Source: a virus | Direction: 5' to 3' (one strand) | DNA length: 35,464 nucleotides | IMG/VR virus record: IMGVR_UViG_3300035701_000141 | Coordinates: 1 to 35,464 of that record | Shown here: positions 1 to 35,464 of the stretch, piece by piece | How positions within the stretch are numbered: position 1 is the first letter of the stretch | How the letters are laid out: each line of letters starts with the position of its first letter | The notes under the pieces: model-generated | Seen by the model: only the letters and a program-made list of their open reading frames with translations | What the model was told of the DNA's origin: nothing | Database searches by the model: none | Position numbers and translations under genes: made by a program

Positions 1-1
1 C

Positions 2-3000
2 GCCACGGGCACGGGCGACCCGAACCCGCCCTCGTACTCCTCGACCTCGGGCGACTGCCTCATCGCCGTCGGCGGCGGCATGGACCAGAACGACGGCATC
101 GCCGCCTCGGCCAACTTCACCATCGACACGAACGCCTCGTGGTCGACGACCTCGGGCACCGATGGCTGGTCGGCGCTGGAGTACGACCTCGACGGCGGCA
201 CCGGCTCCTCGGTCGACCCGGCGGTCATGGCGACCACGACCGACTCGGCGTGGTACTGCACCGTCATCGGCATCAAGGCGACGTGGCCACAGACCGCCAC
301 CCCCACCGGTATCGCCTCGGCGCAGGCGATGGGCACCCCGAGCGTCCTCGCCGACCAGAAGGCGACTCCGACGGGCATCGCCTCAGCGGAGAGCATCGGC
401 AGCTTCGGGTCGCCGACCCTGACGTGGAGCGAAACGCGACCGGCCGGGGACTACAGCCTCGACTGGCACCTCTACGCCGCCTCACGCGACGGCAAGTACC
501 TCTACGCCGGTATCTACGGCGGGCGGCTCTACCGCTCCGATGACTACGGTGCAAGCTGGGCCGAGATTCAACCGGCGGGCGCGGCCGACAAGAACTGGAA
601 CTGCTGCGGCCTCAGCGGCGACGGCCAGTACGTCCTCGTCGCCATGTCCACGGGCCGCATGTACCACTCGGTCAACTACGGCGTGGGCTGGCACGAGGAA
701 ACGCCCGTCGGGGCCGCCGACCGTTGGTGGAGGTGCGTGGCGGTCGCCGATGGCGGTCAGGTGATGCTCGCCACCATCAACAACGCCACGAACGGCCGCG
801 TCTGGCTCACCACGAACGGCGGCTCGAACTGGACGGACTCGGGGCCGACGCCGGGGTCGAACGTGGCGTGGAACGCGCTCGCCCTGAGCCACGACGGCAC
901 GGCGATGATGGTCGCGCACAACACCATCGCAGACGGCAAGCTGTACCACTCGACCGACACCGGCTCAAGCTGGCACGAGGAGCAGCCGCAGGGAGCCGTG
1001 TCGCGGACGTGGTACGCGCTCGCCATGGACCACGACGGCTCGGTGATGCTCGCGGGCGGGTTCTTCCAGCCGGGGAACACGGGCAGCGGTCGCCTCTTTG
1101 TCTCGACCAACTCAGGCTCGACTTGGACGGAGAAGACCCCGGCGGGTTCGGCCGACAAGTATTGGGCCTATCAGGCGGCCATGTCCTCAGACGGCTCGGT
1201 CATCCTCGCCATGACGAACGCCGGTAGCGGCACGTCCTACGTCTATCTCTCGGAGGACTCGGGCGCGAGCTGGAGCGAGATATTCCCCGGCGGGGCCTCA
1301 AACGCCTTCAGCTGGGGCGCTGCCACCATCACCGACTCGGCGGTGGGCAGCACGGCCATCATCGAGTCAACGAACACGACCGGCAGTTCGGTCGGCCGCC
1401 TGCGGCTGGGCAACCGCTCGATACCGGGGTCGATAGTCAAGACCAACACGGTCACGCCGACGGGCGTCGCCTCGGCCGAGGCCATCGGCACGGCCACGAC
1501 TATCGGCGGGGGCGCTGTCCCGCAGACCGCGACGCCTACGGGCATCGCCAGCGCCGAGGCCGTCGGCACGCCGACCGTCAAGTACAACCAGACCGCCGCC
1601 CCGACCGGGGTCGCCTCGGCAGAGAGCATCGGTACGCCGACCGTTCTCAAGGGCAACGTCACGCGCACCGCGACGGGCGTCGACTCAGCGGAGAGCATCG
1701 GCACCCCGACCGTTGCCAAGACCTTCACGCGCATCGTCACCGGCATCGCCTCGGCAGAGGCCATCGGCACGCCGAGCGTCCTCATCGCGCAGACCGCGAC
1801 CCCGTTCGGCATCGCCAGCGCGGAGTTCATCGGCGAGGTCAGCACCCTCAAGGGCGGCGTCACCCGCCAGCCCACCGGCATCGACTCGGCCGAAGCCATC
1901 GGCACGGCCGCAAGGGCCGCGACCTACACCGCATCGCCGGGCGGTGTCGACTCGGCCGAAGTCATCGGCGCGGTGACGCCGCTCAAGGGCGGCGTGACGC
2001 GCTCGCCCACGGGCATCGCAACTGCCGAGGCCATCGGCTCCTGCACGGTGACGCTCTCGAACCTCGTCAGCAACGCGGGGGGCATCGCCAGCGAGGAGGC
2101 CATCGGGGTCGCCATCTGGCACCTCGTTCGGATCGCCTCGGGCATCGCCTCGGGCGAGGCCGTCGGCAGCGCCACGCCTGCCGCCACGAACACCGTCGCC
2201 CCTGCTGGCATCGCGCCCGCCGAGGCCATCGGCACGGCGACGGCAAGCGCGACCGTGACCCGCGCCCCGACCGGCATCGCGTCGGCCGAGGCCACGGGCA
2301 GCCCTGCCCGTCTGGCGACCTACGATGCGACCCCCACCGGGGTCGCCAGTATCGAGGCCGTGGGCGCGGTCACGGTCGCCAAGGGCGGGGTCAGCCGCGC
2401 CCCCGACGGCATCGCCAGCGAAGAGGCGGTCGGTTCCGTCACCATCACGCAGGGCGCGGTCGTCTACGACGCGGGCGGCATCGAGAGTGCCGAAGCGATA
2501 GGCGAGCCGGTCATCCACCTCACGGTCCCGGTCGTCGGCATCGCGAGCGCGGAGAGCATGGGCGTCGCCGCCGCCCTCGCGACTTTCACGCGTTCCGTGT
2601 CGGGCATCGCCTCGGGAGAGGCCGTAGGAAGCGCAGCGGCGGCCCATTCCGACGCCGAACGCGCGCCAGAGGGTATCGCGTCGCAAGAGGCCATCGGGGC
2701 CGTAGAACGGCTCTCCGTCGTCGCGCGCTCCCCGAACGGCGTCCCGAGCGCGGAGTCCATCGGGACCGCCGTTGTCAGCGCAGGCAACGTCGACCGGGCC
2801 CCGACGGGAATCGCCAGCGCTGAGGCCATCGGAGAGGCCGTCGCCGAGCAGACCGGCGGCGGTGTCCAGACCCGCGTCCCGACCGGCATACCCAGCGCGG
2901 AGGCGGTCGGCAGCGCGACCACGGCGCAGGGCGGCGTCAGCCGCACGCCTTCGGGAATCGAGAGCGCGGAGCAGGTCGGCAGCCCGACGCGGGTCGCCAA

Positions 3001-3535
3001 CATCACGCCCGCCATCGCAGGCATCGCCTCGGGCGAGTTCATAGGCGAGGCGACGGCGAGCCCCGGCACCGTGACGCGGGAGCCCGCAGGCATCCCCTCG
3101 GGCGAGCAGGTCGGGGGCGCGACGCGCCTGCCCGGCCCGGTCGTGCGCGTCGCTTCGGGAGTCGACTCCGCAGAACTCGTGGGCGCGCCCGGCTGGCTCC
3201 AAACCTACATCGTCACGGCGCTCGGTATCGCCTCGGGCGAGGACTGCGGGCTGGTCACGGTCCTGCCCGGCGGGGTCACGCGCATCGTCACCGGCATCGC
3301 CTCGGCCGAGAGCATCGGGTCAGCCTTCGCGTGGAGCGACCTTCAGACCGTGCTTGCCCTCGGCGTCGCCTCGGGCGAGCTGGTCGGCAAGCCGTGGATT
3401 CTCTTCCATTCGGGTATCGAGGTCGGCGAGCCCGGCAAGAAGCAGCGGGCTACCCGAACCGGCCGCTGGAAGGTATCGTCTGAGCCGACGGCACCGCGTT
3501 CGCGCGGCCGCAACTCGACCGGGAGGACGAGATGA
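2..3535 (+). CDS. Fibre-like virion protein, beta-propeller plus GIASAEAIG repeats (5' partial)
   Basis: Probably a surface-exposed fibre or decoration protein; that role is inferred from its architecture. The frame is open to the left edge, so the N-terminus is missing; the first internal ATG is at 80. Counting from that Met: residues ~1-70 resemble a small beta-sandwich, ~70-110 hold two repeats of the type PTGIASAEAIG, and ~114-434 form a BNR/YCF48-like propeller with Asp-box-like blades (for example STDTGSSW). Residues ~456-1107 hold 29 more repeats of about 22-24 residues. The last ~38 residues are rich in Arg and Lys. The stop overlaps the next gene by ATGA. The gene lies just before the head-tail connector genes, where a capsid-associated or adhesion protein would fit. 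The propeller is closely related to the one at 10856-12001. Architecture is certain; exact role is not. Confidence 0.8.
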   Translation, partial: ATGTGDPNPPSYSSTSGDCLIAVGGGMDQNDGIAASANFTIDTNASWSTTSGTDGWSALEYDLDGGTGSSVDPAVMATTTDSAWYCTVIGIKATWPQTATPTGIASAQAMGTPSVLADQKATPTGIASAESIGSFGSPTLTWSETRPAGDYSLDWHLYAASRDGKYLYAGIYGGRLYRSDDYGASWAEIQPAGAADKNWNCCGLSGDGQYVLVAMSTGRMYHSVNYGVGWHEETPVGAADRWWRCVAVADGGQVMLATINNATNGRVWLTTNGGSNWTDSGPTPGSNVAWNALALSHDGTAMMVAHNTIADGKLYHSTDTGSSWHEEQPQGAVSRTWYALAMDHDGSVMLAGGFFQPGNTGSGRLFVSTNSGSTWTEKTPAGSADKYWAYQAAMSSDGSVILAMTNAGSGTSYVYLSEDSGASWSEIFPGGASNAFSWGAATITDSAVGSTAIIESTNTTGSSVGRLRLGNRSIPGSIVKTNTVTPTGVASAEAIGTATTIGGGAVPQTATPTGIASAEAVGTPTVKYNQTAAPTGVASAESIGTPTVLKGNVTRTATGVDSAESIGTPTVAKTFTRIVTGIASAEAIGTPSVLIAQTATPFGIASAEFIGEVSTLKGGVTRQPTGIDSAEAIGTAARAATYTASPGGVDSAEVIGAVTPLKGGVTRSPTGIATAEAIGSCTVTLSNLVSNAGGIASEEAIGVAIWHLVRIASGIASGEAVGSATPAATNTVAPAGIAPAEAIGTATASATVTRAPTGIASAEATGSPARLATYDATPTGVASIEAVGAVTVAKGGVSRAPDGIASEEAVGSVTITQGAVVYDAGGIESAEAIGEPVIHLTVPVVGIASAESMGVAAALATFTRSVSGIASGEAVGSAAAAHSDAERAPEGIASQEAIGAVERLSVVARSPNGVPSAESIGTAVVSAGNVDRAPTGIASAEAIGEAVAEQTGGGVQTRVPTGIPSAEAVGSATTAQGGVSRTPSGIESAEQVGSPTRVANITPAIAGIASGEFIGEATASPGTVTREPAGIPSGEQVGGATRLPGPVVRVASGVDSAELVGAPGWLQTYIVTALGIASGEDCGLVTVLPGGVTRIVTGIASAESIGSAFAWSDLQTVLALGVASGELVGKPWILFHSGIEVGEPGKKQRATRTGRWKVSSEPTAPRSRGRNSTGRTR
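295..405 (+). repeat. Two protein-coding GIASAEAIG repeats before the propeller
   Basis: Two units encoding PTGIASAQAMG and PTGIASAESIG lie upstream of the propeller, separated from the main array at 1447-3411. They show that the propeller sits inside the repeat array and is not simply at one end of it. Confidence 0.8.
1447..3411 (+). repeat. 29-copy tandem coding repeat (GIASAEAIG family)
   Basis: I count 29 consecutive units in the translation, averaging about 68 bp (22-24 residues). The core is G-I/V-A/D/E/P-S-A/G/E-E-x-I/V/M-G, followed by a variable segment, often ending in a Thr-Arg or a short Gly-Val. Units have diverged in sequence but their length is well kept. This suggests a structural beta-strand repeat under selection and not a recent slippage expansion. 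Confidence 0.9.
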
Positions 3536-3834
3536 GCCTGCTCAAGATGAGCGCCGCGAGCACCGACTTCGTCGAGGTCGAGGTCACGTCGTCCGAGAAC
3601 CCGGTGGCGCAGCCGGTTTCGTTCGCCTTCGTGCTCACGCACGAGGAGGTCGACGACGCGACGTGGACACCGGGGTCGTGGTACACCGACGCCAACGGCG
3701 TCTTCTGGGCGCGCTGCCTCGTCGGCCCCGAGGGCATGGTGACGCTGGAGCGTGACCTCTACCTGATGTACGTCAAGTGGGAGATGGGCAGCCAGAAGCC
3801 CGCCTCCTGCGCGGGCACGCTGGAGGTGTTCTGA
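3532..3834 (+). CDS. Small virion-module protein, unknown function
   Basis: A 100-residue acidic protein with no family I recognise. It starts with ATG overlapping the stop of the fibre gene (ATGA) and its stop overlaps the next start, so it is probably translated by coupling. It lies between the fibre gene and the head-tail adaptor. It has no transmembrane segment, and its alternating hydrophobic pattern suggests beta structure. A decoration or connector role is possible from position only. Confidence 0.75.
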   Translation: MSLLKMSAASTDFVEVEVTSSENPVAQPVSFAFVLTHEEVDDATWTPGSWYTDANGVFWARCLVGPEGMVTLERDLYLMYVKWEMGSQKPASCAGTLEVF

Positions 3835-4301
3835 TGACCGCCGCCGAGATGAAGCGCCTTCGTCGCCTCGTCGCCGAGCCGACCTTGGAAAGCTATGACG
3901 ACGATGCCCTCACGGCCTGCTTCGAGACCTTCCCGCTGGACGACGCCGATGGGCACCGGCCGAGCGACGCCGACTGGACGCCGACCTATGACCTCTACCG
4001 CGCCGCCGCCTCGGTTTGGGATGAGAAGGCGGCGAACGAGGCCAACAGTTATGACTTCAGCCAAGGCTCGGCGGGGAACGCGACCTACAAGCGCAGTCAG
4101 CTCTACACGCAGGCGAAGGGCATGGCGCGCTACCTCCGTTCGCTCGGCCCGGTGACGAGCACAGAGCTGGTCATCGACCGCGACGACGAGGAGGCGTTGA
4201 AGTCAAAGTGGGGCGGCTACCCGGCCCTGCTCATCGACCCCGACCCGTCGCACGGGGGGCTCTTCCAAGGCGAGTTTCGCGAGGAGGAAGGCGACTTCTG
4301 A
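3834..4301 (+). CDS. Probable head-tail adaptor (SPP1 gp15-like position)
   Basis: A 155-residue, mostly helical, acidic protein. The start chosen is the ATG that overlaps the previous stop (TGATG); an in-frame start upstream at 3777 lies inside the preceding gene. Gene order (this gene, a stopper-like gene, an HK97-gp10-like gene, a tail terminator, a tube) matches the SPP1 and HK97 connector cassettes, where the first gene encodes the adaptor bound to the portal. Sequence identity to a named family is not obvious, so the call rests mainly on position and length. Confidence 0.65.
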   Translation: MTAAEMKRLRRLVAEPTLESYDDDALTACFETFPLDDADGHRPSDADWTPTYDLYRAAASVWDEKAANEANSYDFSQGSAGNATYKRSQLYTQAKGMARYLRSLGPVTSTELVIDRDDEEALKSKWGGYPALLIDPDPSHGGLFQGEFREEEGDF

Positions 4302-4693
4302 TGAGCGAGTTCCCGCAGCCCGGCGAGCTGGAGCAGATGGCCGCGACGGTCGCGCCCCCGTGGACCGACCGCTGCATCATCCTCACCTACGGCGAGTCGG
4401 TCGACGTCGACGGTGCGCCGCTCACGGTCTACTCGGAGGGCGATGAAATCCCCTGCGTGTGGGAGCCCTCGACGCGGGCCACGGGCGAGGACGTAAAGGA
4501 CCGCTACACGGTCAGCACGAGCGAGTGGAAAGTCACCGTCGCCGCCGACGTAGAGGTCACGCGGCGCGACATGGTGAAGCTCACGGCGCGCTTCGGCAGC
4601 GTCCTCCCCGTACCCCCGGTGGGCGCGGTCTACGGCGACCCGGTGCCCGACATCGGCTGCCAGCAGGTCATCGTGCGCGAGGTCACGCAGTAG
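4301..4693 (+). CDS. Probable head closure / stopper protein
   Basis: A 130-residue protein rich in predicted beta strands, starting at the ATG that overlaps the previous stop. Length and its place right after the adaptor fit phage head-closure (stopper, SPP1 gp16-like) proteins. These sit below the adaptor and seal the packaged head before the tail docks. It ends in TAG overlapping the next GTG start. The assignment is from context; I see no unique motif. Confidence 0.6.
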   Translation: MSEFPQPGELEQMAATVAPPWTDRCIILTYGESVDVDGAPLTVYSEGDEIPCVWEPSTRATGEDVKDRYTVSTSEWKVTVAADVEVTRRDMVKLTARFGSVLPVPPVGAVYGDPVPDIGCQQVIVREVTQ

Positions 4694-5148
4694 TGGCTCA
4701 CATCGACATTCTCGGCGCGGAGATGCTGAAGGCTCAGCTCATGGGCCTGACGAGCGCGATGGAAAGCGAACGCTCGTCGGCCGCCCTCGCCGCCTGCCAC
4801 GTCTTCGAGCGCCGGGCGAAGTGGTACGCGAGCGGGCATGGCGGGGGGCCGGGGCGCGTGACCGGCAACCTCAACAACTCCATCCAAAGTCGCAAGACCG
4901 CCGCCGACGAGGCACAGTGCGCGCCGAGCATGGACTACGCCGCCTTCGTCGAGTACGGCACGAGCCGCATGCACGCCTTCCCCTACATGCGGCCCGCGTG
5001 GGAGAGCGGCAAGGAAGAGGCCGAGATGGTTCTGAAGGAGCGCCTCGGAGCGGTCGTCAGCCTGCGCGCCGTCGCGAGCGCGCAGATGGGCGCGAGCTTC
5101 GAGACCTCGGGCTATGAGACCTATGACAAGGCGCTACCGGAGGACTGA
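4693..5148 (+). CDS. HK97 gp10-like tail-joining protein
   Basis: A 151-residue protein of the HK97-gp10 (tail completion) family. The hallmark is the segment YAAFVEYGTSRMHAFPYMRP, where the family has V-E-x-G-T followed by a Pro-rich F-x-P-x-M-R-P-A. An N-terminal helical half precedes it. I chose the GTG at 4693, which overlaps the preceding TAG (TAGTG), over upstream in-frame codons because homology begins there. It acts at the head-tail junction. The stop overlaps the next gene. Confidence 0.85.
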   Translation: MAHIDILGAEMLKAQLMGLTSAMESERSSAALAACHVFERRAKWYASGHGGGPGRVTGNLNNSIQSRKTAADEAQCAPSMDYAAFVEYGTSRMHAFPYMRPAWESGKEEAEMVLKERLGAVVSLRAVASAQMGASFETSGYETYDKALPED

Positions 5149-5552
5149 TGCCGACCCCGAGCGAAGACCTCTTCAACAATCTCTACAACGGCGGCACGAG
5201 CCCTCTGGCGCTGGCCGTCGACGGGCGCATCTATCCGGTGCGCCTGCCGCAAGCCGAGCCGTCGGCCCCGAGGGCGCGTATCCCCTGCGTCGTCTACCGG
5301 CGCGTGTTCACCGACCCGCAGGCGCAGAGCCACGCAGGCTGGGGCGGCCTGATGAAGTGCCGCTGGCAGTTCGATTGTTGGGCCCTGACGCACTACGATG
5401 CAGAGGCCGTCGCCGATACCCTGCGGGCGGCGCTGGTAGCCGCTCCACTGGCGGCGCAACAGGTGTCGGTGATGGACGCCGATGCAGGCGGCGACGAGAG
5501 CCTGTATCGGGTCATCGTCGAGGCTTACACATGGTTCGACGAGGAGGCTTGA
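5148..5552 (+). CDS. Tail terminator / completion protein (DUF3168-like)
   Basis: A 134-residue protein resembling the DUF3168/gp17-like tail completion family. It has an N-terminal helix, then IYPVRLPQ, a Pro-Cys-Val-Val-Tyr-Arg strand, and a C-terminal tail-tube-cap-like alpha/beta part. Its family caps the tail tube and joins it to the head. It lies after the gp10-like gene and before the tube gene, as expected. Both ends overlap neighbouring genes by ATGA. Confidence 0.75.
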   Translation: MPTPSEDLFNNLYNGGTSPLALAVDGRIYPVRLPQAEPSAPRARIPCVVYRRVFTDPQAQSHAGWGGLMKCRWQFDCWALTHYDAEAVADTLRAALVAAPLAAQQVSVMDADAGGDESLYRVIVEAYTWFDEEA

Positions 5553-5719
5553 TGACGGAGGCCAAGGTCACGGTCAAGATGACCGCGAAGACGGTCGGCT
5601 GGCGGGTAACGCGCTGGGGCGTGCATCCTCACTACGCCTGCAAGCGTTGTCACTACGCGACCCACGACCTGAAGGCGATGAGGAAGCACGCCAGAGACCA
5701 ACACCCGAAGGAGGACTAG
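5552..5719 (+). CDS. Small C2H2-type zinc-finger protein
   Basis: A 55-residue basic protein. Its C-terminal half carries C-x2-C-x12-H-x4-H in the segment CKRCHYATHDLKAMRKHARD, a classic C2H2-type finger spacing. The ATG overlaps the previous stop (TGATG), and the gene ends 1 nt before the tail tube ATG. A zinc finger between tail terminator and tail tube is unusual for a structural cassette. It could be a regulator or a host-takeover factor. Confidence 0.8.
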   Translation: MTEAKVTVKMTAKTVGWRVTRWGVHPHYACKRCHYATHDLKAMRKHARDQHPKED

Positions 5720-5720
5720 C

Positions 5721-6134
5721 ATGACCATCGCGACCAAGTCACACGGCACCATCCTCGCCATCGACGGCTTCGGCACCATCGCCGAGGTCGGCGACATCAA
5801 GGGCCCCGAGCTGTCGCGCGACGACATCGACGCGACCACGCACGACAGCCCGAACGACTTCGAGGAGACCATCTCCGGTCTGAAGAAGTCGGGCAACGTC
5901 ACCTTCAAGGTGAACTGGAATCCGAGCGACCCGACGCACGCGGGCACCGGCAGCCTGTGGGACTTGTACGATACGGGCGTCGAGACCGCCTTCACCATCA
6001 CGACCCCGCGCGGCGACGTGGTCAGCTTCAACGCCTCGGTGGCGGGCATCGGCCCCGACTTCCCCGTCAACGGGCTCATCGCCGCCGACATCACCCTCAA
6101 GGTCACGGGCGAGGTCATCCTGACCGTTGCCTGA
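5721..6134 (+). CDS. Major tail tube protein
   Basis: A 137-residue protein of the phage major tail (tube) family. Typical features are the N-terminal G-T-I-L-A-I-D-G segment, the D-D-I-D-A-T-T-H-D motif near residues 35-43, W-D-L-Y near the middle, and a C-terminal strand ending in GEVILTVA. It polymerises into the non-contractile tail tube around the tape measure. A strong AAGGAGG site precedes the ATG. It lies directly upstream of the chaperone pair, as in most siphoviruses. Confidence 0.9.
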   Translation: MTIATKSHGTILAIDGFGTIAEVGDIKGPELSRDDIDATTHDSPNDFEETISGLKKSGNVTFKVNWNPSDPTHAGTGSLWDLYDTGVETAFTITTPRGDVVSFNASVAGIGPDFPVNGLIAADITLKVTGEVILTVA

Positions 6135-6177
6135 CCTGACAACGCGACCGGGCGAGAGGCCCGGCAAGGAGGTCGAG

Positions 6178-6651
6178 ATGACCGACGCAAAGAAGGCCAC
6201 CGAGCTGCTTCAGCAGGTCGGCAAGGGGACGGTCGAGGAGCGCGCTCAGACGCTCGTCGACCTGACCACCGTGCTGAGCCGCGACGACATCCTCGGCGCA
6301 CCGGAGCTGCCGCTCGTCGAGGTCGAGATACCCGAGTGGGGCGGCACGGTCTGGGTGAAGCCGATGACGGCGGCCGGGCGAGATGCTTTCGAGGCCAGCG
6401 TCGCCGACGACAACGGTAAGGTCGACAAGCGCAACTTCCGCGCCAAGCTGGTCGTGCGCTGCATCGTTGACCCGAAGACCGGCGTGCGCCTCTTCCAAGA
6501 CGCCGACGCCAAGGCCCTCGGGGCGAAGAGCGCCATGCCCATCGACCGCATCTTCGAGGCTTCGGCGAAGGCGAGCGGGCTCACGCCCGAGGACGTGGCA
6601 GGGCTGGAGGGAAACTCCGACGGCCGGGACGGCGATTCCTCTTCCGACTAG
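6178..6651 (+). CDS. Tail assembly chaperone, short form (gpG-like)
   Basis: A 157-residue protein from ATG 6178, chosen because AAGGAGG lies just upstream; an in-frame TTG at 6127 has no such site. It coats the tape measure during tail assembly. The canonical slippery heptamer G_GGA_AAC at 6609-6615 lies near its 3' end in the correct phase, so a minority of ribosomes should continue into the downstream frame. The C-terminal residues after the slip site (SDGRDGDSSSD) are low complexity, as is usual for the short form. Confidence 0.85.
   Translation: MTDAKKATELLQQVGKGTVEERAQTLVDLTTVLSRDDILGAPELPLVEVEIPEWGGTVWVKPMTAAGRDAFEASVADDNGKVDKRNFRAKLVVRCIVDPKTGVRLFQDADAKALGAKSAMPIDRIFEASAKASGLTPEDVAGLEGNSDGRDGDSSSD
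6609..6615 (+). promoter_or_regulatory. Programmed -1 frameshift slippery site GGGAAAC
   Basis: In the gpG-like frame the bases read G GGA AAC, a perfect X XXY YYZ heptamer. Slipping back one base gives GGG AAA and enters the frame that is open to 6938. The tape measure starts a few bases before that stop, exactly the lambda G/GT arrangement. Confidence 0.9.
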
Positions 6652-6938
6652 CTCTCGCGCTGGGGATGACGGTCGCCGAACTCGGCCAACGGATGAGCAG
6701 CGAGGAGGTCAGCGAATGGCGCGCCTACGAGGCTATGGAGCCGTTCGGCGAGCGGCGCGCCGACTACCGCACCGCCTCGGTCTGTCAGGTCGTCGCCCTC
6801 TCTGCCGGTGCGAAGAACGTCAAGCTGGAGGACTTCCTCTTGACTCGCGACGACGCCGAAGCGACGAACGCCGAGCCCGACATCGTCGGACTCGCCCATG
6901 CCTTAGGCGCGAAGGTGGTGCCGCGTGAACCTGAGTGA
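6615..6938 (+). CDS. Tail assembly chaperone frameshift extension (gpT-like)
   Basis: This is the C-terminal part of the fusion, about 107 residues after the slip, giving a 253-residue GT-type product with the upstream gene. The segment LALALGMTVAELGQRMSSEE is characteristic of gpT-like C-termini and begins upstream of the ATG at 6666. Independent initiation at 6666 is therefore less likely than frameshifting. The T domain binds the tail tube protein while the G domain holds the tape measure. The end overlaps the tape measure start. Confidence 0.85.
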   Translation, partial: LRRPGRRFLFRLALALGMTVAELGQRMSSEEVSEWRAYEAMEPFGERRADYRTASVCQVVALSAGAKNVKLEDFLLTRDDAEATNAEPDIVGLAHALGAKVVPREPE

Positions 6939-9315
6939 CCTCGTCATCGTCGTGCGGGCGTCGACGCGCGACTTCACGGCGGGCATGGCGAAGACCCGCG
7001 CTGAAATCGCCAAGACGCAGACGACGGCGCAGCGCCTCAACAACATCGGCGGGGCGAGTATGGCCGTGGGCAAGAAGCTCACGAAGGGCATCACCCTGCC
7101 CGTCGTCGCCATCGGCGCGGCGAGCGTCGTGATGGCGGCGCGCTTCGAGGGCGACATGACGCTCATCCAGACGCAGGCGGGCGGCACCGCCGCCGACGTC
7201 GAGGAGCTGAGCACCGCCATCCTCAAGATGAGCCATACGGCGGGCGTCCAGCACGGGCCCGAAGAACTGGCGCGGGGCCTCTACCACCTCAAGTCCGTCG
7301 GCATGGACAACACGCAGGCGATGGCCGCCCTGACGGCCTCCGAGCACCTCGCCTCGGTCGGGCACGCCGACCTCGAAGCCTCGACCAACGCCGTCGCGGG
7401 CGCGTGGAAGAGCGGCATCAAGGGCGCGGAGGACTTCAACAGCGCAGCGGCGGTCGTCAACGCCACCATCGGCGCGGGCAACCTTCGCATGGAAGACCTC
7501 GTGAGCGCCATGGGCACGGGCGTCCTCGTCAACGCGCAGCAGGCCGGGGCGAGCTTCCAAGACGTCGGGGCCGCGCTCGCGACCATGACCAGCCGGGGCA
7601 TCCCGGCGGTGCGCGCGGCGACCGCTATCAAGATGGCGTTCGCTGGCATCGTCAACCCGTCGGGGACGGCGACAAAGGCGATGGACAAGATTGGCCTGAA
7701 GCAGCTCGACCTCGCGAAAGCGATGCAGACCGGCGGCCTGCCCGCCGCGATGGAGCTGCTCAACTCGAAGCTGAAGGGTCTGGACAAGGTCCACAAGACG
7801 CAGATTCTCGGGCAGATGTTCGGGGCCAAGTCGAGTCAGGCCATCCTCACCCTCATCGGCAACATGGAGGACTACCGCCGCGTGCAGAAGCAGGTCGCCG
7901 ACAACGCCACCGACGCGAAGTTCAAGGAGGCCATCGCAGCGCAGGCGCAGGATGCGAGCGCCATGTGGGCGCACCTCAAGACGACCCTCGGGGGCTCGCT
8001 CATCGAGTTCGGCAACATCCTCCTACCGACCGTCGTCAAGGTCGGCGACGCCATCGGCAAGGTCGCCGAGTGGATGGGCAAGCTCTCGCCCGAGGGTAAG
8101 AAGACGGTCGCCATCATCGCTCTCATCGCCGCCGCCGCCGGGCCTCTGCTCTTCGTCTTCGGCTCCATGGCGAAGAGCGTCGGCTCCATCATCAACGTCT
8201 TCAGCGCCTTCGGCCCCGCCGCCTCGAAGGCGGCGGGCGGGGCGCGGCTGCTCAACGTCGCCTTCCTCACGAGCCCGGTCTTCCTCGTCATCGCGGGCAT
8301 CGCCGCCCTCGTCATCACCTTCGTCATCCTCTGGAAGAAGTGCGAGTGGTTCCGAAACTTCTGGAAGGGCCTCTGGAGGCACATCGTCGACATCGCGAAA
8401 TCGGTCTGGACGGCCATCAGGCCCAGCGTGATGAAGGTGTGGCAGGCGCTCAAGGACGCATGGGACAAGGTCTGGACGACGACGAAGCAGGTCTGGGCCT
8501 ACATCAAGCCTTACGTCGTCACCGTCCTGAAGGCCCTCTGGGCCGCCGTGAAGGTCTATTTCAAGGTCATCGTCGAGGTCGTCAAGGTCGCGTGGAAGCT
8601 GCTCGTCATCCACGCCAAGGTCGCGTGGAAGGCGCTCACCATCTACATCAGGGTCGTCGTCGCCGTCATCAAGGGCATCATCACGGGTATCCGCGTCGCC
8701 GTCTTCGTCGTGCGCGGCGTCTGGCACGCCATCGTCACCGTGACGCGCGCCGTCTGGAACGTCGTCGCCGGGGTCGTGCGGCGTTACGTCCACGCCATCG
8801 TCGTCGTTGCCCGCATCGTCCACCGGGTCTACACGGCGGTTGCGAGGGCGTGGGGTCTCGTGCGCGGCGTGACGAGGCGCGTCTGGAACGGCCTCAAGGG
8901 CATCATCGGCGGGGTCATCGACTGGATATGGGAGAAGATTGAGGCCGTGTGGGACCGCATCGAGGGCGTCTACAACCGCGTCAAGGGCTGGCTCGGCGGG
9001 GGCAACACCGGAGCCCGCGTCGGTAAGGGCGGTCGCCTTGCCCGGCACGCCGAGGGCGCGTGGATACCGGCGACGACCGGCGGCACCCCGTTCCTCGGCG
9101 GCGAGGGCGGCGAGGGCGAGTGGGTCGTCCCGGCGTCCAAGGCGCAGGACTTCGCCTCGGCCGTCAAAGGCGGGAGTGGGGGCGGGGTCACTGTCACCAT
9201 CAACATCGCCAACGTCAACGGCACCGACCGGCAGGCCGCCGACCGCCTCGCGCGCATGGCGAGCGAACGGCTGATGGCGGGCGTGCTCCGACAGATGGTG
9301 GGTCAGAATGTCTAG
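6925..9315 (+). CDS. Tail tape measure protein (TP901-type)
   Basis: A 796-residue protein starting at GTG within the end of the chaperone gene. The N-terminal ~350 residues match the TP901-core tape measure domain, with a helical start and E-G-D-M-T-L-I-Q-T-Q-A-G-G. Hydrophobic segments lie near residues 392-425 and 443-470. Residues ~475-690 are a long helical stretch with Trp at regular intervals, as in many siphovirus tape measures. The C-terminus is Gly-rich. It fixes tail length and helps DNA entry. By the usual proportion of length to residues, the tail would be roughly 120 nm; this is inference. Confidence 0.93.
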   Translation: MNLSDLVIVVRASTRDFTAGMAKTRAEIAKTQTTAQRLNNIGGASMAVGKKLTKGITLPVVAIGAASVVMAARFEGDMTLIQTQAGGTAADVEELSTAILKMSHTAGVQHGPEELARGLYHLKSVGMDNTQAMAALTASEHLASVGHADLEASTNAVAGAWKSGIKGAEDFNSAAAVVNATIGAGNLRMEDLVSAMGTGVLVNAQQAGASFQDVGAALATMTSRGIPAVRAATAIKMAFAGIVNPSGTATKAMDKIGLKQLDLAKAMQTGGLPAAMELLNSKLKGLDKVHKTQILGQMFGAKSSQAILTLIGNMEDYRRVQKQVADNATDAKFKEAIAAQAQDASAMWAHLKTTLGGSLIEFGNILLPTVVKVGDAIGKVAEWMGKLSPEGKKTVAIIALIAAAAGPLLFVFGSMAKSVGSIINVFSAFGPAASKAAGGARLLNVAFLTSPVFLVIAGIAALVITFVILWKKCEWFRNFWKGLWRHIVDIAKSVWTAIRPSVMKVWQALKDAWDKVWTTTKQVWAYIKPYVVTVLKALWAAVKVYFKVIVEVVKVAWKLLVIHAKVAWKALTIYIRVVVAVIKGIITGIRVAVFVVRGVWHAIVTVTRAVWNVVAGVVRRYVHAIVVVARIVHRVYTAVARAWGLVRGVTRRVWNGLKGIIGGVIDWIWEKIEAVWDRIEGVYNRVKGWLGGGNTGARVGKGGRLARHAEGAWIPATTGGTPFLGGEGGEGEWVVPASKAQDFASAVKGGSGGGVTVTINIANVNGTDRQAADRLARMASERLMAGVLRQMVGQNV

Positions 9316-9667
9316 CCTCGTCGTCCTCGGCAGCGTCACCCTACACTCGGTCAGCGTCGAGGTCGGGACGCTGCCGCGCATCATCGGCGTCAACGCGAAC
9401 GCGCTCTCGCTGGAACCCGTGCAGACGGTCGACTACATCGGCGGCTACCTGCCCATCAGCGTCGCGGGCATGTTCAAGCCTCCGAGCGCCGAGGCCGAGC
9501 GCGCCGCCCTACAGGTCGAGGTCGCCAAGGCGACCAACACCGTCACGGTCGACGGCGTGCCCTACCGCGTCTTCAAGAACGAGGGCTTCGCCTTCAACTA
9601 CGAACTGCACTCGTCCATCACCGGGCTCATCTTCTACTCGGTGACGCTCAACTGCCTGCCGAACTAG
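9308..9667 (+). CDS. Tail-tip protein, possibly distal-tail-like
   Basis: A 119-residue, beta-rich protein whose ATG overlaps the end of the tape measure gene. Immediately after the tape measure, siphoviruses usually encode the distal tail protein, but this one is much shorter than typical Dit (about 250 residues). It might be a minimal tip ring component. Strand-rich segments such as GYLPISVAGMF and FYSVTLNCLPN support a structural protein. No specific motif is recognised. Confidence 0.6.
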   Translation: MSSLVVLGSVTLHSVSVEVGTLPRIIGVNANALSLEPVQTVDYIGGYLPISVAGMFKPPSAEAERAALQVEVAKATNTVTVDGVPYRVFKNEGFAFNYELHSSITGLIFYSVTLNCLPN

Positions 9668-9676
9668 GAGGGGCCG

Positions 9677-10072
9677 ATGCCCGCCAGCGAATACACCGCC
9701 CACCTCGTCGCCGACGCCGCCGCCGGGGGCACTGCCTACCAAGGCCCGGCGACCATCTACCTCGCCATGACGACGACCGAGCCGAGCAAGACCGTTGCCG
9801 GGACCGAGGTCGTCCACGACGACTACGACCGCAAGACCTTCGCCCAGAGCGGCTGGACGAACGATGGCGCGGGGTCTCTGGAGAACACCGCCAACGTCGA
9901 GTACGCCGAACTGTCGACCGACTACGATGACGAGGTGGTCGCGGTCGAAGCCTACGACGCTGCCACCGACGGCAACCGCCTCTGGTACATCGTCCTCGCC
10001 ACGCCACGCCTCTTCGTGACCGGCGAGACCCCGACCTTCCTCGCGGGCGACCTCGTGCTGGACTTCGTCTGA
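9677..10072 (+). CDS. Minor tail / fibre protein (Gp80-like)
   Basis: A 131-residue protein with the pattern of the small phage tail proteins of the Gp80-like group. It has I-Y-L-A-M-T-T-T-E-P near the start, then Y-D-R-K-T-F with N-T-A-N-V-E-Y-A-E-L. After these come E-A-Y-D-A-A-T-D-G-N-R-L-W-Y and a T-G-E-T-P-T-F-L-A-G-D-L ending. AGGAGGGG precedes the ATG. These proteins occur among tail-tip and fibre genes of siphoviruses of high-GC hosts. A structural or adhesion role is likely. Confidence 0.7.
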   Translation: MPASEYTAHLVADAAAGGTAYQGPATIYLAMTTTEPSKTVAGTEVVHDDYDRKTFAQSGWTNDGAGSLENTANVEYAELSTDYDDEVVAVEAYDAATDGNRLWYIVLATPRLFVTGETPTFLAGDLVLDFV

Positions 10073-10073
10073 G

Positions 10074-10859
10074 GTGGACCAGACCGCCTACCCAGACGGT
10101 ATCGCCTCTGCCGAGGCCATCGGCGCACCCACGGTCCACGTCGGCATCGCGGCCGTCGGCATCGCGAGCACTGAGGCCATCGGCACGCCGTTCATCGCTT
10201 CGGAAGCCTGCATCGCGGCTCACGGCTACATCAGCCTCGACGGTCAAGCTTTCTACCACGCCGCCACGCCGCCCGTCGCCAACGGCACCATCGCCATCGC
10301 GGGCGGGGCGTGGATGACCGCCGTTCCGCACGGCTTCACGACGATGGTGGCGCACGGCGTCATCCATATCGGCAGCCGCGCCCGCATGAGCGGCGGCGAA
10401 GCCCTACCCGCGTGGGTCGACCCCGCGCCCCCGTGGACCGGCCCCGACATGACCAGCGACCTCACCGGCATGGTGGTGAGGGCGGCCGGGCTCAAGCTAC
10501 GTCGCCCGCAAATCACCGAGCTGACCATCGAACTCGACAACGAAGGCGGGCCGAAGGCGGCGACGCTCGGCGTGGCAAGCACCCTCGACCGCGCCCCGGC
10601 GCTGCTCAAGACCCTGCTCGTCACCTACAAGGGCGCGACCCTCTTCGACGGGCGGCTGGAGGCAGTCTCGACCGACCTCGGCAGCGGCATGGGCTACACC
10701 CTCACCTACGCCGGGAAGCTGGTCAGCCTGCGCGACCGCAAGGACTACCGGGCCACGTTCGTCGACAGCGACCTCGATTCGTGGTGTACGGACCAAGGCC
10801 CGAGGTCGAGCCCCGACACCTTCGAGGCCGCGTCACGCTCCTCGGGGGCGACGGTATGA
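10074..10859 (+). CDS. Tail hub-like protein with N-terminal GIASAEAIG repeats
   Basis: A 261-residue protein starting with GTG one base after the previous stop. Residues ~1-50 contain two repeats (DGIASAEAIG, VGIASTEAIG) of the family that fills the fibre gene. Residues ~125-245 look like the start of a baseplate-hub/minor tail domain: ELTIELDNEG, then FDGRLE, then LTYAGKLVSLRDRKDYRATF. It ends ~20 residues after SWCTDQGP with a short tail and overlaps the next gene by ATGA. The hub-like domain seems to end early, and the gene at 12003 looks like the rest of a hub. Confidence 0.65.
   Translation: MDQTAYPDGIASAEAIGAPTVHVGIAAVGIASTEAIGTPFIASEACIAAHGYISLDGQAFYHAATPPVANGTIAIAGGAWMTAVPHGFTTMVAHGVIHIGSRARMSGGEALPAWVDPAPPWTGPDMTSDLTGMVVRAAGLKLRRPQITELTIELDNEGGPKAATLGVASTLDRAPALLKTLLVTYKGATLFDGRLEAVSTDLGSGMGYTLTYAGKLVSLRDRKDYRATFVDSDLDSWCTDQGPRSSPDTFEAASRSSGATV
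10077..10190 (+). repeat. Two GIASAEAIG repeats in the hub-like gene
   Basis: Two units encode PDGIASAEAIGAPTV and VGIASTEAIGTPF. The first is close to fibre-gene units at the DNA level. This is a second genomic site for the same repeat family. Confidence 0.8.
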
Positions 10860-12001
10860 GCCTCGACATCAGCTACCCCGGCGGCGTGGCGACCAAGCCC
10901 GGCTTCACCATCCAGCGCAGCCGCGACGGGCTCAGCTTCGGGGCGGCCCCGCTGGTCGACGCCAAGGTGGGCTTCGGCGTCACGAACGACGAGGGCGGGC
11001 TTTCCATCTGCGCCTACCCGCTGGCCTTCGCCGAGTGGCGCGAGGTGCAGCCCGAGGGCGACGTGAACCGCAAGTGGGCCTGCTTTGCGGCCGACGACGA
11101 CGGCTCCATGCTGCTCGCCGGGCACAACCGCTATGACAGTCTCACCGAGGGGCAGTTCTTCCTCTCCGACGACAAGGGCTCGGGCTGGGCGTTGGCCGAG
11201 CCGGGCAGCCACCTGCACCGCTACTGGCAGGCTGCTGACATGGACAGCGACGGCTCGCACATCCTCATCGTCGCGGGCACGGCCACGGGCACCGGACGGC
11301 GCGTCTGGCTGAGCGCCAACGGGGGCTCCTCGTGGACCGAGCAGACGCCCGCGGGCGCGGTCGACAACACGTGGCGCGGGGCGGCCATCAACGAGGACGG
11401 CAGCGTGCTCCTCGTCAACGCCGAGGCGAAGCGCATGTACCGCTACGTCAGCGGGGCATGGGCCGAGTGCGGGCCGACCGCCTTCGCGAATCGCAACTGG
11501 CGCTGCTGCGCGATGAGCGCCGACGGCGCGGTGATGCTCGCCGGGACAACGGGAGCGGGCCGCGTCTACCACTCGACCGACACGGGCGCGTCCTGGCACG
11601 AGGAGCAGCCTGCCGGGGCGACGACGCGGGACTGGTACGACGTGGCGGTCAACGAGGACGGTCAGGTGATGCTCGCCGCGGTCTACGGCGGGAAGCTCTA
11701 CATGACGATCAATGGCGGCTCCTCGTGGGATGACGCCTCCCCCTATAGCTACCCGACGACAGGTTACTGGAACGCGGTCGCGGTGTCGGCCGACGGGCAG
11801 AGGGTCTTTGCCAGCGACACCTATGCCCTCTGGTCGTCGCGGGACGGCGGCGGGTCGTGGGTCGAGGAGACCCCGCAGGAGGACATCGGCGACACGCCAA
11901 GCTGGCAGGAGGTCGCCATGAGCCGCGACGGTCAGGTGCTCATCACGGGCGACTTCGACCGTACCTACAACGGCCGCGTCTACGTCTACCGAGTGTGGTG
12001 A
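10856..12001 (+). CDS. Beta-propeller tail protein (BNR/YCF48-like)
   Basis: A 381-residue protein from the ATG overlapping the previous stop. A start far upstream at 10310 would lie inside the hub-like gene and is rejected. Residues ~1-55 are a short leader domain. From ~60 to the end are repeated blades of about 45 residues with Asp-box-like turns (STDTGASWHEE, SANGGSSW, TINGGSSW). Several blades are nearly the same as blades in the fibre gene. Such propellers in phage tails usually bind glycans or form a stable scaffold; no catalytic sialidase residues are evident. It separates two hub-like genes. Confidence 0.75.
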   Translation: MSLDISYPGGVATKPGFTIQRSRDGLSFGAAPLVDAKVGFGVTNDEGGLSICAYPLAFAEWREVQPEGDVNRKWACFAADDDGSMLLAGHNRYDSLTEGQFFLSDDKGSGWALAEPGSHLHRYWQAADMDSDGSHILIVAGTATGTGRRVWLSANGGSSWTEQTPAGAVDNTWRGAAINEDGSVLLVNAEAKRMYRYVSGAWAECGPTAFANRNWRCCAMSADGAVMLAGTTGAGRVYHSTDTGASWHEEQPAGATTRDWYDVAVNEDGQVMLAAVYGGKLYMTINGGSSWDDASPYSYPTTGYWNAVAVSADGQRVFASDTYALWSSRDGGGSWVEETPQEDIGDTPSWQEVAMSRDGQVLITGDFDRTYNGRVYVYRVW

Positions 12002-12002
12002 G

Positions 12003-13163
12003 ATGAGCGTCAAGCAGAACGCGCGGGTCTACTGGGAGATGTACGGCGGCATCCCGCCCTCGGCGACGAGCCAGTACGTCCACGTCGTCGACCTCACGGT
12101 CGATGTCGGCGGCTGGGCGGCGGCCGACCACGGCGACTACTTCCAGTTCTCGGTCTACGGCCGGGCGTGGCTGGGCGGGGCCAACCTCGTCACCCTCTAC
12201 CAGCGCAACCTCACCGTCGAGGTGGGCGAGAAGTGGAAGCATCTGCACGTCTTCAAGCGCAACTCAGACACCCGCGTCCAGTGCGTCGTCGGCAAGCTCG
12301 AACTCGTGACCGACAACTTCGTCGCCCCCGACCCCAGCGGCGAGGACTTCAAGTACGACGACCAGTACGACACCGCCGACGCCCCGCCGTGGGGCGTTCG
12401 CGTCAAGGCGTGCAACCTCTACTGCACGGACCTCCACGGCGACGTGCGCCTGCACCGCGTCCTCGCCGACATCGTCGAGGGCGGGGGTTTCACCTACTCG
12501 GGGCCGACGACCGTGTGGGAGCCCGACCAGCTCTGCTTCAGCGACCTGCCGAAAGACAGGTGGGAAGCACTCGACGAGGTCAACGGCATGTTGGGCTGGA
12601 ACTACCACTGCTGGGACGGCGAGACCGTCGAGTTCAGCACCCCGAAGAGCGGCACCGCGCGCACGGTCGACGCCCGCGACCCGCGCTCGACGTGGAACGT
12701 GCAGGAGAGCCTCGACGAGACCTTCAATGAGGTGCGCGTCCAGTACCAGAACGCCAAGGGCAAGCCGCGCGAGGTCGTGCTCTACGGCGACAAGACCGCC
12801 CTCGGCGGGCTCGCCCGGCGCGACACCCTACAGGCTCCCGACTCCATCAAGAGCCTCAAGGGCGCGACCCGCTTCGGCAGCCGCTACCTGCGTGCCCACG
12901 AGGGGCGGCAGGTCTACGGCACCCTGACCCTGACCGGCTACGAGACCGGGCGCGACGACTTCGACCCGCTGCTCGTGAAGCCCGGCGACACGATACGCAT
13001 GACCGGCCCGGCGCGCTTCCTCTACGGCACGCACGAGGTCACGGCCGTCAGCCTGCGACCGCTAGAATGGACGGCTGAGATTCAGTTCGGGGCGAACTCG
13101 CGCCGCTTCGATACATGGCTTGCCCGGCTCGCGGCCGGTGTCAAGCGCCACAAGCGTAGGTGA
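12003..13163 (+). CDS. Minor tail / baseplate hub-like protein
   Basis: A 386-residue protein with ATG one base after the previous stop. The N-terminal ~130 residues are beta-rich. From ~155 the sequence is typical of siphovirus hub/minor tail proteins: LADIVEGGGF, LGWNYHCWDGETVEF, then LDETFNEVRVQYQNAKGK. A C-terminal block has KPGDTIRMTG and TAVSLRPLEWTAEIQFG, ending in a basic tail. It should form part of the tail tip below the tape measure. It may be one partner of a hub split by the propeller gene. Confidence 0.75.
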   Translation: MSVKQNARVYWEMYGGIPPSATSQYVHVVDLTVDVGGWAAADHGDYFQFSVYGRAWLGGANLVTLYQRNLTVEVGEKWKHLHVFKRNSDTRVQCVVGKLELVTDNFVAPDPSGEDFKYDDQYDTADAPPWGVRVKACNLYCTDLHGDVRLHRVLADIVEGGGFTYSGPTTVWEPDQLCFSDLPKDRWEALDEVNGMLGWNYHCWDGETVEFSTPKSGTARTVDARDPRSTWNVQESLDETFNEVRVQYQNAKGKPREVVLYGDKTALGGLARRDTLQAPDSIKSLKGATRFGSRYLRAHEGRQVYGTLTLTGYETGRDDFDPLLVKPGDTIRMTGPARFLYGTHEVTAVSLRPLEWTAEIQFGANSRRFDTWLARLAAGVKRHKRR

Positions 13164-13172
13164 GGAGGCAAG

Positions 13173-13541
13173 GTGGACGAAGCCAGCCCGACCGGCGACC
13201 GGCGGCGCAACCCGTTCCCCGCCTTCACCGATGTCGAGTACGAGCTGTTTATGGCGACCATTCGCGAGGAGGCCCGCAAGGGCGCAGAGCTGGCCATCTG
13301 CACGCATCTCAAAGACCACTGCGGGGAGCACCGTCGGCGCACCGAGGCGGTCGAGGCCGTCGTCTTCGGACGCGCTGAGCGTGGCGTCAGGGGTCTCGAC
13401 GACCGCATCCTGCGCGTCGAAGAGACCGTCGAGGCGTGGGCTGACGACCGGCAGTGGTTCAAGCGCATGGTCTACGCGGCCGTGGTGACGGCGGTCGTCG
13501 GCGTCATCATCGCCGTCGTCCCGATTCTTCTCAATGGCTAG
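13173..13541 (+). CDS. Putative holin (XhlA-like: coiled coil plus C-terminal TM)
   Basis: A 122-residue protein from GTG 13173, with GAGGAGG upstream. Residues ~20-90 are charged and helical. Residues ~97-119 (MVYAAVVTAVVGVIIAVVPI) form a single strong transmembrane segment, giving a cytoplasmic coiled coil anchored by its C-terminus. This is the layout of haemolysin XhlA-like and class III-like holins. It sits directly before the endolysin gene, which supports a role in membrane permeabilisation. A two-TM candidate elsewhere (19368) is an alternative holin. Confidence 0.7.
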   Translation: MDEASPTGDRRRNPFPAFTDVEYELFMATIREEARKGAELAICTHLKDHCGEHRRRTEAVEAVVFGRAERGVRGLDDRILRVEETVEAWADDRQWFKRMVYAAVVTAVVGVIIAVVPILLNG

Positions 13542-13549
13542 GAGGCGTC

Positions 13550-14104
13550 ATGGCGTTCATCATCCAGCGCGACTACTTCCCCGCCCTGCGGCAGAGCGGG
13601 ACGCGACGGCTCGCGGTCATCGAGTGGATAGTCCTGCACGACATGGAGAGCGACAACCTGCTCGGCGCGGCCGAGGGCGTCGGTTCGTGGTTCCGTAACC
13701 ATCAGGTCGAGGCGTCGACCCACTACGGCGTCGACAACAACTCCATCCAGCAGTACCTCAACCTGACGACGATACCGTGGGGCGCGCCCGGCGCGAACCT
13801 CAACGGCGTTCACGTCGAGCAGATGGGCCTCGCCCGCTGGACCCACGACCAGTGGATGAACAAGGCCGAGCCGACGTTGGTCAGGACGGCGTGGCTCATG
13901 GCCCGCATCCATCGCCGTCTTGAAGCAGCGAACGTCCACGTCCCGCTGCGCGTCCTCAGTGACGAAGACGTGCGCGCGCACAAGCACGGCGTGGTGACGC
14001 ACCGCCAGCTCACGCGGGCCCTCGGCATCGGCTCGCACACGGACCCCGGCCCCGGCTATCCGATGGAGTTCGTGCTCTATCGGGCCCGGAAATATGCGGA
14101 GTAG
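13550..14104 (+). CDS. Endolysin: N-acetylmuramoyl-L-alanine amidase (Amidase_2)
   Basis: A 184-residue single-domain lysin starting at ATG 13550 with AGGAGG 5 nt upstream; longer in-frame starts lie inside the holin gene. It has the amidase_2/PGRP pattern: I-V-L-H30-D-M-E-S, S-T-H-Y-G-V-D, and the C-terminal H163-x-D165-P-G-P-G-Y-P that completes the zinc site and active face. It cleaves the bond between MurNAc and the stem peptide. There is no separate cell-wall-binding domain. A strong hairpin follows 50 nt downstream and likely ends late transcription. Confidence 0.9.
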   Translation: MAFIIQRDYFPALRQSGTRRLAVIEWIVLHDMESDNLLGAAEGVGSWFRNHQVEASTHYGVDNNSIQQYLNLTTIPWGAPGANLNGVHVEQMGLARWTHDQWMNKAEPTLVRTAWLMARIHRRLEAANVHVPLRVLSDEDVRAHKHGVVTHRQLTRALGIGSHTDPGPGYPMEFVLYRARKYAE

Positions 14105-14155
14105 CCCGACCCGCTGACCGCCGCCCGCGTGCCGCTGAAAGACGCGGCCGGGGCC

Positions 14156-14205
14156 GAAGGGCCCGCCGCCGAGGTCGTCACGAGCGGCTCGGCGGCGGGC
14201 CCTTC
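14156..14205 (+). terminator. Strong terminator hairpin after the lysis genes
   Basis: A perfect 18-bp stem (14156-14173 with 14188-14205) encloses a 14-nt loop. No clear U-tract follows, which is common in very GC-rich genomes. Its place after the endolysin suggests it ends the late operon. Confidence 0.75.
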
Positions 14206-14301
14206 CACTTCATCCAAGGGCCCCTTCAGGCCCCCGTTCTGACCCCTTGAAAGACCCCCTGAAAGCGCAGAAATGTCGAATACTGTAAACGCTCGTACAG
14301 G

Positions 14302-14320
14302 GCCGTAGAGGGGTCTGTGG
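14302..14320 (+). repeat. 19-bp element GCCGTAGAGGGGYCTGTGG, copy 1
   Basis: It matches 16542-16560 at 18 of 19 positions. Copy 1 is preceded by the dyad CTGTA-N8-TACAG at 14283-14300. Both copies lie in non-coding gaps in the same orientation, so a regulatory role is possible. Confidence 0.55.
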
Positions 14321-14696
14321 CGCGTCAGGCCCCCCCGCGCGTATGTCGAGTCGCTGGCAACACCGGGTGCGATTCTGCGCGAATTCGAGGCTAAGAAATC
14401 GCCCTCTTCAGGCCCCTGACAGACCTCCATTCAGAAGGGGTCCGAGCGCGATAGGAGGCCCATTCTGGGGCCTTCGGCGGCGCTGAAATCGGGCCTCTTC
14501 AGGGGCCTCGGTTCGGGCCCGGCGGCGGCCCCGACGCGGCGCGCGGCGGCCCCGTTGCCGGCCTACGGTCGCCGTCGTACCGGACGGGAGCGAGGAGGTC
14601 GGCCGCCAGCGCCCGGCCGGGCCGTATCAGAAATATACGGGGGCCGAAGGGCTTCCGAATGACAACCGGCCGGGGCGGGCAGACCCTCGACGATGA

Positions 14697-14725
14697 TTGA
14701 CAGCGTTCGACATTCATCCTACCGT
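14697..14725 (+). promoter_or_regulatory. Candidate sigma70-type promoter
   Basis: TTGACA (14697-14702, perfect -35 box), a 17-bp spacer, then TACCGT (14720-14725). The -35 is ideal and the -10 is weak. It lies just upstream of the first early gene. The dyad CCGTAT-N7-ATACGG about 57 bp upstream could be an operator. Confidence 0.45.
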
Positions 14726-14742
14726 TGACCAAGGAGGAACCG

Positions 14743-15063
14743 ATGAAGCGACCGAAGGAGGAGCCGATGAACTCGCTCCTGTGCCGCGCGATGTACGACA
14801 TGGCGACCATCGAACACGACCTGCACGGTAAGGCATGGGTCGCCGCTCAGGACAACTTTCTCGACGACGAGCGGGCCTACTGCGCCGCCGCCGTCGCTGT
14901 CAGGGACACCGCCTACCGGCTCGCCGACGCGCGCGGCGAGGACGGCGAAGAGCTGGTCATGCGCGACCTGCACGACCTCGCCGAGCGGCTCGCCGTGGAG
15001 CTGCGCTACCCGAAGCTGCGCGACGTGTACGAGCGTCTTGCGATGGTCCCCGCCGCCCGCTAG
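14743..15063 (+). CDS. Early small protein, helical, unknown function
   Basis: A 106-residue protein, mostly helical and acidic, with no family recognised. AAGGAGGAACC precedes ATG 14743. A near-copy AAGGAGGAGCC precedes an in-frame ATG at 14767, so either could be used and the start region looks like a 24-bp tandem duplication. It is the first gene after the regulatory gap, and a strong hairpin follows. Position suggests early expression. Confidence 0.7.
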   Translation: MKRPKEEPMNSLLCRAMYDMATIEHDLHGKAWVAAQDNFLDDERAYCAAAVAVRDTAYRLADARGEDGEELVMRDLHDLAERLAVELRYPKLRDVYERLAMVPAAR

Positions 15064-15110
15064 TCTTCCGAGCGTTGGCGCTGGTCGGGTGGTTCCTCCC
15101 GGCGCTGACT

Positions 15111-15142
15111 GGCCCGCCCCGGCTTGGCCCCCGGGGCGGGCC
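15111..15142 (+). terminator. Hairpin terminator
   Basis: A perfect 12-bp stem (15111-15122 with 15131-15142) has an 8-nt loop. It lies 47 nt after the preceding gene and just ahead of the promoter at 15211, separating two transcription units. Confidence 0.65.
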
Positions 15143-15198
15143 GCTGTCGTTCCGGGCGCTTCCTCACATGCGCGCGTTCCCGCCTCGGAGTAAAATAT

Positions 15199-15227
15199 TG
15201 TCGACGGGGGTTGCATTATGTCGACGG
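15199..15227 (+). repeat. Direct repeat TGTCGACGG, operator candidate
   Basis: TGTCGACGG occurs at 15199-15207 and 15219-15227, exactly 20 bp (two helical turns) apart. Each contains the palindrome GTCGAC. The second copy lies in the promoter spacer, a classic place for a repressor or activator site. Confidence 0.5.
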
Positions 15228-15238
15228 ACGGGTAGGAT
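15211..15238 (+). promoter_or_regulatory. Candidate sigma70-type promoter
   Basis: TTGCAT (15211-15216), a 16-bp spacer, then TAGGAT (15233-15238). The surrounding stretch is AT-richer than its neighbours. It would drive the long leader and the block of small genes from 15697 onward. Confidence 0.6.
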
Positions 15239-15696
15239 GTACCTGCACCGACCACCCGACCCGAGGAGCCGCCCTTCGAGAAACCCCCGCCCTCCCGGCC
15301 CGAGAGCCGAGATACAGACCGGGTGTTCCCGGCAGACACAGGTCGTGGGGTTCCGCATCAGAGTCGGCGGTTCTCACGACCGTCGGACCCGAGGGGACAG
15401 GAGAGCCCCGAGGGAGCGCGCCGGGAAGAAAACCGGCGCGAACAACACCTGCGCCTGACCCGCGCAGACGACCAAACCTAACGGCAGACAGTCGGCCGAC
15501 TCGACGCCGCCCCGGGAGCACGCAGGGGCGAGACTCGGGGGCCGACCGAGTCAGGACCGCGCCGGGGCTCACCGCTCGGCGCGGTCGGGACACCGCGCTT
15601 GCCTCACCGAATCCCGCAAGATGGCCCGTCGGTCAGCCCCGCCAAGGGGGGCGGCGACGAGGCGACGTAACCGCTCGACCACGAGGAGGAACCACG
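15239..15696 (+). ncRNA. Candidate structured leader or non-coding RNA
   Basis: A 458-nt stretch with no supportable gene between a good promoter and the next start. It holds a series of perfect hairpins: CCGGG-TGTT-CCCGG at 15319-15332, an 8-bp stem with loop GAAGAAAA at 15417-15440, a 7-bp stem at 15532-15552, and a 9-bp stem at 15555-15586. In GC-rich DNA some hairpins are expected by chance. The density and the absence of a gene are what stand out. Confidence 0.35.
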
Positions 15697-16161
15697 ATGA
15701 CGCTGAGCGCAACCGTGCCGGGCCCGACAAGCCCGAGCGACCTTCACCCTACCGCCGACGCGCTCTTCTGCTCGCATTGTTGCGAGTGGAAGCCCGCCGC
15801 CGCCTTCGCGCCCGGCCACGTCTGCTGCCGCGTCTGCGTCGAGACCGCTCGCGAGCAAGCCCGCCTGCGCGCCGTCAAGGTGAACGCGACCCGCACGTTC
15901 GGCATTGAGATTGAGTGCTATGTGCCGGTGAACCGCGCCGCCGTCGCCCGCTGCGCCTTGGGCGAGCTTGGCGGCGTTGCTATCACGGGCGGCATGGACA
16001 CCGCCCTGTACGCCGTGACCGAGAGCGGCGCACTGTACGAGTTCGACCACGGCGAGTGGTATCCGAAGGACGACTACACCGATTGGGCGACCGTGTTCGA
16101 CGTCGCCTACTGCACGAAGGTCGGCGACGTCATCATCGTCGCGGGCGAGGAGGTGAAGTGA
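15697..16161 (+). CDS. Zinc-ribbon protein with truncated amidoligase-like N-motif
   Basis: A 154-residue protein from ATG 15697, preceded by GAGGAGGAACCAC; the longer frame upstream is not protein-like. Residues ~23-51 hold a zinc-ribbon pattern CSHCC ... CCRVC. From ~65 comes RTFGIEIECYVPVNRAAVAR, which closely resembles the opening strand and helix of phage amidoligase-like (ATP-grasp/COOH-NH2 ligase) proteins. The rest of that fold, including later catalytic segments, is absent. The C-terminal half is unrelated and beta-rich. It may be a degraded or repurposed amidoligase. Confidence 0.65.
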   Translation: MTLSATVPGPTSPSDLHPTADALFCSHCCEWKPAAAFAPGHVCCRVCVETAREQARLRAVKVNATRTFGIEIECYVPVNRAAVARCALGELGGVAITGGMDTALYAVTESGALYEFDHGEWYPKDDYTDWATVFDVAYCTKVGDVIIVAGEEVK

Positions 16162-16535
16162 TGACCAAGCCTGAGAAGTTCTTCGAGGACATGACGCCGC
16201 GCCAGCGGCGCGAGTACGGAGCCACCTACCGGCCGATGAAGAGCGGTCACTTGATGGTGACGCGGGCCTACGCGCAGCGCGCCGCCGAGGGCGGCATCCA
16301 CTACCCCGCCGACTGGATTCTCCCCGACGAGTACGACCCCGCCGAGGACGCCGACAGCGAGCTGAGCGGCGGCACCGGCTCGCCGCCCGAAGAGCCCGTC
16401 ACCGTGACGCCGACCTACGGCGAATCACCCGAGCCGACCCTGCGCGTCATCGTCATCGACGAAGACGGCATCGGCGAGGCTTCGCTGGACGTCGCTGGGC
16501 TCGATAGCCTCCTCAGAGACATTCTGGGGAGCTGA
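16161..16535 (+). CDS. Acidic small protein, unknown function
   Basis: A 124-residue protein; ATG overlaps the previous stop (TGATG). The N-terminal ~55 residues are basic and helical (TPRQRREYGATYRP), the middle is acidic and Pro/Gly-rich, and the C-terminus has LRVIVIDEDGIGEASLDV. No family is recognised. It is translationally coupled to the zinc-ribbon gene upstream. Confidence 0.7.
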   Translation: MTKPEKFFEDMTPRQRREYGATYRPMKSGHLMVTRAYAQRAAEGGIHYPADWILPDEYDPAEDADSELSGGTGSPPEEPVTVTPTYGESPEPTLRVIVIDEDGIGEASLDVAGLDSLLRDILGS

Positions 16536-16541
16536 ACGGCT

Positions 16542-16560
16542 GCCGTAGAGGGGCCTGTGG
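16542..16560 (+). repeat. 19-bp element GCCGTAGAGGGGYCTGTGG, copy 2
   Basis: This is the second copy of the element at 14302, starting 6 nt after a stop codon and ahead of a hairpin at 16576-16597. Confidence 0.55.
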
Positions 16561-16575
16561 GGCGACGCGGTGCTT

Positions 16576-16597
16576 CCCGCGACCAGTCAGTCGCGGG
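16576..16597 (+). terminator. Hairpin, possible terminator or attenuator
   Basis: CCCGCGAC and GTCGCGGG form a perfect 8-bp stem around a 6-nt loop in the gap between two early genes. Confidence 0.5.
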
Positions 16598-16655
16598 CCG
16601 CGCCGCCGTCAGCACGGGGCCTCACAATGAATCGACCGGAGAGAGAGGGACCACA

Positions 16656-16856
16656 ATGGCACCGATGTACGAAGACGCGGGCTGCGTGAACCCCTGCGGC
16701 GAAGAGCCGATGGGCTGCGCCCGCTGCCCCGAGCGGGGCAACACGGGCCGCCCGCACGACAAGGCGTGGGCCGAGGACAACATCAGGCACCTCGAACGCC
16801 TCGGCATCGACATGGACGACCCGAGGTTCGACGACATGCTCGGGATGATGGACTGA
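16656..16856 (+). CDS. Small Cys-rich protein
   Basis: A 66-residue protein from ATG 16656 (GAGAGAGGGACCAC upstream). Cysteines at C-x3-C and C-x2-C spacing in the first half (CVNPC, CARCPERGN) suggest a small metal-binding knuckle. The C-terminal half is acidic and helical. It is one of several tiny zinc-binding proteins in this block. Function is unknown. Confidence 0.7.
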   Translation: MAPMYEDAGCVNPCGEEPMGCARCPERGNTGRPHDKAWAEDNIRHLERLGIDMDDPRFDDMLGMMD

Positions 16857-16866
16857 GGGAGGAACC

Positions 16867-17118
16867 ATGGACATCACCGTCACCCGCAAGAGAGAGCCGT
16901 TCGGCACGACCCTCGCGGCGACCTGCATCTGCGGCTCGCCCATCGAGAGCTTCGTCGAGGCGGGCGCGCAGGCCAGCGCCTTCCCCGGACCCTTCCCCGA
17001 CGACCTTGAGTGCGTCGACTGCGGCCGGTCGTTCAACGGCAGCGGGCAGGAGGTCAAGAACCGCGCCTCCGACTTCGACCCCGCTGACGCGGGCGAGCGG
17101 TGGGACGACGACTATTGA
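16867..17118 (+). CDS. Small zinc-ribbon protein
   Basis: An 83-residue protein with C-x-C (TCICGS) and C-x2-C (ECVDCGRSF) pairs about 30 residues apart, the arrangement of a zinc ribbon. AGGGAGGAACC stands before the ATG. It may bind nucleic acid or a host protein; nothing more specific can be said. Confidence 0.75.
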   Translation: MDITVTRKREPFGTTLAATCICGSPIESFVEAGAQASAFPGPFPDDLECVDCGRSFNGSGQEVKNRASDFDPADAGERWDDDY

Positions 17119-17185
17119 TAGCCCGCCACGGCACACAGAGGCCCCCACGGCGCACGTCGAGCGTGAGGGCGGCCACCCTATCGCG

Positions 17186-17206
17186 GGGGCGCTTCCTGAG
17201 CGCCTC
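17186..17206 (+). terminator. Short hairpin in gap
   Basis: GGCGCT-TCCTG-AGCGCC, extended by two more pairs (one G-U) to an 8-bp stem, lies in the 112-nt gap before the DUF2958 gene. It could be a weak terminator or processing site. Confidence 0.4.
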
Positions 17207-17230
17207 CGCGCCCCAGAGAGAGGAACCACG

Positions 17231-17545
17231 ATGAAGCTGATGACCAAGGCATTGCAGAAGCGGCTCCCGGCGCTCTACTCGCAGGAGCAGGCCGTCGACC
17301 CGCTCGTGCTCATCCACTACTTCAACCCCTACGGCGGGGCCGACTGGTACATCACCGAAGGCTCGCCCGTGGGCGATGACGTGATGCTCTTCGGGCTCTG
17401 CGACCTCGGACTCGGCTTCCCCGAACTCGGTGAGGTCTCACTCAACGAACTCGCGAGCCTCAAGGTGCCGCCCTTCGGGCTCGGCATCGAACGCGACCTC
17501 TACTGGTCGCCGAAGCCGCTCAGCGCCGTCGCGAGAGAACACTGA
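17231..17545 (+). CDS. DUF2958 family protein
   Basis: A 104-residue protein that matches the DUF2958 family along its full length. It has MKLMTKALQKRLPALYSQE at the start, then W-Y-I-T-E-G-S-P-V-G-D-D and FGLCDLGLGFPELGEVSLNE. The ending is GLGIERDLYWSPKPLS. The family occurs in phages, plasmids and conjugative elements; its function is not known. The start is ATG 17231 after AGAGAGGAACCAC. A UUCG-loop hairpin follows the stop. Confidence 0.85.
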   Translation: MKLMTKALQKRLPALYSQEQAVDPLVLIHYFNPYGGADWYITEGSPVGDDVMLFGLCDLGLGFPELGEVSLNELASLKVPPFGLGIERDLYWSPKPLSAVAREH

Positions 17546-17555
17546 AGCACGATAC

Positions 17556-17575
17556 GGGGCCCCTTCGGGGGCCTC
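17556..17575 (+). terminator. UUCG-loop hairpin terminator
   Basis: GGGGCCCC-TTCG-GGGGCCTC forms an 8-bp stem (one G-U pair) with a TTCG tetraloop, 10 nt after the DUF2958 stop codon. Confidence 0.65.
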
Positions 17576-17610
17576 TATCGCCATATCTGGACCCGGACAG
17601 AGGAGGAACC

Positions 17611-17877
17611 ATGGAGCGCGACGAAGCCCTCTCACTCTCGAATCTGCACGGCATCAGGGAGGCCCTCGAACTCATCGCGACCTCGCTGGAGCGCCTGTCG
17701 ACGCCGCTTGTCGAGCTGCGCGAGGTCGTCGTCCAACGCTGCGACGGGTGCGGTGCGTGGGACGGCTCACACTGTCGGGCCCACGCGCCCATCGTCGTCC
17801 AGCGCGGCGACAAGGTCTGGTCGGGATGGCCGCTGGCGCAGGCCGACGAATGGTGCGGAGAATGGAGGAAGGCATGA
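17611..17877 (+). CDS. Small protein with zinc-knuckle-like motif
   Basis: An 88-residue protein from ATG 17611 after GAGGAGGAACC. A long N-terminal amphipathic helix (~6-45) is followed by CDGCGAWDGSHCRAHAP, a C-x2-C-x7-C-x2-H cluster suited to zinc. Its stop overlaps the next ATG. No family is recognised. Confidence 0.7.
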   Translation: MERDEALSLSNLHGIREALELIATSLERLSTPLVELREVVVQRCDGCGAWDGSHCRAHAPIVVQRGDKVWSGWPLAQADEWCGEWRKA

Positions 17878-18221
17878 GCGACCCCATCAGGATGCCCGCG
17901 AGCTACGATGCGTGGGCAACGGCAGGCCCGCCCGAGCACGTCATGGTCTGCCCGAAGTGCGGCACCGACGCAGAGCAGATGGAAGAGCTGGAGGTCAGGG
18001 GCCTCGACGGCTACGGCCTGCTCAAGTACCCGCTCTACGTGACCGAGTTCGACCCGACCGGCGTGGCGGCGTTCCCGCGCAAGCGCGTCACGGGCATCAA
18101 CCCGGCGCGCGAGCAGGCGTACTTCGTGACCATCTCGAAGTGCGACTGCGGGCTCATCCTGAGCGATGACGCCCTCGTCACCGCCGAGGAGTTCGGCGAC
18201 CATCGCGACCCCGAGGGCTAG
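17874..18221 (+). CDS. Small zinc-ribbon protein, unknown function
   Basis: A 115-residue protein; ATG overlaps the previous stop. C-P-K-C-G near residue 27 and C-D-C-G near residue 92 would form one zinc site, flanking a beta-rich middle. It is likely coupled with the zinc-knuckle gene just upstream. A nucleic-acid-binding or adaptor role is possible. Confidence 0.7.
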   Translation: MSDPIRMPASYDAWATAGPPEHVMVCPKCGTDAEQMEELEVRGLDGYGLLKYPLYVTEFDPTGVAAFPRKRVTGINPAREQAYFVTISKCDCGLILSDDALVTAEEFGDHRDPEG

Positions 18222-18276
18222 ACGCGGGGCGCAATAACGTCTAAGCTCGTCAAACAACGTCAACCGGAGGGCATCC

Positions 18277-18993
18277 ATGAACGCAACCGAGTTCCCCTAC
18301 GATAAGAACGAGCAGCGCATCGACGACCTCAAGGTCGAGGTCGGCCTCGTGGTCGCCGAGACCGCGCCACTGGTCGAGGTCGACGAGAGCAACCTGCACG
18401 ACGCCAGCGAGGCGCTCGCCCGCTGCGCCGCCATCCTGAAGAGCGCGGAAACGATGCGCGTCAAGATGACGAAGCCCCTGCTCGACCACAAGAAGTTCCT
18501 CGACGCGCTCATCAAGGAGAGCGTCGCCCCGGTGCAGGAAGCGAGCGACCGCCTGCGCGCCGCCATCAGCCGGTACAACACGGAGCGCGAGCGCGAGCGC
18601 GAGCGGCAGGAACGACTCGCCCGCGCCGCCCTCGCCGAGCGGGCGAAGGAACAGGAAGCCGGGCGGGCGAAGCTCGCCGAGGCCATCGGTGTCCCGGTCG
18701 AGGCCATCCCCGTGCTCGACATGACGCGCGCCGTCGTCGTGCCGCCGCTGGAAACCGAGGTCGTCACGGCCTCGGGCAGCGTCACCGCGCGGCCCGTCGT
18801 CAAGGTTCGCATCGACAACTCGAACCTCGTGCCGCGCCCGTGGTGCGTGCCCGATGAGAAGGCCATCACCGCGTTCGTCAAGACGGCGGTCAAGGATGAG
18901 GGCATCGAAGTCGCGAAGAGGACCGTGCTCGACATCTTCGGCGCGAGTGTCAGCTTCGAGGTCGAGATGGTCACTGTCGTCAACGCCGACTGA
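18277..18993 (+). CDS. Coiled-coil partner of the recombination module (DUF1351-like)
   Basis: A 238-residue protein from ATG 18277 (GGAGGGCATCC upstream). Residues ~40-140 are a long charged helix with KPLLDHKKFLDALIKE and a strongly basic/acidic run (ERERERERQERLARA). The C-terminal ~60 residues form a compact domain (VRIDNSNLVPRPWCVPDEKA). The pattern recalls phage proteins encoded next to RecT/ERF annealing proteins, such as DUF1351. The ERF gene lies 840 nt downstream with the same leader GGAGGGCATCCATGA. Function is inferred from this association. Confidence 0.6.
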   Translation: MNATEFPYDKNEQRIDDLKVEVGLVVAETAPLVEVDESNLHDASEALARCAAILKSAETMRVKMTKPLLDHKKFLDALIKESVAPVQEASDRLRAAISRYNTERERERERQERLARAALAERAKEQEAGRAKLAEAIGVPVEAIPVLDMTRAVVVPPLETEVVTASGSVTARPVVKVRIDNSNLVPRPWCVPDEKAITAFVKTAVKDEGIEVAKRTVLDIFGASVSFEVEMVTVVNAD

Positions 18994-19003
18994 GGAGGAC
19001 TGC

Positions 19004-19222
19004 ATGACGGCAACACTCACGGCGTCGCCCGGGGCACCGCCCCGAGTGCGGCGCTACACGCTGCACGAAGTCGCCGCCCTCGCCGGGAGCTGCTATGCGA
19101 CCGCGTGGCGCGCGGCGCGGTCGGGCGAGCTGCAGGCCGAGCGCCGAGGCAAGCGCGGCCACTGGACCGTGACCGAGGAGGCCGCGAACGAGTGGGCCTT
19201 CCATCGCGGGAGCCACAGGTGA
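19004..19222 (+). CDS. Excisionase-like / MerR-type helix-turn-helix protein
   Basis: A 72-residue DNA-binding protein. YTLHEVAALAGSCYATAWRA followed by a Gly-rich wing and W-T-V-T is a typical winged helix-turn-helix of the excisionase (HTH_17) type. GAGGAGG lies 6 nt before the ATG. With no integrase in view it is more likely a transcription regulator than an excisionase. A terminator hairpin lies ~60 nt downstream. Confidence 0.75.
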   Translation: MTATLTASPGAPPRVRRYTLHEVAALAGSCYATAWRAARSGELQAERRGKRGHWTVTEEAANEWAFHRGSHR

Positions 19223-19281
19223 CAGCGCCACGCTCAGCGGCTACTATGGGCCCGTCGCCCTCGCGCGACTGGATGCCCTCG

Positions 19282-19311
19282 GGCCCGCCGGGCCCCCGTG
19301 CTCGGCGGGCC
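19282..19311 (+). terminator. Hairpin terminator
   Basis: GGCCCGCCG (19282-19290) pairs perfectly with CGGCGGGCC (19303-19311) around a 12-nt loop, after the helix-turn-helix gene and just before a promoter-like site. Confidence 0.65.
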
Positions 19312-19324
19312 TGACCATCTCTCG

Positions 19325-19352
19325 TGCTACCATCGGACGGTCAACCGACCGT
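19325..19352 (+). promoter_or_regulatory. Extended -10 promoter candidate with dyad at the start point
   Basis: TGCTACCAT (19325-19333) resembles an extended -10 box (TGnTAnnAT). It is followed by ACGGTC-AACC-GACCGT (19337-19352), a perfect 6-bp dyad placed where transcription would start. No good -35 box is seen, so the call is tentative. Confidence 0.4.
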
Positions 19353-19367
19353 TCGAGGGGAGGTGAC

Positions 19368-19583
19368 ATGGAACAGACCAAACAGGTCGCCTACACGCTC
19401 TTGCGCGTCTTCTTCGGGGCCCTCATCGGCTACGTCATCGCCGCCGGGCTCAACATCATCGACATGACCCCGCAGGACTGGAAGCTCGCCGCCGGGGCCG
19501 CCTTCGCGGCGGTCCTCGTCGCAGGTTTCCGCTTCCTCAACCCGAAGGACACGGTGTACGGCTTAGGCGCAGGTTCGGAGTGA
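19368..19583 (+). CDS. Small two-TM membrane protein, holin-like
   Basis: A 71-residue protein with two hydrophobic segments (~10-31, VFFGALIGYVIAAGLNII, and ~40-57, LAAGAAFAAVLVAGFRF) joined by a short loop, and a polar C-terminus. GAGGGGAGG precedes the ATG. Size and topology fit small phage holins. It is far from the endolysin, so it may be an early membrane protein. It directly precedes another small membrane protein. Confidence 0.65.
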   Translation: MEQTKQVAYTLLRVFFGALIGYVIAAGLNIIDMTPQDWKLAAGAAFAAVLVAGFRFLNPKDTVYGLGAGSE

Positions 19584-19597
19584 AGGAAAGGGCACCC

Positions 19598-19795
19598 ATG
19601 AACGACGAGTGCGACACGTTCGATACCGACGAGTACCTTGCCCGCTGGCGCGCGAGGCGTGAGGCCGAGAGGTCGCTGCGCCTCGCCCGGCGGGCCCAAC
19701 GCAGACGCCTCTACGCGGGCGTCGTGACGATGACGTTCTTCGGCTTCGCCACGTTCTATCTCATCATCCACGTTCTCATCGCGGTCGTGAGGTAG
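19598..19795 (+). CDS. Small single-TM protein
   Basis: A 65-residue protein: an acidic N-terminus, a strongly basic helix (RARREAERSLRLARRAQRRR), then one C-terminal transmembrane segment (~42-63). I prefer ATG 19598, which has AAGGAAAGGG upstream; a GTG at 19580 would overlap the preceding stop. It forms a pair with the two-TM protein. Function is unknown. Confidence 0.6.
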   Translation: MNDECDTFDTDEYLARWRARREAERSLRLARRAQRRRLYAGVVTMTFFGFATFYLIIHVLIAVVR

Positions 19796-19836
19796 ACTCC
19801 GCAAGGCAACTCATCTACAGCGTCAGGAGGGCATCC

Positions 19837-20748
19837 ATGACACCGCAAGCGAGGACCCGACCCCCGGCTGAGCCGGTCCCCGTCGGAGCCCACGACCCGG
19901 CTCTCAACATCGAGCAGCGGCTTCTGCTCGTGATGAGCGAGCTGGGTTACATCCAGAAGACCGGCATCACGGCGAAAGAGGCCGGGGGCTACTCGTTCGT
20001 CAAGCATGACGACGTCACGGCTGCCGTCAGGCCCCTACTCGTCAAGCACGGCGTACTGTGCTTGCCGAGCGTCCTCGACCATCAGCGCGACGGGAATCAG
20101 ACGACCCTCATCGTCGAGGTCGCCTTCATCAACACCGCCAACCCGGAAGACAAGGCCGTCGTGCGCTCCGTCGGCTACGGCATCGACAAGCAGGACAGGG
20201 GCCCGGGCAAGGCGATGAGCTACGCGGTCAAGTACGCGCTGCTCAAGGCGTTCTCACTGGAGACCGGCGACGACGTTGAGGCGGCGGCCGTCGACCGCGA
20301 CGCGCCCGCCCGAGGCCCCGCCCCCGCGAGCAACGGCGACCCCCACCACACGCCGGGCCGCGCGCCGCTGGCGCGCTTCTGGGCCGTCGCCCGGGGTCAG
20401 AAGGTGCCCGAAGAGGTCATCCGGGCATGGTTCGCGCGCAACCTCGGCGTCGAATCGACGAAGGACGCGAGCGACGAGCAGCTCGGCGAGGCGGCCAAGT
20501 GGGCGCAGGCCATCAACTCCCAACAGGCGAAGCTCGGCGAGGCCATGCAGGTGCTCGGCCTCGGGCCCCGCGAGGTCGTCGAGGAGGCCGGGCGCATGTT
20601 CGAGGTCAAGGGGCTCGGTGAGCTGACGCTGCCCGAGTGGGCGCAGCTCATCGGCTGGGCCGAGGCGAAGGCCAGCGCGACGCTCGACCAGACGGCCGCC
20701 GAGGAAGACCCCGGCACCGAGGCCGTCGACTATCCATTCACGAGCTAG
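19837..20748 (+). CDS. erf: ERF-family single-strand annealing protein
   Basis: A 303-residue recombinase of the ERF superfamily. The N-terminal ~25-145 core has I-E-Q-R-L-L-L-V-M-S-E-L, G-Y-S-F-V-K-H-D-D-V, and the diagnostic DRGPGKAMSYAVKYALLKAF followed by E-T-G-D-D. The C-terminal half (~165-290) is a variable helical domain that may bind SSB or regulate. It anneals complementary single strands during phage recombination and replication. GGAGGGCATCC stands before the ATG. The helical partner is upstream and nucleases lie downstream. Confidence 0.9.
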   Translation: MTPQARTRPPAEPVPVGAHDPALNIEQRLLLVMSELGYIQKTGITAKEAGGYSFVKHDDVTAAVRPLLVKHGVLCLPSVLDHQRDGNQTTLIVEVAFINTANPEDKAVVRSVGYGIDKQDRGPGKAMSYAVKYALLKAFSLETGDDVEAAAVDRDAPARGPAPASNGDPHHTPGRAPLARFWAVARGQKVPEEVIRAWFARNLGVESTKDASDEQLGEAAKWAQAINSQQAKLGEAMQVLGLGPREVVEEAGRMFEVKGLGELTLPEWAQLIGWAEAKASATLDQTAAEEDPGTEAVDYPFTS

Positions 20749-20760
20749 GAGGAACCACAG

Positions 20761-21586
20761 ATGAGGCAGTACACGCCAGTCAAGATGACCCCGAAGCGGG
20801 CCTGCGAACTGCTGGAGGCGAGCGCCCAGCAGAGGCCCGTCAGGGGGGGCCGTCGTCGAACGCTACGCCGACAAGATGGTGCGCGGCGTGTGGCTCGACA
20901 ACGGCGAACCCATCGTCACCGACGAGGAGGCCAACATCCTCCAAGGGCAGCACCGCCTGTGGGCGGTCATCACCGCCGACGTCACGGTGCCCATGACCCT
21001 GCTGACCGGAGTCAAGCGCCGTGTCGGGCGCAACGGCTCGACGCTCGACCTGTACGAGACCTATGACCAAGGCAAACTGCGGAGCCTTTCGGACGTGGCC
21101 GACGATTGGGCCCGGGGGCGCAGCGACCGCGCCGCCGCCGCTCGCGCCATGCTCTACGGCGTGAAGCCGACCTACGGGGTCTACCACATCGCCTCGGACC
21201 TGCATGTGATGAAGCAGTTCCAGAACAAGTACCGCGAGCACATCGAGGCCGCCGAGCGGGCCCCCGCGAGGGCCCCGAAGCGCATCCGTCGGGCGGCCGT
21301 CACGGGCACTCTCGCCCGCATCCTGACCCACATGACCGAGGACGAAGTGGTCGACTTCTGCCAGCCGCTCCGCACGGGCGTCGCCACCGAGCAGCGCATG
21401 CAGCCCGCCGCGAAGCTGCGCGATTGGCTCATCTCGAACACGATGCCCGCAGGCGGCATCACCGGGCAGGCCCTCATCTCAAGCAAGGTCGAGGCGGCGA
21501 TGCGCGCCTACCACAAGGGCCGCACGCTGGGCAGGCTGCTCCCCGTGAAGACGGAGCTGTATCCCATCGACGAAGACCAGACCTGA
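20761..21586 (+). CDS. ParB/DGQHRL-type phage protein, interrupted by a frameshift
   Basis: Two frames together make one familiar phage protein. The start at ATG 20761 (AGGAGGAACCACAG upstream) reads to RPVRG. After a run of seven G (20843-20849), the sense continues in another frame as AVVERYADKMVRGVW, LQGQHRLWAV and on to 21586. With six G the frame is unbroken. The N-terminal domain matches ParB-like-fold proteins with an N-R-P-x(n)-V-x-x-Y-A-x-x-M-x-x-G-x-W ... D/Q-G-Q-H-R-L signature. The second frame alone (ATG 20876) lacks a ribosome site. It could be a sequencing error, a real mutation, or slippage on the G run. Confidence 0.7.
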
Positions 21587-21596
21587 GGGGGTCACG

Positions 21597-22229
21597 ATGT
21601 ACGAAGTGAAGCTGGACGCGCCCTCTGGGGCGCTCATCGTCGGGCTCACGCCCGACGCCGCAGAGGCGGTCAAGTTGGCCGTCCTGCGGGCCCTGCTCGA
21701 CGCCGGGACGGCGTGGGTCATGGAGCACGCGCCAGAGGGCGTGAGCCCCTCAGCACCCGCCCTCGCGATGGGTGAGACCGGCGAGGGCCCTACCGCCGCC
21801 ACAGGGGCCTCTGGGCCCCGTGGTGGGGCTCGTTCACGCAAGACCCGCGCGGGGTTCCGCGTCGCCGGGGACGTCAAGGCGGCGTTGCCCGGCATCATGC
21901 CTCCAACGCGCGAGCACGCCATGGGCAGCGCCCGCCTGACGCGCCTCGTGAACGGCGGGCGCATGCTCCTCGACTATCCCGAGGTCAGCGCCTCCACCGT
22001 CGAGCGCGCCCTCGCCGCCCTGCGCGACGAGGGACTCGTCACCGCCGAGGCGGGCATCGCCGAAGGCATGGGTCCGCGTGCCCTCGGCTGGTATCTGACC
22101 GACGCGGGTGACGAGCTGACGCGGCCCATCGACCCTAGCAAGGTCGAGGCGTACGTGGACGACATTCGCAGGAACGGCTTCGCCGCCACCGTCGAGGCCG
22201 GGGTCGGCGTAGTGAACGGTTCGGTCTAG
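21597..22229 (+). CDS. Winged-helix DNA-binding protein
   Basis: A 210-residue protein from ATG 21597 (GAGGGGG upstream). The first ~45 residues form a small alpha/beta domain, followed by a Gly/Ala/Pro linker. The C-terminal ~80-180 is helical with VSASTVERALAALRDEGLVT, a GntR/MarR-like recognition helix, then a wing and Y-L-T-D-A-G-D-E-L. It is probably a regulator of phage genes. Its TAG stop overlaps a GTG. Confidence 0.7.
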   Translation: MYEVKLDAPSGALIVGLTPDAAEAVKLAVLRALLDAGTAWVMEHAPEGVSPSAPALAMGETGEGPTAATGASGPRGGARSRKTRAGFRVAGDVKAALPGIMPPTREHAMGSARLTRLVNGGRMLLDYPEVSASTVERALAALRDEGLVTAEAGIAEGMGPRALGWYLTDAGDELTRPIDPSKVEAYVDDIRRNGFAATVEAGVGVVNGSV

Positions 22230-22270
22230 TGCTATCGTCGGGCGCATGGCCCGGGCTGGACTCGTCACCC

Positions 22271-22582
22271 ATGAACAGCGGTAAGAAGGACCGCGAGGCC
22301 GCGCACCGACGCGCGACCGCGCTGGCGGCCGGGATGCCCTGCCTCTCGTGCGGGCGTCCCGCGCCGTCCATGCCCTGCCACTACCCGAGGCATCGCGGCA
22401 TGGGAAGTGGCAACGCCGGGTGGGAGCCGACCGAATGGGTGCCGCTGTGCTTCAACTGCCACGAGGCCCTCGACGGCCGCCTCGGAGTCTCGAAGACCGC
22501 CCGCGCCCACCGGGCGACAGTCAACGAACGCCTCAAGTGGCATGCGCCGCTGTGGTGGTCGACGTTCAAGAGGGAGGGATGA
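22271..22582 (+). CDS. HNH-like zinc nuclease
   Basis: A 103-residue protein with the metal-dependent HNH-like layout CLSCGRPAPSMPCHYPRHRG ... VPLCFNCHEALDGRLG. It has two Cys pairs plus a His-Tyr-Pro-x-His-Arg segment, a known small phage family. I choose ATG 22271; a GTG at 22229 overlaps the previous stop but lacks a ribosome site. It may nick or cut DNA in replication or packaging. It ends overlapping the next ATG. Confidence 0.7.
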   Translation: MNSGKKDREAAHRRATALAAGMPCLSCGRPAPSMPCHYPRHRGMGSGNAGWEPTEWVPLCFNCHEALDGRLGVSKTARAHRATVNERLKWHAPLWWSTFKREG

Positions 22583-22836
22583 TGGCCGAACCGCACGTCC
22601 ACTGTCAGCAGTGCTACCGCGAAATCGACCTCTACCGGCCGGGCAACCTCGGCGAGCCTATCGAGGTCTCGGTCCAGACCGGCGAGCAGCTTGTCCTTGC
22701 GCCGGGGCCGAAGGGGCCCGAGGTGCGCCCGCGCCGGGTACCGCTCTGCGACGCCTGCGTGGCGCGCATCAAGACCGCACAGACACTCATCATCCCGACC
22801 ATCAGAGCCGTGAAGCAGGACAACGGGAAGGGGTGA
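22582..22836 (+). CDS. Small zinc-ribbon protein
   Basis: An 84-residue protein with two C-x2-C pairs (CQQCYRE and CDACVAR) separated by a beta-rich segment, forming one likely zinc ribbon. GGGAGGG stands before tandem ATG codons at 22579 and 22582; the second gives better spacing. Its stop overlaps the next GTG. Function is unknown. Confidence 0.7.
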   Translation: MAEPHVHCQQCYREIDLYRPGNLGEPIEVSVQTGEQLVLAPGPKGPEVRPRRVPLCDACVARIKTAQTLIIPTIRAVKQDNGKG

Positions 22837-23132
22837 AAGTCACCGTCGTTCGTGACCGCGACGGCTGGCCCGTCGAGATTCAGTACCGAGGAGGAACCGT
22901 GAGCACGCACACGCTGTACGGGGACGGCATACACCTTGTGACCGTCGACGAGGTGACGCGCAGCGTCACGCTACGCGACCTCAAGGAGGGCGGCCTGACG
23001 ATGAGCGAGCGCGCCTTCGGCGAGGTCGTGTTGAGCTGGACGCGCTGGCGCGAGCGGCTCGCCGAGGGCATCCCCGAGCAGGTCGCCGAGCCGACCGGCA
23101 TCGAGTCGGCCGAGGAGGCCGGGACGGTATGA
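22833..23132 (+). CDS. Small beta-rich protein ending in a GIASAEAIG-type repeat
   Basis: A 99-residue protein from GTG 22833, which overlaps the previous stop; a second GTG at 22899 has the strong leader GAGGAGGAACC and would give 77 residues. The N-terminal part is strand-rich (VTVVRDRDGWPVEIQYRGG). The last residues read EPTGIESAEEAGTV, a good match to one unit of the fibre-gene repeat. That motif at the end of an early gene is unexpected. The stop overlaps the next ATG. Confidence 0.6.
   Translation: MKVTVVRDRDGWPVEIQYRGGTVSTHTLYGDGIHLVTVDEVTRSVTLRDLKEGGLTMSERAFGEVVLSWTRWRERLAEGIPEQVAEPTGIESAEEAGTV
23088..23129 (+). repeat. Single GIASAEAIG-type unit in an early gene
   Basis: The DNA encoding EPTGIESAEEAGTV resembles fibre-gene units such as the one near 2265-2310 at both DNA and protein level. 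It is the third genomic site of the family. Confidence 0.5.
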
Positions 23133-23491
23133 AGCCCGAGGACGTGCTACGGGAACAGCGGCGTGCCGAGCGCACGAAGCTGGAGGACGCGCTGTGGTGG
23201 CAGATGGTCGCCGACTCCCTACCGTTGCCCGTCCGCGAGTACGGCTTCCACGCCAAGCGCAAGTGGCGCTTTGACTTCGCGTGGCCCGAGCGGCTGCTCG
23301 CCGTTGAAGTTGACGGTGGGGAGTGGGTACAGGGCCGTCACTGGCGGCCAAAGGGCGTGAGCGACGACCGTGAGAAGAGCCTCGCCGCCGACCGCCTCGG
23401 ATGGGCGGTGCTGCACTTCACCGGCACGCAGGTCAAGAGCGGCAGCGCCCTGAAAGTCATCGCAGGGGCACTCGCTGGCGGCGTAGAGTAA
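23129..23491 (+). CDS. VSR/DUF559-like PD-(D/E)XK endonuclease
   Basis: A 120-residue nuclease-fold protein. The motif W-R-F-D49-F-A-W-P-E-R-L-L-A-V-E60-V-D62-G-G-E-W is the catalytic core of very-short-patch-repair/DUF559-type proteins. A C-terminal strand follows with W-A-V-L-H-F-T-G-T-Q-V. These enzymes cut or nick DNA; in phages they may act in recombination, junction resolution or host DNA breakdown. It overlaps the previous stop, and a stem-loop follows. Confidence 0.8.
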   Translation: MKPEDVLREQRRAERTKLEDALWWQMVADSLPLPVREYGFHAKRKWRFDFAWPERLLAVEVDGGEWVQGRHWRPKGVSDDREKSLAADRLGWAVLHFTGTQVKSGSALKVIAGALAGGVE

Positions 23492-23508
23492 ACCGTCGAG
23501 GAGTAGGA

Positions 23509-23541
23509 CGGCGGGCGGGCTGACGTAGGCCCGACCCGCCG
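23509..23541 (+). terminator. Hairpin terminator
   Basis: A 12-bp stem (23509-23520 with 23529-23541, one bulged A at 23534) has an 8-nt loop. It lies between the nuclease and the initiator gene. Confidence 0.6.
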
Positions 23542-23583
23542 CTGCGCTCCCCTCTCAAGGACACGCGGAAGGAGTCTACCACC

Positions 23584-24456
23584 ATGGGGGCATCCCGAGA
23601 CTGGCAGAAGGTCGACCCCGACCTGCGCTCTCACCCCGCCTTCGCCTACCTCGCGACTCTGCTCAGCCTCGGCCCGATGGAGGCCCACGGCCTGCTCGCG
23701 GGGCTTTGGGCGATGGCCTACAGGCAGGCCGAGGACGGCGACCTCACCCGGTTCAAGCCGGGGGCCATCGCCGCCGCCATCGGCTACGCTGGCAACGCTC
23801 GCGACATGGTCGCCGCGCTCGTCGAGGCAGGCTTTCTTGAACGCGACGGCGACGAGCGCCTACTCATCCACGACTGGTCATCGTGGGGCGGGGCGCTACA
23901 CGAACATCGACAGAAGGAGCGGCTCTGGCAGGCCGCTGCAAGGGACCGACATCAGCCTGACGTCATGCCGACATCAACTCGTGTCAGCACGAGTCAACGT
24001 ACAGTAAGAGTTAAGAGTAGACCTTTAACCATTGTCGATTCTGACGAATCGACGTCGTTCGCGAAGTTCTGGGGGGCCTACCCCAACAAGCAAGGCAAGG
24101 TCGTCGCCCTGCGGCGCTGGAAGGCGATGCGGACGGTCGACCGCGAGTGCGCCATCGAAGTCGCAAGTGCGATGGCAGCGGCGGTCGAGCATGGGCACCG
24201 CGAACGTGCCCTCTGCCCGCACGGCTCGACCTTCCTCAATCAACGGCGATGGGAAGAGTGGTTCGACGACGGCGTCATCGTACCGCCGCCCGGCTACGGC
24301 CCACCGGAGGCACCACCGACGACGAACCCGACGACCGAGGACCGACGCATCGCCTGCTACCTCTGCCACGGCGAGGTCTCACCCGACGAGATGGAGACTG
24401 CCCACTGGCACGAGGGCAAGGGCTGGCGGCACCGCGACTGTACGGAGGACTCATGA
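23584..24456 (+). CDS. Replication initiator-like protein (lambda O / DnaD-like)
   Basis: A 290-residue protein with three parts. Residues ~1-110 form a winged-helix domain typical of phage replication proteins (LRSHPAFAYLATLLSLGPME, then FLERDGDERLLIHDWSSWGG). Residues ~118-157 are a low-complexity linker whose DNA holds the iteron array. Residues ~158-222 have the primosomal motif FAKFWGAYPNKQGKVVALRRW ending in FLNQRRWEEW. The C-terminus adds a zinc-like CYLCHGE ... HWHEGKGWRHRDC. It should bind the origin and recruit the host helicase. AAGGAGTCTACCACC precedes the ATG. Confidence 0.78.
   Translation: MGASRDWQKVDPDLRSHPAFAYLATLLSLGPMEAHGLLAGLWAMAYRQAEDGDLTRFKPGAIAAAIGYAGNARDMVAALVEAGFLERDGDERLLIHDWSSWGGALHEHRQKERLWQAAARDRHQPDVMPTSTRVSTSQRTVRVKSRPLTIVDSDESTSFAKFWGAYPNKQGKVVALRRWKAMRTVDRECAIEVASAMAAAVEHGHRERALCPHGSTFLNQRRWEEWFDDGVIVPPPGYGPPEAPPTTNPTTEDRRIACYLCHGEVSPDEMETAHWHEGKGWRHRDCTEDS
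23948..24053 (+). other. Candidate replication origin inside the initiator gene
   Basis: Five short related repeats lie in register: GACATCA (23948), GACGTCA (23959), GACATCA (23970), GTGTCA (23981) and GAGTCA (23991), spaced 11, 11, 11 and 10 bp. They are followed by a stretch of ~40 nt that is markedly AT-rich against the genome (about 35% GC, 24001-24040). A perfect 7-bp dyad GTCGATT-N6-AATCGAC (24034-24053) comes last. Iterons plus an unwinding region inside the linker of the initiator gene match the plan of lambda ori in gene O. Confidence 0.6.
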
Positions 24457-24593
24457 ACCTGCTCGACGGCCTGCTGGCGATGTCGGTCGAGAACACCGCC
24501 CGCGCTATCGCTGTCGCCGTGGGGTATCAGAGGCTCTACGAGCAGGCCGCCGCCGAACGCGACACGCTACTGAAGACCGAGGAGGAACCATGA
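24453..24593 (+). CDS. Very small helical protein
   Basis: A 46-residue protein from ATG 24453 overlapping the end of the initiator gene; ACGGAGGAC lies upstream. It is predicted as one long amphipathic helix (LLDGLLAMSVENTARAIAVA). Third-position G/C is high and it fills the gap neatly up to the next start, so it is probably real. Function is unknown. Confidence 0.6.
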   Translation: MNLLDGLLAMSVENTARAIAVAVGYQRLYEQAAAERDTLLKTEEEP

Positions 24594-24982
24594 GCCCCTG
24601 TGAGCATCTCGGCAACATCATCATCTGCACGCCGACGCTCGACCGCCAGTGGGTCAGCGCGGGCGAGTGCCCCGACTGCAAGACGTGGACGCGCTTCATC
24701 AACTTCCTCTACGAATGGTACGGCGTCGACTCGACCTGCCTACGCTGTGGGCGAACGTGGAGCGACGGCGAGTGGATGCGGCTGGAGTTCGCGCGCTTCG
24801 CCCGCCGCGACCGCATCGCCAGCGCGAAGCGTGCGTGGCGGCGCAACCGGGGGCGACTGGCGAGGGAGCCCTACTGCGTGCAATGCGACGGTCGGCACAA
24901 CCCGTACCTCTCGTCGCACCCCGGCCCCGAGGAGGGCGTGTACCGCGACGGTGTGAGGGTCGGGGCCCTGCCTGATGACTGA
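24590..24982 (+). CDS. Multi-zinc-ribbon protein
   Basis: A 130-residue protein with several metal ligand pairs: C-E-H near the start, CPDCKTW, CLRCGRTW and CVQCDGRH. This suggests two zinc sites. The segment ICTPTLDRQWVSAGECPDC, followed by F-L-Y-E-W-Y-G-V-D-S-T, resembles a common phage hypothetical of high-GC hosts. A C-terminal basic stretch (~78-95) could bind nucleic acid. GAGGAGGAACC stands before the ATG. Confidence 0.75.
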   Translation: MSPCEHLGNIIICTPTLDRQWVSAGECPDCKTWTRFINFLYEWYGVDSTCLRCGRTWSDGEWMRLEFARFARRDRIASAKRAWRRNRGRLAREPYCVQCDGRHNPYLSSHPGPEEGVYRDGVRVGALPDD

Positions 24983-25331
24983 CTGGCCCCACTTCGTGAG
25001 GCGGCGCGTCGTGCGCGGGAACCTCGCGTGGCTGCTCTGCGGCCACGGCTCCTACGTCGTCGAGTACGGAGGGGACATGGACGACCAGCCGATGCTGCCG
25101 CTCGGCCCCGAGGGCATGCGCATCCTGCGCGAACGGATGCCGAACCCGATGGTCTACAAGCACGGGCCGGGGCCTGAGGGGAAGCGGTGCAAGACCTGCC
25201 GCCACGTCGTGTCCATCAGGCCGGGGCAGAACCGCTATTGGAAGTGCGACCGACGCAGCTTGAGTCACTCTCAGACCTCAGACCACCGCCTGAAGTGGCC
25301 CGCCTGCCGACTCTATGAGGAGGAACCGTGA
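24975..25331 (+). CDS. Small zinc-binding protein
   Basis: A 118-residue protein; ATG 24975 overlaps the previous gene, and an alternative ATG at 25077 follows GGAGGGGAC. C-K-T-C-R-H near residue 76 and K-C-D-R-R ... W-P-A-C-R-L-Y near the end form one zinc site, a pattern seen in small phage proteins. Function is unknown. The stop overlaps the next GTG. Confidence 0.7.
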   Translation: MTDWPHFVRRRVVRGNLAWLLCGHGSYVVEYGGDMDDQPMLPLGPEGMRILRERMPNPMVYKHGPGPEGKRCKTCRHVVSIRPGQNRYWKCDRRSLSHSQTSDHRLKWPACRLYEEEP

Positions 25332-25741
25332 CCGCAAAGAAGATGACCCAACACGAGACCCTGCTGGAGTGGCGCAACCTCGCCGGGCAAGAGAAGAAAC
25401 GCGCCGACGATGCCGAGGCTGAGGTCGAGCGGCTGACCACGTTCACCGCAGCCTGCGTGGAGGCTGGTACGCAGAACCTCGCCCGCGCTGAGGAGGCCGA
25501 GGCCGAGACCGAGCGGGTGCGGAAGGCGGCCGATGCCGACATGAAGCGGCTCGTCAAGCACGGGGAGGAAGAGATAGACGGTGCGTGGGAGCTGCTCGCG
25601 GCGGCCATCGAGGCGAAGGACGACGCCGAGGGCATGGTCGTGACGCTGCGCGCCGACCTTGAGCGCGCCGAGGCCGAGAATCGCTACTGGCGCGACCATC
25701 GCTGGTGGGCGCGCCTGCTCTGGTGGAGGTGCCCGCGATGA
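25328..25741 (+). CDS. Coiled-coil protein, unknown function
   Basis: A 137-residue protein from GTG 25328 with the strong leader GAGGAGGAACC. Most of it (~10-122) is a continuous charged helix rich in Ala, Glu and Arg, probably a coiled coil. The end is aromatic and basic (WRDHRWWARLLWWRCPR), a possible membrane-surface anchor. It overlaps the tiny membrane gene downstream. Confidence 0.7.
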   Translation: MTAKKMTQHETLLEWRNLAGQEKKRADDAEAEVERLTTFTAACVEAGTQNLARAEEAEAETERVRKAADADMKRLVKHGEEEIDGAWELLAAAIEAKDDAEGMVVTLRADLERAEAENRYWRDHRWWARLLWWRCPR

Positions 25742-25839
25742 AGCTCGACCGCGAAATCTCGTGGCGACACGGGGCAATCGTCTACTGCATCGCGACGCCC
25801 ATCGTGACCCTGCTCCTGTGGCTGACGCGGGGCTACTGA
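25738..25839 (+). CDS. Tiny single-TM protein
   Basis: A 33-residue frame from ATG 25738 overlapping the previous stop (ATGA). It has a short polar start and one hydrophobic segment (AIVYCIATPIVTLLLWL). Its coupling to the coiled-coil gene, whose end is also membrane-friendly, suggests the two may work together. It is short, so the call is moderate. Confidence 0.5.
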   Translation: MKLDREISWRHGAIVYCIATPIVTLLLWLTRGY

Positions 25840-25859
25840 CCGTGGCCCCGGCGGGTGAT

Positions 25860-26303
25860 ATGAGCTGGAGCCCGAAGGAGCGGGCCTATGACCGCGACAA
25901 GGCGCGCGAGGCCGCCTATCTCGATTGGCGCTGGGGCCTCGGCGACGGCCTCTACTGCTTCAACATCGACATGGTCGAATGCGAGTACATCGACAACGTT
26001 CCGGTCGCCGTCGGCCTGACCGAGCTGACACAATGCGACACCGTGCTTGAAGCGCCCGGACTGCTGGACAAGACGTGGGCCCGGCTCGACCCCGACGGCG
26101 AGGGCCGCAGTCATACCTCGACGCGCGGCCAACGCGACCTCGCGCGCAAGCTCGACATCCCCGCCTTCGCCGTCGTCCATCAGGTCAACGGCGACCGCTT
26201 CGCCGTGCGCAGCCTGAAACACCCTGACCGCTGGCACCTGCTCGACGAGGCCCGTTACAAGCGCCTGCTCCATCGGATGCGCAGCCGAGAGGTGCTACCA
26301 TGA
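25860..26303 (+). CDS. PD-(D/E)XK-like phage nuclease, divergent
   Basis: A 147-residue protein from ATG 25860 (GTG 25842 is an alternative). It opens with SWSPKERAYDRDKAREAAYLDWRW, typical of a small phage family. N-I-D-M-V-E-C-E-Y-I-D and V-A-V-G-L-T-E-L-T occupy the places of the D and E-x-K strands of a restriction-fold nuclease. PAFAVVHQVNGDRFAVRSL follows. The usual Lys is replaced in this copy by Thr or a neighbour, so activity is doubtful. The stop overlaps the ParB-like gene. Confidence 0.55.
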   Translation: MSWSPKERAYDRDKAREAAYLDWRWGLGDGLYCFNIDMVECEYIDNVPVAVGLTELTQCDTVLEAPGLLDKTWARLDPDGEGRSHTSTRGQRDLARKLDIPAFAVVHQVNGDRFAVRSLKHPDRWHLLDEARYKRLLHRMRSREVLP

Positions 26304-26917
26304 CCACGACCAGAGGAGGCCCGGTGCCCGCGAAGCTCAAGGTCGAGGTGTGGGACATCGCCCGGCCGCAGCCCTACCCGTCGAACGCGCGTGTCGTGCC
26401 CGACGAGGCGGTCAAGAAGGTCGCCGCCTCCATCCGTGCCTTCGGTTTCCGCAACCCCATCCTCGTCGACGCCGAGGACACCATCATCGCCGGGCACACG
26501 CGCCTGCTCGCCGCCGAGCGCCTCAAGCTCTCTGAGGTGCCGGTCATCGTCTGTGCCGACCTGCCGCCCGCGAAGGTGCGCGCCCTGCGCCTCGCCGACA
26601 ACCGCACGGCACAGGAAACGACGTGGGAGTACGAGCGCCTCAACGTCGAGCTGGAAGACCTCGCCCGGCTCGGCCTCGACGTGTCGCTGACCGGGTTCGA
26701 CCCCGACGAGCTGGCGGGTATCGGCTACTCGGGGGCCGACTACTCCGACCTCGACCGCGAGAGCGCCGGGCTGGCGGGCTCCGAGGAGGTCAACATCGTC
26801 ATCACCGTGCCCGAACGCTACGAAGAGGCCGTCTGCGAGTGGCTCGCGAACGGCAACACCATCACCGGGCCCGGCATGGGCCTCGGGGTTCTGGCGCGAT
26901 GCGGATTGCTCTCGTAG
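26300..26917 (+). CDS. ParB-like nuclease-domain protein
   Basis: A 205-residue protein with a ParB/Srx-fold domain at ~18-105: L-K-P-like Y-P-S-N-A-R, then I-R-A-F-G-F-R-N-P-I-L-V-D. I-I-A-G-H-T-R-L-L-A-A and L-R-L-A-D-N-R-T complete the usual signature. The C-terminal part (~120-205) is helical and ends in a region common in phage ParB-like proteins near terminase genes. ATG 26300 overlaps the previous stop; GTG 26324 after GAGGAGG is an alternative start. It may bind DNA at the packaging or modification site. Confidence 0.85.
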   Translation: MTTTRGGPVPAKLKVEVWDIARPQPYPSNARVVPDEAVKKVAASIRAFGFRNPILVDAEDTIIAGHTRLLAAERLKLSEVPVIVCADLPPAKVRALRLADNRTAQETTWEYERLNVELEDLARLGLDVSLTGFDPDELAGIGYSGADYSDLDRESAGLAGSEEVNIVITVPERYEEAVCEWLANGNTITGPGMGLGVLARCGLLS

Positions 26918-28068
26918 AGGCGACGCGCAAGCCGACCGACTACCCGGTCGCCCTGCTCAAGCTCGGTGCGTGGCGGCGCGAGTGCGGCGACGAGGTCGCG
27001 CTCTACCGCAAGGCGCTCCCGCAGGCGGGCGAGTTCGACGAGATATGGGTCAGCTCCGTGTTCACCTATGACACGCCCTACGCCGTCGGGCTCGTGACCG
27101 AGGCGAAGCGCCGCGCCCCCGTGGTCAAGGCGGGGGGCATCGCGCCCTCGCTGCTGCCGCATCACTTCGCCGGGGCCGGGGCCGAGGTGCACGTCGGGCT
27201 CGTGCCCGAGGCCGAAGACGTGACGCCCGCCTATGACCTCCTGCCCGAAGCGCCCGCCTACACGGTGACGCACGCTTCGCGCGGGTGCTGCCGGGCCTGC
27301 GGCTTCTGCATGGTCAGCCGTCTGGAGCCCGAATACAGGGACCGCGCACGCTGGCCGCTCGACCTTGTGCCCGGGGCGCGCGAGGTCATCTTCTATGACA
27401 ACAACTGGCTGGCGAAGCCGCACGCGGCGCTCGCCCGCGACGTCGAGACCATCAAGCGCCTCGCCGCCGAAGGCAGCATCGTCAGCGTCGACTTCAATCA
27501 AGCCCTCGACGCGCGCCTGATGACGGAGAAACTCGCCGACCTGCTCGCCGACCTGCCGATACGCCCGGTGCGCTTCGCCTTCGACAACATGGCGACCGAT
27601 GGCCACTATCAGCGCGCCGTGCGCTGGATGGCCGAGCGCGGGCACACGCAGTTCATGGCCCTCGTGCTCTACAACTATCTCGACACCCCGGCCGACTTCT
27701 ACTACCGGCTCAGGCAGACGGTCGAGCTGTGCGCCGAGCTGCAGGTCAGCGTCGCGAGCTTCCCGATGCCGTATCAGCCCATCCTCGAAGTCGACTCGCG
27801 GCGCGCCTACGTCGGGCGCTACTGGACGCCGCAGCAGAAGCGGGGCTTTGGCGTCATTCGCTCGGCTCACTCGGGCGCGAGCGGCGGCATCACGCCGAAG
27901 TCGAAGAGCTTCATGGCGAACCTCGAAGAGTTCGAGTTCTGGTTCGGCGCGACGCCCGAGGAGTTCGTGCGCCGCATCAGCTATCCTCGGGTGAAGGAGT
28001 GGGCGCAGCGCAAGAAGGGCGAGCTGCGCCAGATGCGTCTGGAGGCTCGTGGGAGGGTGCTGGCGTGA
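26899..28068 (+). CDS. Radical SAM enzyme with B12-binding-like N-domain
   Basis: A 389-residue enzyme. The N-terminal ~110 residues (MRIALVEATRKPTDYPVALL) look like the Rossmann-type domain found before many radical SAM cores. The core has RGC130CRAC134GFC137, the C-x3-C-x2-C cluster motif that binds a 4Fe-4S cluster and S-adenosylmethionine. Barrel segments follow: VIFYDNNW, VDFNQALDARL, RPVRFAFDN. It should carry out a radical reaction on an unknown substrate. It overlaps the ParB-like gene and the small terminase, so DNA or tRNA modification linked to packaging is one idea. ATG 26899 is chosen because homology starts there. Confidence 0.85.
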   Translation: MRIALVEATRKPTDYPVALLKLGAWRRECGDEVALYRKALPQAGEFDEIWVSSVFTYDTPYAVGLVTEAKRRAPVVKAGGIAPSLLPHHFAGAGAEVHVGLVPEAEDVTPAYDLLPEAPAYTVTHASRGCCRACGFCMVSRLEPEYRDRARWPLDLVPGAREVIFYDNNWLAKPHAALARDVETIKRLAAEGSIVSVDFNQALDARLMTEKLADLLADLPIRPVRFAFDNMATDGHYQRAVRWMAERGHTQFMALVLYNYLDTPADFYYRLRQTVELCAELQVSVASFPMPYQPILEVDSRRAYVGRYWTPQQKRGFGVIRSAHSGASGGITPKSKSFMANLEEFEFWFGATPEEFVRRISYPRVKEWAQRKKGELRQMRLEARGRVLA

Positions 28069-28532
28069 GCGCAGGCAAGAAGGCGACCAAGTCATCGCAG
28101 GCCGTCATCGCGCAGCGTGTGGAGGACATCTATGGCCTCGTCGTCGACGGTCAGCCGCTTCGCGTGATTCGCGCCTATGCCCTTGAATGTGGCTGGACGG
28201 TGCACGACGCGACCTTGCGCAGCTACATGAAGCGTGCGACGCGGCTCATCAAGGAACGCTCTGAAGCGACCTGCGAGACCGTGCGCGAGACCGCCGTCGC
28301 CCGGCTGGAGCGGCTCTATGCACAGTCCGTCCAGCGCGGCGACCGGCGCACTGCGCTCGCGGTGCAGCAAGAGATAGCCCGCCTGCACGGGCTGAACGCG
28401 CCGACGAAGTCTGAAATCACCGGGGCGGGCGGCGCGCCGCTCATCACGACCGCCGAAGAGATGGCGCGGCGCTTCGAGCAGCTCGTCGAGGCGCAGGCCG
28501 CGCGCCTGAAGGCGACACCGAAACGGCCATGA
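28065..28532 (+). CDS. terS: Small terminase subunit
   Basis: A 155-residue protein from GTG 28065, overlapping the previous stop. It has an N-terminal helix-turn-helix (~12-60, VIAQRVEDIYGLVVDGQPLR), a coiled-coil oligomerisation part (~70-110), and the C-terminal N-A-P-T-K-S-E-I-T-G-A-G-G-A-P-L, a familiar small-terminase ending. It recognises phage DNA and regulates the large subunit, encoded directly after with an ATGA overlap. Confidence 0.85.
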   Translation: MSAGKKATKSSQAVIAQRVEDIYGLVVDGQPLRVIRAYALECGWTVHDATLRSYMKRATRLIKERSEATCETVRETAVARLERLYAQSVQRGDRRTALAVQQEIARLHGLNAPTKSEITGAGGAPLITTAEEMARRFEQLVEAQAARLKATPKRP

Positions 28533-29875
28533 CGACCTGCGTTGCAGAACGGCCCGGCGAGGCCCTCGTGACGCGGCTTGCGGAGCTGCCCGACACCGAG
28601 CGTCGCGCCGTCATCGCGGCGATGACGACCGAGGAGAAAGGCCGCTACCTCTTCGCGTGGCGTGCGTGGGCCCGTCCGAGTCAGGTCGCGCCTCAGGGCG
28701 AGTGGCGGGTGTGGCTTCTGCGCAGCGGGCGTGGCTACGGCAAGACAAGGGCGGGGGCTGAATGGACACGCGAGCAGGTCGAGCAGCACGGGAAGATGCG
28801 CCTCGCGCTCGTGGCCCCGACGGCGGCCGACACGCGCGACACGATGGTCGAGGGCGAGAGTGGCATCCTCGCCGTCAGTCATCCCGACTTCCTCCCGGTC
28901 TACTACCCGTCCATGCGCCGCGTCGTGTGGCCGAACGGCGCGCAGGCTACCCTCTTCAGCGCCGACAAGCCCGACCGTCTGCGCGGCCCGCAGCACGAGG
29001 CCGCGTGGTGCGACGAGCTGGCGAGCTGGCGCTACCCTGAGGCGTGGGACATGCTGCTCTTCGGCCTGCGCCTCGGCGTCAACCCGCAGGCCGTGGTCAC
29101 GACGACGCCGCGCCCGACGCGGCTCATCAAGGGGCTCATCGCGAAGGACTCGACGGTCGAGACCCGGGGCACGACCTACGAGAACGCGGCCAACCTCGCG
29201 CCCGAGTTCTTCGCCGACATCATCGCCGCCTACGAGGGCACGAACATGGGGCGGCAGGAAATCTACGGCGACATCATCGAGGACATCGCCGGGGCGCTGT
29301 GGACGCGCTCATGGCTCGACGAGGGCCGTGTCAGCGCGGCACCCGACCTCGCCCGGGTGGTAGTCGCCATCGACCCCGCCGTGACCTCAGAACCCGGCTC
29401 AGACGAGACCGGCATCGTGGTCGTGGGCTGCGACGCCGAGAACCCGTCGAACGGCTACGTCCTCGACGACCTCTCGGGGCGCTACAAGCCCGAGGAGTGG
29501 GCACGCATCGCCATCAACGCCTATCGCAAGCACAAGGCCGACCGCATCATCGGCGAGGCCAACAACGGCGGCGACCTCATCGAAAGCGTGCTGCGCACCG
29601 TCGACCCGACCATTGCCTACCGCAAGGTGCACGCGAGCCGGGGCAAGTACGTCCGCGCCGAGCCGGTGTCGACGCTCTACCAGAAGGGGCGCATGCACCA
29701 CGTCGGCCTCTTCGGCCCGCTCGAAGACCAGATGTGCAACTTCACGCCCGACATAGACCGCCGCGTCATGGGCTCACCCGACCGCGTCGACGCGCTCGTG
29801 TGGGGGTGCTGGGCACTCATGGTGGGGCGGCGCGGCTTCGGCATCCCGGCGGCCATCGGCCGCAACGCCGCGTGA
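28529..29875 (+). CDS. terL: Large terminase subunit (ATPase-nuclease)
   Basis: A 448-residue packaging motor. Walker A is R-S-G-R-G-Y-G-K-T at ~64-72, and Walker B/catalytic E lies in A-A-W-C-D-E-L at ~157-163. The RNase H-like nuclease has A-I-D-P-A-V at ~281, G-E-A-N-N-G-G-D at ~341 and P-D-R-V-D-A-L-V-W at ~413. Length is normal for the family. It pumps DNA into the prohead through the portal and cuts it. The start overlaps the small terminase stop, and the portal follows after 30 nt. Confidence 0.95.
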   Translation: MTTCVAERPGEALVTRLAELPDTERRAVIAAMTTEEKGRYLFAWRAWARPSQVAPQGEWRVWLLRSGRGYGKTRAGAEWTREQVEQHGKMRLALVAPTAADTRDTMVEGESGILAVSHPDFLPVYYPSMRRVVWPNGAQATLFSADKPDRLRGPQHEAAWCDELASWRYPEAWDMLLFGLRLGVNPQAVVTTTPRPTRLIKGLIAKDSTVETRGTTYENAANLAPEFFADIIAAYEGTNMGRQEIYGDIIEDIAGALWTRSWLDEGRVSAAPDLARVVVAIDPAVTSEPGSDETGIVVVGCDAENPSNGYVLDDLSGRYKPEEWARIAINAYRKHKADRIIGEANNGGDLIESVLRTVDPTIAYRKVHASRGKYVRAEPVSTLYQKGRMHHVGLFGPLEDQMCNFTPDIDRRVMGSPDRVDALVWGCWALMVGRRGFGIPAAIGRNAA

Positions 29876-29905
29876 TACTGTGACAGCGTCGACCGAGGAG
29901 GCAAC

Positions 29906-31339
29906 GTGGCGGCCCTGAAGACGGACATCGAAAGGGCTTACGATGCCCTCGCTGAGAAGAAGGCACGGTACGACGTGCTCTTCGCCTACTACGATGGAAA
30001 CCACCCGCTCGTCTACTCGACCGAACACCTCTCCGACCTCTTCCGCAAGATTGAGGCGAGGTGGGTGCAGAACTGGTGCAGCGTGGTCGTCGACTCGGCG
30101 CTGGAGCGGCTCACCTTCAAGGGCTTCGAGGTCGACAAGAGGGCGGGGGGCTCGGCGGCGGCGAGCGACAAGCTGACCGAGCTAGGCTCGGCGACGGACC
30201 TCGAAATCGAGTTCTACGATGCGCACAAGGACGCCCTCATCACGGGCGAGGGCTTCCTGCTCGCGTGGCCCGACGAGGAGGGCGGTTTCGACCTCTACGC
30301 GAACGACCCGCGCCTCGTGCATTGCTTCTACGAGACCGAGCGCCCGAAGGACATCGAGTTCGCGGCCAAGTGGTGGCGCGTCCCCGGCGCGACGCTGATG
30401 AACCTCTACTACCCAGACCGCATCGAGCATTGGATGGGGCCGAAGAACCCACGCTCGGGCAAGTCGTTCGTTCCGCGCGAGAAGGGCACCACCGACGACC
30501 GGGGTGAGGAGGTCGAGGCCGAGGCCAGCGAGGACAACCCGTATGGCCGCGTGCCCGTCTTCCACCTGCGCACCTCGCGGCGCGGCCCCGGCGGCGAGCT
30601 GCGCAAGCTCATCAGCGCGCAGGACGCGGTCAACAAGCTGCTCGCCGACATGATGGTCGCCTCCGAGTTCGGCAGCTTCCCGCAGCGGTACATCATCACC
30701 GAGCAGGACACCTCGAAGCTCAAGATTGGCCCCGGCCAGCTCTGGGCCTTCAGGCCCGCCGACGAAGGCGTGCAGCCGACGTCGGCCGGGACGTTCCCGC
30801 CCGTCGACGTCGACCAGTACCTCGGCGCGATGGACAAGCTGGCGTCCTCCATCGCCATCGTGTCGCGCACGCCAAAGCACTACTTCTTCGCGCAGGGCGG
30901 CGACCCCTCGGGCGAGGCGCTCATCGCGATGGAGGCTCCGCTCGTGAAGAAGTGCGAGCACTACAGCGAGCTGTTCGGTCAGGTGTGGCGCGAGCTGGGC
31001 GTCTTCATGCTGGAGGCGCTCGGCGTCAAGGTCGACCCCGGCGCGGTGAGCGCGACGTGGGACGCGATGCAGACGCAGCAGCCCATCTCGACGACGACCG
31101 CGCTGGTCAACTACGTCAAGGCGACCATGCCGCTCGTGACCGCCCTGCGTGAACTTGGCTGGGGGCCCGACGAGCTGCAACAGATGGAAGACGACAAGGC
31201 GAGCGAGCCCACGCCGCCGACCTTCACGTCAGCGATGCAGGGCTTCAACCAAGGTGTGCCGGGGGCGTACCCCTCGCCGCCGGGCCCGACCCCTTCACCG
31301 GCCGCGACCCCCGGCACGCCGCAGCCGAAAGGAGCCTGA
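29906..31339 (+). CDS. Portal protein (SPP1 gp6-like)
   Basis: A 477-residue protein of the SPP1 gp6-like portal family. It has an N-terminal helix with Y-D-G-N-H-P, then N-W-C-S-V-V-V-D-S-A-L-E-R-L and W-x-x-N, all typical. The crown/clip area has D-A-V-N-K-L-L-A-D-M-M-V, and P-K-H-Y-F-F-A-Q-G-G-D-P-S-G-E-A-L is the diagnostic conserved stretch. The C-terminus is Pro-rich. It forms the dodecameric DNA channel. GTG 29906 is chosen because GAGGAGG lies just upstream. Confidence 0.93.
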   Translation: MAALKTDIERAYDALAEKKARYDVLFAYYDGNHPLVYSTEHLSDLFRKIEARWVQNWCSVVVDSALERLTFKGFEVDKRAGGSAAASDKLTELGSATDLEIEFYDAHKDALITGEGFLLAWPDEEGGFDLYANDPRLVHCFYETERPKDIEFAAKWWRVPGATLMNLYYPDRIEHWMGPKNPRSGKSFVPREKGTTDDRGEEVEAEASEDNPYGRVPVFHLRTSRRGPGGELRKLISAQDAVNKLLADMMVASEFGSFPQRYIITEQDTSKLKIGPGQLWAFRPADEGVQPTSAGTFPPVDVDQYLGAMDKLASSIAIVSRTPKHYFFAQGGDPSGEALIAMEAPLVKKCEHYSELFGQVWRELGVFMLEALGVKVDPGAVSATWDAMQTQQPISTTTALVNYVKATMPLVTALRELGWGPDELQQMEDDKASEPTPPTFTSAMQGFNQGVPGAYPSPPGPTPSPAATPGTPQPKGA

Positions 31340-31527
31340 TGCCACTGCAGCCCTGCACTGAGAACGGCAAGCCCGGCTTCAAGTGGGGCGCAGGCGGGGC
31401 GTGCTACACCTACACGCCCGGCAACACGGCCAGCATGGCGCAGGCGAAGCGCAAGGCCATGGCGCAGGCCGTCGCGATGAGCTACTCGCAGAAGCGTGCG
31501 GGCAAGACTCCCGAGGTGCCGGTGTGA
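31339..31527 (+). CDS. Small head-module protein
   Basis: A 62-residue protein, ATG overlapping the portal stop. The pattern C-T-E-N-G-K-P-G-F-K-W-G-A-G-G-A-C-Y-T-Y, then a basic helix (QAKRKAMAQA), is often seen in small genes between portal and MuF in phages of high-GC hosts. Two Cys may bind metal or form a bond. Function is unknown. The stop overlaps the next GTG. Confidence 0.7.
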   Translation: MPLQPCTENGKPGFKWGAGGACYTYTPGNTASMAQAKRKAMAQAVAMSYSQKRAGKTPEVPV

Positions 31528-31616
31528 GCGACTTCGGCTGGGGGACGTGGACGTTCATCATCGTCATAGGCGTCTTCGTCTGGGGCAGCATCATCATCTC
31601 GTGGCTGCGCAAGTGA
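31524..31616 (+). CDS. Tiny single-TM peptide A
   Basis: A 30-residue frame from GTG 31524, coupled to the previous stop (GTGA). It reads as one transmembrane segment (FIIVIGVFVWGSIIISWL) ending in R-K, so an N-out helix with a basic cytoplasmic end is likely. Its overlap with a second tiny hydrophobic frame makes chance less likely. Confidence 0.5.
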   Translation: MSDFGWGTWTFIIVIGVFVWGSIIISWLRK

Positions 31617-31678
31617 CCTGTCTGCTCGTCATCATGTTGCTCGTCTGCCTCGGTCTCATCATCTTCCTGCTCTGGTAA
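31613..31678 (+). CDS. Tiny hydrophobic peptide B
   Basis: A 21-residue frame from GTG 31613 overlapping the stop of peptide A. It is almost entirely Leu, Ile, Val and Cys (CLLVIMLLVCLGLIIFLLW). It would be a bare membrane helix. Its stop is 3 nt before the MuF start. It is very short, so it could also be a coupling leader. Confidence 0.4.
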   Translation: MTCLLVIMLLVCLGLIIFLLW

Positions 31679-31681
31679 GCG

Positions 31682-32806
31682 ATGGCCCTGCCCGCCGTCG
31701 TCGAGACCGAGCGCGCGTGGCGCGCCGCGCTGGCCGCGCGCGAGGAGGCGGCGATGCAGGCGATGGCCGTGCGCTACGCCGAGTTCACCGAGCGCATGAT
31801 GGCCGAGTTCGAGGCGCTCGCCGAGCAGGTGACGCGCATGGCCGCCGAGGGCGAGGTCGTGAGCATCGGCAAGGTCTACCAGCTCGAACGCTATCAGCGC
31901 ATGGCCGCGCAGATGGACCGCGCCTATGCCGAGTTCCGACCCTACGCCGCCGAGGTCATCAGCGCCGAGCAGCGGTATCTGCTCGACGCTGGCATGGACA
32001 ACGCGCGCGGCGAGCTGCGCGCCATCGGCGAGTCGAGCGTCATCGCCGACACCTTCGCGACCATGGTCGAGGGCTGGCCTGCCGGGGCGATTGACCAGAT
32101 GGTCGGCCAAACGCAGGGGGGGCCGCTTGCCGAGCTGCTCGCCGGGGCGACCACCGACGCCGAGGCCGACGTCGGGCGCTCGCTGGTCGAAGGCGTCGCG
32201 CTGGGGAAGAACCCGAGCGTCGTCGCCCGGGAGATGGCCGACAGGTTCGGGCTCCCACTGGCGCGTGCCAACTGCATCGCGCGCACCGAGATGCTGAGCG
32301 CCTTCCGCTCCTCGACGCTGGAGGGCTACCGGCAGGCCGGGGTCGAGCAGTACCAACGCCTGAGCGCGCAGGACAGCGTGGTCTGCGAGGGCTGCGCGGC
32401 GGCCGAGGGCGGGCTCTACTGGACGAATGAAGACTTCGAGGACCATCCCAACTGCCGCTGCTCGTGCATCCCCTACTACCCCGGCGCGGTGCAGTTCCCC
32501 ATGGGCGAGGATTGGTTCAACACGCTCGACGAGGGCGACCAGCGACAGATTCTCGGCCCGACGAAGTTCGATATGTGGAAGAACGGCGAGGTCAAGTTCG
32601 ACCAGTTCGCGACGCGCACCGGGAACGCGACATGGGGCGGGGCCATCGGCCCAACGTCCGTGCGCGACCTGCGCGCAGGCGGGGGCGGGCTCCCACAGCT
32701 CAGAGCGCCGACGACACCGCCCGCCCTACCGGGCGGCGTCATGGGCTCGCAGGTCGCGAGCGGCCTACCGCTGCCGGGCGGTGGAATCACGGACGCCGAG
32801 ATGTAG
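31682..32806 (+). CDS. MuF-type minor head protein (ends at amber stop)
   Basis: A 374-residue minor capsid/morphogenesis protein. The N-terminal ~130 residues are long charged helices. The Mu F-like domain follows (~170-285) with N-C-I-A-R-T-E-M-L-S-A-F, then Y-Q-R-L-S-A-Q-D-S-V-V-C-E-G-C and H-P-N-C-R-C-S. The last ~50 residues are a Pro/Gly linker. It is encoded after the portal, as usual, and binds near the portal inside the head. It ends with TAG, but the same frame stays open beyond it into a toxin-like region. See the next entries. Confidence 0.9.
   Translation: MALPAVVETERAWRAALAAREEAAMQAMAVRYAEFTERMMAEFEALAEQVTRMAAEGEVVSIGKVYQLERYQRMAAQMDRAYAEFRPYAAEVISAEQRYLLDAGMDNARGELRAIGESSVIADTFATMVEGWPAGAIDQMVGQTQGGPLAELLAGATTDAEADVGRSLVEGVALGKNPSVVAREMADRFGLPLARANCIARTEMLSAFRSSTLEGYRQAGVEQYQRLSAQDSVVCEGCAAAEGGLYWTNEDFEDHPNCRCSCIPYYPGAVQFPMGEDWFNTLDEGDQRQILGPTKFDMWKNGEVKFDQFATRTGNATWGGAIGPTSVRDLRAGGGGLPQLRAPTTPPALPGGVMGSQVASGLPLPGGGITDAEM
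32804..32806 (+). promoter_or_regulatory. In-frame amber codon between MuF and toxin region (possible readthrough)
   Basis: TAG lies in the frame that runs from 31682 to 34663 with no other stop. After it, zeta-like protein sequence starts at once, while no ATG, GTG or TTG in frame occurs before 32933. Without readthrough or an unusual start, this coding part would not be translated. Confidence 0.6.
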
Positions 32807-34663
32807 CTCGTCGCCGCCGAGCTGGACGTCGGGAGCTACGCCGGGAGCGGTTCGCTGCGCGGGCTGGTCGGCGACGATGGCACGCTCGACGCGGCGCGCG
32901 AGGCCCTGCACCGCGAGTGGCTCGGGCGCGCGGTGCCCGACTTCCTCGAAGCGCAGGAGAGGCCGCTCTGTCAGCGCCTCGGCGGGGGCTCGGCCTCGGG
33001 CAAGTCGACGATGCGCGGCAGCGGCAAGGTCGACATCATGGAACGCCGCACGGCGGCACAGATTGACGCCGACGAGTTCAAGGCGATGACCGAGGAGTAC
33101 AAGCTGCTCAGCTCGGCGAACGACCCGCTCGCTGCCTCGTTCGTGCATCAGGAGTCCTCCTACCTCGCCCGGGCGGCCGAGATAATCGCCCGCAACCGGC
33201 GGGTCAACATCGTCACCGACGGCACGAACGACGGCAGCCTCGCCCGCTGCATCAAGCAAATCGAGGCCCTGCGCGCCGACGGCTACCGCGTCGAGGGGTT
33301 CTTCAACACGGTGCCGCTCGACACGGCACTCGAATGGGCGGCGAAGCGCGCCGCCGAGGAGGGCCGTACCGTGCTGGAAGAGGTCATCCGAGCGAACCAC
33401 GCCGCCGTGTCGGCGAACTTCGAGGAGTTGGCCCCGTACTTTGACCGCCTCTTCCTCTTCGACAACTATGCCGGGGGCGAGGGCGTGTCGCTGCTCATCG
33501 CGAGCTGTGAGCGCGACGCCCTCATCGACATCATCCGGGCCGACCTCTACGATGCCTTCCTGCGCAAGAGTTCCGAGGTCGCCGCGCGCCTCGACGCGCT
33601 GCGCACCATCGAAGCGGCTGGGCGCAAGCTGGCGGCCGACGGCTTTGGGGCCGTGCGGTACGACAACCTGACCACGATGACGCCGGGCCCGGGCGGCGAG
33701 CTGGAGTCTGCCTTCGTGACCGACTTCAAGCTCTCCGACAAGCTCCACGACGTCACGACCTACCCGAACGAGGGCACGGCGCAGGCGGCGAAGCGCGAAG
33801 TGATGATGAACCTCGACGGGCGGCTCGCCGGGAACGCCGATTGGGAGAACTACGTCGCCCGGCGCGCGGGCTACGAAGGCCGAGCCGACTACCTGCAGAG
33901 CTTCCAGACCGCCTATGACATGACGCCCGCACAGGCCGAGGAATCTCTGCGCTCAATCTCGCAGACCGAGGTCAGCCGACTCGTGCAGGAGTGGGCGCAC
34001 ACGAGCGCCGACTCGAATCCTGTCTCGCTCGCCATGCAGCTCGCGGCGCGCGACGAGTTCGGTCTCGTCGACGCCGTGCTCGACCATCTCGACAAGGCCA
34101 TCCTCGACGACATCGCGCAGTACGGCACGGGCGACCTGCTCGCGCAGTCGCGCATGCCCGCCTATCAGGCTTTCCTCCGGGCGCAGTACGACGTCACGCA
34201 GGACTACCTCAAGGCGACCAACGTCGACGAGGTCGTACTCTACCGGGGGGCCGTGCTCCCGGGCGACATCTACAGCGCCGAGGCGCAGGAGGCCGCGAGC
34301 ATGCTCTGGAACGGCACCCTGCTGGACGTCGAGCTACAACCGCTGTCCTCGTTCTCAATCGACATGCAGACGGCTTTCAAGTTCGCCGACCACGGGGCGG
34401 GCGACGCGAGCACGGTCATGGTCGTGCGCGTCCCGGCCGACCGCATCCTCTCGACCTGCCGCACGGGCTACGGCTGTCTGCAGGAGGGCGAGTTCGTCAT
34501 CCTCGGCACCGAGTTCGAGGCCCCGGTCGCGTTCAAGCTGAGCGGCTCGTTCGGCGTCGTCGTGCCGCCGGGCATGAACACGGCCTCGGTCGACACCGCG
34601 AACCGCGCGTGGCTCTACTCGGGCGAGTTCGCCAAGTGGGTCGCGAGCCTCGGGGTACAATGA
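32807..34663 (+). CDS. Zeta-toxin kinase fused to ADP-ribosyltransferase (MuF-toxin C-terminal part)
   Basis: The frame is open from 32807; the first ordinary start is GTG 32933 with no ribosome site. The helix before the P-loop (DAAREALHREWLGRAV, part of the zeta fold) lies partly upstream of 32933. P-loop: L-G-G-G-S-A-S-G-K-S-T at ~32978-33010. The zeta segment N-I-V-T-D-G-T-N-D-G-S comes next. A helical spacer is followed by an R-S-E type ADP-ribosyltransferase: L-Y-R-G (Arg at 34244), L-S-S-F-S (34343-34357) and Q-E-G-E-F-V (two Glu at 34484 and 34490). It likely phosphorylates a UDP-sugar and modifies a host target with ADP-ribose. It is probably part of a MuF polymorphic toxin. Confidence 0.7.
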   Translation, partial: LVAAELDVGSYAGSGSLRGLVGDDGTLDAAREALHREWLGRAVPDFLEAQERPLCQRLGGGSASGKSTMRGSGKVDIMERRTAAQIDADEFKAMTEEYKLLSSANDPLAASFVHQESSYLARAAEIIARNRRVNIVTDGTNDGSLARCIKQIEALRADGYRVEGFFNTVPLDTALEWAAKRAAEEGRTVLEEVIRANHAAVSANFEELAPYFDRLFLFDNYAGGEGVSLLIASCERDALIDIIRADLYDAFLRKSSEVAARLDALRTIEAAGRKLAADGFGAVRYDNLTTMTPGPGGELESAFVTDFKLSDKLHDVTTYPNEGTAQAAKREVMMNLDGRLAGNADWENYVARRAGYEGRADYLQSFQTAYDMTPAQAEESLRSISQTEVSRLVQEWAHTSADSNPVSLAMQLAARDEFGLVDAVLDHLDKAILDDIAQYGTGDLLAQSRMPAYQAFLRAQYDVTQDYLKATNVDEVVLYRGAVLPGDIYSAEAQEAASMLWNGTLLDVELQPLSSFSIDMQTAFKFADHGAGDASTVMVVRVPADRILSTCRTGYGCLQEGEFVILGTEFEAPVAFKLSGSFGVVVPPGMNTASVDTANRAWLYSGEFAKWVASLGVQ

Positions 34664-34694
34664 AAGCCCGACCCCAGTTAGGAGGAACCGCCTG

Positions 34695-34886
34695 ATGGTC
34701 AACTTCGATGCCGACCTGCAGAATGCCGACTGGACGAAGCAGACCCCCGACCTGCTGATGACGGGGCCCGAGCTGCGTGCCTTCCTCAAGGCGAGCGGCT
34801 CGACGGTCGCCGCCTTCAAGCGCCTCCCGGTCTACCAGCTCAACCGGGCGCACTTTGACCGCCTCCTCGCCGGGGGCGCGCCATGA
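34695..34886 (+). CDS. Small protein after toxin, immunity or head-module candidate
   Basis: A 63-residue protein from ATG 34695 after TAGGAGGAACCGCC. The start V-N-F-D-A-D-L-Q-N-A-D-W-T-K-Q-T-P-D-L and the ending with F-K-R-L-P-V-Y resemble small proteins found by capsid genes of high-GC-host siphoviruses. Its place just after a toxin also makes it an immunity candidate. The two readings cannot be separated from sequence alone. Confidence 0.7.
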   Translation: MVNFDADLQNADWTKQTPDLLMTGPELRAFLKASGSTVAAFKRLPVYQLNRAHFDRLLAGGAP

Positions 34887-35047
34887 CCGTCGACGGGGCC
34901 CGCGCGGCGCAGCTCGCGGTGCTCGTCATGCTCGGCGAGCCGAAGCCCGCCGACCTCACGCCCGAGGAAGTCGAGAGCTGGCAGCGCCTCGTCGCGCAGG
35001 CCGCCGAGGCGCGCTCTCGCGGCCTCATCGTCGAGATTCTCGACTGA
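34883..35047 (+). CDS. Small helical protein
   Basis: A 54-residue frame from ATG 34883 overlapping the previous stop (ATGA). It is predicted as two helices: LAVLVMLGEPKPADLTPEEV, then WQRLVAQAAEARSRG. It is acidic overall. Function is unknown; position after the toxin makes it a second immunity candidate. It ends before a promoter region. Confidence 0.6.
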   Translation: MTVDGARAAQLAVLVMLGEPKPADLTPEEVESWQRLVAQAAEARSRGLIVEILD

Positions 35048-35146
35048 CACATAGACCCCCACCCGGCAAGGCCCCACCACGGCGCTGTGAGCCCTCTGTG
35101 GCGCACGCCACGACTGGCGAGTCCAACCCCACGCGGCCCTCTCTGT

Positions 35147-35173
35147 TTGACCCCTGAGGCCCTGTGCTATCAT
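35147..35173 (+). promoter_or_regulatory. Extended -10 promoter candidate before scaffold-like gene
   Basis: TTGACC (35147-35152), a 15-bp spacer, then TGC-TATCAT with the hexamer at 35168-35173. The extended TGn motif can compensate for the short spacer. The start codon is ~47 nt downstream with GAGGAGG between. Confidence 0.6.
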
Positions 35174-35219
35174 CGAAGCCGCCACGGGTGAGATGCCCTG
35201 CCGCCGAGGAGGATGAGCG

Positions 35220-35464
35220 ATGACCGACGAGTCTGCTGAGACCCCGCCGCAGGACGGCGCGGGCGAGGCCCCACCGAGCGACGACAAGTACACGCCGCCG
35301 CCGGGCACCCCCGAAGACTTCGCCGAGTGGCTCAAGGCGCGACCCGAAGCGGAGCGGGCCGCCTACGATGCCCACACGCGCAGCCTGCAATCCGGTCTCG
35401 AACGCGAACGCACCACGAACAGGACTCTGCGGCAAGAGATGAAGACCATCGCCTCCCAAGCATC
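35220..35464 (+). CDS. Probable scaffolding protein, 3' partial
   Basis: The first 81 residues of a gene cut by the window end. ATG 35220 follows GAGGAGGATGAGCG. The N-terminus is acidic and Pro-rich (PPPGTPEDFAEWLKARPEAE) and then becomes a charged helix (ERERTTNRTLRQEMKTI), the usual profile of phage scaffold proteins. It lies after portal and MuF, where the scaffold and capsid genes should follow. Confidence 0.7.
   Translation, partial: MTDESAETPPQDGAGEAPPSDDKYTPPPGTPEDFAEWLKARPEAERAAYDAHTRSLQSGLERERTTNRTLRQEMKTIASQA

What the first reader, a model, noticed from the sequence alone, without database searches (positions are those of the whole stretch)
32950..34663. Zeta P-loop kinase and R-S-E ADP-ribosyltransferase in one phage protein
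The P-loop GGGSASGKST with TDGTNDGS matches zeta/PezT-like kinases. The C-terminal R, S-S-F-S and E-x-E features match arginine-type ADP-ribosyltransferases. A two-warhead effector encoded in the head module could enter the cell with DNA, as T4 Alt does, or act against host or rival phages.
Basis: partly seen in the sequence, partly recalled or inferred. Interest (0 to 1): 0.78.

Follow-up and report, generated by a model that had tools for sequence, protein, structure and literature searches.

The report
Amber-split phage head kinase–ADP-ribosyltransferase effector
A phage known only from metagenome data carries, directly behind its minor head protein and cut off from it by a single stop codon, a two-enzyme effector (a zeta-type kinase plus an ADP-ribosyltransferase) that a related phage makes as part of the head protein itself, and it is followed by a small undescribed gene that travels with this ADP-ribosyltransferase and may protect against it.

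Summary
Observation confirmed, with corrections. The 618-codon frame holds a zeta-toxin kinase domain (Pfam 6e-20; AF2 pLDDT 88; best fold match the epsilon/zeta toxin) and a C-terminal domain with an R, S-S-F-S, E-x-E signature kept in 43 viral relatives, related to Pfam DRAT. Two things were missed. (1) The frame does not start at GTG 32933: 42 coding-like codons with an invariant Arg and a well-predicted helix precede it, back to a TAG (32804-32806). That TAG ends the MuF minor head protein, in the same frame. In the relative L007 (and Cyanophage PSS2, for MuF-zeta) there is no stop: it is one MuF-zeta-ART protein. So this is the effector half of a known kind of virion protein, split by an amber codon. 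(2) A 63-aa ORF (34695-34886) without Pfam or PHROG match belongs to a small-protein family that lies next to this ART in 31 of 43 ART loci (7 others cut off) and in no locus without it: a candidate immunity protein. Zeta and ART fusions to MuF are published; readthrough of the amber codon, a rare CTG start, or a recent nonsense mutation cannot be separated here.

The parts
31682..32806 (+). MuF minor head protein (374 aa), ends in TAG
   Evidence: Pfam Phage_Mu_F 1.1e-9; PHROG minor head / head morphogenesis families
32804..32806 (+). in-frame TAG between MuF and the effector frame
   Evidence: same in the second contig L002, identical over 5290 bases
32807..32932 (+). 42 codons after the TAG without ATG/GTG/TTG, coding-like; linker plus first helix of the kinase domain (codons 29-42 = 32891-32932)
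   Evidence: GC3 0.95, codon score +15.1, invariant R31 in 23 homologues, helix 29-42 with pLDDT about 95
32808..32877 (+). possible RNA stem-loop starting 1 nt after the TAG (9-bp perfect stem)
   Evidence: unusual against coding windows of this phage (0.5%), not unusual against dinucleotide shuffles (z -0.7)
32855..32857 (+). candidate non-standard CTG start with GGGAG 7 nt upstream (rival reading)
32933..32935 (+). first standard start codon (GTG), too far downstream: would remove the first kinase helix
32951..33436 (+). zeta-toxin-like kinase core; K66 33002-33004, D89 33071-33073, R181 33347-33349, R187 33365-33367
   Evidence: Pfam PF06414 residues 49-210
33830..34660 (+). ADP-ribosyltransferase (R-S-E) domain; R480 34244-34246, S515 34349-34351, S517 34355-34357, E560 34484-34486, E562 34490-34492
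34661..34663 (+). TGA stop of the effector frame
34695..34886 (+). 63-aa partner of the ART, candidate immunity protein
   Evidence: adjacent to the ART in 31 of 43 ART loci, absent elsewhere; no Pfam/PHROG match
28529..31339 (+). context: terminase large subunit (28529-29875) and portal (29906-31339)
   Evidence: PHROG matches

Best explanation
This is the effector half of a MuF-zeta kinase-ADP-ribosyltransferase polyvalent head protein. The MuF part places the protein at the portal/head; the two enzyme domains ride into the new host with the DNA. There the kinase would phosphorylate a nucleotide-activated sugar (UDP-GlcNAc in known zeta toxins) or another small molecule, and the ART would attach ADP-ribose from NAD to host protein, probably on arginine. 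In this phage a single in-frame amber codon lies in the linker between MuF and the effector, so most product is plain MuF and a small share of readthrough product carries the effector; this would limit dose and leave MuF for assembly. The 63-aa protein made from the next gene most likely binds and blocks the ART in the producing cell. Shown: domains, catalytic residues, ancestral in-frame fusion, coding character of the codons after the TAG, linkage of the partner to the ART. Inferred: packaging, injection, readthrough (about 0.4), substrates, immunity function (about 0.6).
For: Uninterrupted MuF-zeta-ART ORF of 1188 aa in L007, 48% identical overall; MuF-zeta in one 1499-aa 'minor head protein' of Cyanophage PSS2 with near-identical spacing; many further MuF-zeta and one portal-zeta fusion; MuF-ART fusions in L074, L216, L220, L230; the closest relative by MuF (L073, 65%) has no effector, so the effector is an exchangeable add-on. 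Same frame across the TAG, no standard start for 42 codons, coding score and homology continuous. Zeta fold: 1GVN E 5e-17 by profile, 8e-12 by Foldseek; active-site Lys, Asp and two Arg aligned with zeta and kept in all 23. ART triad invariant, DRAT above Pfam cut-off in L224 and weakly in 20 of 32. Partner gene.
Against: TAG is a normal stop in this phage (14 of 54 called genes) and no tRNA gene was found in the window, so readthrough would have to be low-level. None of about 35 other MuF genes examined has this arrangement. The post-TAG stem is not significant against shuffles. Only one genotype is known (window and the identical L002), so selection after the TAG cannot be measured. The ART fold model is weak.
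Confidence: 0.55

Rival explanations
1. The effector is a separate protein that starts at a non-standard codon (CTG 32855 or 32864) just upstream of the kinase domain and is translated on its own; it acts in the producing cell or is packaged without MuF.
For: CTG 32855 has GGGAG 7 nt upstream with predicted anti-SD pairing -7.0 kcal/mol, inside the range of real genes of this phage; the kinase fold would be complete from codon 17.
Against: CTG starts are rare in bacteria (general knowledge). The coding signal and similarity to L007 (Y..xGSL) continue upstream of codon 17.
Confidence: 0.25
2. The TAG is a recent nonsense mutation: MuF is still made, the effector is silent or on its way out, as in the effector-less relative L073.
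For: MuF-only relatives exist, so the effector is dispensable; the arrangement is seen in one genotype only.
Against: All 618 codons after the TAG are open, catalytic residues are intact and the partner gene is intact with an AGGAGG sequence before its ATG; identical in two assemblies, though these may not be independent samples.
Confidence: 0.25
3. The kinase half is a toxin-antitoxin-type zeta toxin whose small downstream ORF is its antitoxin.
For: Zeta fold and a small ORF nearby.
Against: The small ORF follows the ART, including ART proteins without any zeta domain (L074, L216, SP-15), and is absent next to zeta domains without the ART.
Confidence: 0.05
4. The C-terminal domain is not an ADP-ribosyltransferase but an unrelated enzyme with a chance R/S/E pattern.
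For: The window protein itself does not pass any Pfam ART cut-off; weak fold model.
Against: Triad invariant in 43 relatives; family members match DRAT, one above cut-off; structural neighbours led by the Vis ART, Z 5.4.
Confidence: 0.07

Closest known systems
MuF polyvalent / polymorphic effectors of phages (PMC5512222, PMC5576092, PMC9503650)
   Same: MuF head domain with C-terminal enzyme domains; zeta-like kinases and ARTs are both reported fused to MuF; head-gene neighbourhood.
   Different: Here kinase and ART stand in tandem, and an in-frame TAG lies between MuF and the effector. PMC5512222 and PMC5576092 hold no mention of readthrough or a stop codon.
Cyanophage PSS2 minor head protein (ACT65592.1)
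   Same: MuF then zeta kinase in one polypeptide with nearly the same spacing; by eye an ART-like YRG/SWS/EWE stretch further on.
   Different: One uninterrupted ORF; the C-terminal part is not detectably homologous to this ART.
Epsilon/zeta toxin (1GVN, 3Q8X) and PezT (2P5T)
   Same: Kinase fold and P-loop, catalytic Asp and two Arg.
   Different: No epsilon antitoxin recognised; has an H-x-E-S-S motif of this phage subgroup; linked to a head protein.
DRAT (dinitrogenase reductase ADP-ribosyltransferase, PF07357)
   Same: Weak but repeated sequence match over the catalytic core; arginine-specific enzyme (specificity from general knowledge).
   Different: Window protein is below the Pfam cut-off; linked to head proteins; the partner is not DraG-sized.
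Bacillus phage SP-15 gp258/gp257
   Same: ART 37% identical with all triad residues; gp257 is the small partner.
   Different: No zeta or MuF domain; partner gene lies upstream.
T4 Alt
   Same: Proposed logic: head-borne ART that acts at the start of infection.
   Different: No detectable sequence relation; different domain context.

Membership tests
Zeta-toxin kinase (PF06414) | Profile match above curated cut-off | tested here: met
   71.9 bits against 22.3
Zeta-toxin kinase (PF06414) | Walker A Lys, catalytic Asp, two substrate/phosphate Arg (K46, D67, R158, R171 of zeta) | tested here: met
   K66, D89, R181, R187, invariant in 23 homologues and aligned with 1GVN; residue roles from general knowledge
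Zeta-toxin kinase (PF06414) | Zeta fold | tested here: met
   AF2 pLDDT 87.6, pTM 0.83; Foldseek best 1GVN 8e-12
Zeta-toxin kinase (PF06414) | Phosphorylates UDP-GlcNAc | not testable with these tools
   needs an assay; other kinases of this fold use other substrates
R-S-E clade ADP-ribosyltransferase | Arg, S-x-S/T and E-x-E residues | tested here: met
   R480 43/43, S515 40/43, S517 S/T 41/43, E560/E562 42/42
R-S-E clade ADP-ribosyltransferase | ART fold | tested here: inconclusive
   model pLDDT 60; Foldseek nothing below 0.001; VIA best Z 5.4, mostly ARTs
R-S-E clade ADP-ribosyltransferase | NAD-dependent arginine modification | not testable with these tools
   needs an assay
DRAT (PF07357) | Match above curated cut-off | tested here: not met
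   window 13-16 bits against 25; relative L224 27.8 bits
MuF polyvalent effector | MuF domain next to terminase/portal | tested here: met
MuF polyvalent effector | Effector in the same polypeptide as MuF | tested here: inconclusive
   same frame but separated by TAG in the window; fused in L007
MuF polyvalent effector | Exchangeable C-terminal domain among relatives | tested here: met
   none in L073, ART only in L074, zeta-ART in L007, ADPrib_exo_Tox in L104
MuF polyvalent effector | Packaged in the virion and injected | not testable with these tools
   virion proteomics needed
Polymorphic toxin with immunity gene | Small cognate gene directly downstream | tested here: met
   31 of 43 ART loci, none elsewhere; protective function not tested
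T4 Alt | Sequence match to Alt/VIP2-type ART families | tested here: not met
   no such Pfam match at E up to 1

The most novel reading that the evidence does not exclude
The amber codon is a dosage switch: programmed readthrough of a MuF stop loads a few virion copies of MuF with a kinase-ART effector, while a dedicated small protein of a new family shields the producing cell from the ART.
Probability: 0.3. Interest if true: 0.8.

Novelty: new variant of a known kind. Interest (0 to 1): 0.6.

Why it matters
MuF-linked toxins are widely predicted but their dosing and self-protection are hardly understood. This locus gives a testable lead on both: a stop codon between the head anchor and the effector, and a small family of partner proteins that tracks one ART family across unrelated phages. 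If the partner is an immunity protein, it would also be evidence that these ARTs act in the producing host cell.

Tried and rejected
Genome-wide TAG recoding: rejected, TAG ends 14 of 54 called genes. Assembly error: not supported, L002 is identical, but independence of the two assemblies is unknown. L027 as a second MuF/stop/zeta case: it is a frame break, not an in-frame stop. Near-identical genomes with another codon at the TAG: none among viral contigs; two chance matches elsewhere. Zeta-antitoxin reading of the 63-aa ORF: rejected by linkage. Profile search of the ART against solved structures: nothing. ART search in four host genomes: nothing, uninformative. The partner profile does not find the plasmid ART loci; only by-eye likeness. 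Papers on MuF with readthrough: none relevant held. The first MuF profile used to survey loci drifted into the zeta domain, so MuF calls were filtered by the ARTE motif.

Full report
The window is a 35,464-base virus record with tail genes, recombination genes, terminase, portal and a MuF minor head gene in one direction. The finding concerns the ORF after MuF.

Observation. The ORF 32933-34663 holds the P-loop and the other motifs as read. Pfam gives Zeta_toxin at 6e-20. A profile of 23 homologues finds the epsilon/zeta toxin 1GVN at 5e-17 and PezT at 1.5e-12. The AlphaFold2 model of the kinase half is good (pLDDT 87.6) and its best Foldseek matches are 1GVN and 3Q8X, followed by AvrRxo1-ORF1 and PezT. 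The Walker Lys, the catalytic Asp and both Arg are invariant.

The C-terminal half has no Pfam match above cut-off, but it is 37% identical to gp258 of Bacillus phage SP-15, and a search with a four-sequence alignment found 43 viral loci. Across these the R, S-x-S and E-x-E residues are among the most conserved positions, with further invariant W396, F418, T464-Q465. 20 of 32 members show Pfam DRAT, best 2.3e-7, one whole protein above the curated cut-off. The fold model is weak (pLDDT 60, 4 sequences); Foldseek gives nothing significant, but the VIA list is led by the Vis ART (Z 5.4) and consists mostly of ART-fold enzymes. I take it as an R-S-E ART with confidence near 0.9.

The frame is open from 32807, right after the TAG that ends MuF, and MuF is in the same frame. 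The first standard start codon is 42 codons later. These 42 codons are coding-like (GC3 0.95; log-odds +15.1, while nearly all other pre-start stretches of the 54 called genes are negative). They encode an Arg invariant in 23 homologues and helix 29-42 of the kinase domain, predicted with pLDDT about 95. A protein starting at GTG 32933 would lack both.

Relatives explain this. L007, with a MuF 56% identical, has one uninterrupted 1188-aa MuF-zeta-ART ORF. Cyanophage PSS2 has MuF and zeta in a 1499-aa minor head protein with MuF at 154-270 and zeta at 427-597, against 164-262 and 424-585 in the window if the TAG is read as a residue. Many other viral contigs carry MuF-zeta, and one portal-zeta. 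Within the phage's own relatives the C-terminus is exchangeable: none in L073, ART without zeta in L074, zeta plus ART in L007, an ADPrib_exo_Tox ART in L104. This is the MuF polymorphic/polyvalent effector pattern described in PMC5576092, PMC5512222 (which names zeta-like kinases fused to MuF) and PMC9503650 (which names ARTs fused to MuF).

The TAG. It is identical in a second contig, L002. TAG is an ordinary stop here (14 of 54 genes). A 9-bp perfect stem begins 1 nt after it; only 0.5% of coding windows of this phage have one as long so placed, and the 80-nt fold is in the most stable 3.6%, but against dinucleotide shuffles it is unremarkable (z -0.7). A CTG at 32855 has a passable Shine-Dalgarno sequence. 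No other MuF examined has an effector frame after an in-frame stop, and no second genotype of this junction was found. So readthrough, CTG initiation and a recent nonsense mutation all remain open; I put them at about 0.4, 0.25 and 0.25.

The partner. The 63-aa ORF 34695-34886 has homologues in L007 and L074 but none in the effector-less L073. A profile built from these three and iterated over 256 fetched loci hits 31 of the 43 ART loci; seven of the 12 others are cut off at the contig end at or just after the ART (L002, L222, L235, L246, L247, L248, L252). All remaining hits are the same records fetched under other numbers; no locus without the ART has it. It lies within a few tens of bases of the end of the ART frame in nearly all cases, upstream in SP-15, and within the same frame in L234. 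It has no Pfam match above cut-off and no PHROG match. Among 50,697 phage records, searches with members of both families found only SP-15, which holds both. An immunity role is the simplest reading; a chaperone or packaging adaptor is possible.

Verdict. The protein is real and enzymatically plausible; as an architecture it is a new variant of a known kind. The amber junction and the ART partner family are the points worth following.

Noticed in passing
window 34695-34886; L216:5670-5831, L230:4517-4678, L071:5053-5214: Small-protein family (NADW-T/I-K ... WDLP ... LPVY) strictly linked to this ART family, no Pfam/PHROG match.
   Followed up: yes
L012:3790-6447: Zeta kinase fused to the C-terminus of a phage portal protein (Phage_portal_3 plus Zeta_toxin).
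   Followed up: partly
L014-L030 and similar: A recurrent MuF-zeta fusion of about 714 aa in some 20 viral contigs.
   Followed up: partly
L013, L038, L066: MuF proteins with two zeta-type kinase domains in tandem.
   Followed up: no
L076:6001-7953: MuF gene that looks interrupted by an intein inside its HPxCRC motif (by eye).
   Followed up: no
L113:2830-6099: MuF fused to several helix-turn-helix domains and an AbiEi-antitoxin-like stretch.
   Followed up: no
L258, L261 (Rhodococcus plasmids): Relatives of the ART on actinobacterial plasmids; a 70-aa ORF overlaps the ART end and resembles the partner by eye.
   Followed up: partly
window 26899-28068: Radical SAM gene directly upstream of the terminase genes.
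   Followed up: no
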